DNA of 64,000 nt from Bacteroidota bacterium (GTDB lineage: Bacteria > Bacteroidota > Bacteroidia > Flavobacteriales_E > Vicingaceae): positions 62,001 through 126,000 of the forward strand of contig JABFGJ010000004.1 of the NCBI GenBank assembly GCA_013112545.1, given 5' to 3'. This document shows, piece by piece, positions 1-64,000 of this stretch. Position numbers and translations under genes: made by a program. The first letter of the stretch is position 1; every line of letters begins with the position of its first letter. The notes beneath the pieces are model-generated. The model was given only the letters and a program-made list of their open reading frames with translations, was not told where the DNA came from and made no database searches.

Positions 1-411
1 GGCAATTAAATCATACAAACGACCAGGTGTGCCCACAATAATGTCGCAACCACTCAAAATAGCTTTTTTTTGAGAGTTGATATTTGTACCACCATAAATC
101 TTTAAAACTCTTACCGTCATGTATTTGGCGTAAAGCTCTATTTGGTCTGCGATTTGAACAGCCAACTCTCGGGTAGGTACTAGGATTAATACACGTGGCG
201 TATCTTGGGTTGAATATTTTAAATCTTGTAAAATTGGAAGAGAAAAAGCGAGTGTTTTACCAGTACCAGTTTGTGAAATTCCAATTACATTTTTTCCTGA
301 CCGAATTATTGGAAATGCTCTTTCTTGGATAGGAGTTGGGTTTTTAAAACCCAAATCTTCCATTGCATTATATAAAGGATTTGAAATGGCTAAATTCTGG
401 AAAGTAATCAT
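1..411 (-). CDS. DEAD-box ATP-dependent RNA helicase, N-terminal part (cut by window edge)
   Basis: This is the first 137 codons of a DEAD-box RNA helicase, an ATP-dependent RNA-unwinding enzyme used in ribosome assembly or RNA turnover. Reading the minus strand from the ATG at 411 gives MITFQNLAIS, then a Q-motif (GFKNPTPIQ), motif I (SQTGTGKT, Walker A), motif Ia (PTRELA), a GG motif (YGGTN) and motif Ib (TPGR), all in the family order. The DEAD motif and the whole second RecA domain lie beyond position 1. The lack of any N-terminal extension fits the RhlE/DbpA-like bacterial group, but the subfamily cannot be fixed from this part. The gene is on the same strand as the next ones upstream, with 21 bp between its start and the stop of the arylsulfotransferase-like gene. 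Confidence 0.93.
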   Translation of the reverse strand, partial: MITFQNLAISNPLYNAMEDLGFKNPTPIQERAFPIIRSGKNVIGISQTGTGKTLAFSLPILQDLKYSTQDTPRVLILVPTRELAVQIADQIELYAKYMTVRVLKIYGGTNINSQKKAILSGCDIIVGTPGRLYDLIA

Positions 412-432
412 TACTATTTGTTAAGGGTTTTA

Positions 433-2031
433 CTATTTTAAGAACATTACTTTTTTAATTCCTACTTGCTTGTTTGCATAAACTTTAAGGAAATACAATC
501 CGCTTAATTCTTGGCTTATTTTTATTTGATTGCCATTAAAATGATTAATCTTTTTAATGAGTTGACCATTTGAATGATATAATTCTATTCTATCAAATTG
601 ATAGTTTGAATTAAACTGAATTATGCCATTTGTTGATGGGTTTGCTATTCCAAAGGATAGAGAAAAATCTTGTTCATTAATTCCAACAGATATACACGTG
701 TCTGAAAGGGTATTAGAATCTTCTATTAACCCCATAGATAACATGTTTTTACCAATAAATGCAGGATGAGTGCTTGGGTATTTTTCGGCTCTAAAAACAA
801 CATTGAGATTGGTATTGGTTGAGCCTTGTGCTGCTATGGATGTGCCAGAAGGATTTTTGTAAACCCACAGTACATTTCCAGATTTATCTACTTCAAAAAA
901 CTGACCTATGCTTGTTTGGCAAACCATAAAATTTCCATTGGGTAAACTGTGTGCGCCAGATTTTCTATTTTCAAATAAAGTATCACCTAAAACTGTTCCA
1001 CTGAAACTCCAATCATAACTGCTAGGTAAATACATGTTATTAGCCATGCTGTATTGACCATTAACTATGCTTGGATTTATTAAATGAACTGAGCTATAAT
1101 GGACATTGCTATCATTGTCATTATTAAAAACAGAAATTTTACCTGCATCTAAATATCCATCCTCAACCCATTTAGAATCATGTTGACCAATGAGTTTTTG
1201 ATCACTAGGAGTACCTTGTCTATATACAGCAGGATTTCCCCAGCGCCATAGGAAGTCACCTCCTTTACCACTATTGCCTCCCATGTGACTCGCGGCTTCA
1301 GCACTTGATGTGCTATGGTCAATTATATGAATTTCGCTGAGGTGACGTGCAGAGATAATAATTTGGTCTAATGTAGCATTGTAATCAATTCCATTAGCAT
1401 GTGTATAATCAGAATTGTGAGTTGTTTTATAATTAATATCTAGCAGTTCAGGGTGATTTTCAACTATTCCAAAATTGGCTTTTGTAGAATCAAAATCTTG
1501 AATAAAATGATCGGCATATTTCCACTCCCAGATTAAATTTGCTCCATTAGTTCCTTGTGGTTGCAATTCAATCAGTTTATCAAGTTTAAATTCAGCATCA
1601 ATGCGATTGGAATCTCTACCCATAGCTATAGCTTCAGCTTTTGTATATCTATCTGTTAACAAGCAAAGTATATTTCCGTTTGGTAATGGCTCTATATCAT
1701 GGTGTTGTCTGTATCCATTCAAGTCCATGGCATAAGACCAAATTAAATTATTGTTCCAATCTCTTATTTCTAAAGAGTCTTTTCCTGCGCGAAGCAAATT
1801 TCCATTATTTAAAAGGTAACAAGTTGCACCAGGAAATTCACTAAAAGTCCATTCATTTAGTTTTTCACCGCAATTATTAATGAGGTAAACGTGATTGTTT
1901 CTTTCTGGAGAGAACAGGGTGTAGTATTCTGCTAAACTTGTATCTGTTTTCAATAAACCTACTGTTGGAGCTTGGCTGTATGAGTTGATGTTTGCTAATA
2001 ATAGTAAAGCAATTCCGATTATTTTATGCAT
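433..2031 (-). CDS. Arylsulfotransferase (ASST)-like exported protein with T9SS C-terminal domain
   Basis: A 532-residue exported protein. Residues 1-20 form a signal peptide ending SYSQ. The body has the repeated beta-blade pattern of the ASST/aryl-sulfate sulfotransferase family: LNNGNLLRAGKD, the QHHDIEPLPNGNILCL segment, HANGIDY, IIISARHLSEIHIID, WRWGNP and HSLPNGNFMVCQT. Family members are beta-propellers; the best known move sulfate between phenols, but many Bacteroidota homologues are untested, so the substrate is unknown. The last ~75 residues (FGIANPSTNG to GLYFLKVYANKQVGIKKVMFLK in pieces) look like a type-A T9SS sorting domain, implying export across the outer membrane and surface anchoring or release. 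The start lies 1 bp after the stop of the TlpA-like gene, so the two are probably co-transcribed. Confidence 0.82.
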   Translation of the reverse strand: MHKIIGIALLLLANINSYSQAPTVGLLKTDTSLAEYYTLFSPERNNHVYLINNCGEKLNEWTFSEFPGATCYLLNNGNLLRAGKDSLEIRDWNNNLIWSYAMDLNGYRQHHDIEPLPNGNILCLLTDRYTKAEAIAMGRDSNRIDAEFKLDKLIELQPQGTNGANLIWEWKYADHFIQDFDSTKANFGIVENHPELLDINYKTTHNSDYTHANGIDYNATLDQIIISARHLSEIHIIDHSTSSAEAASHMGGNSGKGGDFLWRWGNPAVYRQGTPSDQKLIGQHDSKWVEDGYLDAGKISVFNNDNDSNVHYSSVHLINPSIVNGQYSMANNMYLPSSYDWSFSGTVLGDTLFENRKSGAHSLPNGNFMVCQTSIGQFFEVDKSGNVLWVYKNPSGTSIAAQGSTNTNLNVVFRAEKYPSTHPAFIGKNMLSMGLIEDSNTLSDTCISVGINEQDFSLSFGIANPSTNGIIQFNSNYQFDRIELYHSNGQLIKKINHFNGNQIKISQELSGLYFLKVYANKQVGIKKVMFLK

Positions 2032-2032
2032 G

Positions 2033-3391
2033 TTATATTTTTAGTTCATTTAATAATTCAAGTAATTTAGGGCTAGAAGGTCTAGCGGCATCGGCATCTA
2101 TAATTTTTCCGCTTGGGTCTATAAGTATGAAACGAGGTATGCTGTTGATTTCATATGCTCTAATAAAATCAGATTCCCAGGCTTGGTCTGCGAATAATTG
2201 TATGCCGTTTAATTCTTTATCTTTTACCATTTTTATCCAAGTTTCATGGTCGTTTTCTCGATCAACAGAAATACTAACAAAGTGAATGTTTTTGTTATGA
2301 AAGGCCGCTTCAATTTCTTTTAAAGCAGGAATTTCTCGAATACATGGCCCACACCAAGTTGCCCAAACATCAATATAAACGTACTTTCCTAATAGGTCTT
2401 TTAGTGAACTAGTTCCACCAGCATGATTTTCGTAATCAACAAAGGAAGGCGAGGGGTTTCCTTTTTGTAACAAAACCATTTTTTGATACAATACTGTATA
2501 TTTAGCATGGTAGCTTGTGTCGCTAACTGCATTTATTAAAAATTGATACATCGTTTCTAATTCCTCATTTGGAGATATAATGTAGGCCGCCATATCGTTT
2601 AATAGTTCATCTCTGATTAATCCATTAGGCCATTCTTCTGTTGCATTAAAGATTGCTTGACTGTACGAAATACTATCTGGTGCTTCATTAATTTTTTGTT
2701 CAAAAACAGTATTGATTAAATCAACATAAGAACTAGAGTTTTTAAAAGCATTTTCGTCGTTTATTGAAAATTCAACTTGATTTGATATAAAATCGGCTGA
2801 TACTTTGAAATCTGGCAAGTCGGCATAATGACGGTGATAAGTAGGGTAGATTAGCAGTTGTCTCGCATAATTGTATTTAGCGTTGTTTAATTGATCTGCT
2901 TTAAAATTAGCATCTATTTTTTGATTGTTAATTAATTGTACTATGCTATCTTTTATTGTTTTACATGAGCTAATAAATTGATTTTCATCTTGTGAGTAAA
3001 ATTCTGTAGGATCTCCCATCATAACTTCTTCAACTAGATATGTAGAAGCCAATACATTGTTTTCGGCTGCGCCTATTCCTGAATATTTGATACTTTCATC
3101 AAATTCTTCAATGTTTATATTCAGATTTAAGCTTTTCCCATTTTGTAAGAATAAAGCAGAACTTTCTCTGCCAATTCTAAAGGAATAGTATCCATTGTCT
3201 ATAAATAAGGTGTCGTAAAAGGAACCCTTCTCACTAATTGCAATAGCTTTTCTAAAGTCTTTACGACTAACAATTATGCTATCCGAATTAGAATTGATAA
3301 TGGTTCCGCTAAAAACTAAGTAATTTATTTGTTCTTGTTTTGCACAAGCACAAAGCACTAATACACTAAATATTAGAATGATTTTTTTCAT
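2033..3391 (-). CDS. TlpA-like thioredoxin-fold lipoprotein
   Basis: A 452-residue protein with a lipoprotein signal (lipobox LCAC, lipidated Cys at about 16). An N-terminal DUF4369-like beta region (about 25-105, FSGTIINSNSDSI) is followed by a helical middle part and a C-terminal thioredoxin domain. The active site is WCGPC at 346-350 inside VYIDVWATWCGPC, and the cis-Pro loop is SIPRFILID near the end. Such proteins act as periplasmic thiol-disulfide reductases or in redox maintenance of exported proteins; many copies occur in Bacteroidota and the specific partner cannot be told. It is the upstream gene of a pair with the arylsulfotransferase-like gene (1-bp gap). Some ASSTs need a disulfide, so a helper role is conceivable but not shown. 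Confidence 0.88.
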   Translation of the reverse strand: MKKIILIFSVLVLCACAKQEQINYLVFSGTIINSNSDSIIVSRKDFRKAIAISEKGSFYDTLFIDNGYYSFRIGRESSALFLQNGKSLNLNINIEEFDESIKYSGIGAAENNVLASTYLVEEVMMGDPTEFYSQDENQFISSCKTIKDSIVQLINNQKIDANFKADQLNNAKYNYARQLLIYPTYHRHYADLPDFKVSADFISNQVEFSINDENAFKNSSSYVDLINTVFEQKINEAPDSISYSQAIFNATEEWPNGLIRDELLNDMAAYIISPNEELETMYQFLINAVSDTSYHAKYTVLYQKMVLLQKGNPSPSFVDYENHAGGTSSLKDLLGKYVYIDVWATWCGPCIREIPALKEIEAAFHNKNIHFVSISVDRENDHETWIKMVKDKELNGIQLFADQAWESDFIRAYEINSIPRFILIDPSGKIIDADAARPSSPKLLELLNELKI

Positions 3392-3483
3392 AAATTAGTT
3401 TTAAAATACAATGTTACAAATATAGAGCTTGCAAAGGCATTCTTTTTGCACAAAATGTGAGTAAAATCCTAGAAATTAAATTC

Positions 3484-3903
3484 TTATGATTTGTGTTTTG
3501 CAGTCATATAAGCAAATGATTGTTCAATTAATTGCTTTAGTATTGTTAGATCTATATCGGATAATTTATTTACATATAGACAAGAAGCACCAGTTTTGAA
3601 TTTCCCAAGTTGTTGCATTAATTCATCATATCTTTCAAAACCTGGGATAATGTAAATGGATATTGCTGTTTTTCGAGGAGAAAATCCAACTTTAAAGAAA
3701 TCTCCTTCTCGACCACTTTCGTATTTATAATGGTAGTTTCCAAATCCTATCAAGTTTGTTCCCCAAAGCACACCTTTCTCATTTGTGATACTAGTCATTA
3801 ATTCCAATAAAACATAAGCGTCTTTTTTCTTTTGTTCATGCTCCACTGTTTCAATGAAATCAGTTACTGAGGCTGTAGTTGCTTGTGTTTTGTTTGCTGC
3901 CAT
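3484..3903 (-). CDS. DUF1801 (YdhG/YjhX-like) domain protein
   Basis: A small cytoplasmic protein of 139 residues with no signal peptide. The pattern FIETVEHEQKKKDAYVLLELM, then GTNLIGFGNYHYKYESGREGD, a hydrophobic strand (AISIYIIPGF) and a closing KLSDIDLTILKQLIEQSF helix matches DUF1801 proteins. The fold is found in small proteins of unknown biochemical function; no catalytic residues are assigned. It is the last of three closely packed minus-strand genes, 1 bp after the GNAT gene, which in turn follows apaG by 6 bp. Shared transcription does not identify a function here. I am sure of the gene and fairly sure of the family. Confidence 0.8.
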   Translation of the reverse strand: MAANKTQATTASVTDFIETVEHEQKKKDAYVLLELMTSITNEKGVLWGTNLIGFGNYHYKYESGREGDFFKVGFSPRKTAISIYIIPGFERYDELMQQLGKFKTGASCLYVNKLSDIDLTILKQLIEQSFAYMTAKHKS

Positions 3904-3904
3904 T

Positions 3905-4186
3905 TTAATTTAGAATGTCATGAAAGTTTTCATTTTTCTGAATTAACTTTTCAGCATAAGAGCAAGTTGGAATAATTTTTAAATTATTTTCTCGAGCATA
4001 TTTTACTGCTGCTTCTAATAATAAAAAACCCAAACCTATTCCTCTAAATTGTTCTTTTACTTCAGTGTGGTGAATGTTGATTGTATTTTCATCAACTTTA
4101 AAATAATTCATTTCAGCACCTACAATACCTTCTTTTTGAATGTAAAATTTTCCAGTTTTACCAGAAAATTGATGTTTTATTTCCAT
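3905..4186 (-). CDS. Small GNAT-family N-acetyltransferase (YidJ/NATD1-like)
   Basis: A 93-residue single-domain GNAT protein. It holds the beta strands GKFYIQKEGIVGAEMNYF and INIHHTEV, the acetyl-CoA pyrophosphate loop QFRGIGLG (fitting Q/RxxGxG), the following helix LLLEAAVKYARENN, and the strand KIIPTCSYAEKLI that ends the core. This is the compact NATD1/YjdJ type of about 90-100 residues, so it is full length despite its size. Acceptor substrates of this subfamily are generally unknown. It sits between apaG and the DUF1801 gene in a tight minus-strand cluster. Confidence 0.87.
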   Translation of the reverse strand: MEIKHQFSGKTGKFYIQKEGIVGAEMNYFKVDENTINIHHTEVKEQFRGIGLGFLLLEAAVKYARENNLKIIPTCSYAEKLIQKNENFHDILN

Positions 4187-4192
4187 GTTGTT

Positions 4193-4579
4193 TTAGTTTA
4201 ACCTACTCGGTGTAATTAGTTGAAACTCTGGAATCTTTGCTTCAAATAGTTTGTTGTCATCCATGCGTTTCATCAAATAGGTTCCCCACATCATACCAAT
4301 ATCTGTCTTCAAATTACAAAACGATTGGTATTCGTGAATTTGATTGGGTAAAATAATAGGCTGTTCGCCAATTACTCCTTCGCCTTTAACTTCTGTGTAA
4401 GTGCCGTTTGAGTCAAATATATACCAATGCCTGCTTAATAATTGTACAGCTTGATTGCTCTGATTCTGTATTTTAATATGATAGCTAAAAAGAAAATCTT
4501 CGATAAGATCAAGAGTATTTCCTCTTTCGAACTTAGTATCAACTGTTATTACAATATTTTCAGTTACACTTGTGGACAT
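4193..4579 (-). CDS. apaG: ApaG family protein
   Basis: A 128-residue ApaG protein. Visible family features are the opening VTENIVITVDTKF, FSYHIKIQNQS, LLSRHWYIFDSNG, VKGEGVIGEQPIILP and the closing GMMWGTYLMKRMDDNKLFEAKIPEF. ApaG has a fibronectin-III-like fold. In enterobacteria it is linked to Co2+ resistance and diadenosine tetraphosphate, and the same fold occurs in F-box and polymerase-interacting proteins of eukaryotes; its true activity is unresolved. Length matches the family (about 125). It is the first gene of the apaG-GNAT-DUF1801 cluster and starts 25 bp after the stop of the plug-domain gene, so all four may share a transcript. Confidence 0.93.
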   Translation of the reverse strand: MSTSVTENIVITVDTKFERGNTLDLIEDFLFSYHIKIQNQSNQAVQLLSRHWYIFDSNGTYTEVKGEGVIGEQPIILPNQIHEYQSFCNLKTDIGMMWGTYLMKRMDDNKLFEAKIPEFQLITPSRLN

Positions 4580-4604
4580 GGAACAATATTAACAAAAAAT
4601 CAGA

Positions 4605-5990
4605 TTATTTAAATTGATTAAATGAGTTTTTAATTTCAAAACCAACTAAACGATCATAAATTTCTCCTGGTTTTCGATGATAAATTAGAAAATAGTATTC
4701 ATTTTCAGTGGCCGAGTGTGTTCCTTCAATAATTGACATATCTCCAACATCAGATCCGTGAGGTAAAACCGAATAATTGTAATTATAATACCCTTGTTTT
4801 ATTGGAACTGTTAGCACATATTCATTGTTTACCTCTACATAGTTCATTTTAAACTTTTCTTGATGTTTCCAATCGCTCAATTGGCCATATACGTAAACAT
4901 CGCCGTTATCAACTGGAGATTCTCTTTTCAAAGTAAAGTGAGTTGTTAAATAATCTCCATCTCTATTGCTGTTGTCGCTATTGTCTCGTTTAATTAAATA
5001 GTTTCCATTTAAGTCTTGCTGACTGTAATACCTTTTATAAGAACGAGGCTCTTCGGGCAATAAAAACAAATGCACTTTATTATCTATTATTTGAATTCCA
5101 TCTACATTAATCGACTGAAAACGAATGTTTTTAGCATCAAAAAACCGAAATTCATTTAAACCATCAAAAAGGTTATTATCTTCATAATTGTAAACTAGTT
5201 TAGAGCCATTTACAAACAATGGTTTTAAAGAAGTTATGGCATTGTCCCACCTTCTATTTTGCAAAATGACTACTTTCAAATCTTGATAAGGATCTCTCAC
5301 AGGATATAATGACAAGTCAAGTTCAAAATCTATTTCTTGTTTGTAATCTCTATACCTAGCTAAAGTAGCTATGTGAATATTTGAATTAATTTTAATTTGC
5401 TCATCAACTATATAGAAGCGTTTTGTTAAAACGATTTTTTCCGGATCATTATCTTCATAAATCTTTATGAGGTAATTTCCTGATAATTTAAATTGAATAT
5501 TCTCATTTGGGAAGGTAAGCTGAAAGTGCATGTAAGGAATGTAGGTATTAAAGGAGTAACTGTAATTCTCAATAAAACCACTAAAAAAGCCTTCAATAAA
5601 TTCTTGAGTATTTAAACCAGATGGTTCCCAATTCGCATTACAATGAATAAACTCATATGAATAAGTTTTGTATTTCCGATCGAAATCATCAAAGTGTAGC
5701 TCTAATTGTTTGTTATCTCTAAGGTATAAAGTAGGATAACTCAAAGGTTGGTCTTTTAAATAAAGTTGAGCGCTACTTATATTATCTTTATAAATGTAGT
5801 CATCGTATTTTAGTTGCACTAAATCTTCCTCTGAGTTGCTTTCTGGTTCTATATATATGTTTGGTTCCTGCAATTCTGCATTCCATTCTTTTTTAGGTTT
5901 TTCGCTAATTTCTTTTTTAGGTTTACACGAAACAAAACAAAGTGAAAAAAGGAGTATAAATAATATGGATTTTGTTAAGGTATTCTGCAT
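4605..5990 (-). CDS. DUF5103 / T9SS plug-domain lipoprotein
   Basis: About 461 residues. I chose the ATG at 5990 (MQNTLTKSIL) over the upstream ATG at 6005 because it gives a standard lipoprotein signal ending FVSC. The sequence PTLYLRDNKQLELHFDDFD, SYEFIHCNANWEPSGL, FLSGNYL-type FKLSGNYLIKIYEDND, and a C-terminal immunoglobulin-like part (DVYVYGQLSDWKHQEKFKM, GYYNYNYSVLPHG) is the DUF5103 architecture. That family includes the Plug protein that closes the alternative side gate of the T9SS translocon SprA. The match suggests a role in type IX secretion, consistent with several T9SS cargo genes in the window, but DUF5103 paralogues exist, so identity with the SprA plug is likely rather than certain. 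Confidence 0.8.
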   Translation of the reverse strand: MQNTLTKSILFILLFSLCFVSCKPKKEISEKPKKEWNAELQEPNIYIEPESNSEEDLVQLKYDDYIYKDNISSAQLYLKDQPLSYPTLYLRDNKQLELHFDDFDRKYKTYSYEFIHCNANWEPSGLNTQEFIEGFFSGFIENYSYSFNTYIPYMHFQLTFPNENIQFKLSGNYLIKIYEDNDPEKIVLTKRFYIVDEQIKINSNIHIATLARYRDYKQEIDFELDLSLYPVRDPYQDLKVVILQNRRWDNAITSLKPLFVNGSKLVYNYEDNNLFDGLNEFRFFDAKNIRFQSINVDGIQIIDNKVHLFLLPEEPRSYKRYYSQQDLNGNYLIKRDNSDNSNRDGDYLTTHFTLKRESPVDNGDVYVYGQLSDWKHQEKFKMNYVEVNNEYVLTVPIKQGYYNYNYSVLPHGSDVGDMSIIEGTHSATENEYYFLIYHRKPGEIYDRLVGFEIKNSFNQFK

Positions 5991-6152
5991 AAGTAAAAAC
6001 ATCATGCCGCTAAATTAAATTTTATCTCTAATTAAATGACAAAAAATAATTTCATCTTATTGAAATACAAGAAAGAAAATTATGTATAAAAGGTAAGATT
6101 GAGGGAGAATTAAAAATTCGATATAAATGGTGCTTTAAATTAAGAGAAGTAT

Positions 6153-6160
6153 TATTTTTG
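6153..6160 (+). promoter_or_regulatory. Candidate -7 promoter box of the nqr operon
   Basis: TATTTTTG matches the Bacteroidota -7 consensus TAnnTTTG and lies 28 bp before the nqrA ATG at 6189, giving a short leader. No clear TTG -33 element is seen at the usual ~19-bp spacing, so the call rests on the -7 box alone. Confidence 0.45.
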
Positions 6161-6188
6161 CACCCGAAATTCGAATTGATACTTAATT

Positions 6189-7538
6189 ATGTCAAAAGTG
6201 CTTAAAATCAAAAAAGGAACGGACATTAAATTAATTGGTGAAGCTGAGAAGGTTGTAGCTGATGCTCCTTATTCCGAAACGATTGCAATTAAACCAACAG
6301 ATTTCCCAGGTCTAAAGCCAAAAATGGCTGTTAAAGTTGGAGATGAAGTAAAAGCTGGAACTACCTTATTCTACGATAAAGATAACGAGCAAATTAAATT
6401 TGCTTCTCCTGTAAGCGGTGAAATAGCTGAAATTAAAAGAGGAGAAAAGCGAGTTATTTTAGAGGTTGTTGTAATAGCAGATAAGGAAATAAAGTATGAA
6501 GACTTTAAGGCTGCTGATCCATCATCTTTAAGTAAAGATGAAATATTGGCGAAAATGACATCAAGCGGTGTTTGGCCTTTTGTAAAGCAAAGACCTTACG
6601 ATGTGGTTGCTAACCCTACCAAAAACCCAAAAGCAATTTTTATTTCTGCTTTTGATTCAGCACCACTAGCAGCAGATAATGACTTTATTATGCATGGCGA
6701 AAATGCGACTTTCCAAAAAGGAATTGATGCATTGGCAAAGTTAACTGCTGGTAAAGTTCATTTGACAATAAATGGAGCAGAAAAAGCAGATGAGGTTTTT
6801 ACTTCAGCTAAAAATGTTCAATTAAATAAAATTTCTGGTCCACATCCTGCTGGAAATGTAGGTGTTCAAATACACCACATAGACCCAATTGCAAAAGGAG
6901 AAGTTGTTTGGACTGTGAAACCTCAAGACGTATTGATTATCGGTAGATTATTTGAAACTGGTAAATTTGATGCAAGTAGAGTAGTAGCTGTTACTGGACC
7001 ACAAATCAAGAACCCAAAATATTATAAAACCATTTTAGGCACTAATACTAAGGCTTTGTTTTCAGAAATGAAAGATGGAATTTCTAGGTTTATAAGTGGT
7101 AATGTGCTAACTGGAACTAGAATCAATCAAGATGGCTATTTAGGTTTTTATGATACTCAACTGACTTCAATATTAGAAGGTGGTAAACCAAGAATGTTTG
7201 GTTGGATTACTCCAAATCCAGATCAATTTAGTATCTCAAGAACTTTAGTATCTTGGTTAACTCCAAACAAAAAATACAACTTAACGGCCGACCAAAATGG
7301 AGAAGGGCGACCATTCGTTGTTACTGAAGAATACGAAAAGGTTTTTCCATTTGATATTTATCCAGTTCAATTAATAAAATCGATTATGATTGATGATATT
7401 GAATTGATGGAAAACTTAGGAATATATGAGGTAGCGCCTGAGGATTTTGCATTGTGCGAAACAATCTGTACTTCAAAAATAGAATCTCAAAAAATTGTTA
7501 GAGATGGCTTGTTGATGCTTAAGGCAGAAATGAGTTAA
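6189..7538 (+). CDS. nqrA: Na+-translocating NADH:quinone reductase subunit A
   Basis: NqrA, 449 residues, the peripheral cytoplasmic subunit of the Na+-pumping NADH:quinone oxidoreductase; known work places part of the quinone-handling site on it. It begins MSKVLKIKKGTDIKLIGEAE and carries the family blocks KPTDFPGLKPKMAVKVGDEVKAGTTLFYDK, VSGEIAEIKRGEKR, GVWPFVKQRPYD, GPHPAGNVGVQIHHIDPI and FPFDIYPVQLIKSIMIDD, then CETICTSKIE. Length equals the usual ~446. It is the first of six genes in the canonical order A-F, 22 bp before nqrB. Presence of nqrA separates this operon from the related rnf operons. Confidence 0.98.
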   Translation: MSKVLKIKKGTDIKLIGEAEKVVADAPYSETIAIKPTDFPGLKPKMAVKVGDEVKAGTTLFYDKDNEQIKFASPVSGEIAEIKRGEKRVILEVVVIADKEIKYEDFKAADPSSLSKDEILAKMTSSGVWPFVKQRPYDVVANPTKNPKAIFISAFDSAPLAADNDFIMHGENATFQKGIDALAKLTAGKVHLTINGAEKADEVFTSAKNVQLNKISGPHPAGNVGVQIHHIDPIAKGEVVWTVKPQDVLIIGRLFETGKFDASRVVAVTGPQIKNPKYYKTILGTNTKALFSEMKDGISRFISGNVLTGTRINQDGYLGFYDTQLTSILEGGKPRMFGWITPNPDQFSISRTLVSWLTPNKKYNLTADQNGEGRPFVVTEEYEKVFPFDIYPVQLIKSIMIDDIELMENLGIYEVAPEDFALCETICTSKIESQKIVRDGLLMLKAEMS

Positions 7539-7560
7539 ATCGATAAATCTTTATAATTAG

Positions 7561-8751
7561 ATGAATCCAATACATAATTTATTAGAAAAAGTAAAACCCA
7601 ACTTTGAAAAAGGTGGGAAGTTTGAAAAGTTCTATCCTGTTTACGATGGTATGGCTACTTTTCTATTTGTTCCAGGTCACACGACCCATTCAGGTTCACA
7701 CATTCGAGACGGAATTGATTTGAAGCGCACCATGATTATGGTTGTTATTGCCATGATTCCTGCTTTGTTATTTGGTATCTGGAATACTGGATATCAGCAC
7801 TTTCTTGCTTTAGGAGAAACGGTTACGTTTATGGATCAATTCATATATGGTGCAATCCAAGTATTGCCAATAGTGATTGTTTCTTATGGTGTAGGATTAG
7901 GAGTTGAATTTATTTTTTGCATCATCAATAAGCATCAAATAAACGAAGGATTTTTAGTGTCAGGGATGTTGATTCCACTCATTTTGCCAGTTGAAATTCC
8001 ATTGTGGATGGTTGCAGCAGCAACAATCTTTGCTGTAGTAATAGGTAAAGAAGTTTTTGGTGGTACAGGAATGAATATCGTAAATGTTGCTTTAACAGCT
8101 AGGGCTTTTTTATTCTTTGCTTATCCAACATGGATGTCCGGAGATAAAGTTTGGATTGGTGACATGACCGACAAAACCTTAGCATTTGCAGATGGTTCAA
8201 CAGGTGCAACTTTGTTAGCTCAAGCAACTCAAAAATCTTCTGGTTTTATAGATGCAGCGGGAGTTGCCTATCAGGACACGTTTATGAGCGCATTTATGGG
8301 AATGGTACCAGGATCAATCGGTGAAACTTCTACTTTAGCTATACTTATAGGTGCAGCCATTTTATTAATTACAGGTATTGCTTCATGGAAAATCATGTTG
8401 TCTGGAGTTGTAGGTGGATATGTCATGAGTTTATTGTTCAACCTATGGGGAGCAAATGAGTTTATGTTGGTTCCAGCTCATGAGCAACTTGTTTTTGGTG
8501 GTTTTATGTTCGGTATTGTATTCATGGCAACAGACCCAGTTACTGCTGCACAAACAGGAGTTGGTAAATACATTTATGGGTTTTTAATTGGTTTCTTAGC
8601 GATTATGATTCGTGTATTTAACCCAGCTTACCCAGAGGGTGTTATGTTGGCTATCTTGTTTATGAATGTTATGGCTCCACTTATAGACCATTACGTTATT
8701 GAGGCTAATGTAAAAAGAAGAAAAAAAAGAACTGTAGCTATTGCTGCATAA
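7561..8751 (+). CDS. nqrB: Na+-translocating NADH:quinone reductase subunit B
   Basis: NqrB, 396 residues, an integral membrane subunit that carries a covalently bound FMN and riboflavin and forms part of the Na+ pathway. The FMN-attachment motif is seen as DGSTGATLLA with the acceptor threonine at about residue 217. Other family marks are PGHTTHSGSHIRDGIDLKRTM near the N-terminus, VFGGTGMNIVNVALTARAF, and MATDPVTAAQT near the C-terminus, which resembles the conserved pump motif. About ten hydrophobic segments are visible. It lies 22 bp after nqrA and 11 bp before nqrC. Confidence 0.98.
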   Translation: MNPIHNLLEKVKPNFEKGGKFEKFYPVYDGMATFLFVPGHTTHSGSHIRDGIDLKRTMIMVVIAMIPALLFGIWNTGYQHFLALGETVTFMDQFIYGAIQVLPIVIVSYGVGLGVEFIFCIINKHQINEGFLVSGMLIPLILPVEIPLWMVAAATIFAVVIGKEVFGGTGMNIVNVALTARAFLFFAYPTWMSGDKVWIGDMTDKTLAFADGSTGATLLAQATQKSSGFIDAAGVAYQDTFMSAFMGMVPGSIGETSTLAILIGAAILLITGIASWKIMLSGVVGGYVMSLLFNLWGANEFMLVPAHEQLVFGGFMFGIVFMATDPVTAAQTGVGKYIYGFLIGFLAIMIRVFNPAYPEGVMLAILFMNVMAPLIDHYVIEANVKRRKKRTVAIAA

Positions 8752-8762
8752 AATTGTAAGAA

Positions 8763-9485
8763 ATGGATGTAAATAAAAACAGTTATACTTTTGCTTTCTC
8801 AGCTATTTTAGTGATAGTAGTTGCAGCAGTTCTAGCTTTTGCAGCTGAAAGTTTAAAGCCTATGCAAAAGGAGAATATGCGTTTAGAAAAAATGCAAAAC
8901 ATTCTAGCCTCAGTTAAAATTGAGGCGACTCCTGAACAAGCTAGTAGCATGTTCGAGAAATACATTGTAGATCAGAAATTACTTAATAGTCAAGGGGAAG
9001 TTGTAACGCCTTCAGGGATTACTGCTTTTGATGTCGATGTAGTAAAAGAGTTTAGAACAATTGACGAAAAGAATAGAAATTACCCATTATTCATTTTTGA
9101 GGAAAATGGTGAGAGAAAGTACATCGTGCCACTTGTAGGTAAAGGTTTATGGGGGCCAATTTGGGGTTATGTAGCTTTTGACGGCGATATGAATACCGTT
9201 TACGGTTCTACATTTGACCATAAGTCAGAAACACCAGGTTTGGGTGCTGAAATTAATACAAATGAGTTTCAAGACAAATTCATAGGTAAATCAATTTTTG
9301 ACAATAATGGAAATTATGAGTCTATCCATGTTTTGAAAGGAGGAACCGATGTTGTAGGAAATCAGCATGCAGTTGATGGAATTTCAGGAGGAACTATTAC
9401 TTCTAATGGAGTAGGAGAAATGATTCAAAGAACTTTAAATATTTATGTTCCTTATTTTAAAGGAAATCAAAAAGCATCACTATAA
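8763..9485 (+). CDS. nqrC: Na+-translocating NADH:quinone reductase subunit C
   Basis: NqrC, 240 residues, anchored by one N-terminal membrane helix (FAFSAILVIVVAAVLAFA) with a periplasm-facing FMN-binding domain. The covalent-FMN motif DGISGGTITSNGV is near the C-terminus; the expected FMN-bearing threonine is about residue 211 (SGGT, where many relatives have SGAT). GLWGPIWGYVAFD and ETPGLGAEI are further family blocks. It lies 11 bp after nqrB and 23 bp before nqrD. Confidence 0.97.
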   Translation: MDVNKNSYTFAFSAILVIVVAAVLAFAAESLKPMQKENMRLEKMQNILASVKIEATPEQASSMFEKYIVDQKLLNSQGEVVTPSGITAFDVDVVKEFRTIDEKNRNYPLFIFEENGERKYIVPLVGKGLWGPIWGYVAFDGDMNTVYGSTFDHKSETPGLGAEINTNEFQDKFIGKSIFDNNGNYESIHVLKGGTDVVGNQHAVDGISGGTITSNGVGEMIQRTLNIYVPYFKGNQKASL

Positions 9486-9508
9486 AAAAAGTTTTAATAC
9501 ACTAAAAA

Positions 9509-10186
9509 ATGAGTGAAACAGCAAAAGCAGCGGAAGTTGCAGTAAAAGAACCAAAAGAGCCTTTATTCTCTAAGAAGAATAAAGCGCTTATAACTGATCC
9601 ACTAAACGACGACAACCCAATTACAATACAAGTTTTGGGAATTTGTTCAGCATTAGCAATTACAGTACAAGTAAAACAAGCATTTGTAATGGCAATGTCT
9701 GTATTGGTTGTTTTAGTTGGAGCGAATTTAATTGTTTCTTTAATGAGAAACTTAATCCCGAGTAGAGTTCGGATTATAGTTCAATTAGTAATTGTTGCGG
9801 CATTGGTAATCTTGGTTGACCAAGTATTAAAAGCATTTGTATATGATGTGAGTAAGCAATTATCTGTATTCGTTGGACTTATTATTACAAACTGTATAAT
9901 CATGGGAAGGTTAGAAGCTTTTGCATTAGCAAACAAACCATGGCCATCATTTTTAGATGCAGTAGGAAATGCAGCAGGTTATGGCTGGATTTTAATTGTT
10001 GTTGCTATTGCAAGAGAGTTTTTTGGTTCAGGAAAAATTTGGGGAGTTCAATTAATTCCAGATGCATTTTATGATTTAGGATATGCTAACAATGGACTAA
10101 TGATTTTACCTCCGATGGCTCTAATTACTGTTGGAATTATCATATGGGTACAACGTGCAAGAAACACCAAATTAATTGAAGATTAA
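9509..10186 (+). CDS. nqrD: Na+-translocating NADH:quinone reductase subunit D
   Basis: NqrD, 225 residues, a six-helix membrane subunit; NqrD and NqrE form an inverted pair that holds an iron centre between them. Diagnostic stretches are DPLNDDNPITIQVLGICSAL, FVGLIITNCIIMGRLEAFA (the invariant ITNCI cysteine motif), and DAVGNAAGYGWILIVVAIAREFFGSG. A soluble N-terminal extension of about 30 residues (MSETAKAAEVAVKEPKEPLF) precedes the core and is slightly longer than in Vibrio. The gene is followed 20 bp later by nqrE. Confidence 0.98.
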   Translation: MSETAKAAEVAVKEPKEPLFSKKNKALITDPLNDDNPITIQVLGICSALAITVQVKQAFVMAMSVLVVLVGANLIVSLMRNLIPSRVRIIVQLVIVAALVILVDQVLKAFVYDVSKQLSVFVGLIITNCIIMGRLEAFALANKPWPSFLDAVGNAAGYGWILIVVAIAREFFGSGKIWGVQLIPDAFYDLGYANNGLMILPPMALITVGIIIWVQRARNTKLIED

Positions 10187-10206
10187 TAAAGAATAATTAA
10201 GAAAAA

Positions 10207-10821
10207 ATGGAATATTTTAACATTTTCGTCAAATCGATTTTTATCGAAAACATGATTTTCGCCTATTTCTTAGGTATGTGTTCTTATTTGGCTGTTTCTA
10301 AAACAGTAAAAACTGGAGTAGGCTTAGGTGCAGCGGTAATCTTCGTTTTAGCAGTAACAGTTCCTGTAAACTATTTGCTAGAAAACTATGTACTTAAAGA
10401 AGGAGCTTTATCTTGGTTGGGTCAAGATTTTGCTGATGTTGATTTAAGCTTCTTAAGTTTTATTATGTTTATTGCAGTAATTGCTTCTATGGTACAATTG
10501 GTTGAGATGGCCGTTGAAAAATATGCTCCTGCACTATACGGAGCTTTAGGTATCTTTCTACCTTTAATTGCTGTTAACTGCTCTATACTAGGTGGGTCTT
10601 TATTTATGCAAGAACGTCAATATGCAAACATAGGTGAAGCTACAGTTTTTGGTTTAGGTTCAGGAGTTGGTTGGTTTTTAGCCATAGTAGCTATTGCAGC
10701 GATTAGAGAAAAAATCAGGTATTCAAATGTTCCAGCACCTTTACGTGGTTTGGGAATTACATTTATCATTACAGGCTTAATGGGTATTGCATTCATGAGT
10801 TTTATGGGAATCGAATTATAA
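10207..10821 (+). CDS. nqrE: Na+-translocating NADH:quinone reductase subunit E
   Basis: NqrE, 204 residues, the partner of NqrD, with six membrane segments. The start [31 protein letters not shown] contains the GMCSYLA cysteine motif, and [16 protein letters not shown] contains the matching NCSILG cysteine motif. Both lie at the symmetry axis that coordinates iron in the solved complex. It lies 18 bp before nqrF. Confidence 0.98.
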
Positions 10822-10839
10822 TTTAAAGAAAACTAAAAA

Positions 10840-12153
10840 ATGGTTTTAGCATTAATAAATACACTTACTATCGGAGCAGCAATTCTTGTTGGTCTAATCG
10901 TAGTTCTTTTGTTGGTTAGTTTGTTACTATGGGCAAAAGCAAAATTAACATCTTCAGGACCTGTTACTTTAACAATAAATGGTGAAAAAACTGTTGAAGT
11001 TAATGCAGGAAGCACTTTGCTTTCAACATTAGGTAACGAAAAAATATTTTTGCCTTCTGCTTGTGGTGGCGGTGGTACTTGTGCCATGTGTAAGTGTCAG
11101 GTAGTAAGCGGAGGAGGAGAAATACTTCCAACTGAAAAACCTTATTTCTCTAGAAAAGAAATTGCCGATAATTGGAGACTAGGCTGCCAAGTGAAAGTTA
11201 AAGAAGACATGGTAATTGAAGTGCCAGAAGAGGTGTTTGGTATCAAGAAATGGGAGGCTACTGTATATTCTAACTATAGCGTAGCTTCGTTTATCAAGGA
11301 GTTTATAGTTGAATTACCAGAAGACATGGATTATAAAGCTGGTGGTTACATTCAAATTGAAATTCCAAAATGTACAATTAACTTTAAAGATATAGATATA
11401 GAGGCACACCCAGAAGAACATCCTGGTGAGCCTAATAAATTTCAAGAAGAATGGGATAAGTTTAACTTATGGCCATTACAAATGAAAAACGACGACTTAG
11501 TAGAGAGAGCATATTCAATGGCTTCATACCCTGCTGAAGGTAGAAAGATAATGCTAAATGTTCGAATTGCTACTCCACCCTGGGATCGTGAAAAGAATGG
11601 CTGGATGAATGTAAATCCTGGAATTGCATCATCTTATATTTTCTCAAGAAAGAAAGGAGATAAAGTAACAGTTTCAGGTCCTTACGGAGAATTCTTTATT
11701 AAGGAAACAGATGCTGAAATGTTATACATAGGTGGAGGTGCTGGAATGGCTCCTATGCGTTCTCACCTATACCATTTATTTAGAACAATCAAAACTGGAA
11801 GAAAGGTATCTTATTGGTACGGTGGGCGATCTAAGCGTGAATTATTTTACATCGACCATTTTAAAGCTCTGGAAAAAGATTTTCCCAACTTTAAATTTTA
11901 TATGGTACTTTCCGAGCCATTAGAGGTTGACGATTGGAAAGTTAAAAAGGACATGCAAGATGAGTCTGGTGATGGTTTTGTTGGATTTGTTCATCAATCA
12001 GTTATAGATCACTATTTATCGAATCATGAAGCACCTGAAGAAATTGAATTTTATTTCTGTGGTCCACCAATGATGAACCAAGCGGTTTTAAAAATGTGTG
12101 ACGACTGGGGAGTTCCTGAAGAGAATGTATCTTTTGATGATTTCGGAGGATAA
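10840..12153 (+). CDS. nqrF: Na+-translocating NADH:quinone reductase subunit F
   Basis: NqrF, 437 residues, the NADH-oxidising entry subunit. In order: one N-terminal membrane helix (about 8-32), a 2Fe-2S ferredoxin domain with cysteines at about 75, 81, 84 and 116 ([14 protein letters not shown] and RLGC), an FAD domain ([16 protein letters not shown]) and an NADH domain ([20 protein letters not shown]). It is about 30 residues longer than the Vibrio protein; the extra part falls around [20 protein letters not shown] and [16 protein letters not shown], an insertion common in Bacteroidota. The last gene of the operon, followed by a strong hairpin terminator. Confidence 0.98.
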
Positions 12154-12173
12154 TTGAATTATAAAAACAAACA

Positions 12174-12202
12174 AAAAATAGCCGTTTTATACGGCTATTT
12201 TT
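12174..12202 (+). terminator. Intrinsic terminator after nqrF
   Basis: A perfect 12-bp inverted repeat: left arm 12174-12185, 5-nt loop TTTAT, right arm 12191-12202 ending in a T-run. It is 20 bp after the nqrF stop and 22 bp before the next start codon, so it should close the nqr operon. Confidence 0.85.
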
Positions 12203-12224
12203 GTTTCATCAAATTTGCTGTAAA

Positions 12225-13406
12225 ATGAAAAGACAATTCTTTACTTCTCTTATTTTTTTGACTAGTTTTTCAGTCTTTTCTCAAGTACTCGACCCACTTT
12301 TAAAGATTTCTGAATTACAAGTAAAGTCTGATAGCTTTTATAATGCAGGTCTTTTTAAAAGCCAAATAGTTCTGAAAAATGAACGTAAAGTCGTAGAGGA
12401 TAATAATATTTTTTTTACTGCCCTTACCTTATATACTTTACAATCCATTGCCGATTCATTAGACGAGTCTCAACAAATTATTATAGATACCATATATAAT
12501 CGAGCAAAAAATAATTTCAACTTATATAAAAATAGGAATGGCGGTATTACGTATAACTTTTATCAAGTAAGACCGATAGACAGACCTTTTCCTAATTTGA
12601 AACGATTTTCAAAAAAGGAAGCGGCTAGATTACCTGATGATCTTGATGATACGAGTATTTTGTACTTAATTCAAGAAACTGAGGACAGCTTAGTTGTTGA
12701 ATTGAAAAAACAAATGGAGAATGAGGTTTTTAAAGCACCTGCAGTAAAATCAAGCCTAAAAAGATACCGCGACTTTAATGCCTATAGAACCTGGTTTGTT
12801 GACAAAATGAGTCAAGACATGGATGTCTGTGTAAATACCAATGTTTTATTGTTGATGTTTAATAAGGAAGTGGAGTTTAATATGGTTGATTTTGCATCCA
12901 TGGGTTTTATTATGCAGGTGATTATCGATGATGCACATAAAGACAATGAAGAAATTATCTCTCCGCATTATTCCAATACAGCCATAATATTATATCATGT
13001 TAGTCGTTTGGTGTCTATTTTAAATCACAAAGCGTTAAATGAAATCCGCCCTAAATTACTCAAAGATATAGCCGAAGAATTAGACGAAGTAGAAAACGAA
13101 TTTGAAAGGCTAATATTATTAACATCCTTATATCGACTTGGAAGTGAAGTAGAGTATAGCATTGAGTTAGAGAAATTAGAACATGATATGAATTCCTTTT
13201 ATTGGTTTCAAGCTAATTTAATTAGTGTTAGAGATGTATTAATTAAAAAAATTTTTGGAGGAAATAAACACTTGTATTTCCGATATAAAAGCGAAGCATT
13301 TTATTGGAGTCTAGTTTTAGAACTTCAAACCTTAAGTAAAGGGAAGATAGTTAAAGACATAGATTCTGGTATGGATATTCTTATTAAGGATACTATTCTT
13401 GAATAG
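12225..13406 (+). CDS. Exported protein of unknown function, possible alpha/alpha-toroid fold
   Basis: 393 residues. I chose the ATG at 12225 rather than an upstream TTG at 12201, because 12201 lies inside the nqr terminator and the ATG gives a normal signal peptide (MKRQFFTSLIFLTSFSVFSQ). I do not recognise a named family. The mature protein is mostly helical. Two stretches, RLPDDLDDTSILYLIQ and DVCVNTNVLLLMF, resemble the acidic helix starts seen in terpenoid-cyclase-like alpha/alpha-toroid proteins (D-D-x-D-D-T/S pattern); this is a weak, motif-level resemblance. It stands alone between the nqr terminator and a second terminator shared with clpB, so neighbours give no clue. Confidence 0.75.
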   Translation: MKRQFFTSLIFLTSFSVFSQVLDPLLKISELQVKSDSFYNAGLFKSQIVLKNERKVVEDNNIFFTALTLYTLQSIADSLDESQQIIIDTIYNRAKNNFNLYKNRNGGITYNFYQVRPIDRPFPNLKRFSKKEAARLPDDLDDTSILYLIQETEDSLVVELKKQMENEVFKAPAVKSSLKRYRDFNAYRTWFVDKMSQDMDVCVNTNVLLLMFNKEVEFNMVDFASMGFIMQVIIDDAHKDNEEIISPHYSNTAIILYHVSRLVSILNHKALNEIRPKLLKDIAEELDEVENEFERLILLTSLYRLGSEVEYSIELEKLEHDMNSFYWFQANLISVRDVLIKKIFGGNKHLYFRYKSEAFYWSLVLELQTLSKGKIVKDIDSGMDILIKDTILE

Positions 13407-13430
13407 TGTAATTAGTCACATAATCTGCAA

Positions 13431-13462
13431 AAAAAGCCGCCTCAGATTCGAGGCGGCTTTTT
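13431..13462. terminator. Bidirectional terminator between convergent genes
   Basis: A perfect 13-bp stem (13431-13443 with 13450-13462), 6-nt loop, GC-rich core and A/T runs on both sides. It lies between the plus-strand unknown gene ending 13406 and clpB ending 13470 on the minus strand, and can serve both. Confidence 0.88.
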
Positions 13463-13469
13463 AATGTTT

Positions 13470-16094
13470 TTAGGAATTCACTGCTTTGTGAATTTCTTCT
13501 TCTAATGGTTTTCTAAATACTACTTGATCTTCGAAAACATCAACTACTATTACATCTCCAATTTGAACTTGACCTGCAAGTATTTCTTTAGATAGTTGAT
13601 TTAGTACTTTTCGCTGAATTAATCGCTTAACTGGTCTTGCACCAAATTGAGGGTCATAACCTTCTGCTGCAATATACTCAACTAACTCATCAGCAATTGA
13701 TAATTCGATGTTGTTTTTAGCTGCCATTTTCACCAATCCATTCAATTGAATTTTTACGATTTGCTTCACATCTTTTTTAGAAAGTGGGGTAAACAGAATG
13801 GTTTCATCAATGCGATTTAAAAACTCTGGTCGTATGGTTTTTCGCAATAAGCCCAACACTTCTCTACGAGTAGTTTCCATAACGGCATCTAATTTACTAT
13901 CATCGTAATTCTCAAAATTTTGCTGAATAATGTCGGAACCAAGGTTAGAGGTCATTATAATAATGGTATTCTTAAAGTTAACAACTCTGCCCTTATTATC
14001 AGTTAATCGTCCGTCGTCTAGTACTTGAAGTAAAATGTTAAATACATCAGGATGCGCTTTTTCTATTTCATCCAGCAGTACAACAGAGTAGGGACGTCTT
14101 CTAACTGCCTCGGTCAACTGACCGCCTTCATCATAACCTACATATCCCGGAGGTGCTCCAACCAATCGAGAAACAGCATGTCGCTCTTGATACTCACTCA
14201 TATCTATCCTAGTCATTGCATTTTCATCATCAAACAAATAATCGCTCAACGACTTCGCCAATTCAGTTTTACCAACCCCGGTTGTACCTAAGAAAATGAA
14301 TGAACCAATTGGTTTTTTCTCGTCTTGCATGCCAGCTCTACTTCTTCTAACAGCATCAGATACTGCTATAATAGCCTCTTCTTGTCCTACAACTCTTTTG
14401 TGCAATTCGGCTTCCATGTGCAAAAGTTTCTCTCGCTCACTTTTTAGCATTTTGCTAATCGGAATTCCTGTCCATCGGCTAACAACGTCAGCAATTTCTT
14501 CAGAATCAACCTCTTCTTTAATTAAAGTAGCCTTAGCTTTAATCTCTGCAAAATCTGCTTTCAATATTTCTAACGCTCTCTCAGACTCCTTAATTTTTCC
14601 GTATCTAATTTCTGCAACTCGTTCAAAATCTCCTGCACGCTCAGCTTGTTCAGCTTCATGTTTCAATTGCTCAATTTGTTCTTTCGCTTTTTGAATACCA
14701 TCTACAATGCCTCTTTCTTTTTGCCATTGGGCATTCAAAGCATTTCTTTTCTCGTTTAAATTGGCAATTTCTTCTCCTAGCACTTTCAGTTTTGCAGTAT
14801 CCTTTTCTCGTTTTATAGCTTCACGTTCTATTTCTAACTGCATTACTTTACGATCTAATTCATCTAGCTCTTCTGGTTTCGAATTCATTTCCATCCGCAA
14901 CTTAGATGCAGCTTCGTCAATTAAGTCAATGGCTTTATCGGGCAAAAATCGATCGCTGATGTAACGTTGTGAAAGCTCTACAGCTGCAATAATCGCTTCA
15001 TCTTTAATTTGAACTTTATGATGAGTTTCATATTTATCTTTTATTCCTCTTAAGATAGAAATAGCATCTTCAGTATTTGGCTCTTCTATTAGTACTTTCT
15101 GAAATCGTCTTTCTAAAGCTTTGTCTTTTTCAAAATACTTTTGATATTCGTTTAATGTGGTTGCTCCAATTGCTCTTAATTCACCTCTTGCCAAAGCTGG
15201 TTTTAGAATATTAGCCGCATCCATCGCACCTTCACCGCCGCCTGCACCTACTAGTGTGTGAATTTCATCAATGAACATAACAATGTCACCCTCAGATGAT
15301 ATAACTTCCTTAATAACTGATTTTAAACGATCTTCAAATTCTCCTTTGTATTTAGCTCCGGCAATCAATGCACCCATATCTAAAGAATAAATTATTTTAT
15401 CTTTAAGGTTTTCTGGAACATCTCCTGCAATTATTCGGTGAGCAATTCCTTCAGCTATGGCAGTTTTACCAACTCCAGGTTCTCCAATTAAAATGGGGTT
15501 GTTTTTTGTTCTTCTCGAAATAATTTGCAGCACTCTACGGATTTCATCATCTCGCCCAATGATTGGGTCAAGTTTGTTTTGATCAGCTAATTCATTTAGA
15601 TTCCTAGCGTATTTACTCAAAGCATTGTAATTATCTTCTGCACTTGCAGAAGTAACTCTTTCGCCTTTTCGTAGCTCTTTTATGGCTTCTTTTAATCCTT
15701 TTTCGTTAACTCCACTATCTTTTAATAGTTGAGCTATCTGGTCGCCGCTTTTTAAAATACCCAACAAGAGGTGCTCGATTGAAACATATTCATCGTCAAA
15801 TTCTTTCAAATAAGAATTCGCGTGATTTAAAGCTTCTGAACCTTTTTTAGAGATGTAAATATCTCCACCTGTTACAGTTGGATAACTTGCAATGATTCGA
15901 TCTAATGCTTGTAATACATTTTCATAATTGACTCCTAACTTTTTTAAAATAAAAGGAGCCACGTTTTGATCTACTTCAGTTATGGCTTTTAAAATGTGTC
16001 CGTTTTCTATCGCTTGGTGCTTAAAACCCATAGCGATTTGTTGAGCCTGTTGAATGGCTTCTTGTGATTTTATGGTATAATTTTTAAAATTCAT
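13470..16094 (-). CDS. clpB: ATP-dependent disaggregase ClpB
   Basis: ClpB, 874 residues, the Hsp100 disaggregase that rescues aggregated proteins with DnaK. In order: Clp N-domain (1-145), first AAA+ module (Walker A GEPGVGKT at 204-211, Walker [11 protein letters not shown]), a long coiled-coil middle domain (about 405-530, [21 protein letters not shown] in part), and the second AAA+ module (Walker A GTTGVGKT at 603-610, then [16 protein letters not shown]). The middle domain distinguishes ClpB from ClpA and ClpC. Walker A2 has T where most ClpB have P (GPTGVGKT), a mild variation. The gene is single, between two noncoding gaps; an inverted repeat 64 bp upstream may control it. Confidence 0.98.
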
Positions 16095-16157
16095 GGGTTC
16101 TTTTTTTAATTCGATTTGCTTTCATCAAAATAAACTCCAATCCATAAAACGAACTTT

Positions 16158-16174
16158 TGACGGAAATTTTGTCA
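16158..16174. promoter_or_regulatory. Inverted repeat upstream of clpB, candidate operator
   Basis: The sequence TGACGGAAATTTTGTCA is an imperfect palindrome with TGAC/GTCA arms, 64 bp before the clpB ATG. Its place upstream of a stress gene suggests a regulator site. It is not the CIRCE element of HrcA (different arms and spacing). The binding protein is unknown. Confidence 0.35.
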
Positions 16175-16206
16175 GTAAAAAGCTAAAATATGAGCAAAAA
16201 GCGGAC

Positions 16207-18129
16207 TTAATGGCTTATAATTATCGGTTTAGTTAGAATTCCATGGTTAGTGAATAAGCGAACTAAATAAGAGCCATTGGCAAAAGAAGTCACATCTATC
16301 GATTTAGATTTTGTTTGTTGTACAATTACTTTCCCATCTAAGTTTAAAAGTTCGATGGAGTTTATTTTAATATTTTTTGAAGTTTTAATTTGTAAAACTT
16401 GATTAACAGGGTTTGGGAAAATATCAATTTCAGCCTCTAAGTTTTGTTGTTCAGTAATACCAGTAAATATTGTGCTCTTAGCGCCAATCCATTTTAATGG
16501 GTCAAAAACCATTTGATTGATTGTTTTGCTAATTGGAATCTGAAAATTTTGTCCAGAGAAACTAGGATTTACAACGATGATGGTATCCCAACCATTTCCT
16601 TGTAATTTATAGGGTATAGGCATATTGAAAAAATAAACGGATGGGTCGGATTGGGTTTGTGTTATATTTAGGTTTAACATGCCAGCACTTTGCGACCAAG
16701 TAGCAGTGTAAGTTGGGTATCCTTTTCCGTAATACCAATCTTTAAAAAATTCAGTCAGGTTTAAACCTGAACTAGTTTCTAAATGTTGTTTTAAATCATT
16801 TGTTTTGGCGAATGAATAAGCCAAAGCAGGGTCTTGTAAGTAATTTCTAACTCCAGTGAAAAATGCAGAATCACCCATTTGCCAGCGGAGCATGTGCAAT
16901 AGGGAAGCACCTTTATAATAAGGAATTCTTGTGAAAATGGAGTCAGCGTGACTAGTATCACTAATGAAAACCGATTTGTGAGGGTATAAAAAACTCACAT
17001 TCCGATAGCCTTGTAATTGATAAGGAAGGTAATTCGAGTTGTGTAAAATATCAAACTCATAAGTAAGAGTAGTTAGATAGGTTGCAAAAGCTTCGTTGAG
17101 CCATAAGTCTTGCCAAGAATTACAAGTTATAAAATTGCCAAACCATTGATGAGCTAATTCATGAGCAATAACTTCTCCGCTATAAGTACCCATAAAACTC
17201 ATGGTCTGATGTTCCATTCCTCCACCAAAAGTAAAAGAAGCATGGCCATATTTTTCATTAATAAAAGGGTAGGTTCCTAAAAGAGAATCAAAAAATACCA
17301 TAAACGGGTAGGTGGTGTTTAATGATTGGCTGATGCTTTGAACATCACCAGGATACAAAAAATGTTGAAACAAAATAGAATCATTATTCAAGGCCATTTT
17401 GTATTCGTGGATGTTGTAATTAGTAACTGCAAAAGCAATTAAATAAGTTGCAATTGGGTAATTTGATTTCCAATGGTAAGTAGCTAAAGGACCAAGTGTG
17501 TCAATAGACAATAGCAAACCATTTGATGCAACTTGATTTCTAATAGGAGTGCTAATAATAAGCTCTATGGAATCGGCCTTGTCGTTTAAGGTGTTTTTAC
17601 ACGGCCACCACGATGATGCGCCGTAAGGCTCTGAAAGAGTCCATATAATTTTATCCTGAGAATTATAGCTGTCTTGAACAAATGTTCCCAACCCATTTGT
17701 ATTTGGAACTCCTTGATAATAAATCTGTATGGAATCTATTTGTCCGATCCCTATGGTATCATTTAGCGGTATCGAAATTTGATCATTAGTGTGTGTAAAA
17801 ACACTTAGTTTTTGGTTTCGGAAATAGACAGAGTCAACTTGAAGTGCCGTGTCTAAATCGAAATAAATGTGATTAAAATTAGAATCTTTTGGTGTAAAGA
17901 AACAGGTGACCGAGCCATCTATGTATTTGATATTTGGGTCAACCTCAAGCCTTAGTCTATAATATTTAACATCGTAATTGTAGGTGTTTGGGTTATTTGG
18001 CCCACTTTTTTCGAAATTAAAAATTGCTTTTGAGCTTGTTCCATGTTTGCAAATGGGGTATTGAACTTGCGCTTTTACTTGAATGATAAATAAAGCAAGG
18101 ATAAGGGATGTAAATAAAGGTAGTTTCAT
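16207..18129 (-). CDS. M1-family metallo-aminopeptidase with T9SS C-terminal domain
   Basis: A 640-residue exported zinc peptidase. Signal peptide 1-20. The M1 catalytic set is complete: GGGMEH at 302-307 (variant of GAMEN, substrate-anchoring), HELAHQWFGNF from 323 with zinc ligands H323 and H327, and the third ligand E346 in LNEAFAT. The N-terminal beta saddle domain (about 45-235) carries YYRLRLEVDPNIKYIDGSV. After the catalytic domain (to about 465) a short beta region leads to a type-A T9SS tail beginning IFPNP at about 573. It therefore likely acts at or beyond the cell surface, trimming peptides from their N-termini for nutrition. It is monocistronic, 152 bp from the next gene. Confidence 0.94.
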   Translation of the reverse strand: MKLPLFTSLILALFIIQVKAQVQYPICKHGTSSKAIFNFEKSGPNNPNTYNYDVKYYRLRLEVDPNIKYIDGSVTCFFTPKDSNFNHIYFDLDTALQVDSVYFRNQKLSVFTHTNDQISIPLNDTIGIGQIDSIQIYYQGVPNTNGLGTFVQDSYNSQDKIIWTLSEPYGASSWWPCKNTLNDKADSIELIISTPIRNQVASNGLLLSIDTLGPLATYHWKSNYPIATYLIAFAVTNYNIHEYKMALNNDSILFQHFLYPGDVQSISQSLNTTYPFMVFFDSLLGTYPFINEKYGHASFTFGGGMEHQTMSFMGTYSGEVIAHELAHQWFGNFITCNSWQDLWLNEAFATYLTTLTYEFDILHNSNYLPYQLQGYRNVSFLYPHKSVFISDTSHADSIFTRIPYYKGASLLHMLRWQMGDSAFFTGVRNYLQDPALAYSFAKTNDLKQHLETSSGLNLTEFFKDWYYGKGYPTYTATWSQSAGMLNLNITQTQSDPSVYFFNMPIPYKLQGNGWDTIIVVNPSFSGQNFQIPISKTINQMVFDPLKWIGAKSTIFTGITEQQNLEAEIDIFPNPVNQVLQIKTSKNIKINSIELLNLDGKVIVQQTKSKSIDVTSFANGSYLVRLFTNHGILTKPIIISH

Positions 18130-18281
18130 TTTCTAAAAATAAGAAAATGATTGCTTACTTAAATCTTGTAAAACTTCTTTTAATGACTCAACAAGTGAAA
18201 AGTTTAATTGGAATTTTATTGTTTAGTTTATTTATATCTTTTATTTATAAAACCAAGTGTGAAGGTTCAATTGACCAATTT

Positions 18282-20708
18282 TTAATACATTTTTGGAAAA
18301 GCACTCGGATTTACATCGTGCATTAAGTCATAACAAGCTTCTACAATGTCTTCAATACTTGGCTTTGAGAAATAATCGCCGTCAGTTCCATAAGCAGGTC
18401 TGTGGTTTTTAGCGCTCAATGTTTTTGGTTCCACATCTAAATGATAATAAGCTCCTTGCCCTTCAATTACTTGCTGCATCATAAAAGCTGTACCTCCGCC
18501 TTTAACATCTTCGTCTAAAAATAAAACCTTGTTGGTCTTTTTAATCGACTCGGTTATCATGCCATGAATGTCAAAAGGCATTAGAGTTCTAACATCAATT
18601 AATTCAGCAGAAATTCCTAACTCGGCTAGTTCTTTTACGGCAAGCTCTGCTAAATTACAAGTAGAAGCATAGCTTACTATGGTTAAATCTGTTCCTTTGC
18701 AAACTACCTCAGGAATACCTAGTGGAATTTGAAATTCACCCAAATTAGTTGGCATCTCTTCTTTACTTCTGTAAGCATTTAAAGGCTCAATGACCAATGC
18801 AGGGTCGTCGCCCATAAGCAAAGTATTGTAAAAACCTGCAGCAGTGGTTAAGTTTCTCGGCACACAAACATGTACGCCTTTTATAGAATTTAATATAACT
18901 CCCATTGGCGAGCCAGAATGCCAAATGCCTTCTAAACGATGCCCTCTTGTTCTAACGATTAATGGCGCTTTTTGACCTCCTTTTGTTCGATATTGAACTG
19001 TAGCCAAATCATCACTTATAATTTGCAAAGCATAAAGCAAATAATCTAAATATTGAATTTCTGCAATTGGTCTTAATCCGCGCATAGCCATGCCTATACC
19101 TTGACCAGCAATTGTCGCTTCTCTAATTCCTGTATCCGAAACTCTCAACTCGCCGTACTTTTCTTGAAGACCTTCTAAGCCTTGATTAACATCGCCTATA
19201 TTTCCTGAGTCTTCTCCAAATATTAAAACTTCAGGATATTTTTCTAGAATTTTATCAAAATTATCACGCAATACAACCCTACCATCTACTTTTTCTGCAT
19301 CAGCATCATAAGTGGGAGCAATGCCTTCAATTTTTAAAGGCGATAAGTCAGATTGGCTGTACAAATTAGAGCTAAATCGATCTTCGTTGATTTTACTAAT
19401 TTCACGATACCATTGTATAAGTTCATTTTTTGCAGGGATGTTTTCACTTCTAATGATTCGAATTACTTTTCTTACCGTAGAAATAATGTCTTTTCGAATG
19501 GGCTCCGAATTGCTTTTTAAAGCATTTATAAGTCCTTCTATAAAATTACTGTTTGAAGACTCAGTAGCAACTTTTTCTAAAATGCTAACAGCTTCATCTC
19601 TTTCGTTTTTAATGGCACCAATAAAATTTTCCCAAGCTGTTTTTTTGCCTTCTCTTACAATTTTCTTAGCTTCTTCTTTTATTGCATTTAGTTCATCTTC
19701 ACTAGCTAAACCTTTTTCTATCATCCATTCGCCCATCTTTTTGATGCAATCAAAATCAATTTCCCACTGCAATCTTTCAGCAGATTTATAGCGCTCATGT
19801 GAGCCTGAAGTTGAATGGCCTTGAGGCTGAGTAACATCTTCAACATGAATTAGAACGGGAATGTGTTTTTCACGAGCTATTTTTACTGCTTTCTCATAAG
19901 TCTCCATTAAATGAGCATAATCCCATCCTTTGGTTTTAAAAATCTCAAATCCATTGCTATTTCCTTCACGCTGAAATCCCTTCAACACTGTTGAAATACT
20001 TTCTTTAGTTGTTTGAAATTTCTTAGGAACAGAAATTCCATGACCATCATCCCAAACTGACATCACCATCGGAATTTGCAAAACACCAGCAGCGTTTATG
20101 CTTTCCCAAAACAAACCTTCAGAAGTACTAGCATCACCAATAGTTCCAAAAGCTACTTCGTTTCCTTTTCGGCTAAATAGATTATCTTCTGGTAAAAGAG
20201 CATTGTTTCGATAAACCTTAGAAGCTTGCGCTAATCCTAACAAACGAGGCATTTGACCGGCAGTAGGTGAGATGTCTGCTGAAGAGTTTTTTATATCTTT
20301 CAACGCTTTCCAATTTCCATTTTCATCTAAACTTCTTGTTGCATAATGACCATTCATTGAACGACCACCTGAGGCTGGTTCATGTTCTACATTAGGGTTT
20401 GCATACAATTGTGCAAAAAATCCAGCAACATCAAGCTGTCCAATAGCCATCATAAATGTTTGGTCGCGGTAATATCCAGATCTGAAATCGCCATTTTGAA
20501 AATACTTTGCCATAGCTAATTGTGGAATTTCTTTTCCATCACCAAAAATTCCAAACTTGGCTTTTCCAGTTAAAACTTCTCTTCTTCCTAATAAAGAGGT
20601 TTCTCGACTAATGTTTGCTAATTTGTAATCGGCTAATATGGCATTTTTAAAGTCTTCTTTTGATAAAAATTGTCCATTATTCTCAACTGCTGCGGCTTCT
20701 TTACTCAT
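18282..20708 (-). CDS. Fused alpha/beta E1 of branched-chain 2-oxoacid dehydrogenase type
   Basis: 808 residues joining both subunits of a thiamine-diphosphate-dependent 2-oxoacid dehydrogenase E1. The alpha part (about 20-400) has the ThDP motif starting GDASTSEG at 191, with WDDGHGIS in place of the usual ENNxYAIS, and the phospho-loop GHSTSGSHERYKS. The beta part begins near 470 (VVLRDNFDKILEKYPEVLIFGED) and includes DTGIREATIAGQGIGMAMRGLRPI and VRTRGHRLEGIWHSGSPMG. Fused E1s of this length are common in Bacteroidota and are annotated as 2-oxoisovalerate dehydrogenase; they feed branched acyl-CoA for iso-fatty acids. No E2 or E3 gene is in the window. Pyruvate as substrate cannot be excluded. 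Confidence 0.9.
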   Translation of the reverse strand: MSKEAAAVENNGQFLSKEDFKNAILADYKLANISRETSLLGRREVLTGKAKFGIFGDGKEIPQLAMAKYFQNGDFRSGYYRDQTFMMAIGQLDVAGFFAQLYANPNVEHEPASGGRSMNGHYATRSLDENGNWKALKDIKNSSADISPTAGQMPRLLGLAQASKVYRNNALLPEDNLFSRKGNEVAFGTIGDASTSEGLFWESINAAGVLQIPMVMSVWDDGHGISVPKKFQTTKESISTVLKGFQREGNSNGFEIFKTKGWDYAHLMETYEKAVKIAREKHIPVLIHVEDVTQPQGHSTSGSHERYKSAERLQWEIDFDCIKKMGEWMIEKGLASEDELNAIKEEAKKIVREGKKTAWENFIGAIKNERDEAVSILEKVATESSNSNFIEGLINALKSNSEPIRKDIISTVRKVIRIIRSENIPAKNELIQWYREISKINEDRFSSNLYSQSDLSPLKIEGIAPTYDADAEKVDGRVVLRDNFDKILEKYPEVLIFGEDSGNIGDVNQGLEGLQEKYGELRVSDTGIREATIAGQGIGMAMRGLRPIAEIQYLDYLLYALQIISDDLATVQYRTKGGQKAPLIVRTRGHRLEGIWHSGSPMGVILNSIKGVHVCVPRNLTTAAGFYNTLLMGDDPALVIEPLNAYRSKEEMPTNLGEFQIPLGIPEVVCKGTDLTIVSYASTCNLAELAVKELAELGISAELIDVRTLMPFDIHGMITESIKKTNKVLFLDEDVKGGGTAFMMQQVIEGQGAYYHLDVEPKTLSAKNHRPAYGTDGDYFSKPSIEDIVEACYDLMHDVNPSAFPKMY

Positions 20709-20810
20709 ATCTTAATGTCTTTCTTATTGGATTACGAAATTAAGAAAATGCCTTGATAAATTGGAATCGCTAATTCTTTAGAAAGTATGTTTTTAAATAA
20801 CATGAATAAT

Positions 20811-20818
20811 TACCTTTG
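20811..20818 (+). promoter_or_regulatory. Candidate -7 promoter box of def, near-leaderless
   Basis: TACCTTTG matches the TAnnTTTG -7 consensus. Only 5 bp separate it from the def ATG at 20824, so transcription would begin at or right beside the start codon. No TTG is seen at -33 spacing. Confidence 0.45.
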
Positions 20819-20823
20819 CCGCT

Positions 20824-21378
20824 ATGATTTTACCAATAGTAGCTTATGGAGATCCGATCTTAAAAAAAGAAGCTGAAGAAATCGATTCAGATTATCCTTT
20901 TTTGACGGAGTTGATAGAAAATATGTATGAAACGATGTATGAAGCTGAAGGCGTTGGCTTAGCTGCTCCGCAAATTGGCAAATCAATCCGTTTGTTTATA
21001 GTTGATGCATCTCCTTTTGAAGAAGAAGATAAAGCTTTGAAGGGTTTTAAAAAGACATTTATCAATCCCATAATTATTGAAGAAAGTGGAAAAGAATGGG
21101 GTTTTAATGAAGGTTGTTTGAGTATTCCTGGAGTACGCGAAGATGTTATGCGCCAGCCAGAGATTGTGATAGAATATCACGATGAAAACTTTAATTTAGT
21201 GGAAGAAAAATACAAAGGAATTGCAGCTAGAATTATTCAGCATGAATATGACCACATTGAAGGAATTTTATTTACGGATAAAATAAACCCTTTAAAACGA
21301 AGATTGTTAAAAGCAAAACTCAATAATATAACCAAAGGCAACGTTAAAGTTAATTATCGAATGAAATTTCCTAAATAA
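20824..21378 (+). CDS. def: Peptide deformylase
   Basis: Peptide deformylase, 184 residues, removes the N-formyl group from new proteins; metal-dependent. All three catalytic motifs are present: motif 1 GVGLAAPQ (43-50), motif 2 EGCLS with metal-binding C98, and motif 3 QHEYDH with H140, E141 and H144. The fmt gene, whose product adds the formyl group, is only 2.6 kb away on the other strand but not linked in one transcript. It is followed 6 bp later by a TPR lipoprotein gene and probably co-transcribed with it. Confidence 0.98.
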   Translation: MILPIVAYGDPILKKEAEEIDSDYPFLTELIENMYETMYEAEGVGLAAPQIGKSIRLFIVDASPFEEEDKALKGFKKTFINPIIIEESGKEWGFNEGCLSIPGVREDVMRQPEIVIEYHDENFNLVEEKYKGIAARIIQHEYDHIEGILFTDKINPLKRRLLKAKLNNITKGNVKVNYRMKFPK

Positions 21379-21384
21379 TAAATT

Positions 21385-21981
21385 ATGATGAAAACTATTA
21401 AATTATCAATTTTTACGCTTCTTGTTAGTGTTTTTGTTGCTTGTGGAAGCAAAAGTGAAGAGCAAAATACTGAGGGTGAAAGCAGTTACGTAGCTTTAGA
21501 AAAATTAGATGTTAAGACTTTAGATGAAGAAATTCAAAAAAGATCAAAAGCGGTTGAAAATGATGAGACTGGCGATAAAAGGTTAGCTGCAGAATTACTA
21601 AAAGCTTATGTTGCTTACAGCGAAAATTTTCCGAATTATGAAAAGGCAGCTGAATACACTTTTAGAGCAGGAGAAATAGCTATGAATTTAAATCATACAG
21701 CTCAGTCATTAAAATTGTTTGAAGTGGTTTATGAGGATTATCCAAAATATGAAAAAAGACCATACGCATTGTTTATGAGGGCTTTTGTATTGGAAAATCA
21801 AGCAGGGAATTTTGATGAAGCAAAACGATTTTACGAAGAATTTATCGCTGAATACCCAAATCACCCAATGGCCGATGATGCTGCTTATTCTTTAAAAAAT
21901 ATGGGGAAATCTCCAGAAGAATTGATTCGGGAATTTGAGATTCAAGATAGTATAAATGCAGCTGCTAGTAAAGCAGTCTAG
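21385..21981 (+). CDS. TPR lipoprotein
   Basis: 198 residues, starting at 21385 or the next codon (both ATG). A lipoprotein signal (SVFVACGSKSEE, lipidated Cys about 21) precedes an acidic linker and a tetratricopeptide region: AYVAYSENFPNYEKAAEYTFRAG, AQSLKLFEVVYEDYPKYEKRP and DEAKRFYEEFIAEYPNHPMADD. The last two resemble YbgF/BamD-type TPRs that bind envelope proteins. The partner is unknown. It follows def by 6 bp, a pairing often seen in Flavobacteriia, and ends in a hairpin terminator. Confidence 0.85.
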   Translation: MMKTIKLSIFTLLVSVFVACGSKSEEQNTEGESSYVALEKLDVKTLDEEIQKRSKAVENDETGDKRLAAELLKAYVAYSENFPNYEKAAEYTFRAGEIAMNLNHTAQSLKLFEVVYEDYPKYEKRPYALFMRAFVLENQAGNFDEAKRFYEEFIAEYPNHPMADDAAYSLKNMGKSPEELIREFEIQDSINAAASKAV

Positions 21982-22000
21982 ATTTAAAATAAAAAAAGAG

Positions 22001-22025
22001 AAAGCTGGTCATGTTGACTGGCTTT
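22001..22025 (+). terminator. Intrinsic terminator after the def-TPR pair
   Basis: An 11-bp stem with two G-U pairs (22001-22011 with 22015-22025), a 3-nt loop and a run of seven T at its 3' side. It lies 19 bp after the TPR lipoprotein stop. Confidence 0.75.
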
Positions 22026-22164
22026 TTTTATAGACTTTCTTCAGACCTCGGAAAGTATCTAACGCTCTGAGGGCTGAACGTTTCTGCATCCTGAGTGTAT
22101 AATAATACAGTTTTATTTGTATTGTGGGGTAATGATAATAGATAAGCCTCTTTTTAAAAAAGTG

Positions 22165-22181
22165 CGACTCCTTCGGAGTCG
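22165..22181. repeat. Isolated palindrome before the tandem array
   Basis: CGACTCC-TTC-GGAGTCG is a perfect 7-bp stem with a TTC loop. It has the same layout (stem, TTC, stem) as the AACCC-TTC-GGGTT hairpins inside the array that starts 4 bp later, but different stem bases. Confidence 0.7.
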
Positions 22182-22184
22182 GTT

Positions 22185-23502
22185 GATTCTTTCAGCTTTG
22201 CTTTATAGAGCTGTAAACCCTTCGGGTTCATAATGTCATCTATTAACAACGAATGATTTTTTCTGAAATAAGGTTACATTAAATTATAAAAACCACAAAC
22301 CCGAAGGGTTTGAACATTTATAAAAAAAAAGTACTAATGTAATAAACGACCCAAAATGGGTCAAACACTTCATTGGCAGCCTTAGTATTCACATTGATTC
22401 TTTCAGTTTTGTTTTATAGAGCTGTAAACCCTTTGGGTTCATAATGTCATCGAATAACAACGAATGATTTGTTCTGAAATAAGGATACATTAAATTATAA
22501 GAACCACAAACCCGAAGTGTTTGAACATTTATAAAAAATTAGGACTTATGTAATAAATGACCCAAAATGGGTCGAACACTTCATTGGTAGCCTTAGTATT
22601 CACATTGATTCTTTCAGCTTTGTTTTAAAGAGCTGTAAACCCTTCGGGTTCATAATGTCATCTATAAACAACGAATGATTTGTACTGAAATAAGGATATA
22701 TTAAATTACAAGAACCACAAACCCGAAGGGTTTGAACATTTATAAAAAAAAATTAGGATTTATGTAATAAACGACCCAAAATGGGTCGAACACTTCATTG
22801 GTAGCCTTAGTATTCACATTGATTCTTTCAGTTTTGTTTTATAGAGCTGTGAACCATTGGGTTCATACTGCCATCAAATAACAACGAATAATTTGTTCTG
22901 AAATAAGGAAATATTAAATTATAAGAACCACAAACCCGAAGGGTTTGAACATTTATAAAAAATTAGAACTAATGTGATAAATGACCCAAAATGGGTCAAA
23001 CACTTCATTGGCAGCCTTAGTATTCATATTGATTCTTTCAGCTTTGCTTTATAGAGCTGTGAACCCTTCGGGTTCATAATGTCATCTAAAAACAACGAAT
23101 GATTTGTTCTGAAATAAGGATATATTAAATTATAAGAACCACAAACCCGAAGGGTTTGAACATTTATAAAAAAAAATTAGGACTTATGTAATAAATGACC
23201 CAAAATGGGTTAAACACTTCATTGGTAGCCTTAGTATTCACATTGATTCTTTCAGCTTTGCTTTATAGAGCTGTGAACCCTTGGGTTCATAATGTCATCT
23301 AAAAACAACGAATGATTTGTTCTGAAATAAGGAAATATTAAATTATAAGAACCACAAACCCGAAGGGTTTGAACATTTATAAAAAAAAATTAGGACTTAT
23401 GTAATAAACGACCCAAAATGGGTCGAACACTTCATTGGTAGCCTTAGTATTCACATTGATTCTTTCAGCTTTGTTTTAAAGAGCTGTAAACCCTTTGGGT
23501 TC
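22185..23502. repeat. Tandem array of six ~211-bp direct repeats plus a partial seventh, each with three hairpins
   Basis: Units begin with GATTCTTTCAG at 22185, 22396, 22607, 22821, 23031, 23245 and 23458, giving lengths 211, 211, 214, 210, 214 and 213 bp; the seventh stops after about 45 bp. Each full unit has three palindromes: AACCC-TTC-GGGTT (22216-22228 in unit 1), CAAACCC-GAA-GGGTTTG (22296-22312), and GACCC-AAAAT-GGGTC (22348-22362). The first and second are reverse complements in their core, so they can also pair with each other over about 70 bp. Length changes fall mainly in an A-run. Lengths that are not multiples of three, and stops in all frames, argue against coding. The 1.5-kb gap between the TPR gene and dgkA holds nothing else recognisable. 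Confidence 0.93.
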
Positions 23503-23578
23503 AGGAGCTATTCTATCAAATAGATGAGTTGAGAAATTTAAATTTTAAACCCAATATATAATGATGGTTGATTTATAG

Positions 23579-23929
23579 CTAAAATAACTTCGGTAGGAAA
23601 ATAAAGCATGCAATAATAATTGCTGTAAATGCAGCTACTAAAACGGCTGCAGCTCCCAAGTCTTTCACTTTTTTAATAAAAGGATTATATTCTTTTGTAA
23701 CTAAGTCAGAAAGATTTTCGATTGAAGTATTTACTAGTTCGGCACAGAATACAAAACCTATTGAAATTACAATTAATGCCCATTCATTTATACTAATCTT
23801 TAGAATATAAGCTAATAATATGACGACTATCGCTGCTAGAAGGTGAATCCTGGCGTTAGGTTCTTCTTTAATTAAGATTACTAGACCATTAATGGCATGA
23901 GAAAAGCTTTTAAGTCTTTTTTTGAACAT
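23579..23929 (-). CDS. dgkA: Diacylglycerol kinase / undecaprenol kinase family protein
   Basis: 116 residues, an integral membrane lipid kinase of the DgkA fold: an amphipathic N-terminus (FKKRLKSFSHAINGL), then three membrane helices. The catalytic motif is seen as FCAELVNTSIENLSDLV (family ExxNTAIE) followed by VKDLGAAAVLVAA. Gram-negative DgkA recycles diacylglycerol, while the Gram-positive relatives phosphorylate undecaprenol; the sequence alone does not decide. It is the last gene of a minus-strand run, 11 bp after fmt. Confidence 0.92.
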   Translation of the reverse strand: MFKKRLKSFSHAINGLVILIKEEPNARIHLLAAIVVILLAYILKISINEWALIVISIGFVFCAELVNTSIENLSDLVTKEYNPFIKKVKDLGAAAVLVAAFTAIIIACFIFLPKLF

Positions 23930-23940
23930 GGCTAGTGTTT

Positions 23941-24906
23941 TTATAATATTGTATATTCCCCAAGTGGAAATCCATTTAATAAACTTTTAGAATCCATTCG
24001 CTTTTTCCCTTCTATTTGCAAAGAGTTAATTTCAAATCGCCCAGTTAATGTATCAATGAATACTTTCCCAGAATCATGATGTAGCTTTACTTTCGGGTGA
24101 ACTTCTTGATTCTCAATCTTAGCTTCGTAAACCTTTACATTTAATGTTTTTCCACTTTCAATGTGTTTTATTGTTGTCCAGGCAGCAGGGTAGGGACTCA
24201 AACCTCTTATAAAGCAGTCAATCTGATTAAGGGACTTTGACCAATCGATTTCACAATCTTCTCTAAAAATTTTAGGTGCTTCATTTATGCTAGCGTTTTG
24301 GTCAATTAGCATTTGTTGATTTGTAGTTTGAAATGAATCATTTTCTATTGCTTCAACTGTTTTTAGTACTAGTTTGCCTCCCTTAGCCATCAATTTATCA
24401 TGCAGGCTTCCAGCAGTTTCATTTACTTCTATAGTAACTTTTTCTTGAAAAATGATATCTCCAGTATCGATTTCATGCTTTAGAAAAAAGCTAGTAACTC
24501 CAGTTTCTTTTTCACCATTTATGATAGCCCAATTGATTGGAGCTGCTCCTCTATACTGAGGTAGTAATGAAGCATGTAAATTAAATGTTCCATATTTAGG
24601 CATATTCCAAACTAGCTCTGGCAACATCCTAAAAGCAACAACAATTTGCAAATCTGCATTCAACTCTTTTAATTCAGCAATGAACTCTTCATTTTTTAAA
24701 TTACTAGGTTGTAACACTTTTATCTGTTTTGCAATGGCGTATTTTTTAACGGCAGATTCATTTAGTTTTTGACCTCGCCCAGCTTTTTTGTCTGCTGCTG
24801 TAATAACTCCAACAATATTTTTTCCTGCTTCATGCAAGCATTTTAAGCTTTCTACAGCAAAGTCAGGTGTGCCCATAAATACGATTCTCAATTCTTTTTT
24901 CATCAT
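23941..24906 (-). CDS. fmt: Methionyl-tRNA formyltransferase
   Basis: Fmt, 321 residues, transfers formyl from 10-formyl-tetrahydrofolate to initiator Met-tRNA. Opening RIVFMGTPDFAVESL, the catalytic region HASLLPQYRGAAPINWAIINGE (read in parts: N in FNLHASLLP, H, then D in HEIDTGDII), and a C-terminal OB-fold tRNA-binding domain (about 205-321). Length agrees with the family. It starts directly after the stop of the MATE gene with no gap (24907/24906), so translation is probably coupled. Confidence 0.97.
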   Translation of the reverse strand: MMKKELRIVFMGTPDFAVESLKCLHEAGKNIVGVITAADKKAGRGQKLNESAVKKYAIAKQIKVLQPSNLKNEEFIAELKELNADLQIVVAFRMLPELVWNMPKYGTFNLHASLLPQYRGAAPINWAIINGEKETGVTSFFLKHEIDTGDIIFQEKVTIEVNETAGSLHDKLMAKGGKLVLKTVEAIENDSFQTTNQQMLIDQNASINEAPKIFREDCEIDWSKSLNQIDCFIRGLSPYPAAWTTIKHIESGKTLNVKVYEAKIENQEVHPKVKLHHDSGKVFIDTLTGRFEINSLQIEGKKRMDSKSLLNGFPLGEYTIL

Positions 24907-26238
24907 TTATATTGTTGAATTTTTCCAGTTTCCATATTTTAAATATGCGATAGATAGCCCACCCATAAAAGCAAAATAAACAAACTCAGAACACCATACC
25001 AAATACAAAGGCAATTCTAAGTAAACTCCCAAAACATAGGCTCCTGATAAGTAAACACAAATGGAGGTAATTTCTATAGCTAAAGTTTTTTGTGTTTTGC
25101 CTGTTCCTGTAACTGCTGAAAAAGAAATAAAAGCAACACTAAATAATAACATTGCACCAGTTATGATGTAGAGTACTGGAATAGCATCATTAATAAGGCT
25201 TATATCATCGGTGTATATGGATATAATATGGCTAGGAAATAGAATATTTAAAGGCATTAAAATAGCTGTGCAAGCCAAACAAAGTAGGGCTACTTTTTTG
25301 ATTAGTTGAATAACTTCATCAGCTTTTCCTTCACCTATGATATTTGAAACCAAGGTGCTTGTGGCGGTGCTAAATCCAAAAAGTGGAATCATTAAAACCA
25401 TATAAATACTTCTAATAATGTGCGATATGGCTAATTCACGTTCTCCAATTTGTTCAATTATCATAAAGAAACAGAGCCATGTTGACAAAGCTAAAAAGTT
25501 TTGTCCCATAATAGGTGCGCCAACTTTGAGCATTTTTTGTAATAACTTGGGATTAAAATCAAAATTGAGCAGTAAGTTGTATTTCTTTAAATCGACCTTG
25601 CGTAAGGTATATATTATAAAAAACAAAAAGGCAATAATCTCTGAAATGAATGAAGCCAATGCAGCTCCTTCGATGCCCATTTTTGGGAAACCATAATGTC
25701 CGAAAATTAAAAGATAATCTAAGATTACATTAACGATGGCTTGAAAAAAAGTAGCTCGAATCAGAACTTTTGTTTGTGTAATTCCAGTAAAAAAAGCAAT
25801 GAATAAAAAATTGAGGTAAGCAAAGGGAATACCCCAAGCCCTTATGCCTAAATATTTATTAGCAGCGTCTAAAATAAGTGGTGAAGCAGTTAAAGTTTCT
25901 AACAAGATGGGAGAAAAAAACTTGAGAATTAATAACATAATAAGGCTTAAACCCAGCATAAAGAACAAACCATTGGAGAATATTTTTCCAATTTCTAAGT
26001 AATTTTTTTCTCCATTTCTTCTACCGATAATAATTTGACAACCAATGGTAAAGCCCATTCCAAGCATCATCAATACAAAGTAAAAAATACCTGCATTTCC
26101 TGCTGCGCCAATTTCAATAATGCCAACACGACCTAAAAAAGCTGTGTCGGTAACATTGACTAAATTTTGGGCTACACCACTTAAAATAATGGGAAAAGAA
26201 ACCCGCCAAATATTTTTATAACTAAGTGTAAAGCTCAT
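24907..26238 (-). CDS. MATE-family multidrug/Na+ antiporter
   Basis: 443 residues with about twelve hydrophobic segments in two similar halves, typical of MATE pumps that export drugs or metabolites in exchange for Na+ or H+. Visible marks are FPIILSGVAQNLVNVTDTAFLGRVG at the start (helix 1, read in parts), GIEGAALASFISE at the middle, and VGAPIMGQNFLALSTW opening the second half. The substrate is unknown. Its start overlaps the RlmI-like gene by 4 bp (ATGA type), and its stop abuts fmt, so it sits in a tight operon. Confidence 0.93.
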   Translation of the reverse strand: MSFTLSYKNIWRVSFPIILSGVAQNLVNVTDTAFLGRVGIIEIGAAGNAGIFYFVLMMLGMGFTIGCQIIIGRRNGEKNYLEIGKIFSNGLFFMLGLSLIMLLILKFFSPILLETLTASPLILDAANKYLGIRAWGIPFAYLNFLFIAFFTGITQTKVLIRATFFQAIVNVILDYLLIFGHYGFPKMGIEGAALASFISEIIAFLFFIIYTLRKVDLKKYNLLLNFDFNPKLLQKMLKVGAPIMGQNFLALSTWLCFFMIIEQIGERELAISHIIRSIYMVLMIPLFGFSTATSTLVSNIIGEGKADEVIQLIKKVALLCLACTAILMPLNILFPSHIISIYTDDISLINDAIPVLYIITGAMLLFSVAFISFSAVTGTGKTQKTLAIEITSICVYLSGAYVLGVYLELPLYLVWCSEFVYFAFMGGLSIAYLKYGNWKNSTI

Positions 26239-27449
26239 TCTACAAAAAGTACTAAGCCTTTAAGGTATTCGCCCTCGGGATGGAAAATATTTACAGGGTG
26301 ATCTGCTGGTTGCGATAGATGTTCTAATATCCTAACAGAACGACCTGCGTCTATTGCTGCGGCAGTAATAGTATCTTCAAATAGTTTACGATGTATGATT
26401 TGACTGCAAGAAAAAGTGAAAAGGATTCCTCCAGAATTTATCATTCTTAAAGCTTTCTCATTTAACCTCCTATAACCTTGGATGGCATTGTGTTTTGCAC
26501 TTTTGGATTTAGCATAAGCAGGAGGATCTAAAAGAATGACGTCGTATTTTTCTTCACTTTCGTTTAAAAATGAAAAAGTATCTTGAGCTATAGCACGATG
26601 ATTTTTTACTTTCGGAAAATTGAGCTCTACGTTTCGATTGCACAATTCAATAGCTTTGGCCGAACTATCAACAGAGTCAACTGATTTTGCATTTGCTCCT
26701 AAAGCATACACACTAAATCCTCCAGAGTAGCAAAAGGTATTTAGGACTGATTTGCCTTCTACATATTTTTGTAAGGCAAATCTATTTTCTCGTTGGTCGA
26801 TAAAAAAGCCTGTTTTTTGCCCTTCTATCCAATCTATTTCAAACAACAGATTATTTTCTTTAACAGTAGTTTTTTGAGCTATTTGTTTATCTGATCTCCA
26901 TAGGTATGAATCTGGAAACTCGCTAGAGTATTGCTTTGGTAGGGTTTGTTCGCTTTTAGAATATATGGCATTTATTTCTTTATTTAGAACCTGTTTTAAG
27001 GCTTCAGCGATTGCATCAAAGGCCATAGCCATTCCTCTAGAATGAGCCTGAACGACGGCAACATCATTATAGATGTCAATTATTAAACCAGGTAAAGAAT
27101 CTCCTTCTGCATGTACTAAACGATAGCAAGAAGTTTTGTCTTGCTTATAAAGGTTTAAGCTCTTTCTTAAGTTTAATGCGCTTTGAAATTTTTCTATAAA
27201 AAATGCTTTATTTATAGTTGTTTCTTCAAAGCTCAATAGCCTAACTGCTATGCTACTTTCACCCCAATGACCTATTCCTAAAAATTGTTCTTTGGCATTT
27301 AACACTTGAACTAAATCCCCTTCTTCGGGTAGATTGGCTTCATCCTCTGTTAATATTATCTTATGAATAGCTCCTGAAAAAACCCAAGGGTGTTTTCGTT
27401 GAATAGAAGCATCTCTTTTAGGTTTCAGAATAACAAGAGGTAAAGTCAT
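26235..27449 (-). CDS. RlmI/RlmK-like class I rRNA methyltransferase
   Basis: 404 residues: an N-terminal PUA domain (about 1-80, KRDASIQRKHPWVFSGAI), an EEHEE-like linker, and a Rossmann methyltransferase. The S-adenosylmethionine loop is NTFCYSGGFSVYALG, followed by acidic VDSVD and the catalytic DPPAYAKSK block; HPVNIFHPEGEYLKGL closes the protein. This is the RlmI family that makes m5C in 23S rRNA. Exact target position in this organism is inferred from the family. First gene of an rlmI-MATE-fmt-dgkA run. Confidence 0.93.
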   Translation of the reverse strand: MTLPLVILKPKRDASIQRKHPWVFSGAIHKIILTEDEANLPEEGDLVQVLNAKEQFLGIGHWGESSIAVRLLSFEETTINKAFFIEKFQSALNLRKSLNLYKQDKTSCYRLVHAEGDSLPGLIIDIYNDVAVVQAHSRGMAMAFDAIAEALKQVLNKEINAIYSKSEQTLPKQYSSEFPDSYLWRSDKQIAQKTTVKENNLLFEIDWIEGQKTGFFIDQRENRFALQKYVEGKSVLNTFCYSGGFSVYALGANAKSVDSVDSSAKAIELCNRNVELNFPKVKNHRAIAQDTFSFLNESEEKYDVILLDPPAYAKSKSAKHNAIQGYRRLNEKALRMINSGGILFTFSCSQIIHRKLFEDTITAAAIDAGRSVRILEHLSQPADHPVNIFHPEGEYLKGLVLFVE

Positions 27450-27471
27450 ATATTGCGTGCAAATTAGCTTG

Positions 27472-27479
27472 CAAAATTA
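27472..27479 (-). promoter_or_regulatory. Candidate -7 box of the rlmI-MATE-fmt-dgkA run
   Basis: On the minus strand TAATTTTG matches TAnnTTTG and lies 22 bp before the ATG at 27449. A TTG at the correct -33 distance is not evident. Confidence 0.3.
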
Positions 27480-27568
27480 ACCAAAGCAAGTGATAAGGGT
27501 GTTATGAATTTAGAACTATAAATTGATGTGTTTGCCCTTTTTCGATTGATTCTTATCAAAAGAAAACT

Positions 27569-28099
27569 CTATTTAAATTGAATTCTTATTTCATTTGGAC
27601 GTATCCCGTTTTGATGATCTCGAAGTCGTTGGGCATCTTCCTGAATTCTTAAAAACATTCGGGCTTCTTTTTTGATTTGATCATTCATCGCTTCATTTAG
27701 AAAAACTGGGGTTTTGCCACTAGGTTTATCCCCATAGTAATTTTCAGCTTTTTGTGTAGATTCTAAATCTTCTTTAGCTTTTAAGCGATAATAAGCATTT
27801 ACTTTCTCAATGTTTTGTTGGGCTTCTATAATTGATTCTTTGCTTAATGCAAATTTCTGAAACTGATTAATATAATTGGCATTTAAGTAAAAAGTATCAT
27901 TCTCAAAACTTATGGTTCCAAATTGAAAATCAGAATTTGAAATATCTGGAAAAAGCGAATAATCTAATTTATCGATAGCATGTAGTGTGTCGCCAATACT
28001 AGGGTGAAGAGGATAGACATCTTGTGCAGATGCTTTTATGCTCAAAAGTAAAATAAACGAGATTATGAGTGATTTAAACCTCGTCAAAATCATCTTCAA
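27569..28099 (-). CDS. Exported protein of unknown function
   Basis: 176 residues with a signal peptide (FKSLIISFILLLSIKASAQ). I do not recognise a family. After the signal there is a short beta-type part (FGTISFENDTFYLNANYI) and a charged helical C-terminal half (YRLKAKEDLESTQKAENYYG, EARMFLRIQEDAQRLRDHQN). Its start overlaps the end of the upstream acidic-protein gene by 26 bp, so the two are translated from one mRNA that may continue from the polyamine operon. No function can be assigned. Confidence 0.72.
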   Translation of the reverse strand: MKMILTRFKSLIISFILLLSIKASAQDVYPLHPSIGDTLHAIDKLDYSLFPDISNSDFQFGTISFENDTFYLNANYINQFQKFALSKESIIEAQQNIEKVNAYYRLKAKEDLESTQKAENYYGDKPSGKTPVFLNEAMNDQIKKEARMFLRIQEDAQRLRDHQNGIRPNEIRIQFK

Positions 28100-28406
28100 A
28101 ACTATCGCTATCTACTTCACTTTCATCTCCATATTCTTCTCTTGCTTCGTCAGTTAGGTTGCCATCGTCATCATAATCATCATCATCTTCAATTAATTGG
28201 ATTGCATCCATTTTAGACATTTTAATGAGGTAGATTTTTTCATCTGTTTCAAAACGTAAGGCACTAATTTTTTCGCCGTCTTTATTCATAAAACTGATTA
28301 AATGTTGAGAGAAACCTTCTGGGTATTCTAATTTAATTTGTTCTTGAACAGACTTGTCAATCTTTTCGAATGAAGTTACTAATCTAGGTTTGTTAGTAGA
28401 TTCCAT
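28074..28406 (-). CDS. Small acidic-tail protein of unknown function
   Basis: 110 residues from the ATG at 28406 (MESTNKPRLV); an in-frame start at 28433 is possible but would run into the stop of the deoxyhypusine-synthase-like gene. The N-terminal two thirds (RLVTSFEKIDKSVQEQIKL, PEGFSQHLISF, KISALRFETDEKIYLIKMS) look like a compact alpha/beta domain; the C-terminal third is strongly acidic, with runs of Asp and Glu (EDDDDYDDDG, DSDSFEDDFDEV). Similar Flavobacteria proteins often carry the label DNA primase, which nothing in this sequence supports: no zinc finger or TOPRIM motif is present. The acidic tail resembles that of RNA-polymerase delta subunits, as a loose comparison. Confidence 0.7.
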   Translation of the reverse strand: MESTNKPRLVTSFEKIDKSVQEQIKLEYPEGFSQHLISFMNKDGEKISALRFETDEKIYLIKMSKMDAIQLIEDDDDYDDDGNLTDEAREEYGDESEVDSDSFEDDFDEV

Positions 28407-28426
28407 AGTTTTTTTTATGCTTTTAA

Positions 28427-29404
28427 TTACCAATTTAATAAATATGCGAATATAAGTGGTGCAACTATGGTTGCATCAGATTCTACAATAAATTTAGGGG
28501 TGTCAATTCCCAACTTTCCCCAAGTGATCTTTTCATTGGGCACGGCTCCCGAATAAGAACCATAACTCGTTGTAGAATCAGAAATTTGACAGAAATAACT
28601 CCAAAATGGAGTGTCAGTTCTTTCCATGTCTTGATATAACATTGGAACAACACAAATCGGGAAATCTCCCGCAATTCCACCACCGATTTGGAAAAAACCG
28701 ATTCCTTCAGTTCCTGCTTCTTTGGTGTACCAATCTGCTAAAAAAGTCATGTATTCTATACCTGATTTCATGGTAGAAGGTTTCAATTCTCCTTTCAAAC
28801 AATAAGATGCAAATATATTTCCTAAAGTAGAATCTTCCCATCCAGGAACAACCATTGGCAAATTCTTTTTAGCTGCAGCTAACATCCATGAGTTTTTTGG
28901 GTCTATTTCATAGTACTGCTCTAAAACTCCCGAAAGCAACAATTTGTATAAAAATTCATGAGGAAAAAAGCGCTCGCCTTTTTCTTCGGCATCTTTCCAA
29001 ATTTTAAAAACATGTTTTTGAAGTCTTCTGAAGGCTTCTTCTTCCGGAATGCAGGTGTCGGTAACTCGATTGAGGCCTTGCTCTAGCAATTCCCATTCAT
29101 CTTGTGCGGTTAAATCGCGATAATGGGGTACTCTTTTATAATGTGAATGAGCTACCAAGTTCATCAAATCTTCTTCTAAGTTTGCACCAGTACAAGAAAT
29201 AATTTGAACTTTATCTTTTCGAATCATTTCGGCAAAAGATTTTCCTAATTCAGCAGTACTCATAGCTCCAGCTAAAGAAACTAACATTTTTTTACCTTCA
29301 TTCAGGTGCTTTTCATAGCCCTTTGCTGCATCAATTAAAGCAGCAGCATTAAAATGTTTAAAATGTTCTAATATGAATGTGGAGATATTTCCTCTATTTT
29401 CCAT
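28427..29404 (-). CDS. Deoxyhypusine-synthase-like protein, probable homospermidine/spermidine-metabolism enzyme
   Basis: 325 residues from the ATG at 29404. It has the deoxyhypusine synthase (DHS) fold motifs: SLAGAMSTAELGKSFAEMI, ISCTGANLEEDLMNLVAHS, the NAD-site IGGGIAGDFPICVVP, SYSGAVPNEKITWGKL and VESDATIVAPL. The lysine in WGK (about 297) aligns with the DHS lysine that forms the covalent aminobutyl intermediate, so it should be active. Bacteria lack eIF5A, the DHS substrate; bacterial DHS-like enzymes are known to make homospermidine from polyamines instead. Its place right after speA and speB (overlap 11 bp with speB) fits polyamine synthesis from putrescine. Confidence 0.88.
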   Translation of the reverse strand: MENRGNISTFILEHFKHFNAAALIDAAKGYEKHLNEGKKMLVSLAGAMSTAELGKSFAEMIRKDKVQIISCTGANLEEDLMNLVAHSHYKRVPHYRDLTAQDEWELLEQGLNRVTDTCIPEEEAFRRLQKHVFKIWKDAEEKGERFFPHEFLYKLLLSGVLEQYYEIDPKNSWMLAAAKKNLPMVVPGWEDSTLGNIFASYCLKGELKPSTMKSGIEYMTFLADWYTKEAGTEGIGFFQIGGGIAGDFPICVVPMLYQDMERTDTPFWSYFCQISDSTTSYGSYSGAVPNEKITWGKLGIDTPKFIVESDATIVAPLIFAYLLNW

Positions 29405-30245
29405 GGAGTTCAAATTTATAGGTCAATAATTTATAATACAACTTTGCAGCTAAAAATTGTGAAGCTTTTTGCCCAGGCTCTGGTGCAAGTTCCACGATGT
29501 CAAAACCAACAACGTTTTTTTGTTCAAATAACATTCTTAAATACTTGATGGTTGGATTCCAAAACATGCCACCAGGTTCTGGAGTGCCAGTGCAGGGCAT
29601 AATGGCAGGATCAAAAGCATCTAAATCTATGGTAAGATAAACATCTTCTCCTAACAAATCAATGGATTTTTGCATCCAATCCGTATGGCCATACATTTCT
29701 TCTGCTAAAAAGCATTTACTGCGGTTTAGATAGGGAAGTTCAGATACATCCATGCTTCTAATACCAACTTGCACTAAATTGGTGTTTTGACTTGCATCGT
29801 GTAATGCGCAAGCATGATTGTATGGTGTTCCTTCATAGGATTTTCTCAAATCTGCATGAGCATCTAACTGCAAGACAGAAAGATTTGGGTATTTTTCATA
29901 ATAGGCTTTAATTACTCCTATGCTTATGGCATGTTCGCCACCAAAGAAAGTTAAAAACTTTCCAGACTTTAAAAGCTCGCTAGTACTTTTATAAACAGCT
30001 TTAAAAACTGCTTCTGGCGATTTGTCTTCAAGTATTGGCTCAACGATATAAACACCTTGTTTATATACTTCAGAATTGGTTTCTATATCATAAATCTCCA
30101 TGTTAGCAGAGGCATCCATAAATGCATCAAACCCTTTGTCAGCTCCTTTTCCCCAAGAGCTAGTTCCATCATAGGGAATGGATTGTAACCAAATTTTCGC
30201 TTTTTCTTTATCGGCGTATTGGTCTTCTATTCCAGCGTAATTCAT
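29394..30245 (-). CDS. speB: Agmatinase (ureohydrolase family)
   Basis: 283 residues of the arginase/agmatinase family, which uses two Mn2+ ions. The metal motifs are complete: GGEHAIS, LQLDAHADLR, and LDAFDPAIMPCTGTPEPGG. Agmatinase would split agmatine into putrescine and urea. This role is favoured over arginase or formiminoglutamase because the gene directly follows arginine decarboxylase with a 4-bp overlap (30242-30245) and precedes a deoxyhypusine-synthase-like gene. Confidence 0.93.
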   Translation of the reverse strand: MNYAGIEDQYADKEKAKIWLQSIPYDGTSSWGKGADKGFDAFMDASANMEIYDIETNSEVYKQGVYIVEPILEDKSPEAVFKAVYKSTSELLKSGKFLTFFGGEHAISIGVIKAYYEKYPNLSVLQLDAHADLRKSYEGTPYNHACALHDASQNTNLVQVGIRSMDVSELPYLNRSKCFLAEEMYGHTDWMQKSIDLLGEDVYLTIDLDAFDPAIMPCTGTPEPGGMFWNPTIKYLRMLFEQKNVVGFDIVELAPEPGQKASQFLAAKLYYKLLTYKFELHGK

Positions 30246-31648
30246 TTTTTATATCCTAATAATTTAAACATTTCTTCTACCGACTGCTCATTGCGATAAA
30301 CATAATCTACAATATTTCCTTGTTCATCACGATCAATGATAATGTGTTTAGGAGATGGAATTAAGCAATGCTTTATACCTCCGTATCCACTAATGGCATC
30401 TTGATAAGCCCCTGTGTGGAAAAAACCCAAATACAGAGGCTCTTTGTCATTTACATCGTGCTTAGGTAATAAGACTTCTTGGTTTAAATCCTCTGAATTA
30501 TAATAATCAGAATGATCACATGAAATTCCTCCAATGGCCGCTCTAGTGTATTCATTTCCCCATTTATTTATGGGCAGCATAATAAATTTTTCGTGAATGC
30601 TCCATGCATCAGGAATCGTGTTCATTAAGCTATTGTCTATGATATACCAACTCTCTGTATCGTTTTGTTGCTTGTGTTCTAAAACTTGAAAAATAATAGC
30701 GCCACTTTCTCCAACGGTGTATTTTCCAAATTCTGTGTAAATATCTGGTTCTTGAATTTTTTCAGCAACACAGGCTTCTTTGATGTTTTTTACGATTTCA
30801 TTTATCATGTAATCATAATCGTAATCAAAACCTAAATTATTTCGAATAGGTAAACCACCACCAATATTAAATGAATCTAAAGTTTTGGATTTTTTCTTCA
30901 TTTCAGCATATAATTTCAATGCCCTTCTAAACTCTCCCCAATAATACATGGTATCTTTTATGCCCGAATCAACAAAAAAGTGAAGCATTTTAAGTTCTAC
31001 TACTTCGCTACTTTTTACTTTTTCTTCAAAAAACGGAATCATTTCGTTGTTCCGAATTCCCAAACGAGAAGTATAATAAGAAGATTGAGGTTCTTCATTG
31101 ATGGCCATTCGCAATCCGATTTTAATCTTTTTGCTGCATTTTAGTTTTTCAACACGGTCGAGTTCAGTCATGCTATCCAAGACTAAAATAACATTGTCAA
31201 AACCCATTTCAACCAATTTCACAATTTTATTGAGGTATTCTTCAGTTTTGTAGCCATTGTTAACGATGGTTATTTGCTTATCAATTTTACCCTCTTTCAA
31301 TAAATTGAGAATTAAATCTATATCAAAAGAAGAAGAAGTTTCTAAATTGACATTGTGCTTCATGGCTTCTGAAACAACATGCGAAAAGTGATTACACTTG
31401 GTACAATAGCAATAATGATATTGGCCTTTATAGCCGTGTTTTTTAATTGCTCTGTTAAATAAATTCTTCGCTTTTTTAATTTGATCACCTATTTTAGGCA
31501 AATAAATAAATCTAAAAGGAGTTCCGTATTTATCGATTAAATGTTTTAAAGATATACCGTGAAAAGTTAAGGTATCATTCTTTAAGTCAAAACCTTCTTG
31601 TGGAAAGTAATAGGTCTGGTCAATTAAATCGAAGTATGTATTCTTCAT
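30242..31648 (-). CDS. speA: Biosynthetic-type arginine decarboxylase
   Basis: 468 residues, a PLP-dependent decarboxylase of fold type III (alanine-racemase-like barrel). K84 in YCYCTKCNHF is the expected PLP-binding lysine; FNIGGGLPIRN supplies the phosphate-binding glycine loop, and the C-terminal CDHSDYY block is the substrate-binding Cys-Asp region. It is much shorter than the ~630-residue E. coli SpeA and matches the short form usual in Bacteroidota; a diaminopimelate or ornithine decarboxylase role is less likely given agmatinase next to it. First gene of speA-speB-DHS-like, with a good promoter. Confidence 0.9.
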   Translation of the reverse strand: MKNTYFDLIDQTYYFPQEGFDLKNDTLTFHGISLKHLIDKYGTPFRFIYLPKIGDQIKKAKNLFNRAIKKHGYKGQYHYCYCTKCNHFSHVVSEAMKHNVNLETSSSFDIDLILNLLKEGKIDKQITIVNNGYKTEEYLNKIVKLVEMGFDNVILVLDSMTELDRVEKLKCSKKIKIGLRMAINEEPQSSYYTSRLGIRNNEMIPFFEEKVKSSEVVELKMLHFFVDSGIKDTMYYWGEFRRALKLYAEMKKKSKTLDSFNIGGGLPIRNNLGFDYDYDYMINEIVKNIKEACVAEKIQEPDIYTEFGKYTVGESGAIIFQVLEHKQQNDTESWYIIDNSLMNTIPDAWSIHEKFIMLPINKWGNEYTRAAIGGISCDHSDYYNSEDLNQEVLLPKHDVNDKEPLYLGFFHTGAYQDAISGYGGIKHCLIPSPKHIIIDRDEQGNIVDYVYRNEQSVEEMFKLLGYKK

Positions 31649-31674
31649 TTATAAGTATTCAAAATTAGAGCTAC

Positions 31675-31703
31675 CAAAAATAGCATTCTATGTAATTTAA
31701 CAA
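31675..31703 (-). promoter_or_regulatory. Promoter of the polyamine operon
   Basis: On the minus strand a TTG -33 element (31701-31703) is separated by 18 bp from TATTTTTG (31675-31682), matching the Bacteroidota TTG/TAnnTTTG promoter. It lies 26 bp before the speA ATG, implying a short leader. The best two-element promoter seen in this window. Confidence 0.6.
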
Positions 31704-31951
31704 GACTTTTTTGAAAAAAAAATAATTGTTTTTTACGTATTCCTTTTTAGCCTAAAATTGAAATTATATTATTTGTAATTGTTAGTGTATTAAAGTGTTA
31801 TGTGAATAATTTTAAATGTAATTCCTTGTCATAACAATATGGTTTTTGATTAGGTTTAAATTATAAAGCTAAAGTTAGTTTTTTGAGCTTGGAATTCATG
31901 ATTAAACTTCTAGGTTCTAATCAAGATTGTCTTCAACTTAAATCCCAAAGC
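31704..31951. other. Noncoding AT-rich gap between cbpM and speA
   Basis: Together with the speA promoter this makes about 300 bp without a gene. It is AT-rich with A and T runs near the speA side. I see no convincing terminator for cbpM, no small gene and no conserved RNA. Confidence 0.6.
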
Positions 31952-32245
31952 TTAATCCTCATACATTTTAAGTTTGTTTTTTGTAGCTACTAATTCTTCT
32001 TGCAATGTATTTATTTTTTCCAATAAATTAAAGATTGTTTCAATCCCTTCAAAATTAATTTCAAGCTCTTGATGCATTCGAATAATCTTTTCGATATCCC
32101 TAGCTTTATCCTTATGAATAAATTGAGATTTTTCTATGCTAATAATTTCAATTAAATCATATTCATTTAATCGGGTAAAAAATGACATTTCAACTTTGTA
32201 ACTTAAACACAATTGATTGAGTGGAATGTAATTTTCTAGGTTCAT
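31952..32245 (-). CDS. cbpM: CbpM-like chaperone modulator
   Basis: 97 residues. The N-terminal helix-turn-helix-like segment ([21 protein letters not shown]), the middle [34 protein letters not shown], and the C-terminal coiled coil ([22 protein letters not shown]) match CbpM, a MerR-like protein that binds the J domain of CbpA and inhibits it. Its start overlaps the cbpA stop by 4 bp (ATGA), exactly the known cbpA-cbpM arrangement, which supports the call more than the sequence alone. Confidence 0.83.
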
Positions 32246-33123
32246 CTTAAATTAGTTAATTGATTAAATAATTTCTTCTCTTCGGCTGTCAGTTTTGTTG
32301 GAAGCTGCACATTATACGTGATGTATAAATCTCCAAATTCGCCTTCTTTTTTATAGATTGGAAAGCCTTTACCTTTTAATTTTACTTTCGTACCATTCTG
32401 AGTTTCGGGTTTTACTTTCAATTTCACTTTACCGTCAAAAGTATCAATTGAAATTTCTCCACCCAACAAGGCAGTATATAAGTCGATATCGACAGTACTT
32501 AGCAAGTTGTCGTTGTCTCGCTTAAATTTTGTATTATTTTCAATAGTAAATTGAATAAATAAATCGCCGTTTGGCCCATTGTTTATTCCTTCACCGCCTT
32601 GCCCTTTAATTTTTATAACCTGACCGTTTTTAACTCCAGCAGGAATGGTAAGTCGAATGTTTTTATTGTTGATAGTTAAAGTGCGCTTGTGTGTTTTATA
32701 CACATCTTTAATGTCGAGTTGTAATTCCGCATTATAATCTTGCCCCCTAAACCCTACATTGCTGCTTCTTCTGCCGCTTCCTCCAAACATAGATTCGAAA
32801 AAGTCGGAATAATCATTGTTCGAAAAATCGCCCGAAGTTTGTCTTTGATATGAACGTTGGGATTTTTGTTGCTGTTTTGCTTTTTCAAATTGCTCTGCAT
32901 GTTTCCAATCTTTTCCATATTTATCGTATTTCTTGCGATTTTCAGCATTGCTTAATACTTCATTGGCTTCGTTTATTTTTTTAAATTTTTTCTCTGCTTC
33001 TAAATCACCTGGGTTTAAATCTGGATGGTATTTGCGGGCTAATTTTCGATAAGCTTTTTTTATCTCACTTTCAGTTGAGTTTTTATTGATTTCAAGTATT
33101 TTATAATAGTCTATAAATTCCAT
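32242..33123 (-). CDS. cbpA: CbpA-like DnaJ-family co-chaperone
   Basis: 293 residues. J domain at 1-70 with HPD at 33-35 ([10 protein letters not shown]), a basic/Gln-rich and G-rich linker (about 85-125), then two substrate-binding beta domains ([40 protein letters not shown]). There is no zinc-finger domain, which makes it a CbpA/DnaJ type II protein rather than DnaJ. It should stimulate DnaK and may bind DNA like E. coli CbpA. Paired with cbpM downstream. Confidence 0.92.
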
Positions 33124-33351
33124 TTTAATAGGTTTAATCGATTGTGTGAATTTTTCTAATCCAACAAAATAAAAAATACTAATTAGGCTAAAAATAGGAA
33201 ATATTTACTAGATATAGTATTGGTAAACACAAGTGGAATCAACTATTTTTTTAGATGTGAGATGCTGAGTCAGCAAATATAAATGATGCGTGTTTTATTG
33301 ATTTAATTGTTAGTTAGATATTTATCTTTAATAGATGATTTTGACTACAAA

Positions 33352-33383
33352 AAAAGGTCTGTCGAATTTTCGACAGACCTTTT
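33352..33383. terminator. Terminator after the prolyl oligopeptidase gene
   Basis: A near-perfect inverted repeat, AAAAGGTCTGTCGA paired with TCGACAGACCTTTT, with a tiny AT loop and flanking A/T runs. It lies 21 bp beyond the minus-strand stop at 33404. Its other side faces a 230-bp gap with no gene on the plus strand. Confidence 0.8.
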
Positions 33384-33403
33384 AAAATTTCATTATTTGA
33401 ATT

Positions 33404-35572
33404 TTATTCAACCTCTTTCTCAAAAGAAACTTCAGCTTTGGTGTTCCACAATACGAAACTCCAAACATCGGCCCATTCTTCAATTACTTTTTCGGTTGGT
33501 TTGCCAGCTCCGTGGCCTGCGTTTACATCAACTCGAATCAATACAGGGTTGTCGCCTGTGTGTTTTGCTTGCAACTCAGAAATAAACTTAAAGGAATGTG
33601 CTGGCACCACTCGGTCGTCATGATCGGCAGTTACAACCATAGTTGCAGGATATTCTACACCTTCTTTCACATTGTGAAGTGGGGAATAGGATAGCAAATT
33701 CTTAAAACTCTCTTCACTTTCTTCGCTGTCGCCATATTCTCCAGCCCAGGCCCATCCAATGGTAAATTTATGATAGCGAAGCATGTCTAATACACCTACT
33801 CCAGGTATAGAAACTTTCATTAAGTCAGGGCGTTGAGTCATAACAGCACCAGCCAATAAACCGCCATTAGATCGGCCGTGTATAGCTAATTTTTCGGAGC
33901 TAGTATATTTATTTGCAATCATATATTCAGCCGCAGCAATAAAGTCATTAAACACATTTTGCTTGTTCATTCTCCATCCTGCTTTATGCCAATCTTCACC
34001 AAATTCGCTACCGCCACGTAAATTAACAACGGCGTAAATTCCACCTTGTTCTAGAAAAACAGTATTGACAACTGAAAAACGTGGTGTAATACTGATGTTG
34101 AAACCACCATAACCATATAAGAAAGTAGGGTTTGTACCATCTAGTTGTAAACCTTTTTTGTGGGTTATAAACATTGGAACTTGTTCGCCATCCTTACTCG
34201 TTACAAATACTTGCTTAGTTTCATATTCATCGCTATTGAATTTTGTTTCAGGTTTGAAATACACTTCAGAAGTATTGTTCGCAACATCGTATTTATAAAT
34301 GGTGGTAGGTATGGTATATGAAGTAAAGGAATAAAAGGCTGTGTTTTCGTCCTTATCTCCATTTAAGCTTGCAATGCCAATGCCTGGCAATTCAATGTCG
34401 TATAGATATTTTCCTGCTAAATCATAAACCTCAATTTTACTTTGAACATTCTTCATGTAGGTGGCAATAATTTTATCACCAATGATGCTTGCACCACTTA
34501 ATACGTATTCTTTTTCAGGAATAAAAGCAGTCCATTGTTCTTGCTTAGGCTTGTTGATATCAACCATCATAATGGCATTGTTGGGGGCATTATAATTGGT
34601 AAAAACCAAGAATTTACCTTCACCAAGGTGGTCTATAATGTAGTTGTCGGTTTCGTAGTTTTCGACAAGTTTTACTAGAGGACCTCCTTTTTTTACATCT
34701 TGTAAAGCCAATGAATTTCCATTGGTTGACTCCGAAGTAGTTATAATTAAAAAGTTTTCATCTTCAGTTACTCCGGCTCCTGCATTTCGCTGTGGGTTTT
34801 TATCATCTCTATAGACTAACTTATCATCGCTTTGTTTTGTCCCGATAGTATGATAATAAACCGTGTGAAACTCATTTTTTCCAGAATAGTCTGAACCTTC
34901 TTTTGGTGGCTCATAAGCACTGTAATAAAAGCCATTTCCTCGCCAGCTTATTCCGCTAAACTTAACATAGTTAATTACATCGCTTAGTTTTTCTTTAGTA
35001 GCCAAGTCTAACACATTTATTTCTACCCAATCAGAACCTGCTCTTGAAATTCCATAAGCCATCATTTTGCCATCTTTAGAAAATCCCATTCCATTTATAG
35101 AAGCAGTTCCATCTTCCGAAAGTGTGTTCGGATCTAGCAATACTGATTGTTCGCCATCTAATCCTTGTTGATAATACAAAACACTTTGGTTTTGAATGCC
35201 ATCATTTTTATACATGAAATAATAATCGCCATGTTTGAAAGGAGTACCTACTTTTTCATAATCCCATAATTCGGTTAATCGTTTTGCGATGTCTTTTCGA
35301 TAAGGGATTTGAGCTAAATAATCAAAGGTTACTTCATTTTCTGCTTTAACCCATGCTTCTGTTTCAGCAGAGGTATCATTTTCCAACCATCGATAAGGAT
35401 CGGAAATTTTAGTTCCAAAATAGTCGTCAACAACCGAATCTTTTCGAACATCTGGGTATGCTTTTACTGTTATTTCTTTTCGAGTTTCGGCTGTTTTTTC
35501 TTCTTTTTTTTCTGTGCCTCCACAAGCGACCAAAGCTGCGGCCATAGAGAGTAGTATTGTTTTTTGTATCAT
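33404..35572 (-). CDS. Prolyl oligopeptidase (S9A) lipoprotein
   Basis: 722 residues. Lipoprotein signal (AAALVACGG, Cys about 17), then the S9A propeller domain (YFGTKISDPYRWLEND onwards, to about 450) and an alpha/beta hydrolase domain. Catalytic serine S568 is in GRSNGGLLAG, the acid in TADHDDRVVP (about 652-653), and histidine H687 in NAGHGAGKP. YGYGGFNISITPRFS is the oxyanion-side block. It cuts short peptides after proline, most likely in the periplasm. Divergent from the DUF885 lipoprotein gene, another probable peptidase. Confidence 0.95.
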   Translation of the reverse strand: MIQKTILLSMAAALVACGGTEKKEEKTAETRKEITVKAYPDVRKDSVVDDYFGTKISDPYRWLENDTSAETEAWVKAENEVTFDYLAQIPYRKDIAKRLTELWDYEKVGTPFKHGDYYFMYKNDGIQNQSVLYYQQGLDGEQSVLLDPNTLSEDGTASINGMGFSKDGKMMAYGISRAGSDWVEINVLDLATKEKLSDVINYVKFSGISWRGNGFYYSAYEPPKEGSDYSGKNEFHTVYYHTIGTKQSDDKLVYRDDKNPQRNAGAGVTEDENFLIITTSESTNGNSLALQDVKKGGPLVKLVENYETDNYIIDHLGEGKFLVFTNYNAPNNAIMMVDINKPKQEQWTAFIPEKEYVLSGASIIGDKIIATYMKNVQSKIEVYDLAGKYLYDIELPGIGIASLNGDKDENTAFYSFTSYTIPTTIYKYDVANNTSEVYFKPETKFNSDEYETKQVFVTSKDGEQVPMFITHKKGLQLDGTNPTFLYGYGGFNISITPRFSVVNTVFLEQGGIYAVVNLRGGSEFGEDWHKAGWRMNKQNVFNDFIAAAEYMIANKYTSSEKLAIHGRSNGGLLAGAVMTQRPDLMKVSIPGVGVLDMLRYHKFTIGWAWAGEYGDSEESEESFKNLLSYSPLHNVKEGVEYPATMVVTADHDDRVVPAHSFKFISELQAKHTGDNPVLIRVDVNAGHGAGKPTEKVIEEWADVWSFVLWNTKAEVSFEKEVE

Positions 35573-35623
35573 CTCATTTTAATTTTAGGGAATCAAACTT
35601 AAACAATTTGAAATGGAATCCAT

Positions 35624-35631
35624 TACCTTTG
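35624..35631 (+). promoter_or_regulatory. Candidate -7 box of the DUF885 gene
   Basis: TACCTTTG fits TAnnTTTG and is 17 bp before the ATG at 35649. It lies downstream of the alternative ATG at 35613, which supports the internal start. The nearest TTG upstream is too close (13 bp) to be a proper -33. Confidence 0.4.
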
Positions 35632-35648
35632 GTCAAAATTCAAAAAAC

Positions 35649-37424
35649 ATGAAAAAAAGTTTATTCTTTTTAAGCGCAGTAATTCTATTTGCTTGCAATC
35701 AAAAAACAATTGAAACCAAAGAGCTAACAGCCGACGAAAAGTTTGATAATTATAAAAATCAATTTGTATTAGACTTATGGAAAGAAAATCCTGTATGGGC
35801 ATCATACGAGGGTTTTCATGATTACGATAACCAATTACCAATACCTGATCAGACAAGAAAAGAAGCAGAAGTTAATTTCTGGAAAAATGTGCAACTGAGT
35901 TTAGACACCTTTAATTTGGATGACTTAAATGAAAACAACCAAATAGATTATCATATTTTAAAAGATAAAATACAATCAAACTTATTTTACATCACTGAGT
36001 TTAAATCTGATACTTGGAATCCATCATCTTATAATTTAGGTGGCGCATTTTATCAAATTATCAATTATAAAGAGAAGGCATTGAATGATAGGTTGCTAGC
36101 TATATATGAGAAAATGGAAAATATTAGCGATTATTATCAAACAGCAAAATCGAATTTAGAGAAACCAACGCAAGTTCACACTGCTTTAGCAATCCAACAA
36201 TTAAAAGGCTCTATGGGTGTTTTTGAAAAAACCATCATGGATTCTTTGATAGTTTCTACGCTTAATGATTCTATGAAATCATTAATTGAGCAAAGAGTTA
36301 ATAATAGTTTAGTAAGCATTTCAGATTTTGTTAGCTTTTTGACTAATGAAGTTCAACCAAATTTAGAAAAAGATGCAAAAAGCTTTAGGATAGGTAGTGA
36401 ATTATATGCTAAAAAATTTAAACATGACTTACAAGCCGGATTTGAAGCCGCTGAGATTTATCGGTTTGCATTAAAAGAAAAACAAATCTTACATGAAAAA
36501 ATGTATGCTGTTTCTCAAAAATTATGGTCTAAGTATTACCCCAATGAAAATGAGCCAAAGGATAGTTTAACACTAATTCGTAAAACGATTGAGGCGGTAT
36601 CACAAAATCATGTACATCGCGATTCTTTTATCGTTTCTATTCGTCGTCAAATTCCTGAACTAGAGCGATTTGTTCAGGATAATAACTTGATTACTTTAGA
36701 TCCTAATAAACCTTTAGTTGTTCGAGAAACACCTGAATATATGCGCGGATTTGCAGGAGCTTCTATTTCAGCCCCTGGTCCTTATGATAAAAATGCAAAT
36801 ACCTATTATAATGTAACTCCTTTAGATGCTTACACAGAAGAAGAGGCTGAAAGTTATTTGCGAGAATACAACCATTATACGTTGCAAATTTTAAATATTC
36901 ACGAGGCTGTTCCAGGACATTATACCCAATTGGATTATAGTAATCAATCGCCAAGCATCATCAAAAGTATTTTTGGCAATGGAGCTATGGTAGAAGGTTG
37001 GGCTGTTTATACTGAGTTGATGATGTTGGAAAATGGATATGGCAAAGGTGAACCCGAATTGGATTTGATGTATTATAAATGGAATTTAAGAACAGTTTGC
37101 AATACTTTATTAGATTATGGTATTCACGTCAATAATTTATCTGAAGAAGCAGCCATGGATTTATTAATGAATCAAGCTTTTCAAGAAAAGTCAGAAGCGA
37201 CAGGAAAATGGAGAAGAGCTCGACTATCGCAAGTGCAGCTGTGTAGTTATTTTACTGGTTATTATGAAATTAGAGCTTTAAGAGAAGAAGTGAAAGCTTT
37301 ACTTGGTGATCAATTTGACTTGAAGAAATTTCACGAAGATTTTTTAAGTTATGGCAGTGCTCCAGTAAAATACATTCGTGAGCTTTTGCTTAAGGATATC
37401 GACAAAGAAAAGCCATTAAGCTAA
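35649..37424 (+). CDS. DUF885 metallopeptidase-like lipoprotein
   Basis: 591 residues from the ATG at 35649, chosen over 35613 because it begins a clean lipoprotein signal (MKKSLFFLSAVILFACNQK). DUF885 proteins are large helical enzymes with a thermolysin-like HExxH-type site; here HEAVPGH at about residue 418 in ILNIHEAVPGHYTQLDY, with a possible third ligand in EGWAVYTELMM (Glu). ISAPGPYDKNANTYYNVTPLD is the family's substrate-side block. The proposed activity is hydrolysis of peptides or esters in the periplasm; for the family this is predicted rather than broadly proven. Head to head with the prolyl oligopeptidase gene. Confidence 0.9.
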   Translation: MKKSLFFLSAVILFACNQKTIETKELTADEKFDNYKNQFVLDLWKENPVWASYEGFHDYDNQLPIPDQTRKEAEVNFWKNVQLSLDTFNLDDLNENNQIDYHILKDKIQSNLFYITEFKSDTWNPSSYNLGGAFYQIINYKEKALNDRLLAIYEKMENISDYYQTAKSNLEKPTQVHTALAIQQLKGSMGVFEKTIMDSLIVSTLNDSMKSLIEQRVNNSLVSISDFVSFLTNEVQPNLEKDAKSFRIGSELYAKKFKHDLQAGFEAAEIYRFALKEKQILHEKMYAVSQKLWSKYYPNENEPKDSLTLIRKTIEAVSQNHVHRDSFIVSIRRQIPELERFVQDNNLITLDPNKPLVVRETPEYMRGFAGASISAPGPYDKNANTYYNVTPLDAYTEEEAESYLREYNHYTLQILNIHEAVPGHYTQLDYSNQSPSIIKSIFGNGAMVEGWAVYTELMMLENGYGKGEPELDLMYYKWNLRTVCNTLLDYGIHVNNLSEEAAMDLLMNQAFQEKSEATGKWRRARLSQVQLCSYFTGYYEIRALREEVKALLGDQFDLKKFHEDFLSYGSAPVKYIRELLLKDIDKEKPLS

Positions 37425-37498
37425 GAAAAGTGATGCTTCGGCTTATTTTAGGAACAAAGGCAACATCTATACGTACATACTCGTACCTTTAAAAATCT

Positions 37499-40400
37499 AT
37501 GCTTAGAAAAATATTTAGTTTTTTTATACTATTAATTGGCTGTAATACTGTTTATAGTCAATGCTTTCAAGTGGCTGATGGTAATGGAGTTATGAGTAGT
37601 AACCCGTATTTTGTCAGTTGCACTCCAGGTGGTTTTACTGTATTTATTCAAACGGATCAAACCATAGGACCTTATACCATAGATTGGGGAGATGGCACTT
37701 TGAATGCTAGCGGACCAAGTTTAGTTCCTCCGGCAATTGAGCAACACACCTACGCCGCCACCACTGATACATTTAATCTAGTAATTACCAACACCGCAGA
37801 TGGTTGTGTAGTAAATGGAGTAGTGGTTTTAGAACGAAATCCTTTGGCTTCGATACAATTACCAGCAGGAGACGATAATTTTGGATGTACTCCAATACAA
37901 TTTCGGTTTATCAACTCAAGTACACAAATTTCGCAAACGACAACCTTTACATGGGATTTTGGAGATGGTAGCCCTACTGAAACTTATGATTACACCAATC
38001 AGAACACAATTGTAACACATACTTACATGCCAGGTGTTGGTGTTCAAAGTTGTAATTTGGAAGTTCGTTTAACAGCAACGAATTATTGTGGTTCATCCAC
38101 AGCTTCATTTTTTCCTTTGCGGGTTTGGGATTTAGACGAAGCTAGAATTACTCCTTCATCCGATTTGTTATGTTATCCTGATACTGTTGTACAATACACC
38201 AACAATACCATTCGTAATTGCTTTCCCGAAGGAAATCAATCGCAGCGATATGAGTATTGGAATTTTGGAGATTATTGGGGCTTAGGTCATGATTCCATAA
38301 TCAACTGGCGCCCTTGGAATCCGCCGATTATAAACCCTCCACCAATGGCTTATCCAGGAGTTGGGATTTATTCAGTGATGTTAATTGATAGTAGTTTTTG
38401 TGGTAAAGACACTTCGGTGATAAATATTGAAATTACCAACCCACCAACAGCTGTTCTAGGTGCATCAAAAGACACTATATGCGAAGGCCAATCCATTACT
38501 TTTACAAATAATTCCATTGGCGGTGCCAATCGTTATTATTGGGATTATGGTCAAGGAGCAGGCTTTGTTCAACGCAACGGGAGTAACAAAACCGTTACCT
38601 TTAATCAACATGGAGATTACACGATACAATTAGCGGTTGGAGTTGCTGGAGCAAGTAGCTGTGTTGACACAACAAGTGTTGATATTTATGTTAACCCAAG
38701 CCCCGTCGCTAATTTTAACTTTACGCCAAACAATCAATGCGATAGTGCAACTGTTTCTTTTACTAATACAAGCACTGGAACAATAGTATATTGGAAATGG
38801 ACTTTTGGAAATGGAAACGATTATTTGGGAGAAAATCCGCCTGCTCAGTTTTACGGTAGTGCAGGCTCTTATACCGTTAAATTACTAACACGAAATAAAC
38901 AAGGCTGCCTAGATTCTATTTCTAAAACTGTTAGGATACGCGAAATTCCAACTGCGGACTTTTCAGTTTCTTCCGTTTGTTTAAATCAATTGGCTCAATT
39001 TCAAGACTTATCAGTTTCTACAACTGACCCTATAACAACATATAAATGGTATTTTGGTGATGGAGATAGCAGTTCTTTACAAAACCCAAGTCATTTATAC
39101 ACCTCTTTTGGTGATTATACGGTAGTTCAAATTGTAGATAATGGATACTGTCAAGATACTGACACACTTAATGTGAAAGTGGAGAATAATCCTACAGCTG
39201 CTTTTTCGGTTGATAAAGAATCAGGTTGTTCTCGTTTAACCGTTAATTTCACTAATCAATCTTCGGTAAATGCTACTAGTTTTACTTGGAATTTTGGTGA
39301 TGGGTCAGCTTTAGTAAATGCTAGAGACACTTTTCACACGTTTACTAACGCCAGCAATAAAGACACGAGTTTTATTGTGCAAATGATAGCAGCTACAACT
39401 TTTGGCTGCGCAGATACAACCTATGACACCATCTCTGTTTATCCTGTTCCAATTCCTAGTTTTACTTCTGATGCTGTTGCTAATTGTGGCCCTGTTACTG
39501 TAAACTTTACCAATACAACACAAGGGGATAGTTTGAGTTTTAGATGGAATTTTGGAGATGGAACCGCCATAGTAAATGACACAAATCCTACACATGTTTT
39601 TCAGAATAAAACCCTGTTTATATCAAATTATCAAGTTCAGCTTATAGTAATTTCGAATAATGGATGTAGAGACACAACTACAAGAACAGTTACGATTTAC
39701 CCCGAACCCATATTTACTTTTCAAATTAATCCGGATTCAGGATGCAGTCCTTTGCGAGTTAATTTCCCTTCTGTAGTAGGAGCGGTTGACTATCAATGGG
39801 ATTTTGGTGATGGAAATACCGGTACAGGAGCATCACCAAATCATACTTATGTGAACAATACAACCAATGATTTAAACCTTAGCGTTCGTTTGGTGGCTAG
39901 AAATAGTTTTGGTTGCCGAGATACGACCTATGGAAATGTTTTAGTATATCCTTCGCCAACTTCAGATTTTAGTTTAGACACAAACAAGGGTTGTCAGCCT
40001 TTACCCATAGTAGTGACGAATAATTCAACTGGAGCCAATCACTTTTTTTGGACTTATGGCGATGGAAGTTCTGACACAACAGCAAATGCTATTTTTACTA
40101 AAACCTATAGCAATACAACTTCTGTTACAGATTTTAACAGCATCGAATTAATCACAACAACAGACAAAGGTTGTAGAGATACAAGCACGAGAGTAGTGCA
40201 AGTGCATCCTTTTGTTAAAGCGGCATATCTTTCTGATTTTGTTGGATGTAGTCCGTTAAAAGTCAGTTTTATTAATCAGTCGCTAGGAGGGAGTTCCATT
40301 TTGTGGAAGTTTGGTGATGGTGCTCAAACTGGAAGTTTAAACAGCAATCACACCTACAACAATACTAGCAACAACAATCAAAACTACCTTTCAAAACTCA

Positions 40401-43400
40401 TCATAACTTCGCCTCAAGGTTGTGTAGATAGCGCTCAACGTAATATTTTGGTCTATCCAAAACCAATAGCCGATTATACACTTTCCGATTCCATTGGCTG
40501 CCATCCTTTACCAATTTCTATCAGTAATAATTCGATCAATGCAGACTCTTGTATATGGAAATACGGCGACGGGTCAAATTGGAATACCTGTGCAGCAAGC
40601 TTGCAACACACCTTTACCAATACGACTTCGTTTTTTCCACTGACTTATCAATCTCGATTAATTGTGTTGACCAATCATGGATGTAGAGATACTTTAAGTA
40701 AAAACATTATTGTCAATCCACAAGTTATTGCAGACTTTAATTCAGATACTGCAGGTTGTAGTCCTTACCCAGTGAGCTTTCAAAACCAATCCATTGGAGG
40801 GCAAAATTATAATTGGACTTTTGGCGATGGTGGAAATAGTTTTAATACAAGTCCAAGTCATTTGTTTACAAATCCTGTACTCAGAGATACAAGCTTTGCG
40901 GTGAAGCTGAAAGTTATATCGCAATACAATTGCACTGATAGTTTGACACAAAACATTACAGTTTATCCAAAACCAATAGCAAGCTTTACTTTAGACACTA
41001 ATAGAGGTTGCCATCCTTTGCCGATTAATATCACAAATGCTTCAAGTATAGCCGATTCATGTCGTTGGACTTTTGGTGATGGGGTTATTAGTGATACTTG
41101 CTTTATCAATAAAACAAAGCTTTACCAAAATACACAAGCTTCTGTTCCGGTGGCTTATAATACTCGCTTAGTGGTTTTTACTAATCATGGATGTAGAGAC
41201 ACGGCAAATCAAATTGTAACAGTAAATCCAAAAATTCAGGCTGACTTTAGCTCAGATACTGCTGGTTGTCATCCGTATCGAGTGAATTTCCAAAATCAAT
41301 CAACTGGTGTACAAACGTATAATTGGAAGTTTGGAGATGGAGCTAGTTCAGCTGCAGTAAATCCAAACCATGTGTATAATAACCTTAGACTCATTGACTC
41401 AACTTTTGAAGCTAAATTGGTGGTTAATAATGCCTATGGATGTAAGGATAGCCTTGCACAAAACATTACAGTTTATCCAAAACCAATAGCAAGTTTTGCT
41501 TTAGACACTAATCGAGGTTGCCATCCTTTGCCGATTAATATCACAAATGCTTCAAGTATAGCCGATTCATGTCGTTGGACTTTTGGCGATGGGGTTATTA
41601 ATGATACCTGTTTTAGCAATTTGGTAAAAACATATACCAATACTCAGTCTTCTCAGCCAGTGAATTATAGTACAAAATTGTTTGTTTTTACCGATCGTGG
41701 TTGCAGAGATACCACTACTAAAACAATTATTGTAAATCCTGATATCCAAGCGGGATTCACTTCTATCGATTCAGGTTGTCATCCTTTAAATGTTACTTTT
41801 CAGAATCAATCTTTTGGCGTTCAGAATTACGATTGGACTTTTGGAGACGGAGGAAGTTCTCAAGCTGTTCAAGCCAAACATGTATTTTTTAATTTAGGTC
41901 TAGCTGACTCTGTTTACAACACTAAATTGGTTGTAACAAGTGCTTTTGGTTGCCAAGATAGCATGCAGAAAAACATCACTGTATTTCCAAAACCCATTGC
42001 TGATTATTCGGTTGATGTGAATAATGGATGTCAACCTTTACCAGTTGTTTTTAGCAATGCATCTCAAGGTCAGGATATTTGTTCTTGGATTTTTGGTGAT
42101 GGAAATGTCAATCAAAATTGCGGGCCAATAATCAATCATACCTATACCAACACTTTGTCTTTAGCGCCCATCAATTACAACTCGAAACTAATAGTAGTCA
42201 CAAACAAGGGTTGTTCAGATACATTAAATCGTACAATAACCGTAAAACCTCAAGTGATTTCTGATTTTTCTGCGGACACTGTTGGCTGTTCTCCTTTAGA
42301 CAATACCTTTAGAAGTCAATCTTTTGGAGCTATAAGCTATACATGGGATTTTGGAGATGGCGCAACTGCCAATGGTATGATTACTTCACACACCTTTACC
42401 AATACTGGCTCAATTGACTCGATTTATCTCGTTCAACTTAGGGCGCGTTCCATTTATGGTTGTGATGATGTAAGCTTCCAAAATGTACTGGTTCGGCCTA
42501 CACCAATACCAGATTTTACAGCCACGCCAACATTTCAACTTTATCCCAGTGCAACGGTTAATGTTACCAATAACACTAACAATGGCAACTGGAATTATTT
42601 GTGGAGTTTCGGAGATTCTAGCACAAGCACTTTCCAAAGTCCTGGGGCACATTTATATAATACTTGGGGAAAATACAACATTCAACTTTTAGCTTATACT
42701 GCCTTTTGCAGGGATAGCATTAGTAAGCCCATTGAGATAGATGTTCCTATACCAGTTCCAGATTTTACTGATTCTGCATCGGGTTGCTCACCTTTAGAAG
42801 TGTCATTTATGAACAATTCCTTGTATGGGGCTCGCTACGAGTGGGATTTTGGCGATGGGAGAGGATTCTCAACTGCCGAAAACCCAACCTACACTTATTT
42901 GAGTGAAGGAGTTTATCATGTTACTTTAAGGGTAAAAGGTTTTGCCCCAAATAAAGAAGCCGTATTAGTAAAGCAAGATTACATTCGAGTATATAAATCG
43001 CCAAGAGCGGGATTTTTTATCAATAAAGAAAAGGTTTTTATTCCAAGCGACCCGTTGGTGATGTTTAATTCTTCAGTAGATGCTGATAGCTACCTTTGGG
43101 ATTTTGGAGATGGAAACAGCTCAACAGAGTTTAGCCCGACACACTATTATCAAGAAGAAGGTGCTTTTCAAATTATTTTAATTGCTGAATCTATCAATGG
43201 TTGTGCAGACACCTTTAGTTTGGGAAATCTAGTTTTAGCAGAATTAGAAGGCTCTTTAAAAGTCCCCAATGCCTTTACTCCAAACCCACATGGTTCAAAT
43301 GGAGGTTATGTAAATCCACTGACTGGACTTGATGGGCTTAACGATGTTTTTTATGCTAAAGTAGCAGGTGTTATCAAATACGAACTCAATATTTTTAACA

Positions 43401-43564
43401 AATGGGGTGAATTATTATTTATAAGTCATGACATTAGAATTGGTTGGGATGGCTATTATAAAGGTGAATTGTGCAAACAAGATGCCTATGTTTGGAAAAT
43501 TAAAGCTGAATTTGCCGATGGCAAAACAGTGGTGAAAACAGGTGATTTATTATTGTTGAGGTAA
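37499..43564 (+). CDS. Giant PKD-repeat surface protein with type-B T9SS (gliding-associated) C-terminus
   Basis: 2021 residues. Signal peptide 1-20, then about 22 PKD-like repeats of ~80-90 residues, each with a WxFGDG-type turn (the first as DWGDG, a few degraded such as FGNG and YGQG). The last ~95 residues (VPNAFTPNPHGSNGG, ELNIFNKWGELLF, WDGYYKGELCKQDAYVWKI) are the CHU_C type-B sorting domain used by SprB-like adhesins. The protein should be a long filament on the cell surface, for adhesion or gliding. Repeats in the second half alternate between two kinds, and two segments are nearly identical at DNA level. It shares 1 bp with the next gene, and a PorP/SprF gene follows, the usual partner for type-B cargo. 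Confidence 0.93.
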   Translation: MLRKIFSFFILLIGCNTVYSQCFQVADGNGVMSSNPYFVSCTPGGFTVFIQTDQTIGPYTIDWGDGTLNASGPSLVPPAIEQHTYAATTDTFNLVITNTADGCVVNGVVVLERNPLASIQLPAGDDNFGCTPIQFRFINSSTQISQTTTFTWDFGDGSPTETYDYTNQNTIVTHTYMPGVGVQSCNLEVRLTATNYCGSSTASFFPLRVWDLDEARITPSSDLLCYPDTVVQYTNNTIRNCFPEGNQSQRYEYWNFGDYWGLGHDSIINWRPWNPPIINPPPMAYPGVGIYSVMLIDSSFCGKDTSVINIEITNPPTAVLGASKDTICEGQSITFTNNSIGGANRYYWDYGQGAGFVQRNGSNKTVTFNQHGDYTIQLAVGVAGASSCVDTTSVDIYVNPSPVANFNFTPNNQCDSATVSFTNTSTGTIVYWKWTFGNGNDYLGENPPAQFYGSAGSYTVKLLTRNKQGCLDSISKTVRIREIPTADFSVSSVCLNQLAQFQDLSVSTTDPITTYKWYFGDGDSSSLQNPSHLYTSFGDYTVVQIVDNGYCQDTDTLNVKVENNPTAAFSVDKESGCSRLTVNFTNQSSVNATSFTWNFGDGSALVNARDTFHTFTNASNKDTSFIVQMIAATTFGCADTTYDTISVYPVPIPSFTSDAVANCGPVTVNFTNTTQGDSLSFRWNFGDGTAIVNDTNPTHVFQNKTLFISNYQVQLIVISNNGCRDTTTRTVTIYPEPIFTFQINPDSGCSPLRVNFPSVVGAVDYQWDFGDGNTGTGASPNHTYVNNTTNDLNLSVRLVARNSFGCRDTTYGNVLVYPSPTSDFSLDTNKGCQPLPIVVTNNSTGANHFFWTYGDGSSDTTANAIFTKTYSNTTSVTDFNSIELITTTDKGCRDTSTRVVQVHPFVKAAYLSDFVGCSPLKVSFINQSLGGSSILWKFGDGAQTGSLNSNHTYNNTSNNNQNYLSKLIITSPQGCVDSAQRNILVYPKPIADYTLSDSIGCHPLPISISNNSINADSCIWKYGDGSNWNTCAASLQHTFTNTTSFFPLTYQSRLIVLTNHGCRDTLSKNIIVNPQVIADFNSDTAGCSPYPVSFQNQSIGGQNYNWTFGDGGNSFNTSPSHLFTNPVLRDTSFAVKLKVISQYNCTDSLTQNITVYPKPIASFTLDTNRGCHPLPINITNASSIADSCRWTFGDGVISDTCFINKTKLYQNTQASVPVAYNTRLVVFTNHGCRDTANQIVTVNPKIQADFSSDTAGCHPYRVNFQNQSTGVQTYNWKFGDGASSAAVNPNHVYNNLRLIDSTFEAKLVVNNAYGCKDSLAQNITVYPKPIASFALDTNRGCHPLPINITNASSIADSCRWTFGDGVINDTCFSNLVKTYTNTQSSQPVNYSTKLFVFTDRGCRDTTTKTIIVNPDIQAGFTSIDSGCHPLNVTFQNQSFGVQNYDWTFGDGGSSQAVQAKHVFFNLGLADSVYNTKLVVTSAFGCQDSMQKNITVFPKPIADYSVDVNNGCQPLPVVFSNASQGQDICSWIFGDGNVNQNCGPIINHTYTNTLSLAPINYNSKLIVVTNKGCSDTLNRTITVKPQVISDFSADTVGCSPLDNTFRSQSFGAISYTWDFGDGATANGMITSHTFTNTGSIDSIYLVQLRARSIYGCDDVSFQNVLVRPTPIPDFTATPTFQLYPSATVNVTNNTNNGNWNYLWSFGDSSTSTFQSPGAHLYNTWGKYNIQLLAYTAFCRDSISKPIEIDVPIPVPDFTDSASGCSPLEVSFMNNSLYGARYEWDFGDGRGFSTAENPTYTYLSEGVYHVTLRVKGFAPNKEAVLVKQDYIRVYKSPRAGFFINKEKVFIPSDPLVMFNSSVDADSYLWDFGDGNSSTEFSPTHYYQEEGAFQIILIAESINGCADTFSLGNLVLAELEGSLKVPNAFTPNPHGSNGGYVNPLTGLDGLNDVFYAKVAGVIKYELNIFNKWGELLFISHDIRIGWDGYYKGELCKQDAYVWKIKAEFADGKTVVKTGDLLLLR
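40949..41100 (+). repeat. Near-identical internal duplication inside the PKD gene (other copy 41459-41610)
   Basis: The two segments are 510 bp apart (170 codons, two PKD units) and differ at only 6 of 152 positions by my count. The rest of the units is far more diverged, so this block was recently duplicated or homogenised by gene conversion. Confidence 0.85.
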
Positions 43565-45138
43565 TGAAGAAAATTATAACTATATCCATATTGTGCTTAC
43601 TTTTTATGCCTGTGGTATTGGCTCAATCCAAGAAGTACTCGAAAGCTGAGAAGAATATATTTTTAGATGGTGATTCCTATTATGTTTATGGTGACTTTAA
43701 TACAGCCTTAACTTATTTTATACAATTAGAATCTGCAGACGAAAGCTTCAAGGAATTGTATTTTAAAATGGCTTATGCCTACATGTATTTGAGAAAATTA
43801 GATGAAGCTAAAAAGTACTTTATGAAAAGCCAAGACTATAGCGTAGAAACGAATTATTATTTGGCTAAAATTTATTTGCATCAAGAAAAGCTCGATGAAG
43901 CTGTAAAATCCATTTTAGCTTATGAAAAAGACTGGAATTCTTCTAATTACAAGTATGCTAAAGAAGACATTGAATTTTTAAAAAGCCAACTAGCAAATGC
44001 ACGATTAGCACTTCAAAATCCTGAAAAAGTTAACATTGAAAATTTAGGGCCAGCCATCAATACCAATGCTGATGAATATGTCCCATTAATTGATGCAAGT
44101 GAAAGCCAATTGATATTTACATCAAAACGAATTAGCGAAAACAATGGATTAAGTCCAAGCGGATTGCCATTTGAAGATGTTTTTGTTTCCTATAAATCAG
44201 CAGATGGGACTTGGCAAGATGCCATTGCAATTCCTGGAGAAATAAATACAGAAGGTAATGATGCATGTGTTGGGCTTTCGCCAAATGGGGAAGTTTTATA
44301 TGTGTTTAGAGCGAGTGAAAATGGTTATGCAGGGGACATTTACGAATCAAGTAAGAAGGATAATAAATGGACTAAACCCATCGTGATGAGCGAACGAATT
44401 AATGATTTTCAATCGGTAGAAGCAAGTGCATCTGTAGCCATAGATGGGAGTGTATTGTATTTCTCTTCGAATAGGGCAGGGGGTTATGGTGGATTTGATA
44501 TTTATAGATCCAATAAGTTGCCAAACGGTGAATGGTCGTGGCCTAAGAATTTAGGCCCTCAAATTAACACTGCTAAAAATGAAGATTCTCCTTTTTTGCA
44601 TCCAAATGGCAGCAGTTTGTATTTTAGTTCAGAAGGGCATAAGAACATGGGTGGGTATGACATTTTTAAATCGGAATTACTAGAAGATGGCTCATGGACT
44701 AAACCAATGAATTTAGGTTCGCCAACCAATACAACAGCCGATGATATACATTTTGTGATTTCAGCCAATGAGCAAAGAGGTTATTACTCTAGCGAAAAAG
44801 AAGATGGATTTGGCGGACAAGATATTTACTTAATTGATTATTTAGAAAAAAGTTTAAGACAATCTGTCGTTCGTGGCAAAGTAGTGGATGAAAACCAAAT
44901 TGCTTTGCATGCAGAAATCAAATTGGTTGAAAAAGAATCTGGAACATTGAGTGGAATCCATATTTCAAATCAAAATAATGGTGGATTTATATTTTTAGTA
45001 AATCCCAACGTAATGTATGAGTTGACAGTGCAATTGGACGGATTTCAACTGTATAAAAAAACGATAAGCTATACCACAGATGAATTGAGAGCGCCTCAAC
45101 AACTAAACATAGAATTAATAAAAATGGCAAGCGAATGA
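43564..45138 (+). CDS. TPR/PD40-repeat exported protein of the adhesin operon
   Basis: 524 residues. Signal peptide (1-20, MPVVLAQ), TPR-like helices (about 25-150, YYVYGDFNTALTYFIQLES, LDEAKKYFMKSQDY), then five PD40/WD40-like blades (LIFTSKR, LYFSSNRAGGYGGFDIYRS, LYFSSEGHKNMGGYDIFKS, GYYSSEKEDGFGGQDIYLID) and a C-terminal carboxypeptidase-regulatory-like beta domain (about 440-524, VVRGKVVDENQIALHAEIKL). It resembles the T9SS protein PorE and its relatives but lacks their C-terminal OmpA peptidoglycan-binding domain. Start and upstream stop share one base (TAATG), so translation is coupled. Probably a periplasmic helper for the adhesin or its export. Confidence 0.87.
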   Translation: MKKIITISILCLLFMPVVLAQSKKYSKAEKNIFLDGDSYYVYGDFNTALTYFIQLESADESFKELYFKMAYAYMYLRKLDEAKKYFMKSQDYSVETNYYLAKIYLHQEKLDEAVKSILAYEKDWNSSNYKYAKEDIEFLKSQLANARLALQNPEKVNIENLGPAINTNADEYVPLIDASESQLIFTSKRISENNGLSPSGLPFEDVFVSYKSADGTWQDAIAIPGEINTEGNDACVGLSPNGEVLYVFRASENGYAGDIYESSKKDNKWTKPIVMSERINDFQSVEASASVAIDGSVLYFSSNRAGGYGGFDIYRSNKLPNGEWSWPKNLGPQINTAKNEDSPFLHPNGSSLYFSSEGHKNMGGYDIFKSELLEDGSWTKPMNLGSPTNTTADDIHFVISANEQRGYYSSEKEDGFGGQDIYLIDYLEKSLRQSVVRGKVVDENQIALHAEIKLVEKESGTLSGIHISNQNNGGFIFLVNPNVMYELTVQLDGFQLYKKTISYTTDELRAPQQLNIELIKMASE

Positions 45139-46148
45139 AAAAACAAATAGCCTTCTTATTATTCCTTATAGTTAGTGTAAGTTCTATCGCTCAGGACATG
45201 CAGTTCTCACAATTTTATGCTGCGCCTTTGTATGTCAATCCGGGGTTTACAGGTTCTACAATAGAGCATCGCCTTACCATGAATTATCGCCATCAATGGC
45301 CAAATATACCAGGGGCATTTGAAGCTTATCACGCGAGTTATGAGTACAATGCTTCAGAAATTAATAGTGGCTTTGGATTAATTATGAATCGGGAAGATGT
45401 AGGTTCTTTTGGCTTGAAAACAAATTTGGCAGCTCTTTCTTATGCTTATCGTTTTCAATTGCAAAGAAAATTGTATTTAATGCCAGGACTTAAATTAGGT
45501 TACGCCATTCGCTCTATCGATTATTCTAGGTTGACATTTAACGACCAATTGGAAAGCAACAATTCTGTTACTTTAGATGAGAAAGCTTTTGGAAACGAAT
45601 CGGTTGCTTATCCAGACGTAAGTTCTGGGATTTTGCTCTACGGAGAAAATTATTGGTTTGGGGTATCTCTAAACCACATGAACGAGCCAAATCAATCTTT
45701 GTTAACCGATGGAGGAGAAAGCATTTTGCCTATGAAACTTTCGGTTCAAGGGGGTTATAAATTTGAATTGTCTGGCCCTGTAAAAAAGCGACTTTCTGCT
45801 AAAGACATTACTACGGCAATTAATTATAAAGCCCAAGGATTATACGATCAATTTGATATCGGAGCGTATTATAATCACACTCCCTTTGTTTTTGGTTTTT
45901 GGTACCGTGGAATTCCTGGTTTAAAAAGTTATGAGCCAGGCATACAAAACAATGATGCAGTAATCGTATTGGTGGGTTATAGCGTGCCAGATCGAAATCT
46001 AAGAATCGGATACAGTTATGATGTTACTATCTCTAGACTTGCAGCAAATACTGGAGGCGCTCATGAATTATCGCTGATTTATGAAGTAGCTAGTCCACGA
46101 AAGAAGCGAAAAAGCAGACGGTTTTTAGTGCCTTGTGCTAAATTTTAA
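45135..46148 (+). CDS. PorP/SprF-family T9SS outer-membrane protein
   Basis: 337 residues. Signal peptide (1-19, SVSSIAQ), then the family opening QDMQFSQFYAAPLYVNPGFTGST and MNYRHQWPN, followed by beta strands of an outer-membrane barrel (FGFGLI-type repeats) ending ELSLIYEVASP. SprF-type proteins are needed to export or hold specific type-B sorted adhesins such as SprB, and their genes lie directly downstream of the cargo gene, as here. It overlaps the previous gene by 4 bp (ATGA). The C-terminus has a basic stretch (RKKRKSRRF). The third gene of the adhesin operon; its stop directly abuts the convergent AI-2E permease gene. Confidence 0.93.
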   Translation: MKKQIAFLLFLIVSVSSIAQDMQFSQFYAAPLYVNPGFTGSTIEHRLTMNYRHQWPNIPGAFEAYHASYEYNASEINSGFGLIMNREDVGSFGLKTNLAALSYAYRFQLQRKLYLMPGLKLGYAIRSIDYSRLTFNDQLESNNSVTLDEKAFGNESVAYPDVSSGILLYGENYWFGVSLNHMNEPNQSLLTDGGESILPMKLSVQGGYKFELSGPVKKRLSAKDITTAINYKAQGLYDQFDIGAYYNHTPFVFGFWYRGIPGLKSYEPGIQNNDAVIVLVGYSVPDRNLRIGYSYDVTISRLAANTGGAHELSLIYEVASPRKKRKSRRFLVPCAKF

Positions 46149-47216
46149 TTAAGGCTTAGAATCTTCTTCCTCAACTTTTTCAGCCAATAAGATGGCATAA
46201 GGTTTTAAAGAGTCAACATGGCTGAATATTATTTTTACGATGCCAATCATCGGAATCGCGAGTATCATACCTATAATTCCCCAAATACTAGCACCAATTA
46301 ATAATGCAATAATTGCAGCTAAAGCACTGATGTTAACTTTAGAACCAATCACTTTTGGTGTTATAAAATTTCCTTCAAGAAACTGAACTAGAGCAATTAA
46401 GGCAACAACCGCTATAGGGTAAAAAAGCGAGTCTTTGGTAAGCAATGCAACAAAAACAGGAACTGCACCGCCAATCAATATTCCGATGTAAGGAATGATG
46501 GTTAAGGCGCCTGAAAGCACACCTAAAAAGACAGCATGCTTGATACCCAAGGATAACAAGCCAATAGTATTTAAAGCTGAAATTATAGCCACAACGATGA
46601 ATAAACCTCCGATATAACTTAAAATCATTTCTTTGATTTCGCGGCCGATTTTTAAAAAGTTTCTGTTGTTCTTTTTGCCTAATGCAATTAAGAACTGCCT
46701 CATGCTATTTCTAGATAGTAGCATAAACACAATGTAGATTGGCACGATGGTAAAAAAGCTCAATAAACTAGAAGTGGCATTAATGAAATTAGTTAAAAAC
46801 CCAGTGCCTGAAGAAATAAGGCTCGTAGAGTTTTCTTTAAGCAAAGCAATTTGATCTTTTCCATAAACTCCAAACAACAAACCAACTTGTTCCTCAAGTT
46901 TGTTGAGAAATTGATTGTACTTGCCCATTAAATCAGGCATGTCGTTTAATAAAGATTTGGATTGAGTAGAGATGAAATATACAAGCAATGAAATCAATAA
47001 TAGAAGTAAAATAATGGTCATTATAATTGCCAGCCAAGTTGGGAATTTTCTTTTTTCTAAAAAGCTTACAATGGGATTTAAGATAACGGTCAAAAAAGCA
47101 CTGAATACAATAGGAATTAGTATCGCTTTTGCATCCATTAAAGCATAAACCAGAAGGGTTAGTGTGAGTAGGACTTTCCAAAGGTTGCCAATAGAAATAG
47201 ACTGTTTTTCAGACAT
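46149..47216 (-). CDS. AI-2E transporter (TqsA/PerM) family permease
   Basis: 355 residues with about seven to eight membrane helices. Family marks are VYALMDAKAILIPIVFSAFLTVILNPIV at the start (in parts), GLLSLGIKHAVFLGVLSGALTIIPYIGILIGGA with the conserved PYIG motif, and the C-terminal ALAAIIALLIGASIWGIIGMILAIPM. The family is named after autoinducer-2 export, but members do many jobs, including Na+/H+ exchange, so the substrate is open. Its stop codon touches the stop of the convergent PorP/SprF gene with no spacer. Monocistronic. Confidence 0.93.
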   Translation of the reverse strand: MSEKQSISIGNLWKVLLTLTLLVYALMDAKAILIPIVFSAFLTVILNPIVSFLEKRKFPTWLAIIMTIILLLLLISLLVYFISTQSKSLLNDMPDLMGKYNQFLNKLEEQVGLLFGVYGKDQIALLKENSTSLISSGTGFLTNFINATSSLLSFFTIVPIYIVFMLLSRNSMRQFLIALGKKNNRNFLKIGREIKEMILSYIGGLFIVVAIISALNTIGLLSLGIKHAVFLGVLSGALTIIPYIGILIGGAVPVFVALLTKDSLFYPIAVVALIALVQFLEGNFITPKVIGSKVNISALAAIIALLIGASIWGIIGMILAIPMIGIVKIIFSHVDSLKPYAILLAEKVEEEDSKP

Positions 47217-47291
47217 GTTGTTTATTTATAGGGCTAAATTAAGCTAAAGTTAAAGAATAAGTCAACAATCGATATAAGCAGCTAGTACAGA

Positions 47292-49985
47292 TTATCTTAT
47301 AATAAAATGCCGTCTATTTTTACTTTCCTTTTGCTTGCCAAATTTTCTTTCTATACCAAGCATAAAATACCTTGCTCTGGTATTATATTCTTCACTTCTA
47401 AGGCTGTTGATATCTCCAGACCTATTAATTCCTCTATTCTGATTTAAAATATCATTGGCAATTATAGAAATTGTCCACTTTTCATCTTTAAAGCTTTGCT
47501 TTAGAGAGGCATCAATGAAGTGAAAAGTTCTTTGCCCTGCAAATGAAGTGTTGTTGTATCTTTTTATTCGATATTCTGAAGTTAGTCTTAAATTCTTTTT
47601 TAATTGAATTTCGCCATTTGCATACCAACTAAAATTGTTAAATTTTTGATCAAAATCATCATTCAACTCATAATCTTGCTTGTTGATCGTGTAGTCAACC
47701 CCTGCATTTAAATCCCATTTCTCATTGTTGGTTCTTCCAGTAGTTAGCGAAAAAGTATAAGTCTGAGATTTAACTCGAGATAAGTTTTGATTCAAGTAAA
47801 CATCATAATTGCTATAAGTAGAATTTACTCTAAAACCATAGTCAATTTTGAGTTTTTTTATTTTTCGATTAATCGAGCCATAGGTGTTCATAGCTTGATA
47901 AAAATCAGTGTTTTGAGGTTTTATCGTTCTCGTAAAATCTCGATTAATAATGGTTTGGTTTACCACCTTATCTTTTGATGTGCTAGCGCTTAAACCCAAC
48001 CACATCGAGGATTTAGACAAAGGGTCGAAATGAAAATAATTCAGATTTATACTGTGTTTGTATTCTGGATTTAAATCGGGATTACCGGAATAAAAAGAGT
48101 TTGGATTACTATTATCTGGTATGGTCAATAATTGACTTAGACTCGGTACCACTGTACTAGTAGTATAAGAAAATCGAATACTTTGAGAGCCTTTTAAACG
48201 ATAGTGTAAACTAGCAAAAGGGTAGTAGTATTGAAAATCTCTGTTTTTTAAATTGGTATTAACTTGAACTTGAGCAGCAGAAACGCCAAAATTAAAATTG
48301 TATTTTTTACTGACGCTTTTTTTAAGGGAAAGGCTGGTTTTATTTTCGATGATGTCACGATTGAAAGTTCCAGTCAAATTATGATTCAGCGTAAAGTATT
48401 CAAACTCCTTATCGTAAAATTTTCGACTAGGCGTGTCAAACTCATCACTATAAGAATAACTGAGGCTTGCAAACCATTTTTCGCTAAGCGGTTCAGTATA
48501 GACCATTGAAGCAGAATTCTTTTGATTAAGGGATTCAAAATCTTGGATTTGATTTAATTCATTTCTAGACTTAGTATTGATTATCTTATCGAAATTATTA
48601 GCCTTATTGTGACTAAAATTATAAGTTCCAAGTAAACTCCTTCCAGTTTTTTTGAATTTTCTACGTAGGTTTATTTCCTGGCTTGTACCCCAGTTTTCTT
48701 CATCAGAATTGGTGCTGCTATTCGTTCTGTTCAAAAGATAAACTTCATCAAAAAATATAGAAGCACTTTGTGAGTTTAGAACGTTTGCAGCTAAAGAGAA
48801 ATTTCCTTGATATTCGATTTCAGTTAAGGAATCAATTTTCCATTCCATTTTTGCATTGACAGCATGCTGGTCGGCCGAACTTGTCGAATTTGTTTTTTCT
48901 TGAGTATTAAACACTTTATCCTTGCTAAAATTGCTAGAAAAGGTTTCGTTTTCAACTAAAACATCACTTGCTATGTACAAGTAATTCGCTGTTACTTCAA
49001 GCTTTTTATTAAAATCATGGTTAATGTTTAATCCAGAAGAAATGTTGTCTTTTATTCCTTGGTCTCCACCCAATCCATAAATTGCATTGCCATTAATCGT
49101 TTGTCTTCTTCCACTTGATCCAGTGAAATCGGCATATTCGCTAAATGTGAAATTTTGCTCGTTGATGTTATTGGTATTGGCAATTAAACTAACTTGTGAT
49201 TTTTTATTAAATACATTGTAATTCAATTTTCCTTTGTAAGTGTCTTCAGTTCCCAATCCTGCATAAATTTTTCCAAATTGACCTTTATTGTATTCTTCTT
49301 TTAGTGTTAAATTGATGGTTTTAGTATCGTTTCCATCATCTATGCCGGTAAATTCAGCGGTCTTAGATTTTTTATCCAACACCTCTATGGTTTTAACTGC
49401 TTCAGCATCTAAGTTTTTGGTGGCCATTTTTAAGTCAGAACCAAAAAACTCTTTTCCATTTACCAAAACCTTGTCCACTTTTTTGCCCTGTGCAGTAATG
49501 TTTCCATCCTTGTCAACTTCAATACCAGGTAATTTAGAAATGAGTGATTCCACATCAGCCCCTGCTTCAGTTTTAAATGCTTTTGCATCATAAACAAGTG
49601 TATCACCCTTCATTTTTAATGGAATTCGCTCAGCCTCAATTTTTACTGTTTTTAATTTAATATCTGTTTCTTTTAGATTTACAGTAGCTAAGTTGATTTG
49701 CTTTTGATTCCAATTGGTTTTTAAAGGAATTAATTTAGGCTGAAAGCCTAAATACGTGTATTGCATGATGTAATTGCCTGAATCTTTTACATCTAATAAA
49801 TACTTGCCTTTAGCATTACTCAATCCAAAACTAACAACCGAGCTGTCGATTTTATTTAATAAAACCACAGAAGCAAAAGATAATTCCTTTTGGTTTACAT
49901 CTTCTATTATACCTGAAATTTGGAATTGTGCGAAAGAAAAAATGCTGCTAATTAGGAGCAAGAGACTTAAGAATAAATGCTTCAA
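47292..49985 (-). CDS. TonB-dependent-receptor-like outer-membrane beta-barrel protein
   Basis: 897 residues. Signal peptide (1-19, FSFAQ), a carboxypeptidase-regulatory-like domain (about 22-110, FQISGIIEDVNQKELSFASV), a plug domain (about 125-230, KTEAGADVESLISKLPGIEVD, KVLVNGKEFFGSDL), and a long 22-strand-type barrel rich in alternating aromatic residues. It belongs to the outer membrane beta-barrel family with OMP_b-brl_3-like C-terminus, and lacks a SusD partner next to it. The substrate is unknown. GNPDLNPEYKHSINLNYFHF is the typical barrel segment. Monocistronic; the C-terminal end FIIR is unusual in not ending in the common aromatic residue. Confidence 0.92.
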   Translation of the reverse strand: MKHLFLSLLLLISSIFSFAQFQISGIIEDVNQKELSFASVVLLNKIDSSVVSFGLSNAKGKYLLDVKDSGNYIMQYTYLGFQPKLIPLKTNWNQKQINLATVNLKETDIKLKTVKIEAERIPLKMKGDTLVYDAKAFKTEAGADVESLISKLPGIEVDKDGNITAQGKKVDKVLVNGKEFFGSDLKMATKNLDAEAVKTIEVLDKKSKTAEFTGIDDGNDTKTINLTLKEEYNKGQFGKIYAGLGTEDTYKGKLNYNVFNKKSQVSLIANTNNINEQNFTFSEYADFTGSSGRRQTINGNAIYGLGGDQGIKDNISSGLNINHDFNKKLEVTANYLYIASDVLVENETFSSNFSKDKVFNTQEKTNSTSSADQHAVNAKMEWKIDSLTEIEYQGNFSLAANVLNSQSASIFFDEVYLLNRTNSSTNSDEENWGTSQEINLRRKFKKTGRSLLGTYNFSHNKANNFDKIINTKSRNELNQIQDFESLNQKNSASMVYTEPLSEKWFASLSYSYSDEFDTPSRKFYDKEFEYFTLNHNLTGTFNRDIIENKTSLSLKKSVSKKYNFNFGVSAAQVQVNTNLKNRDFQYYYPFASLHYRLKGSQSIRFSYTTSTVVPSLSQLLTIPDNSNPNSFYSGNPDLNPEYKHSINLNYFHFDPLSKSSMWLGLSASTSKDKVVNQTIINRDFTRTIKPQNTDFYQAMNTYGSINRKIKKLKIDYGFRVNSTYSNYDVYLNQNLSRVKSQTYTFSLTTGRTNNEKWDLNAGVDYTINKQDYELNDDFDQKFNNFSWYANGEIQLKKNLRLTSEYRIKRYNNTSFAGQRTFHFIDASLKQSFKDEKWTISIIANDILNQNRGINRSGDINSLRSEEYNTRARYFMLGIERKFGKQKESKNRRHFIIR

Positions 49986-50069
49986 TGGTTTATTTTTTGG
50001 TTTCGAAAATTAAGGAATAATAGACTTGTAGAGAATCTAGTTTTTTTAAATTAAAATCTTTTATTTTAG

Positions 50070-50855
50070 ATGATGCAAAATTGTAAAAACTGTTCAAGTC
50101 CTTATACTGGAAATTACTGCCCACAATGTGGCCAAAAATACATTGATTATCGCTATAATTTAAAAGACTCAATTGCTTGGGCTTTTAATAGTATTTTTAA
50201 TATGGATAAAGGCTTTTTGTTTACCTCTTGGGCTTTGTTATTACGGCCTGGCAAAGTTGTTTCAGAGTTTTTAGATGGCATAACCATAAAATACGCACAT
50301 CCATTTCGAATTATATTTATTTGGGCTACTATTTCGGCAATTATTGGAGTTTGGGCAGGCACTTTTGAAGACACTGGAATTGCCTTAAATGAGGCTATAG
50401 GAGTTGATACCAAATCACTTGAGAATACCAAAAAAACCATGGGATTGATGAAGCAATACATGAGTTTCATTATATTAGGCATGGTTCCGTTTTATGCTTT
50501 TGCAACTTCACTTTTGTTTAAGTCCAAAAAATTAAATTATGCCGAACATTTAATTGTAAACTCTTATGCCTTATCTAGTTCCATCATGGTTGGCATTCCA
50601 CTTACTTTTCTATATGCCTATTTATCTCACGTTTCATTTATTTCTTACATCAATTTTGCTTTGGGAGCTATTATCATTTCTAGAGTTTATGCACAAGTAT
50701 TTCAAGAAAAATGGTATAAAGTTTTTTTCAAGTACATACTTGCTTTCCTAATCACTTTCGTATCATTTTTAATTGTAACCGTTATTATTACAATATTGTA
50801 TTCCTTGATTGTAAAGTTTTTAGGGTTTGAAAACGCATTTATGCCTGCTAAATAG
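50070..50855 (+). CDS. DUF3667 membrane protein with zinc ribbon
   Basis: 261 residues from the first of two ATGs. The N-terminus has two CxxC pairs (CKNCSSPYTGNYCPQCGQK), a zinc ribbon, then LKDSIAWAFNSIFNMDKGF and LLLRPGKVVSEFLDG (the family's amphipathic helix), followed by about four to five membrane helices. This is the DUF3667 layout, of unknown function, common in Bacteroidota. It stands alone and divergent from the TonB-dependent gene. Confidence 0.85.
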   Translation: MMQNCKNCSSPYTGNYCPQCGQKYIDYRYNLKDSIAWAFNSIFNMDKGFLFTSWALLLRPGKVVSEFLDGITIKYAHPFRIIFIWATISAIIGVWAGTFEDTGIALNEAIGVDTKSLENTKKTMGLMKQYMSFIILGMVPFYAFATSLLFKSKKLNYAEHLIVNSYALSSSIMVGIPLTFLYAYLSHVSFISYINFALGAIIISRVYAQVFQEKWYKVFFKYILAFLITFVSFLIVTVIITILYSLIVKFLGFENAFMPAK

Positions 50856-50996
50856 GATTTATACTCAAATTCACACTTTTTTTTAAATTGAGAAATAGTA
50901 TTTCTAATTTTAGAATTTACTTGAATTGACTACATCAGTATCGTATTTAAATTCTTATCTTTAAAATCATATCACTTACTTTAAATTTATAATTTT

Positions 50997-53891
50997 TTGA
51001 AAAATATATTTTTCTATTTTCTATTCATTGGATTTTCATCTTTTGCACAATCCGTTGATTCAGAGGGATTAAAAAAAACTGTTCAAGCATTAAAATCTGA
51101 TCCAAGAGGCCCTTATCAAGATATAAAGTGGTTTTGTGTTGACGGTAGTGTTTTGAACCCTCAAGAACGTTGTCCACAACCAGGCGGAGTGCAACACGCA
51201 CGCATTAAAACGACTATTCTTCAACTAGAGAAAAGCAATGGTTTATATTTTAATCAAATATTGACAGGAACCGATTTCGCAGGTTTTTGGGATGAAAAAC
51301 AACTTAACAGCCGCATCAAACAGTATCAATTACATAATTATTTGAAGTTTATTGATGATGGATGGATATATCGTAAAGCCCAATATTATCGTGGGGCATT
51401 GCAAATAGAAGATGAAGAGGCTTGGGGCCTTGAATTCTACCACTGGTTATTAAGTCAAGATAATCAAGTTGCTACAAATTTTTACCTCATTCGACAAAGT
51501 TTGAAAGACATACCTCATAAAGGGGACAACAGTTTAGCTCAACAAATTAGAAGTAGCTCAAAAGTGCTTTCTGAAGAGATTCCATCTTTTATGAATTTAA
51601 GAATAAAAATACATGGCCAACCAGAAGAACAAGATATATTAAAGGTGAAGCATTTTATAGCTTCTAATTCAGCTAAAATATCAGAAAAACAACTGAGTAA
51701 ATTCAATGAATTGGTATCAGATTTAGAAACTTTTTATAGGACGCTAAGCGTTGAAGAACTAATGGCTTATGCCGATAAACTTAATTCTAAAACAGAATTA
51801 CACAATCGTATATTGAACTATTTATCAATATATAAAAGTTCCAAAAATAACCTAAATCGTTTAAGCCAATCTGCTGATTTGATGTGGGAAATAAGATTGG
51901 CAATTAATCAAAAATTAACCGCAACTGAACGATTAGATTTATTAGAATTATCAATAAAATTAGAAGAAATAGCTTTTAAAGAAGTTCCTAAAATTTCTAG
52001 TAATACCTTAAAAGATTTAATGGTTAAAATTAATTCTTTGGCAAAAGCTATAGCCGCAACTGGAGCCATAGAGATATGGGAATGGCAGGAATTAGATACA
52101 AGATTAAAAGGATCAACTTCCGAGTCGATTTCTTTAGCTGCATTAAACGATTATTTATTTGCTTCTAGAAGTGCCGTAGAGTGGGCTGTTGGAATGACTA
52201 AAGCGGTTTACAAAAATGTGATTGATTTATATGCCCCATTTGAACCTCTTGCGCAAGGGTTTATCGACGATCGCATTAGAGCTTCTATTGGTTTAGCTTT
52301 AGGAGAAAGTGTTGGTCAGCTCAACGATTTGATTGCTAAGCAATCAGGATTAAATAATGCTGTTTTTAATTTGAAAAACCAAGGCCAGATTAGAGGATTA
52401 AATCCTGGTTATGCCAAAGGTGAATTGGTTGTGGTAGAAAATGAATCTGATGAAATAGAAGTATCCTCAGACAAAATATACATTTTTCAACAAGCTCCTT
52501 CTGATTTAAAACCCATTGCCGGAATTGCAACTGTAAATGAAGGCAATTTGGTTTCACATGTTCAATTATTAGCTCGAAACTTAGGGATTCCCAATGCTGT
52601 TCTTTCAGATGAAAACATGAGCCAGTTGAAGAATATGGCTGGAGAAATCATTTTTTATTCAGTTAGCCCTTCAGGGACTGTGACGATGAAACTAGAGAAA
52701 GATATGACCGCAATAGAAAATGGATTGTTTGTTAAGAAAGAGCGAAATGCTGATAAAATTGCAGTTGAAGAAAATCAGGTTAAATTGAGTCAAACTAAAT
52801 TATTAAATCTTAGGAATGTTAGAGCAGCTCAATCGGGAAAAATTTGTGGGCCTAAAGCAGCCAATTTAGGACAATTGAAAGCGGTTTTTCCTGATAATGT
52901 TGTAGAAGGATTGGTAATGCCTTTTGGGGTTTTTAAGGCTCATATGGATCAACTTATGCCTGGTAAATCTCAGACGTATTGGGACTTTCTAAATGCTATT
53001 TTTGAAGAAGGTAATCGCATTAGAAATAGCGAAAAAAATGATAAAAAGGGGGATGAATACGAATTGAATCAATTGGTTATTTTAAGAGCTGAAATTTTAA
53101 AAATGCCCTTTTTACCTGAGTTTATAAAAGATTTAGAACAAGGGTTTTTATTAGTCTTAGGAAAGCGAATGGGCAATATACCTGTCTTTTTGAGAAGTGA
53201 TACTAACATGGAGGATTTGAAAGATTTTACAGGAGCTGGATTAAATCTTACAATTTTTAATGCAACTGATAAGGGTAGAATATTGCAAGGGATTCGACAA
53301 GTTTGGGCTTCACCATATAGTGAACGCAGTTACAAATGGCGTCAGAAGTATTTAAGTAATCCAACTTATGTTTTTCCAAGTATTCTTATTATTCCGAGTG
53401 TTGATGTAGATTATAGTGGAGTATTAATTACTAAAGGAATCACTAATTCTAAAGCAGAAGATTTAACTGTTGCATTTAGTAGAGGTGCAGGCGGAGCTGT
53501 TGACGGTCAAGCTGCTGAAACACGCCTAATTAGCACCAATAAAAATATGCTGCTATCTCCATCTAGAGATTTAACATACAACAGCTTACCACTTGTTGGT
53601 GGTTCAAAAAAGATGATTGCAGCTTTTAATCATCCAATTTTAAATGGAGAAAATATAGACAAGATTCGAGCGCTATCGGCTGAACTCAGAAAAACATTAC
53701 CGAATACTCCAGGTATCAGCTCAACAGGGCCTTATGATGTTGAGTTGGGATTTAAAGATAATATGTTGTGGCTTTTTCAAGTACGCCCATTTGTTGAGAA
53801 TAAGAAAGCTCAAGCTTCAACTTATTTAGAATCTATAACTCCTAAAGTCAATTTAGAATTAGAAATTCCAATATCCATAAATTTAAAATAA
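50997..53891 (+). CDS. Exported dikinase-like protein: phosphohistidine domain followed by PEP-synthase-type ATP-grasp domain
   Basis: 964 residues, TTG start giving a clear signal peptide (MKNIFFYFLFIGFSSFAQ). The N-terminal ~440 residues are not recognised and hold WFCVDGSVLNPQERCPQPGG with C47 and C59. A swivelling phosphohistidine-type domain follows (about 465-560) with H521 in GNLVSHVQLLARNLGIP, the active-site His position of PEP synthases and glucan water dikinases. The C-terminal domain (about 610-930) is a PPDK_N ATP-grasp: GPKAANLGQL (K620), FLRSDTNMEDL (R733), SRGAGGAVDGQ, VELGF and QVRP. There is no PEP-binding barrel. The His domain before the ATP-grasp is the order of glucan/phosphoglucan water dikinases, opposite to PEP synthase. 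An ATP-using enzyme with a signal peptide is unexpected. Overlaps the next gene by 1 bp. Confidence 0.85.
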   Translation: MKNIFFYFLFIGFSSFAQSVDSEGLKKTVQALKSDPRGPYQDIKWFCVDGSVLNPQERCPQPGGVQHARIKTTILQLEKSNGLYFNQILTGTDFAGFWDEKQLNSRIKQYQLHNYLKFIDDGWIYRKAQYYRGALQIEDEEAWGLEFYHWLLSQDNQVATNFYLIRQSLKDIPHKGDNSLAQQIRSSSKVLSEEIPSFMNLRIKIHGQPEEQDILKVKHFIASNSAKISEKQLSKFNELVSDLETFYRTLSVEELMAYADKLNSKTELHNRILNYLSIYKSSKNNLNRLSQSADLMWEIRLAINQKLTATERLDLLELSIKLEEIAFKEVPKISSNTLKDLMVKINSLAKAIAATGAIEIWEWQELDTRLKGSTSESISLAALNDYLFASRSAVEWAVGMTKAVYKNVIDLYAPFEPLAQGFIDDRIRASIGLALGESVGQLNDLIAKQSGLNNAVFNLKNQGQIRGLNPGYAKGELVVVENESDEIEVSSDKIYIFQQAPSDLKPIAGIATVNEGNLVSHVQLLARNLGIPNAVLSDENMSQLKNMAGEIIFYSVSPSGTVTMKLEKDMTAIENGLFVKKERNADKIAVEENQVKLSQTKLLNLRNVRAAQSGKICGPKAANLGQLKAVFPDNVVEGLVMPFGVFKAHMDQLMPGKSQTYWDFLNAIFEEGNRIRNSEKNDKKGDEYELNQLVILRAEILKMPFLPEFIKDLEQGFLLVLGKRMGNIPVFLRSDTNMEDLKDFTGAGLNLTIFNATDKGRILQGIRQVWASPYSERSYKWRQKYLSNPTYVFPSILIIPSVDVDYSGVLITKGITNSKAEDLTVAFSRGAGGAVDGQAAETRLISTNKNMLLSPSRDLTYNSLPLVGGSKKMIAAFNHPILNGENIDKIRALSAELRKTLPNTPGISSTGPYDVELGFKDNMLWLFQVRPFVENKKAQASTYLESITPKVNLELEIPISINLK

Positions 53892-55147
53892 TGAAGATAG
53901 TTAAACCCAAATTTATACTCACCTTTTTTTTCTGTCTCTTTTTTACTTTTTCAGGAGGTTATCCTATTGATGGATATGAATACAGTCGAATTCGTAGGTT
54001 GTTAAGACTACAAGAAATACTTGACGGAAAAACAAAAGAGGCAAAACCATTGCCTGGAATGTTAAAATCTATAAATGACATTCAATTAAATTTATTAGGT
54101 AAAAGAGGTGACAGTTTAGAAACATTACCAGCTCCGGATTTAAAACTTCAAAAAGCTATAAATGGATTATTTCCAGGATTAAATGAAAGTTATTCTGTTA
54201 CTATCCTAGACATCACAGAAGGTCGGCCAACTCGGCTTGCACAGCGACAAGAAAATAGGGGATACCAACCTGGCAGTGTCGGTAAGTTAGCCGTATTAAC
54301 AGGCTTATTTGTTGAACTAGAAAAAATTTATCCCGAATCTTTTGAAGATCGAATTACGCTATTGTGCAACCGTTTTGTAAAAGCAGGTGCATGGGGCTTA
54401 ACAGATAGTCATACTGTTCCGCATTATAATCCTGAAACGAAAGAATTTAAAAAACGAACAGTAATAGCAAGCGATATTTTTTCTTTGTTTGAATGGGCTG
54501 ATCACATGGTAAGTGTTAGCAACAACGGCGCAGCAAGTATATTGTGGAGAGAAGTAGTATTAATGCGAGTTTTTGGAGATAAATACCCTAATTTAACCCA
54601 AGAAGAAGCCGATCAATATTTTAAAGAAACACCAAAAAATGAGCTAAGTACAATTGCAAACGAAGTTGTGAACCAACCATTAAGAGAATTGGGAATTGGG
54701 GAAAATGAATGGCGATTAGGAAGTTTTTTTACTCGTGGTGCTAGTGGAATTATTCCGGGTAAAGGAGGTAGCATTGGGTCAACACTTGGCTTAATGAAAT
54801 ATTTAATAGCCATGGAACGAGGGAAAATAGTGGATCAAAATTCCAGTTTAGAAATAAAAAGGCTTTTGTATCAAACGGATCGTAGAATTCGTTACGCTTC
54901 ATCGCCTGCGCTAAAAGAAGCTGCCGTATATTTTAAATCGGGTAGTTTGTATAAATGCAAACCTGAAGTGAATTTTAAATGTGGAAAATACATGGGAAAT
55001 GTAGATAATTATATGAATTCAGTCGCGATAGTTGAACAACCAAATGGAGCGACTTACATTGTCTGTTTAATGAGTAATGTGTTGCGTAAAAACTCAAATT
55101 TAGATCACTTAAACATTGCTACAAGCATCGACCGAATTATGAAGTAA
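53891..55147 (+). CDS. Exported SxxK serine hydrolase (beta-lactamase/PBP-like), partner of the dikinase-like gene
   Basis: 418 residues with an N-terminal hydrophobic signal (FILTFFFCLFFTFSGG). The class-A beta-lactamase/DD-peptidase motifs are all seen: SVGK at 129-132 (SxxK), SNN at 210-212 (SxN), and KSG at 349-351 (KTG equivalent) in YFKSGSLYK. The family includes beta-lactamases, D,D-peptidases and esterases; there is no sign that this one acts on antibiotics, and it is longer than a beta-lactamase, with an extra ~85-residue N-terminal part and an insertion between SxN and KSG. It shares one base with the dikinase-like gene (TAATG), so both are made together. Confidence 0.86.
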   Translation: MKIVKPKFILTFFFCLFFTFSGGYPIDGYEYSRIRRLLRLQEILDGKTKEAKPLPGMLKSINDIQLNLLGKRGDSLETLPAPDLKLQKAINGLFPGLNESYSVTILDITEGRPTRLAQRQENRGYQPGSVGKLAVLTGLFVELEKIYPESFEDRITLLCNRFVKAGAWGLTDSHTVPHYNPETKEFKKRTVIASDIFSLFEWADHMVSVSNNGAASILWREVVLMRVFGDKYPNLTQEEADQYFKETPKNELSTIANEVVNQPLRELGIGENEWRLGSFFTRGASGIIPGKGGSIGSTLGLMKYLIAMERGKIVDQNSSLEIKRLLYQTDRRIRYASSPALKEAAVYFKSGSLYKCKPEVNFKCGKYMGNVDNYMNSVAIVEQPNGATYIVCLMSNVLRKNSNLDHLNIATSIDRIMK

Positions 55148-55191
55148 AAACTGAGAATACCATTGCTTTTTGTATTCGATATCAGATAAGT

Positions 55192-58023
55192 TTACGACTC
55201 CAATTGCATTAAAGCATTGTTTGCATAGTCTCTTATTTTTAAATTTTTATCAAGCAGTAAGTCCTTCAGTAAAGCTTTGTATCTTGGGTCTTTAAGTTGC
55301 CCGATTAGAAAAATTACGGCTAGTTTTAGCTTGGTGTCATTCTGATTTAAAATAAGCTTAAAACACTCATATTCACCCATTACTTTTAAATCTAAATCAT
55401 GTAGTATTTCTTCGCTAATAGAATCGAGTATAGAAATTTCAACTATTGGAATTAGTAACCTTTTTAAATTGCCTTCTAATAAATTATCTAAATATTCAAT
55501 AGCATAAATTCGCATGTCGGCATGTTCACTCTGAATTGCTTCATAAGCTTTACTCATTTCTTCGGGTGGATAGGTAAGCCCTAATAAACCAAAAATGCGT
55601 TCTAAATGACTTTCCATTCTGCTTTCAAGCAATTTCATCAGGCTTTTTCGTGACTCTTCCAGTGAAATGTTTGGAAGGGCTTTCTTATCTTTTTTGTGAA
55701 AACTAACTAAAACCTGAGTGTGCATCATATTCAAGGTTTGCAAGTAAATTTTGCACTCCGTATTTATTTTATCTACAACATCTCTTTTTCGAATGTTGAG
55801 GGTAGGGAAATTGCTGTGAATTTTATTTAAAGAACGTATGCTTTCCAATCGTACTGCTAAATCTTCATGATCTAGTAATTTAAATAATTCGTTTACAGCT
55901 TTTTGATTTTCAAATAACTCTAAAACACTCGGTATAAAATGCAAGGAGTTTTGAGGAATTTCATTGGTTCTAATTTTTTTTCCAAGCTCATCAATCATTA
56001 AAAAACCATATTGGGAAAGTGCATTTTTTGCTTCATTTCTATAAATCTTATTACCTAGCAAATCAATAAATGGATTAATAAATCGTTCATGAAGAGTAAA
56101 AGCCGCAGAAACAATAGCTTGCTTTACTACAATTGGATTTTCGTGTGTAAAGTATAATTCTAGGGTTTCTAAATCTTCGTTTTGTTGCAATAATGCCCTG
56201 ATTTTTATGGTGATGATTTGAAGAAATTGCCTCAAATCTTCATCTTTCGTATTTTCAATTACTTCGGTTTTTTTAGCTAGTTTAGTTTGTATAAGGCTTA
56301 AGTTTCGGATTGTGAAACTACTTTTCGAATTTTCAACTAATGCTAATAATGCAGATGAACTGATGTATTCATCTGTATTATTGAGGTATTTTTCAATTAA
56401 AAACTGCTTGCCATCATTTGCAAATTTGAGTAAATAAATAAATGCTTCTACTCGAATGTGTTCATCTTCACTTTTTAGCAGCTCATGAATTGCTTGAGTT
56501 TCGATAATGGGTTCTTTATAATAACGGAGTATTTTAATTGCTTTGGCAGCTACAACTTTATCTTCATGATGAATTAAAGGAATAAGATGCTTCTGAAATC
56601 GAGGGTCTGGGGTGTGTTTTAACTGCTCAAGTAAAAATAATATTTGAGGAATTTTATTGCTAGAAACAATTTTTTGGAAACTATCGAATACGGTCTTCGA
56701 CTTATTCAATTTAAGTGTCGCTTTTTCTTCCTTTTTGGATCTATTTAATAATTGAAAAGAATTTAAGTATTCCTTTCTTACTTTAGAAACCAACCATATC
56801 CAAACACCACTTAGAATAAAAATAGCTAGGCTAACGACTTCCGCACCTAAATCCAAGCCATTGATAATAAATATCAATATAAAACCGGCTATTCCGGTAG
56901 CTACACTATCTACTACAACATCGATAAAGGTTTTTGTGCGTTTTTTAATCTCAAAAGGAATGGGTAAACCTAAAAGTTCTACCGCTGATTTATTGACACT
57001 TTGTTTTAAACTTCCATCTAATGCTTTAAGAATAACCACAGCCCATAATTCGGGGAAAGTAAAAGTGATGATTGCTCCGAATGCAATTCCTAATGGTAAA
57101 ATTAACAATGACTTTCCTACGCCATAATTGCCCACAACCCATCGAGTTACTAGCAATTGTACTATTAAAGAGATTAAATTAAAATTACTTGACCAAAACG
57201 CAAAAAATTGAGCGAGATCTTCGGGGTTTGTGATATAACTAGAAGCTATGTCGCTGAATTGATATTCTACCAATTTGGCCACTAAAACACTCATGCCCAA
57301 AATAGCTGCGAGATAAGTTAACAGCTTTGATTTCAGAATTGATTTTACAGGATTATCACTGATTATAGAAATCCGTTTTTTTCGTTTAAACAGATTGTAT
57401 TTACTGGCACTTTTTTTCCAAATCATTAAATTGATTGGAATACATAAAATAAGTAGAAAAGCAGCGATAAATAATAAGGGCTCGGTACCAACAAAGGAGA
57501 CAATTATAGAAGTGAGGTAACCACCTAATATACCCCCTGAAATAGCTCCAATGCCGATAAAACTAAAAATTCTTTTGGCTTCTCGAACATTGAAAACGAC
57601 ATTCGCTAAAATCCAAAATTGAGAAGCACTGAGTACTGCAAAAATGGATGTCCAGATGTAGAAAAGGTAGATAACCCAACCGACATTAAATTGAAAATAT
57701 AACAATACGCCAAAAGCAATCAATGCAATGGCAGAAATAGTTAAGGTTCTAAGGATTACCGTAATTAATTTAAGCCGTTTTAAGGTTACCGAATAAACTG
57801 TAGATATTAGAATAGCAATAACAGCTAAAACAACATAGGCTTGTGGCAAACTTTCTACTCCAAACCGATTGATAAATAAAGCGTTAACTATTGGTTTGAC
57901 AATTAGTAAAGTGGCAATAATTAAGAATATAGACGCTTGTAAGAGAAAGGCAATTTTGAATTCACCTTTTCTTATGTCAAAAGTTTTTTGAATCAGTTTC
58001 TTTATCCCTTCTTCTACATTCAT
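55192..58023 (-). CDS. ATP/ADP translocase (NTT)-like carrier fused to HEAT-like repeats
   Basis: 943 residues. Residues 1 to about 430 form ~12 membrane helices resembling the nucleotide transporter (NTT/Tlc) family of organelles and intracellular bacteria: FLLQASIFLIIATLLIVKP with K43, INRFGVESLPQAYVVL (compare GAExxP in NTTs), and NKSAVELLGLPIPFEIKKRTKTFIDVVVDS in parts (compare K...E..YIPL...K.K...DV). The rest (about 440-943) is helical HEAT-like repeats, e.g. FQKHLIPLIHHEDKVVAAKA, HIRVEAFIYLLKFA, HADMRIYAIEYLDNLL. HEAT-fused NTT homologues occur in free-living bacteria; the transported molecule is not settled. It follows the SxxK lipoprotein gene by 13 bp. Confidence 0.82.
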   Translation of the reverse strand: MNVEEGIKKLIQKTFDIRKGEFKIAFLLQASIFLIIATLLIVKPIVNALFINRFGVESLPQAYVVLAVIAILISTVYSVTLKRLKLITVILRTLTISAIALIAFGVLLYFQFNVGWVIYLFYIWTSIFAVLSASQFWILANVVFNVREAKRIFSFIGIGAISGGILGGYLTSIIVSFVGTEPLLFIAAFLLILCIPINLMIWKKSASKYNLFKRKKRISIISDNPVKSILKSKLLTYLAAILGMSVLVAKLVEYQFSDIASSYITNPEDLAQFFAFWSSNFNLISLIVQLLVTRWVVGNYGVGKSLLILPLGIAFGAIITFTFPELWAVVILKALDGSLKQSVNKSAVELLGLPIPFEIKKRTKTFIDVVVDSVATGIAGFILIFIINGLDLGAEVVSLAIFILSGVWIWLVSKVRKEYLNSFQLLNRSKKEEKATLKLNKSKTVFDSFQKIVSSNKIPQILFLLEQLKHTPDPRFQKHLIPLIHHEDKVVAAKAIKILRYYKEPIIETQAIHELLKSEDEHIRVEAFIYLLKFANDGKQFLIEKYLNNTDEYISSSALLALVENSKSSFTIRNLSLIQTKLAKKTEVIENTKDEDLRQFLQIITIKIRALLQQNEDLETLELYFTHENPIVVKQAIVSAAFTLHERFINPFIDLLGNKIYRNEAKNALSQYGFLMIDELGKKIRTNEIPQNSLHFIPSVLELFENQKAVNELFKLLDHEDLAVRLESIRSLNKIHSNFPTLNIRKRDVVDKINTECKIYLQTLNMMHTQVLVSFHKKDKKALPNISLEESRKSLMKLLESRMESHLERIFGLLGLTYPPEEMSKAYEAIQSEHADMRIYAIEYLDNLLEGNLKRLLIPIVEISILDSISEEILHDLDLKVMGEYECFKLILNQNDTKLKLAVIFLIGQLKDPRYKALLKDLLLDKNLKIRDYANNALMQLES

Positions 58024-58036
58024 TTTAACTCTAAAC

Positions 58037-58993
58037 TTATTGAGTTGTAGTGTGTTTAGCTATTTTTAGCACCTTTTCAATTGGGTTTACTAATTGTCTA
58101 ATTATTTGTTCGCCATTCTTATCATCGATTAGAGCTACTAAAATATACCTTCTTTTGCCGTCTTCCCATACGAGAATTGAATCTGCATGAAAGGTAGTCC
58201 ATGAGCCCGATTTACGATATAATTTGGCTTTTGGAGCTATTTTTTCTAATGTATTCACAAACTTATGATGGATTTCAGGCTTTTCCATGTACTTTAACAT
58301 TTGAGTGGAACGTTCTCTATTGACAAGCCTACCAAAGGCTAAATCATAATAAAAGCGACAAACTTGATCTACTGTGGCTGCATGGCTTATGCCTTTTAAG
58401 GGTTCTGGAACTCTTTTGCCCGAAGCTGCATATCTTTTACCAACCCACAAGCCTCCGCCATTGTCTTTGTCATAAAATCTGTAGGCAGTATCTTGCATTA
58501 CCGAAGCAATTTTTTCAAAACCCAATAAATCAATTACTCGCGTAGTTGCTGCATTATTGCTTTTGCTAATCATGATTCTTAAATCGGCTCTTAATGCTTT
58601 TGTATCCTCAATTTCTTTTTTTTCTATAGCATCCATTGCGGCAAGCAAAACAGCAATCTTAGGCAAACTTGCTGCATACATCATAAAATCACCATTGATG
58701 GCTGCATATTTTATATGGTCAACATCGTATAAATCAACAACTCCAAAAGCCATTTTTTTGTTTTTAACGAGCTCAGCCCATTTCGGATTTTTATTAATAA
58801 TCTGCTGTAAACCGGCTTGCAACTCTTCATCTTTAGTGTCTAAAAGAGGAACAAAATGACTATCGTCTAGCGGTAAGGAAATGCTCGTTTTTTTTGTTTT
58901 AGATTCTGTCTGATTGGTTTGACTATCGGCACAAGAATAAAAAAGCACTAAGAAGCTGAATAAGAGAATGGTTTTATATTTATTTTGATTCAT
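58037..58993 (-). CDS. SxxK serine hydrolase lipoprotein (class A beta-lactamase-like)
   Basis: 318 residues from the ATG at 58993; the alternative ATG at 59047 would give an N-terminus without a usable signal and lies upstream of a likely promoter. Lipoprotein signal ends VLFYSC (Cys about 21). Active-site motifs are SLPK (about 109-112), SNN (about 145-147), and KSG (about 261-263) in YRKSGSW. The motif spacing is that of class A beta-lactamases and related peptidases; real substrate unknown. It is first in a two-gene unit with the NTT-like carrier (13-bp gap), mirroring the plus-strand pair where another SxxK hydrolase accompanies the dikinase. Confidence 0.87.
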   Translation of the reverse strand: MNQNKYKTILLFSFLVLFYSCADSQTNQTESKTKKTSISLPLDDSHFVPLLDTKDEELQAGLQQIINKNPKWAELVKNKKMAFGVVDLYDVDHIKYAAINGDFMMYAASLPKIAVLLAAMDAIEKKEIEDTKALRADLRIMISKSNNAATTRVIDLLGFEKIASVMQDTAYRFYDKDNGGGLWVGKRYAASGKRVPEPLKGISHAATVDQVCRFYYDLAFGRLVNRERSTQMLKYMEKPEIHHKFVNTLEKIAPKAKLYRKSGSWTTFHADSILVWEDGKRRYILVALIDDKNGEQIIRQLVNPIEKVLKIAKHTTTQ

Positions 58994-59023
58994 AAATTTA
59001 ATAAAAATGAGATTATTATTAAG

Positions 59024-59051
59024 CGAAATTACATTATTAAAGAACACGCAA
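59024..59051 (-). promoter_or_regulatory. Candidate promoter of the hydrolase-NTT unit
   Basis: Minus strand: TTG (59049-59051), 17-bp spacer, TAATTTCG (59024-59031), one base off TAnnTTTG. It is 30 bp before the ATG at 58993. Confidence 0.38.
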
Positions 59052-59412
59052 TCAAAAGTAAAAATATTGAAGATGTGTTGTTAATTATTTGTTTATTAGT
59101 AGTTTGTGTTCTGTTGGTATTCTAAAGAATAGCTACAATTTAAAGAAAATAATACAGCAGGGCAATGTTTATTTAAAATCATTGCTATTCGATTGAATTT
59201 AAAGTAAATATTTTTTGCAAAATCGAAAGTGTTTATTGATAAAATCGAAGCTAATTTCAACCTAGTTCAGAACAAGTCTTGTATTACTTTTTGCTTACAC
59301 CTAAATTGGATAATAATCACCAGAAAGTGATGAAAAACAATTAATATATCAAATTCTGATTTTTTGAAGCATTATAATTTTTTTATGTAAAAAATGAGAT
59401 TCATTTTATAAC
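59052..59412. other. Noncoding AT-rich region between divergent lipoprotein genes
   Basis: About 360 bp of very AT-rich sequence. No ORF, terminator or RNA gene is evident. Two TATTTTTTG/TACTTTTTG stretches (near 59208 and 59285) look like -7 boxes with one extra T; neither is close to the next gene start at 59413. Confidence 0.55.
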
Positions 59413-60537
59413 ATGAAAAACAAACTCAAACACAGCCTTATTGCTCTACTATCGGTTGCAATGATATCTTCTTGTTCTAAAGAAGATGACGAGGTTAAAA
59501 AAGAAGAAACAAACACAACACCAACCATTGAAACAAATTCGCCGCCAAGTGGAAATTATTATACAGGAATCCTTTATGGCGACATTCATGCTTATCCTGT
59601 TTGGACAGCTGATTTTGTAACCTTCAATAAGTTTACCACCCAATTTGAAAGCCAAAACGTAAGCCGTGTAAAGGTTGAAAATGATACAGTCTTAATCACT
59701 TACTCGGATATACACCAGTTAAATTACATTGCCTATGCGCCAGTTAATGCATTGAATAATTTCAAAGTAATCAGTTCTTCGGAACCAATTAGTGAATTTT
59801 CAATTTTAAATGGAATTATTATCGTTTATGCTGTAGATGGTTTAAATAAATATACTGGCTATTGTAATTTAAATCTTGGGATGAGTTCCATACAATATGG
59901 TTCGGTTTTGTCTTCTACTGTTGAATTCAGCGATTTTGTGAATACAGGTTCAGCAATAATAGCCAATCACAATAATAATTCTGCATACAAAATGGCATAT
60001 ACCACCGATGGTATGACATGGAACATTCCTGGCACAATAGACGGTGGACGCTTTGAAGTATTTGGAGGAAAAACCTGGAGATTTTCTGCTTTAAAATATG
60101 AATATACAACAGATACAGATTTAAGTTCTGCAACATGGAATACAACTATTTTGCATCAAGATAGTCTAAATACTACTGACACATCTGGCTCATTTTCCGA
60201 AAGTTATTTAGATGTCAACTCGGCTTCAAGTTGGAGATCATACGGACGAATTAATAATGGGGGAGCTTCATTTCCTGCATTAAACACCACCACAGATCAA
60301 GGCCTGACTTGGCATACACAATTACTTACAAGCATTCCAAATGTAAATGACAATTCATATTTAGACGGCCAATATTTCACGATTAATTCACTAACGATTT
60401 GGAACAATAACAATACAAATTATAGTTTCCCAATTGGGGTTTATACAGCTACAAATGGAGTTGACTTCACATTTGACAATAGTCAAGCTACCATAGATCG
60501 TTTTAATCGATTTCGCCATAGTAAGTTTGTGCGTTAG
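59413..60537 (+). CDS. Lipoprotein of unknown function, possible beta-propeller
   Basis: 374 residues. Lipoprotein signal (MISSCSKEDD, Cys about 21) and an acidic, Thr-rich linker typical of Bacteroidota surface lipoproteins. The remainder is beta-rich, with repeated stretches such as KMAYTTDGMTWNIPG and NTTTDQGLTWHTQLL. The DGxTW/xGLTWH pattern recalls BNR/sialidase-type Asp-box repeats, but only two or three are visible and no catalytic residue is identified. I do not recognise a family. It stands apart from its neighbours, with 360 bp and 180 bp of noncoding DNA on either side. Confidence 0.75.
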   Translation: MKNKLKHSLIALLSVAMISSCSKEDDEVKKEETNTTPTIETNSPPSGNYYTGILYGDIHAYPVWTADFVTFNKFTTQFESQNVSRVKVENDTVLITYSDIHQLNYIAYAPVNALNNFKVISSSEPISEFSILNGIIIVYAVDGLNKYTGYCNLNLGMSSIQYGSVLSSTVEFSDFVNTGSAIIANHNNNSAYKMAYTTDGMTWNIPGTIDGGRFEVFGGKTWRFSALKYEYTTDTDLSSATWNTTILHQDSLNTTDTSGSFSESYLDVNSASSWRSYGRINNGGASFPALNTTTDQGLTWHTQLLTSIPNVNDNSYLDGQYFTINSLTIWNNNNTNYSFPIGVYTATNGVDFTFDNSQATIDRFNRFRHSKFVR

Positions 60538-60717
60538 GAAAATCTTTGGTGTATTTTCTTAGGTGGGTGCGATTCACTCAGTCTGGCAAAATAAATAAGT
60601 GGATAGAGATTTTTTGATATAATATATTCGTTTGATAATATTTTATCAAAACACCTATTTTTTTGTAAAGTCTTTTTGTTATTTAGTTAACTTCATAGCC
60701 TCTAAACTTATTAAACC

Positions 60718-61974
60718 ATGAAATTGAAGAGTCTTCTAATTCTAGTTGCTTTATTTTTAAGCTATAATTTTGGTTATTCTCAAAGTCATCCTGCAGAGGT
60801 AAAACTTGAAAAAGTAAATGCTTTATTAAAAAAGAACAAAATTGATGCTGCAGATAAGAAATTGGTGTTGCTTTTAGAAGAATACCCATCTTACGGTTAT
60901 GCTTGGGATTTATTGGCTAAAATTAGATATTACCAATACAATGAAAGCAAGAAAATCCCCAACATATTTGATAATGTAAGTATAGAAACAACTGATTCTT
61001 CTGGAAACAAAATTGAAAATGATTCATTGACTTTAAATCTTATGAATCTCTTTGCACAATTGAGTCCAGAAAAAAAGGCATATAATAATTATTTGTACAC
61101 TTTAAGACAAGCTATGCTATATTCAGATAATGCCTACAAAAGCTCTATGTATCTGCGTATTGCATTGAGAGATTTCGAAGTGGACACGGCATTAGGTAGT
61201 AAAGAATTGAAGTACTTTGATAAAGCAGAAGATGAATTTAAAGCAAATAATTACAATAATGCAGCTAAATATTACCAGAGAGCCATTGATATTAATCCAA
61301 GTTTTTACAAAGCCTTATTATATTTAGGAGATTCTTATTACTCCCTTGGTAACTACATTGAGGCGATTAAAAAATTTAAGATCTGTACTGAAAGGTATCC
61401 TAATTTACTAGAGCCTCATAAATATCTTGTTGATGCATATTATCATGAGGGTTTATATGAAAAAGCACTACAAACATCAATTCAATGTTTAACCATTTAT
61501 CCTGATTTATCAATTTTTCAAAAACTTGAAGATGCTGCTTTTAAATTAAATAAGAAAACTAGTTTTCTATGGATGAGAAGAGAAACATTTCCAAATATTA
61601 ATAATGAAGATTCTTTATTTGTAGTTGACGAAGATAAACAACCAAAGATTTCAGCTAGCCCTTATTGGGATATTTATAATGCGGCTATAGAAAAAGTAAA
61701 ACCATTTAGCTCAAAAGATGGAATTATAGAGGAAGGGAATGAATTTGCTCCCTATGTTTATCTAGAATTGTATGGATGGGAGCAGATGCTTAAAGAATCT
61801 GAACATGAAAGTTTAGATTTAGCTAAAAAAATGAAGGCTTTGGATTACCTCGATTGCTATGTATTTTTAAGTTGTTTTCATGATGACTTGTATTCACAAT
61901 ATCAGCACTTTGTTAAAAACAACAAAGAAAAAATAACTGCTTACTTCAATGATGTGGTGCTGGAAGATATGTGA
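60718..61974 (+). CDS. TPR-repeat exported protein
   Basis: 418 residues. Signal peptide (1-22, LSYNFGYSQ). Contains TPR units: AEVKLEKVNALLKKNKIDAADKKLVLLLEEYP at the start (in parts), and three clear ones at about 170-275 (FKANNYNNAAKYYQRAIDINP, ALLYLGDSYYSLGNYIEAI, YLVDAYYHEGLYEKALQTS). The C-terminal ~140 residues (SPYWDIYNAAIEKVKPFSSK, YGWEQMLKESEHESLDLAKK) are not recognised. Likely a periplasmic or surface protein-interaction factor; partner unknown. Monocistronic. Confidence 0.82.
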   Translation: MKLKSLLILVALFLSYNFGYSQSHPAEVKLEKVNALLKKNKIDAADKKLVLLLEEYPSYGYAWDLLAKIRYYQYNESKKIPNIFDNVSIETTDSSGNKIENDSLTLNLMNLFAQLSPEKKAYNNYLYTLRQAMLYSDNAYKSSMYLRIALRDFEVDTALGSKELKYFDKAEDEFKANNYNNAAKYYQRAIDINPSFYKALLYLGDSYYSLGNYIEAIKKFKICTERYPNLLEPHKYLVDAYYHEGLYEKALQTSIQCLTIYPDLSIFQKLEDAAFKLNKKTSFLWMRRETFPNINNEDSLFVVDEDKQPKISASPYWDIYNAAIEKVKPFSSKDGIIEEGNEFAPYVYLELYGWEQMLKESEHESLDLAKKMKALDYLDCYVFLSCFHDDLYSQYQHFVKNNKEKITAYFNDVVLEDM

Positions 61975-62167
61975 TTTTAATTATATAAATGCAAATCTTC
62001 GGGATTACCTAAATGACTTTCCTTAATGAAGCTCATTGTACCCATACTAAAGCTCGAATTATATAAATAATAGATATGAAATGTCTAGGGATTACCTAAC
62101 GGTTTGCCCTCCTAACCAAAACAGTGGATTAAATCTACTTATGCTTCGCATTATACCTTTAAATCAA

Positions 62168-62198
62168 AAAATCCACTCAAGTGAACTAGGTGGATTTT
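62168..62198 (-). terminator. Terminator of ssrA
   Basis: A 9-bp stem (AAAATCCAC 62168-62176 with GTGGATTTT 62190-62198) with a 13-nt loop; on the minus strand it is followed by further T residues. It lies 40 bp beyond the tmRNA 3' end. Confidence 0.6.
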
Positions 62199-62237
62199 CA
62201 GATTTAAATCTACTTTATAGTAGTTTTAATCAATTTG

Positions 62238-62631
62238 TGGAGCCGGAGGGATTCGAACCCTCGTCCAAACAAGGAATCAATAAGCTTTCTACAGACATAG
62301 TCAACTTTAAATTTTCGAATTAAAGCCGGCAGTTTACAACCTACTTTAACCTTATTCTCTTTGGTTTCATCAGCTAGTCGAGACCCCTAGCTAACTAACT
62401 CAAAATTCTGATATCTCTTGACCAAGGTATTAATGAGTAGAACCCTTGAGAGATATGCTTGTTCTAAAACCTAGTCTTAGAATTAATTGTAACCTCTATC
62501 GAGTGTTACGCTGCAAGCGCATAATTATTTTCGCCATTTAGCGAGTTTAGTGTTGATATTTACGAGCCATTCACTCAACGCTCGGCCTGCTTACTTATTC
62601 ATTCATCTCGCTGTCGAAACCGGTCGGCCCC
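62238..62631 (-). ncRNA. ssrA: Transfer-messenger RNA (tmRNA)
   Basis: tmRNA rescues stalled ribosomes and tags the peptide for degradation. Minus strand begins GGGGCCGACCGGTTTCGACA at 62631; its 7-bp acceptor arm pairs with CGGCTCC (62239-62245) with one G-U. The 3' half holds the T-arm GGTTCGAATCCC. The tag frame (62535 down to the TAA at 62506-62508) reads GENNYALAA, ending in the ALAA degron and of Bacteroidota type. The sequence after the discriminator A is CAA, so CCA is not encoded and must be added. The 394-nt length is usual, and pseudoknot-like GC stems lie in between. An apparent plus-strand reading frame across this gene is not real. Confidence 0.97.
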
Positions 62632-62641
62632 AAGATGATTG

Positions 62642-62649
62642 CAAAGTTA
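62642..62649 (-). promoter_or_regulatory. Promoter -7 box of ssrA
   Basis: On the minus strand TAACTTTG matches TAnnTTTG. Ten bases separate it from the tmRNA 5' end at 62631, as expected for a start at or just before the mature end. No clear -33 TTG. Confidence 0.55.
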
Positions 62650-62709
62650 CAGAATCAAAATTGATGCATAACATTAAGAAAAGTTAATTTAGCCCAAAAT
62701 TATTTTACC

Positions 62710-64000
62710 TTGAATTTTAAGCTGCCTAATTATCTTAAATACCTTTTTAAAGTTTACTTCATTGGAATTGGTATATTTTTTCTTCTTCGTTGTGTCTCTT
62801 TTTTTCTAAATTGGAACCTTGTTCAGGCCATCCCTGAAGATATTCGCTCAGCTAGTTTACTTCATTCTTTTCTACTTGGCATTCGATTCGACACCATTAT
62901 TAGCACCTATTTATTGGCTTTGCCTTTTTTATTGCTGTTTATCAATGATTTGTTTTTCGATAATAAAAAACCGCTTATTACGCTTACTAAGCACCTAGTA
63001 TTAGTACTTTACCTCATCGCTTTTATCATTGCAGTTATAGATATTCCGTATTTTAATCATTTTAATTATCGCTTGACAACAGCCGCTTTAATGTGGGTAG
63101 AAAGTCCTGTATTTGTCGTTAAAATGGTTGTTCAAGAATATAGCTATTGGATTTTTATAGCCTTGCTAATTGTGTTGGTTTACACCTTTGCAAAAGGAAT
63201 GAAAAGGCTTTCAAATGCGAGTTTTACAAAAAACCAAACGATCAATAAAGGCTTAAAATCGCTTTTCTTTTTAGTAACTGCCTTTTTATTATTTATCGGA
63301 TTGCGAGGTCGAACCGATTTCGATAAATCTCCTCTTGGGCCGCCAGATGCTTATTTCAGCGATTATTCAATTACCAATCAAATGTCTTTAAACCCTGTGT
63401 TTACTTTCTTGAAAAGCGCCTTGGATTACAAAAAGAGACATAATGGCGATATCGGATTAATGAACGATGAGCAAGCCATTACATTAAGTCAGCAGTTTTT
63501 GAACCGTGAAGGAAATGAATATTCGCCAATAGCAAAAGAAGTAATTCCAGACTCAAGTTATCCGAATCAGCCTAATGTAGTATTGGTGATGATGGAAGGG
63601 CACAGCGCTAAAATGATGGCCGTAAATGGAAATGAAGATGGGTGTTCGCCATTTTTAGATAGTTTATTAAAGGAATCACTGTATTTCAAACATATATATA
63701 GCGCAGGAATTCACACCCACAATGGAATACTAGGAATTTTGAATGCTTATCCTGCATTGTTTGAACGACATGCGCTTAAACAATTACCTATTCAGCGCTT
63801 TAATAATTTACCTCGGGTTTTGAAAAATCATGGCTATAATAATATCTATTTTTCTAATCACGATTTAGAATTCGATAATGTAGGCGGTTTTTTAACCGAA
63901 AATGGATTTGAGCAGTTGATAAGTGACCGTATTTACCCCAAAGAGAAGCAATTGAGTACTTTGGGCGTTCCAGATGATTATATGTTTGAATTTTCGATTC
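62710..64000 (+). CDS. LTA-synthase-family sulfatase-fold membrane protein, N-terminal part (cut by window end)
   Basis: 430 codons are visible; the gene runs past 64000. No ATG lies in frame before about residue 140, so I propose the TTG at 62710 (reading LNFKLPNYLKYLFKVYFI); the reading frame is open from about 62665. Residues 1 to about 200 hold five membrane helices, then a sulfatase-like domain begins with NVVLVMMEGHSAKMMAVNG, where Glu is a metal ligand and the Ser two residues later (MEGHS) is the expected nucleophile. HTHNGILGILNAYPALF is a second family block. Proteins of this family transfer phosphoglycerol or phosphoethanolamine groups to envelope glycans or lipids; a Gram-negative member cannot make Gram-positive LTA, so the acceptor is unknown. 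Divergent from ssrA. Confidence 0.85.
   Translation, partial: MNFKLPNYLKYLFKVYFIGIGIFFLLRCVSFFLNWNLVQAIPEDIRSASLLHSFLLGIRFDTIISTYLLALPFLLLFINDLFFDNKKPLITLTKHLVLVLYLIAFIIAVIDIPYFNHFNYRLTTAALMWVESPVFVVKMVVQEYSYWIFIALLIVLVYTFAKGMKRLSNASFTKNQTINKGLKSLFFLVTAFLLFIGLRGRTDFDKSPLGPPDAYFSDYSITNQMSLNPVFTFLKSALDYKKRHNGDIGLMNDEQAITLSQQFLNREGNEYSPIAKEVIPDSSYPNQPNVVLVMMEGHSAKMMAVNGNEDGCSPFLDSLLKESLYFKHIYSAGIHTHNGILGILNAYPALFERHALKQLPIQRFNNLPRVLKNHGYNNIYFSNHDLEFDNVGGFLTENGFEQLISDRIYPKEKQLSTLGVPDDYMFEFSI

Follow-up and report, generated by a model that had tools for sequence, protein, structure and literature searches.

Four adjoining genes, encoding a secreted dikinase (DIK), two exported SxxK enzymes (SXK1 and SXK2) and a membrane carrier that joins an NTT domain to HEAT repeats, almost certainly constitute one functional unit in the window, i.e. 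the whole 64,000-nucleotide stretch of Bacteroidota DNA that we analyzed. The component families are known, but their combination and location appear to be undescribed in the literature that we searched, and no paper on the four-gene module was found in the open-access literature. We tentatively propose that the secreted dikinase, with its own NTT-HEAT carrier delivering ATP or collecting the product, and the two PBP-like enzymes together modify a component of the cell envelope, which would be a new kind of pathway; the co-kept set of genes likewise suggests an undescribed biochemical pathway beyond the cytoplasm.

On the plus strand, the DIK reading frame (50997..53891; 964 residues from a TTG start) and that of SXK1 (53891..55147) overlap by 1 bp within the sequence TAATG, and on the minus strand a gap of 13 bp separates SXK2 (58037..58993) from the carrier (55192..58023; 943 residues). 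The two pairs are convergent, with 44 bp between their stops. These calls agree with the preliminary description, which had reported the overlap, the gap and the convergence and had named an exported dikinase, two SxxK hydrolase-type proteins and an NTT-like carrier with HEAT repeats. As to the gene identities, DIK matched PPDK_N of Pfam (2.6e-15) together with a weak match to PEP-utilizers, SXK1 and SXK2 both matched Beta-lactamase2 (9.5e-7 and 2.5e-19, respectively), and the carrier matched HEAT_2 (1.2e-20), the profile of Arabidopsis NTT1 (4.4e-13) and, at the borderline, TLC (20-22 bits vs. a cut-off of 21). Signals for promoters and terminators at the locus did not rise above those in shuffled sequence.

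An alignment-based scan of 84,980 species, with one genome each, yielded 419 encoding loci; we retained the best 80 and added 10 loci drawn from Bacteroidota genomes. The complete four-gene set was present at 70 of these 90 loci; 69 of the 70 displayed the arrangement of the window (two of the 69 with a second SXK2), and the orientation of the carrier was flipped in one. Within the complete loci, DIK and SXK1 were spaced within 50 bp in 66 of 70 and the convergent gene ends overlapped in 40 of 70. Individually, the four genes were found at 90, 88, 76 and 73 of the 90 loci, with the commonest non-module neighbor at 17 at most. Given 70 complete loci and a next neighbor so infrequent, we conclude that the four genes make up a real module, well beyond what chance would give.

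Co-inheritance was also evident among 296 Bacteroidota genomes, where full-length DIK, SXK1 and SXK2 were each found in 11, the identical 11, from 10 genera. The chance of such matching presence is ~10^-19.5 per partner if genomes are assumed to be independent, but shared ancestry inflates this and the other co-occurrence figures, so the probabilities quoted are not literal. A close ortholog of the carrier was detected in 9 of the 11 DIK genomes, and the genomes G228 and G244 harbor DIK, SXK1 and SXK2 without a module-type carrier, having only distant NTTs elsewhere. Either the carrier ortholog or another NTT was present in 11/11 DIK genomes vs. 21/285 genomes lacking DIK (Fisher 4e-12, inflated by kinship). 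Pairwise divergences were correlated as well, with r of 0.95 for DIK-SXK1, 0.89 for DIK-SXK2 and 0.72 for DIK-NTT, values that kinship again inflates; the carrier co-evolves less tightly with the set than any other member does (r 0.63-0.72 with the other module genes). Co-occurrence of the pairs in other genomes had been set beforehand as a test of the preliminary description, and the 70 of 90 loci together with the identical 11 of 296 genomes bear it out. The earlier observation and its pairing of genes are right and stronger than had been claimed, its ATP export and its substrate being hypotheses.

The four genes are kept even where the cluster has come apart, as evidenced by: 1) genome G223, in which all four are present though dispersed across the genome; 2) 11 of 11 named genomes with the carrier or SXK2 off the locus, or the carrier kilobases away, in all of which both genes were found; 3) the carrier and SXK2 persisting as an adjoining pair in 10 of those 11. 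Genome G350 has SXK2 at the locus and a more distant copy of the carrier (45%) elsewhere, and in some broken-cluster cases (e.g. L102) a contig end may conceal linkage. Since all four genes are retained after breakup of the cluster, the link between them is functional and not one of mere linkage.

DIK begins with a predicted Sec signal peptide (about residues 1-18, plus strand) with a hydrophobic core. This core was seen in 47/47 DIK sequences, and 38/47 carry a cleavage site resembling the Q-rule site of Bacteroidota, as described in PMC5837995. With the signal core in all homologs and the Q-rule site in most, export of DIK is predicted, in line with the earlier claim. Following the signal peptide are a mostly helical N-terminal region (51051..52352, plus strand; about residues 19-452), which is presumed to bind the acceptor and matches no Pfam family, a phosphohistidine swivel domain (52353..52700, plus strand; about residues 453-568, with H521 at 52557-52559) and a C-terminal ATP-grasp domain (52788..53831, plus strand; about residues 598-945), a permuted order shared by all aligned homologs. 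In fold comparisons of the structure model (mean pLDDT 81.6), DIK resembled RPH-Lm of the PPDK/PEP synthase superfamily, with the ATP-grasp domain matching 5hv1 (Z 28.8 over 307 residues) and the swivel domain matching the His domain (Z 9.2 over 105 residues). Residues were counted in alignments of 11 and 47 sequences, the window sequence being counted in both: H521, K620, R733, E916, Q928 and R930 were invariant in 58/58, T752 was kept in 57/58, and in the N-terminal region C47 and C59 were kept in 58/58 and 57/58, respectively. The catalytic His and Lys invoked by the preliminary description are thus retained in homologs, and the equivalents of K22, R117, T136 and H825 of RPH-Lm are conserved. 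The RPH equivalents of K620, R733 and T752 are required for rifampin phosphorylation, that of E916 being dispensable (PMC4844700). We consider it probable that DIK is a catalytically active extracytoplasmic dikinase.

Unlike RPH-Lm and PPDK, DIK is secreted, places its N-terminal region and His domain ahead of the ATP-grasp domain, and has no match to a PEP/pyruvate or rifampin domain, the absence of a fold match in the N-terminal region proving nothing. Assignment of DIK as a known resistance enzyme or as a PEP synthase was rejected, with NCBIfam matches far under the cut-offs. In plant GWD, the phosphohistidine domain precedes a C-terminal nucleotide-binding domain, and DIK is like the plant alpha-glucan water dikinases (GWD/PWD) in having its His domain on the N-terminal side of the ATP-binding domain; weak matches to GWD1_pHisD (PF22973) were obtained for 8/47 DIK sequences (best E 0.061). 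DIK differs from GWD/PWD in being bacterial and secreted, and no carbohydrate- or starch-binding family was among the Pfam matches of DIK and its homologs.

Both SxxK enzymes share the SxxK, SxN and KSG motifs of PBP-A and class A beta-lactamases, positioned at S129xxK132, S210xN212 and K349SG351 in SXK1 and at S109xxK112, S145xN147 and K261SG263 in SXK2, and present in all aligned sequences of each. Only SXK1 was fold-modeled; its model aligned with PBP-A of Thermosynechococcus (Tll2115; 2j7v_A, Z 25.1, rmsd 2.8 over 256 residues), which gives SXK1, a predicted exported enzyme, the PBP-A/class A beta-lactamase fold. Differences from PBP-A and class A beta-lactamases are an identity of about 14% and, in SXK1, an extra N-terminal segment starting with YPIDGY and a conserved Cys pair. 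For SXK2, a profile search of the PDB returned PBP-A as its sole matches, which were weak. The stretch E273xxLG, seen in 38/40 SXK1 sequences, is by motif only a candidate counterpart of the omega-loop Glu166, and inspection of motifs in the SXK2 sequences gave no clear candidate for this residue. The description of SXK2 as a lipoprotein did not hold in general, since a lipobox-like motif was seen in just 5/39 homologs and the majority resemble substrates of signal peptidase I.

The carrier holds in a single chain an NTT membrane domain (56749..58023, minus strand; residues 1-425, with the pair K250 and D/E253) and then a HEAT-repeat region (55195..56631, minus strand; residues 465-943); both ends and the HEAT domain are predicted to be cytoplasmic from a hydropathy estimate and the positive-inside rule. 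By this makeup it belongs to the NTT-HEAT fusions, which Major et al. (2017, PMC5381601) described as widespread in free-living bacteria and of unknown role; the module would supply a biological context for such proteins. AtNTT1 requires K155, E245, E385 and K527 (PMC10654386, PMC3306366), with K155E abolishing the binding of ADP and ATP and K527E that of ATP (PMC3306366). When the carrier was mapped onto Arabidopsis NTT1, using one numbering offset that suits all four reference residues, an acid was retained only at E385; the K155 position is hydrophobic (Gly in one), that of E245 is Ala or Ser, and that of K527 is Thr or rarely Gly, i.e. both nucleotide-binding lysines are lost. None of the other NTT-HEATs compared keeps K155 or K527, and module carriers differ from the fusions of PMC5381601 in having Thr, or in rare cases Gly, at the K527 site. 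Every module carrier has a basic residue at position 250, which is Arg in one and Lys in the rest, and a conserved acid follows three positions later; no other NTT compared is basic at that place. This diagnostic residue and the tie to three exported enzymes set them apart from other NTT-HEATs. Missing equivalents of K155, E245 and K527 weaken the case for nucleotide export by the carrier. The preliminary description had set the loss of all NTT substrate residues as a refuting result, and three of the four are gone; the retention of the carrier with DIK, also where the two are unlinked, sustains its proposal that the carrier moves nucleotide to the periplasm. It had also named an NTT homologue as the best candidate ATP source for an ATP-grasp enzyme outside the cytoplasm; exported permuted dikinases occur in some genomes without a detectable NTT, so such an enzyme need not always have one. 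We regard a nucleotide cargo as possible rather than probable. A role in anti-phage defense was rejected, as PADLOC matches were weak and confined to the HEAT region. Other Bacteroidota NTTs were observed to adjoin exported metallophosphoesterases and Omp85 proteins.

ATP-dependent chemistry outside the cytoplasm is rarely described because, to our knowledge, bacteria have no dedicated ATP source there, and NTT is the only family that we know to move ATP across bacterial inner membranes. A secreted dikinase whose catalytic residues are intact, kept with an NTT-family member, makes the supply of periplasmic ATP, whose route was called unknown in a review (PMC7432876), directly testable. That a near-obligate partner of DIK, which as a catalytically complete dikinase needs ATP, belongs to an ATP-moving family favors nucleotide supply; the residues missing from the carrier and the exported dikinases of genomes with no detectable NTT speak against it. 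From the genes, export signals, conserved catalytic residues and co-inheritance observed, we infer catalysis in the periplasm, an acceptor, a cargo and an order of steps, and put forward, with less than even confidence, an envelope pathway, probably spread by horizontal transfer, with phosphotransfer outside the cytoplasm at its core. DIK would be secreted across the inner membrane and phosphorylated by ATP at H521, a step that frees AMP and Pi and after which the swivel domain would hand the phosphate to an acceptor bound by the N-terminal region. SXK1 and SXK2 may act in the same pathway as exported acyl-enzyme hydrolases or transferases, possibly on an envelope substrate of the amide or peptide kind, a target that we suggest with similar reserve. 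The NTT-HEAT protein, with its HEAT domain in the cytoplasm, would be the inner-membrane carrier of the charged small molecule of the pathway, the likeliest cargo being a nucleotide couple that serves DIK (ATP out, AMP or ADP back) via a cavity that would differ from that of classical ATP/ADP exchangers.

Salvage is a rather doubtful alternative. In this reading, a compound derived from the envelope or taken from the environment would be phosphorylated and cleaved by the exported enzymes, and its charged product would enter the cell through the NTT-HEAT carrier, with external ATP coming from leakage or the environment and not from this carrier. Consistent with salvage are the loss of both nucleotide-binding lysines, the finding of ATP in the periplasm of E. 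coli (PMC7432876), the exported metallophosphoesterases and Omp85 proteins next to other Bacteroidota NTTs, and the tendency of the carrier and SXK2 to remain paired on splitting of the cluster, as expected of a hydrolase and a product importer; however, the characterized NTT-family relatives carry nucleotides or NAD (PMC5381601).

It is improbable that the module makes or tailors a secondary metabolite or envelope conjugate outside the cytoplasm, with DIK as a ligase acting via a phosphorylated intermediate and the SxxK enzymes as acyl or peptidyl transferases. PigC and RedH, which are ligases working through a phosphorylated intermediate, are among the NCBIfam matches of the DIK ATP domain, though far under the cut-off, and the accessory, patchy nature of the module would be in keeping with such a role, but the module comprises four genes only, with no biosynthetic genes neighboring it. 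Even less credible is a cassette inactivating antibiotics or toxins, in which DIK, in the manner of rifampin phosphotransferase, would phosphorylate one drug, the SxxK enzymes would hydrolyze others and the carrier would be an efflux pump. The nearest folds (RPH and PBP-A/class A beta-lactamases), the patchy distribution and the ExxLG stretch of SXK1 as a possible omega-loop Glu match point to this role; against it, the drug-binding domain of RPH was not matched (with the above caveat on fold matches in the N-terminal region of DIK), no resistance family of NCBIfam exceeded its cut-off, near-obligate four-part co-inheritance is unusual among resistance genes, and the carrier lies outside the known efflux families. 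Although horizontal transfer by itself can hold neighbors together, coincidental linkage of four genes with unrelated jobs is very improbable and was rejected, given their joint presence after physical separation in G223 and the 11 named genomes.

With respect to distribution, a plasmid-borne cassette was rejected, since plasmids gave only dikinase-domain matches at 22% coverage. Neither DIK nor SXK1 was found in 45 genomes from the family to which the window belongs, where only distant NTTs occur, yet among the best 80 of 419 loci marine Flavobacteriaceae such as Maribacter, Arenibacter and Winogradskyella have DIK proteins with 50-55% identity; horizontal spread is the likely reason. The four-gene set spans many marine Bacteroidota in patchy fashion, and is probably an accessory module that spreads horizontally within this phylum.

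At five loci of other genomes (L116-L119 and L128), NTT or NTT-HEAT genes are adjoined by genes for exported proteins, and these neighbors include Omp85 and calcineurin-like metallophosphoesterases, as checked by Pfam in L117, L118 and L128; in L128, the two domains are fused in a single gene (L128:6696-10457). We surmise that exported phospho-enzymes may be general partners of NTT carriers. Another family of exported, permuted dikinases, comprising proteins of ~630 residues, was found at L013-L016 and L018, with the His and ATP-grasp residues apparently preserved; no TLC/NTT carrier was detectable in these five genomes. NTT-HEAT genes of greater length (~1000 residues; L120, L122 and L129) share a recurring neighborhood, comprising a small putative acetyltransferase-like ORF and large exported ORFs, exemplified by a TonB-dependent receptor in L120 and a hybrid sensor kinase in L122.

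Directly upstream of the exported dikinase gene, and on the same plus strand, lies a gene for a DUF3667 membrane protein (50070-50855; Pfam assignment), which is absent from the set of recurring neighbors at the other module loci among the 90 compared. The SxxK enzyme gene SXK2 is duplicated in tandem at the module in L032 and L089. In the other SxxK enzyme, SXK1, we noticed a D/N-E-W-R-L-G stretch (residues 272-277; 54704-54721, plus strand), which, based on its sequence, may be a candidate counterpart of the stretch bearing the omega-loop glutamate of class A beta-lactamases; E273 is kept in 38 of 40 SXK1 sequences.
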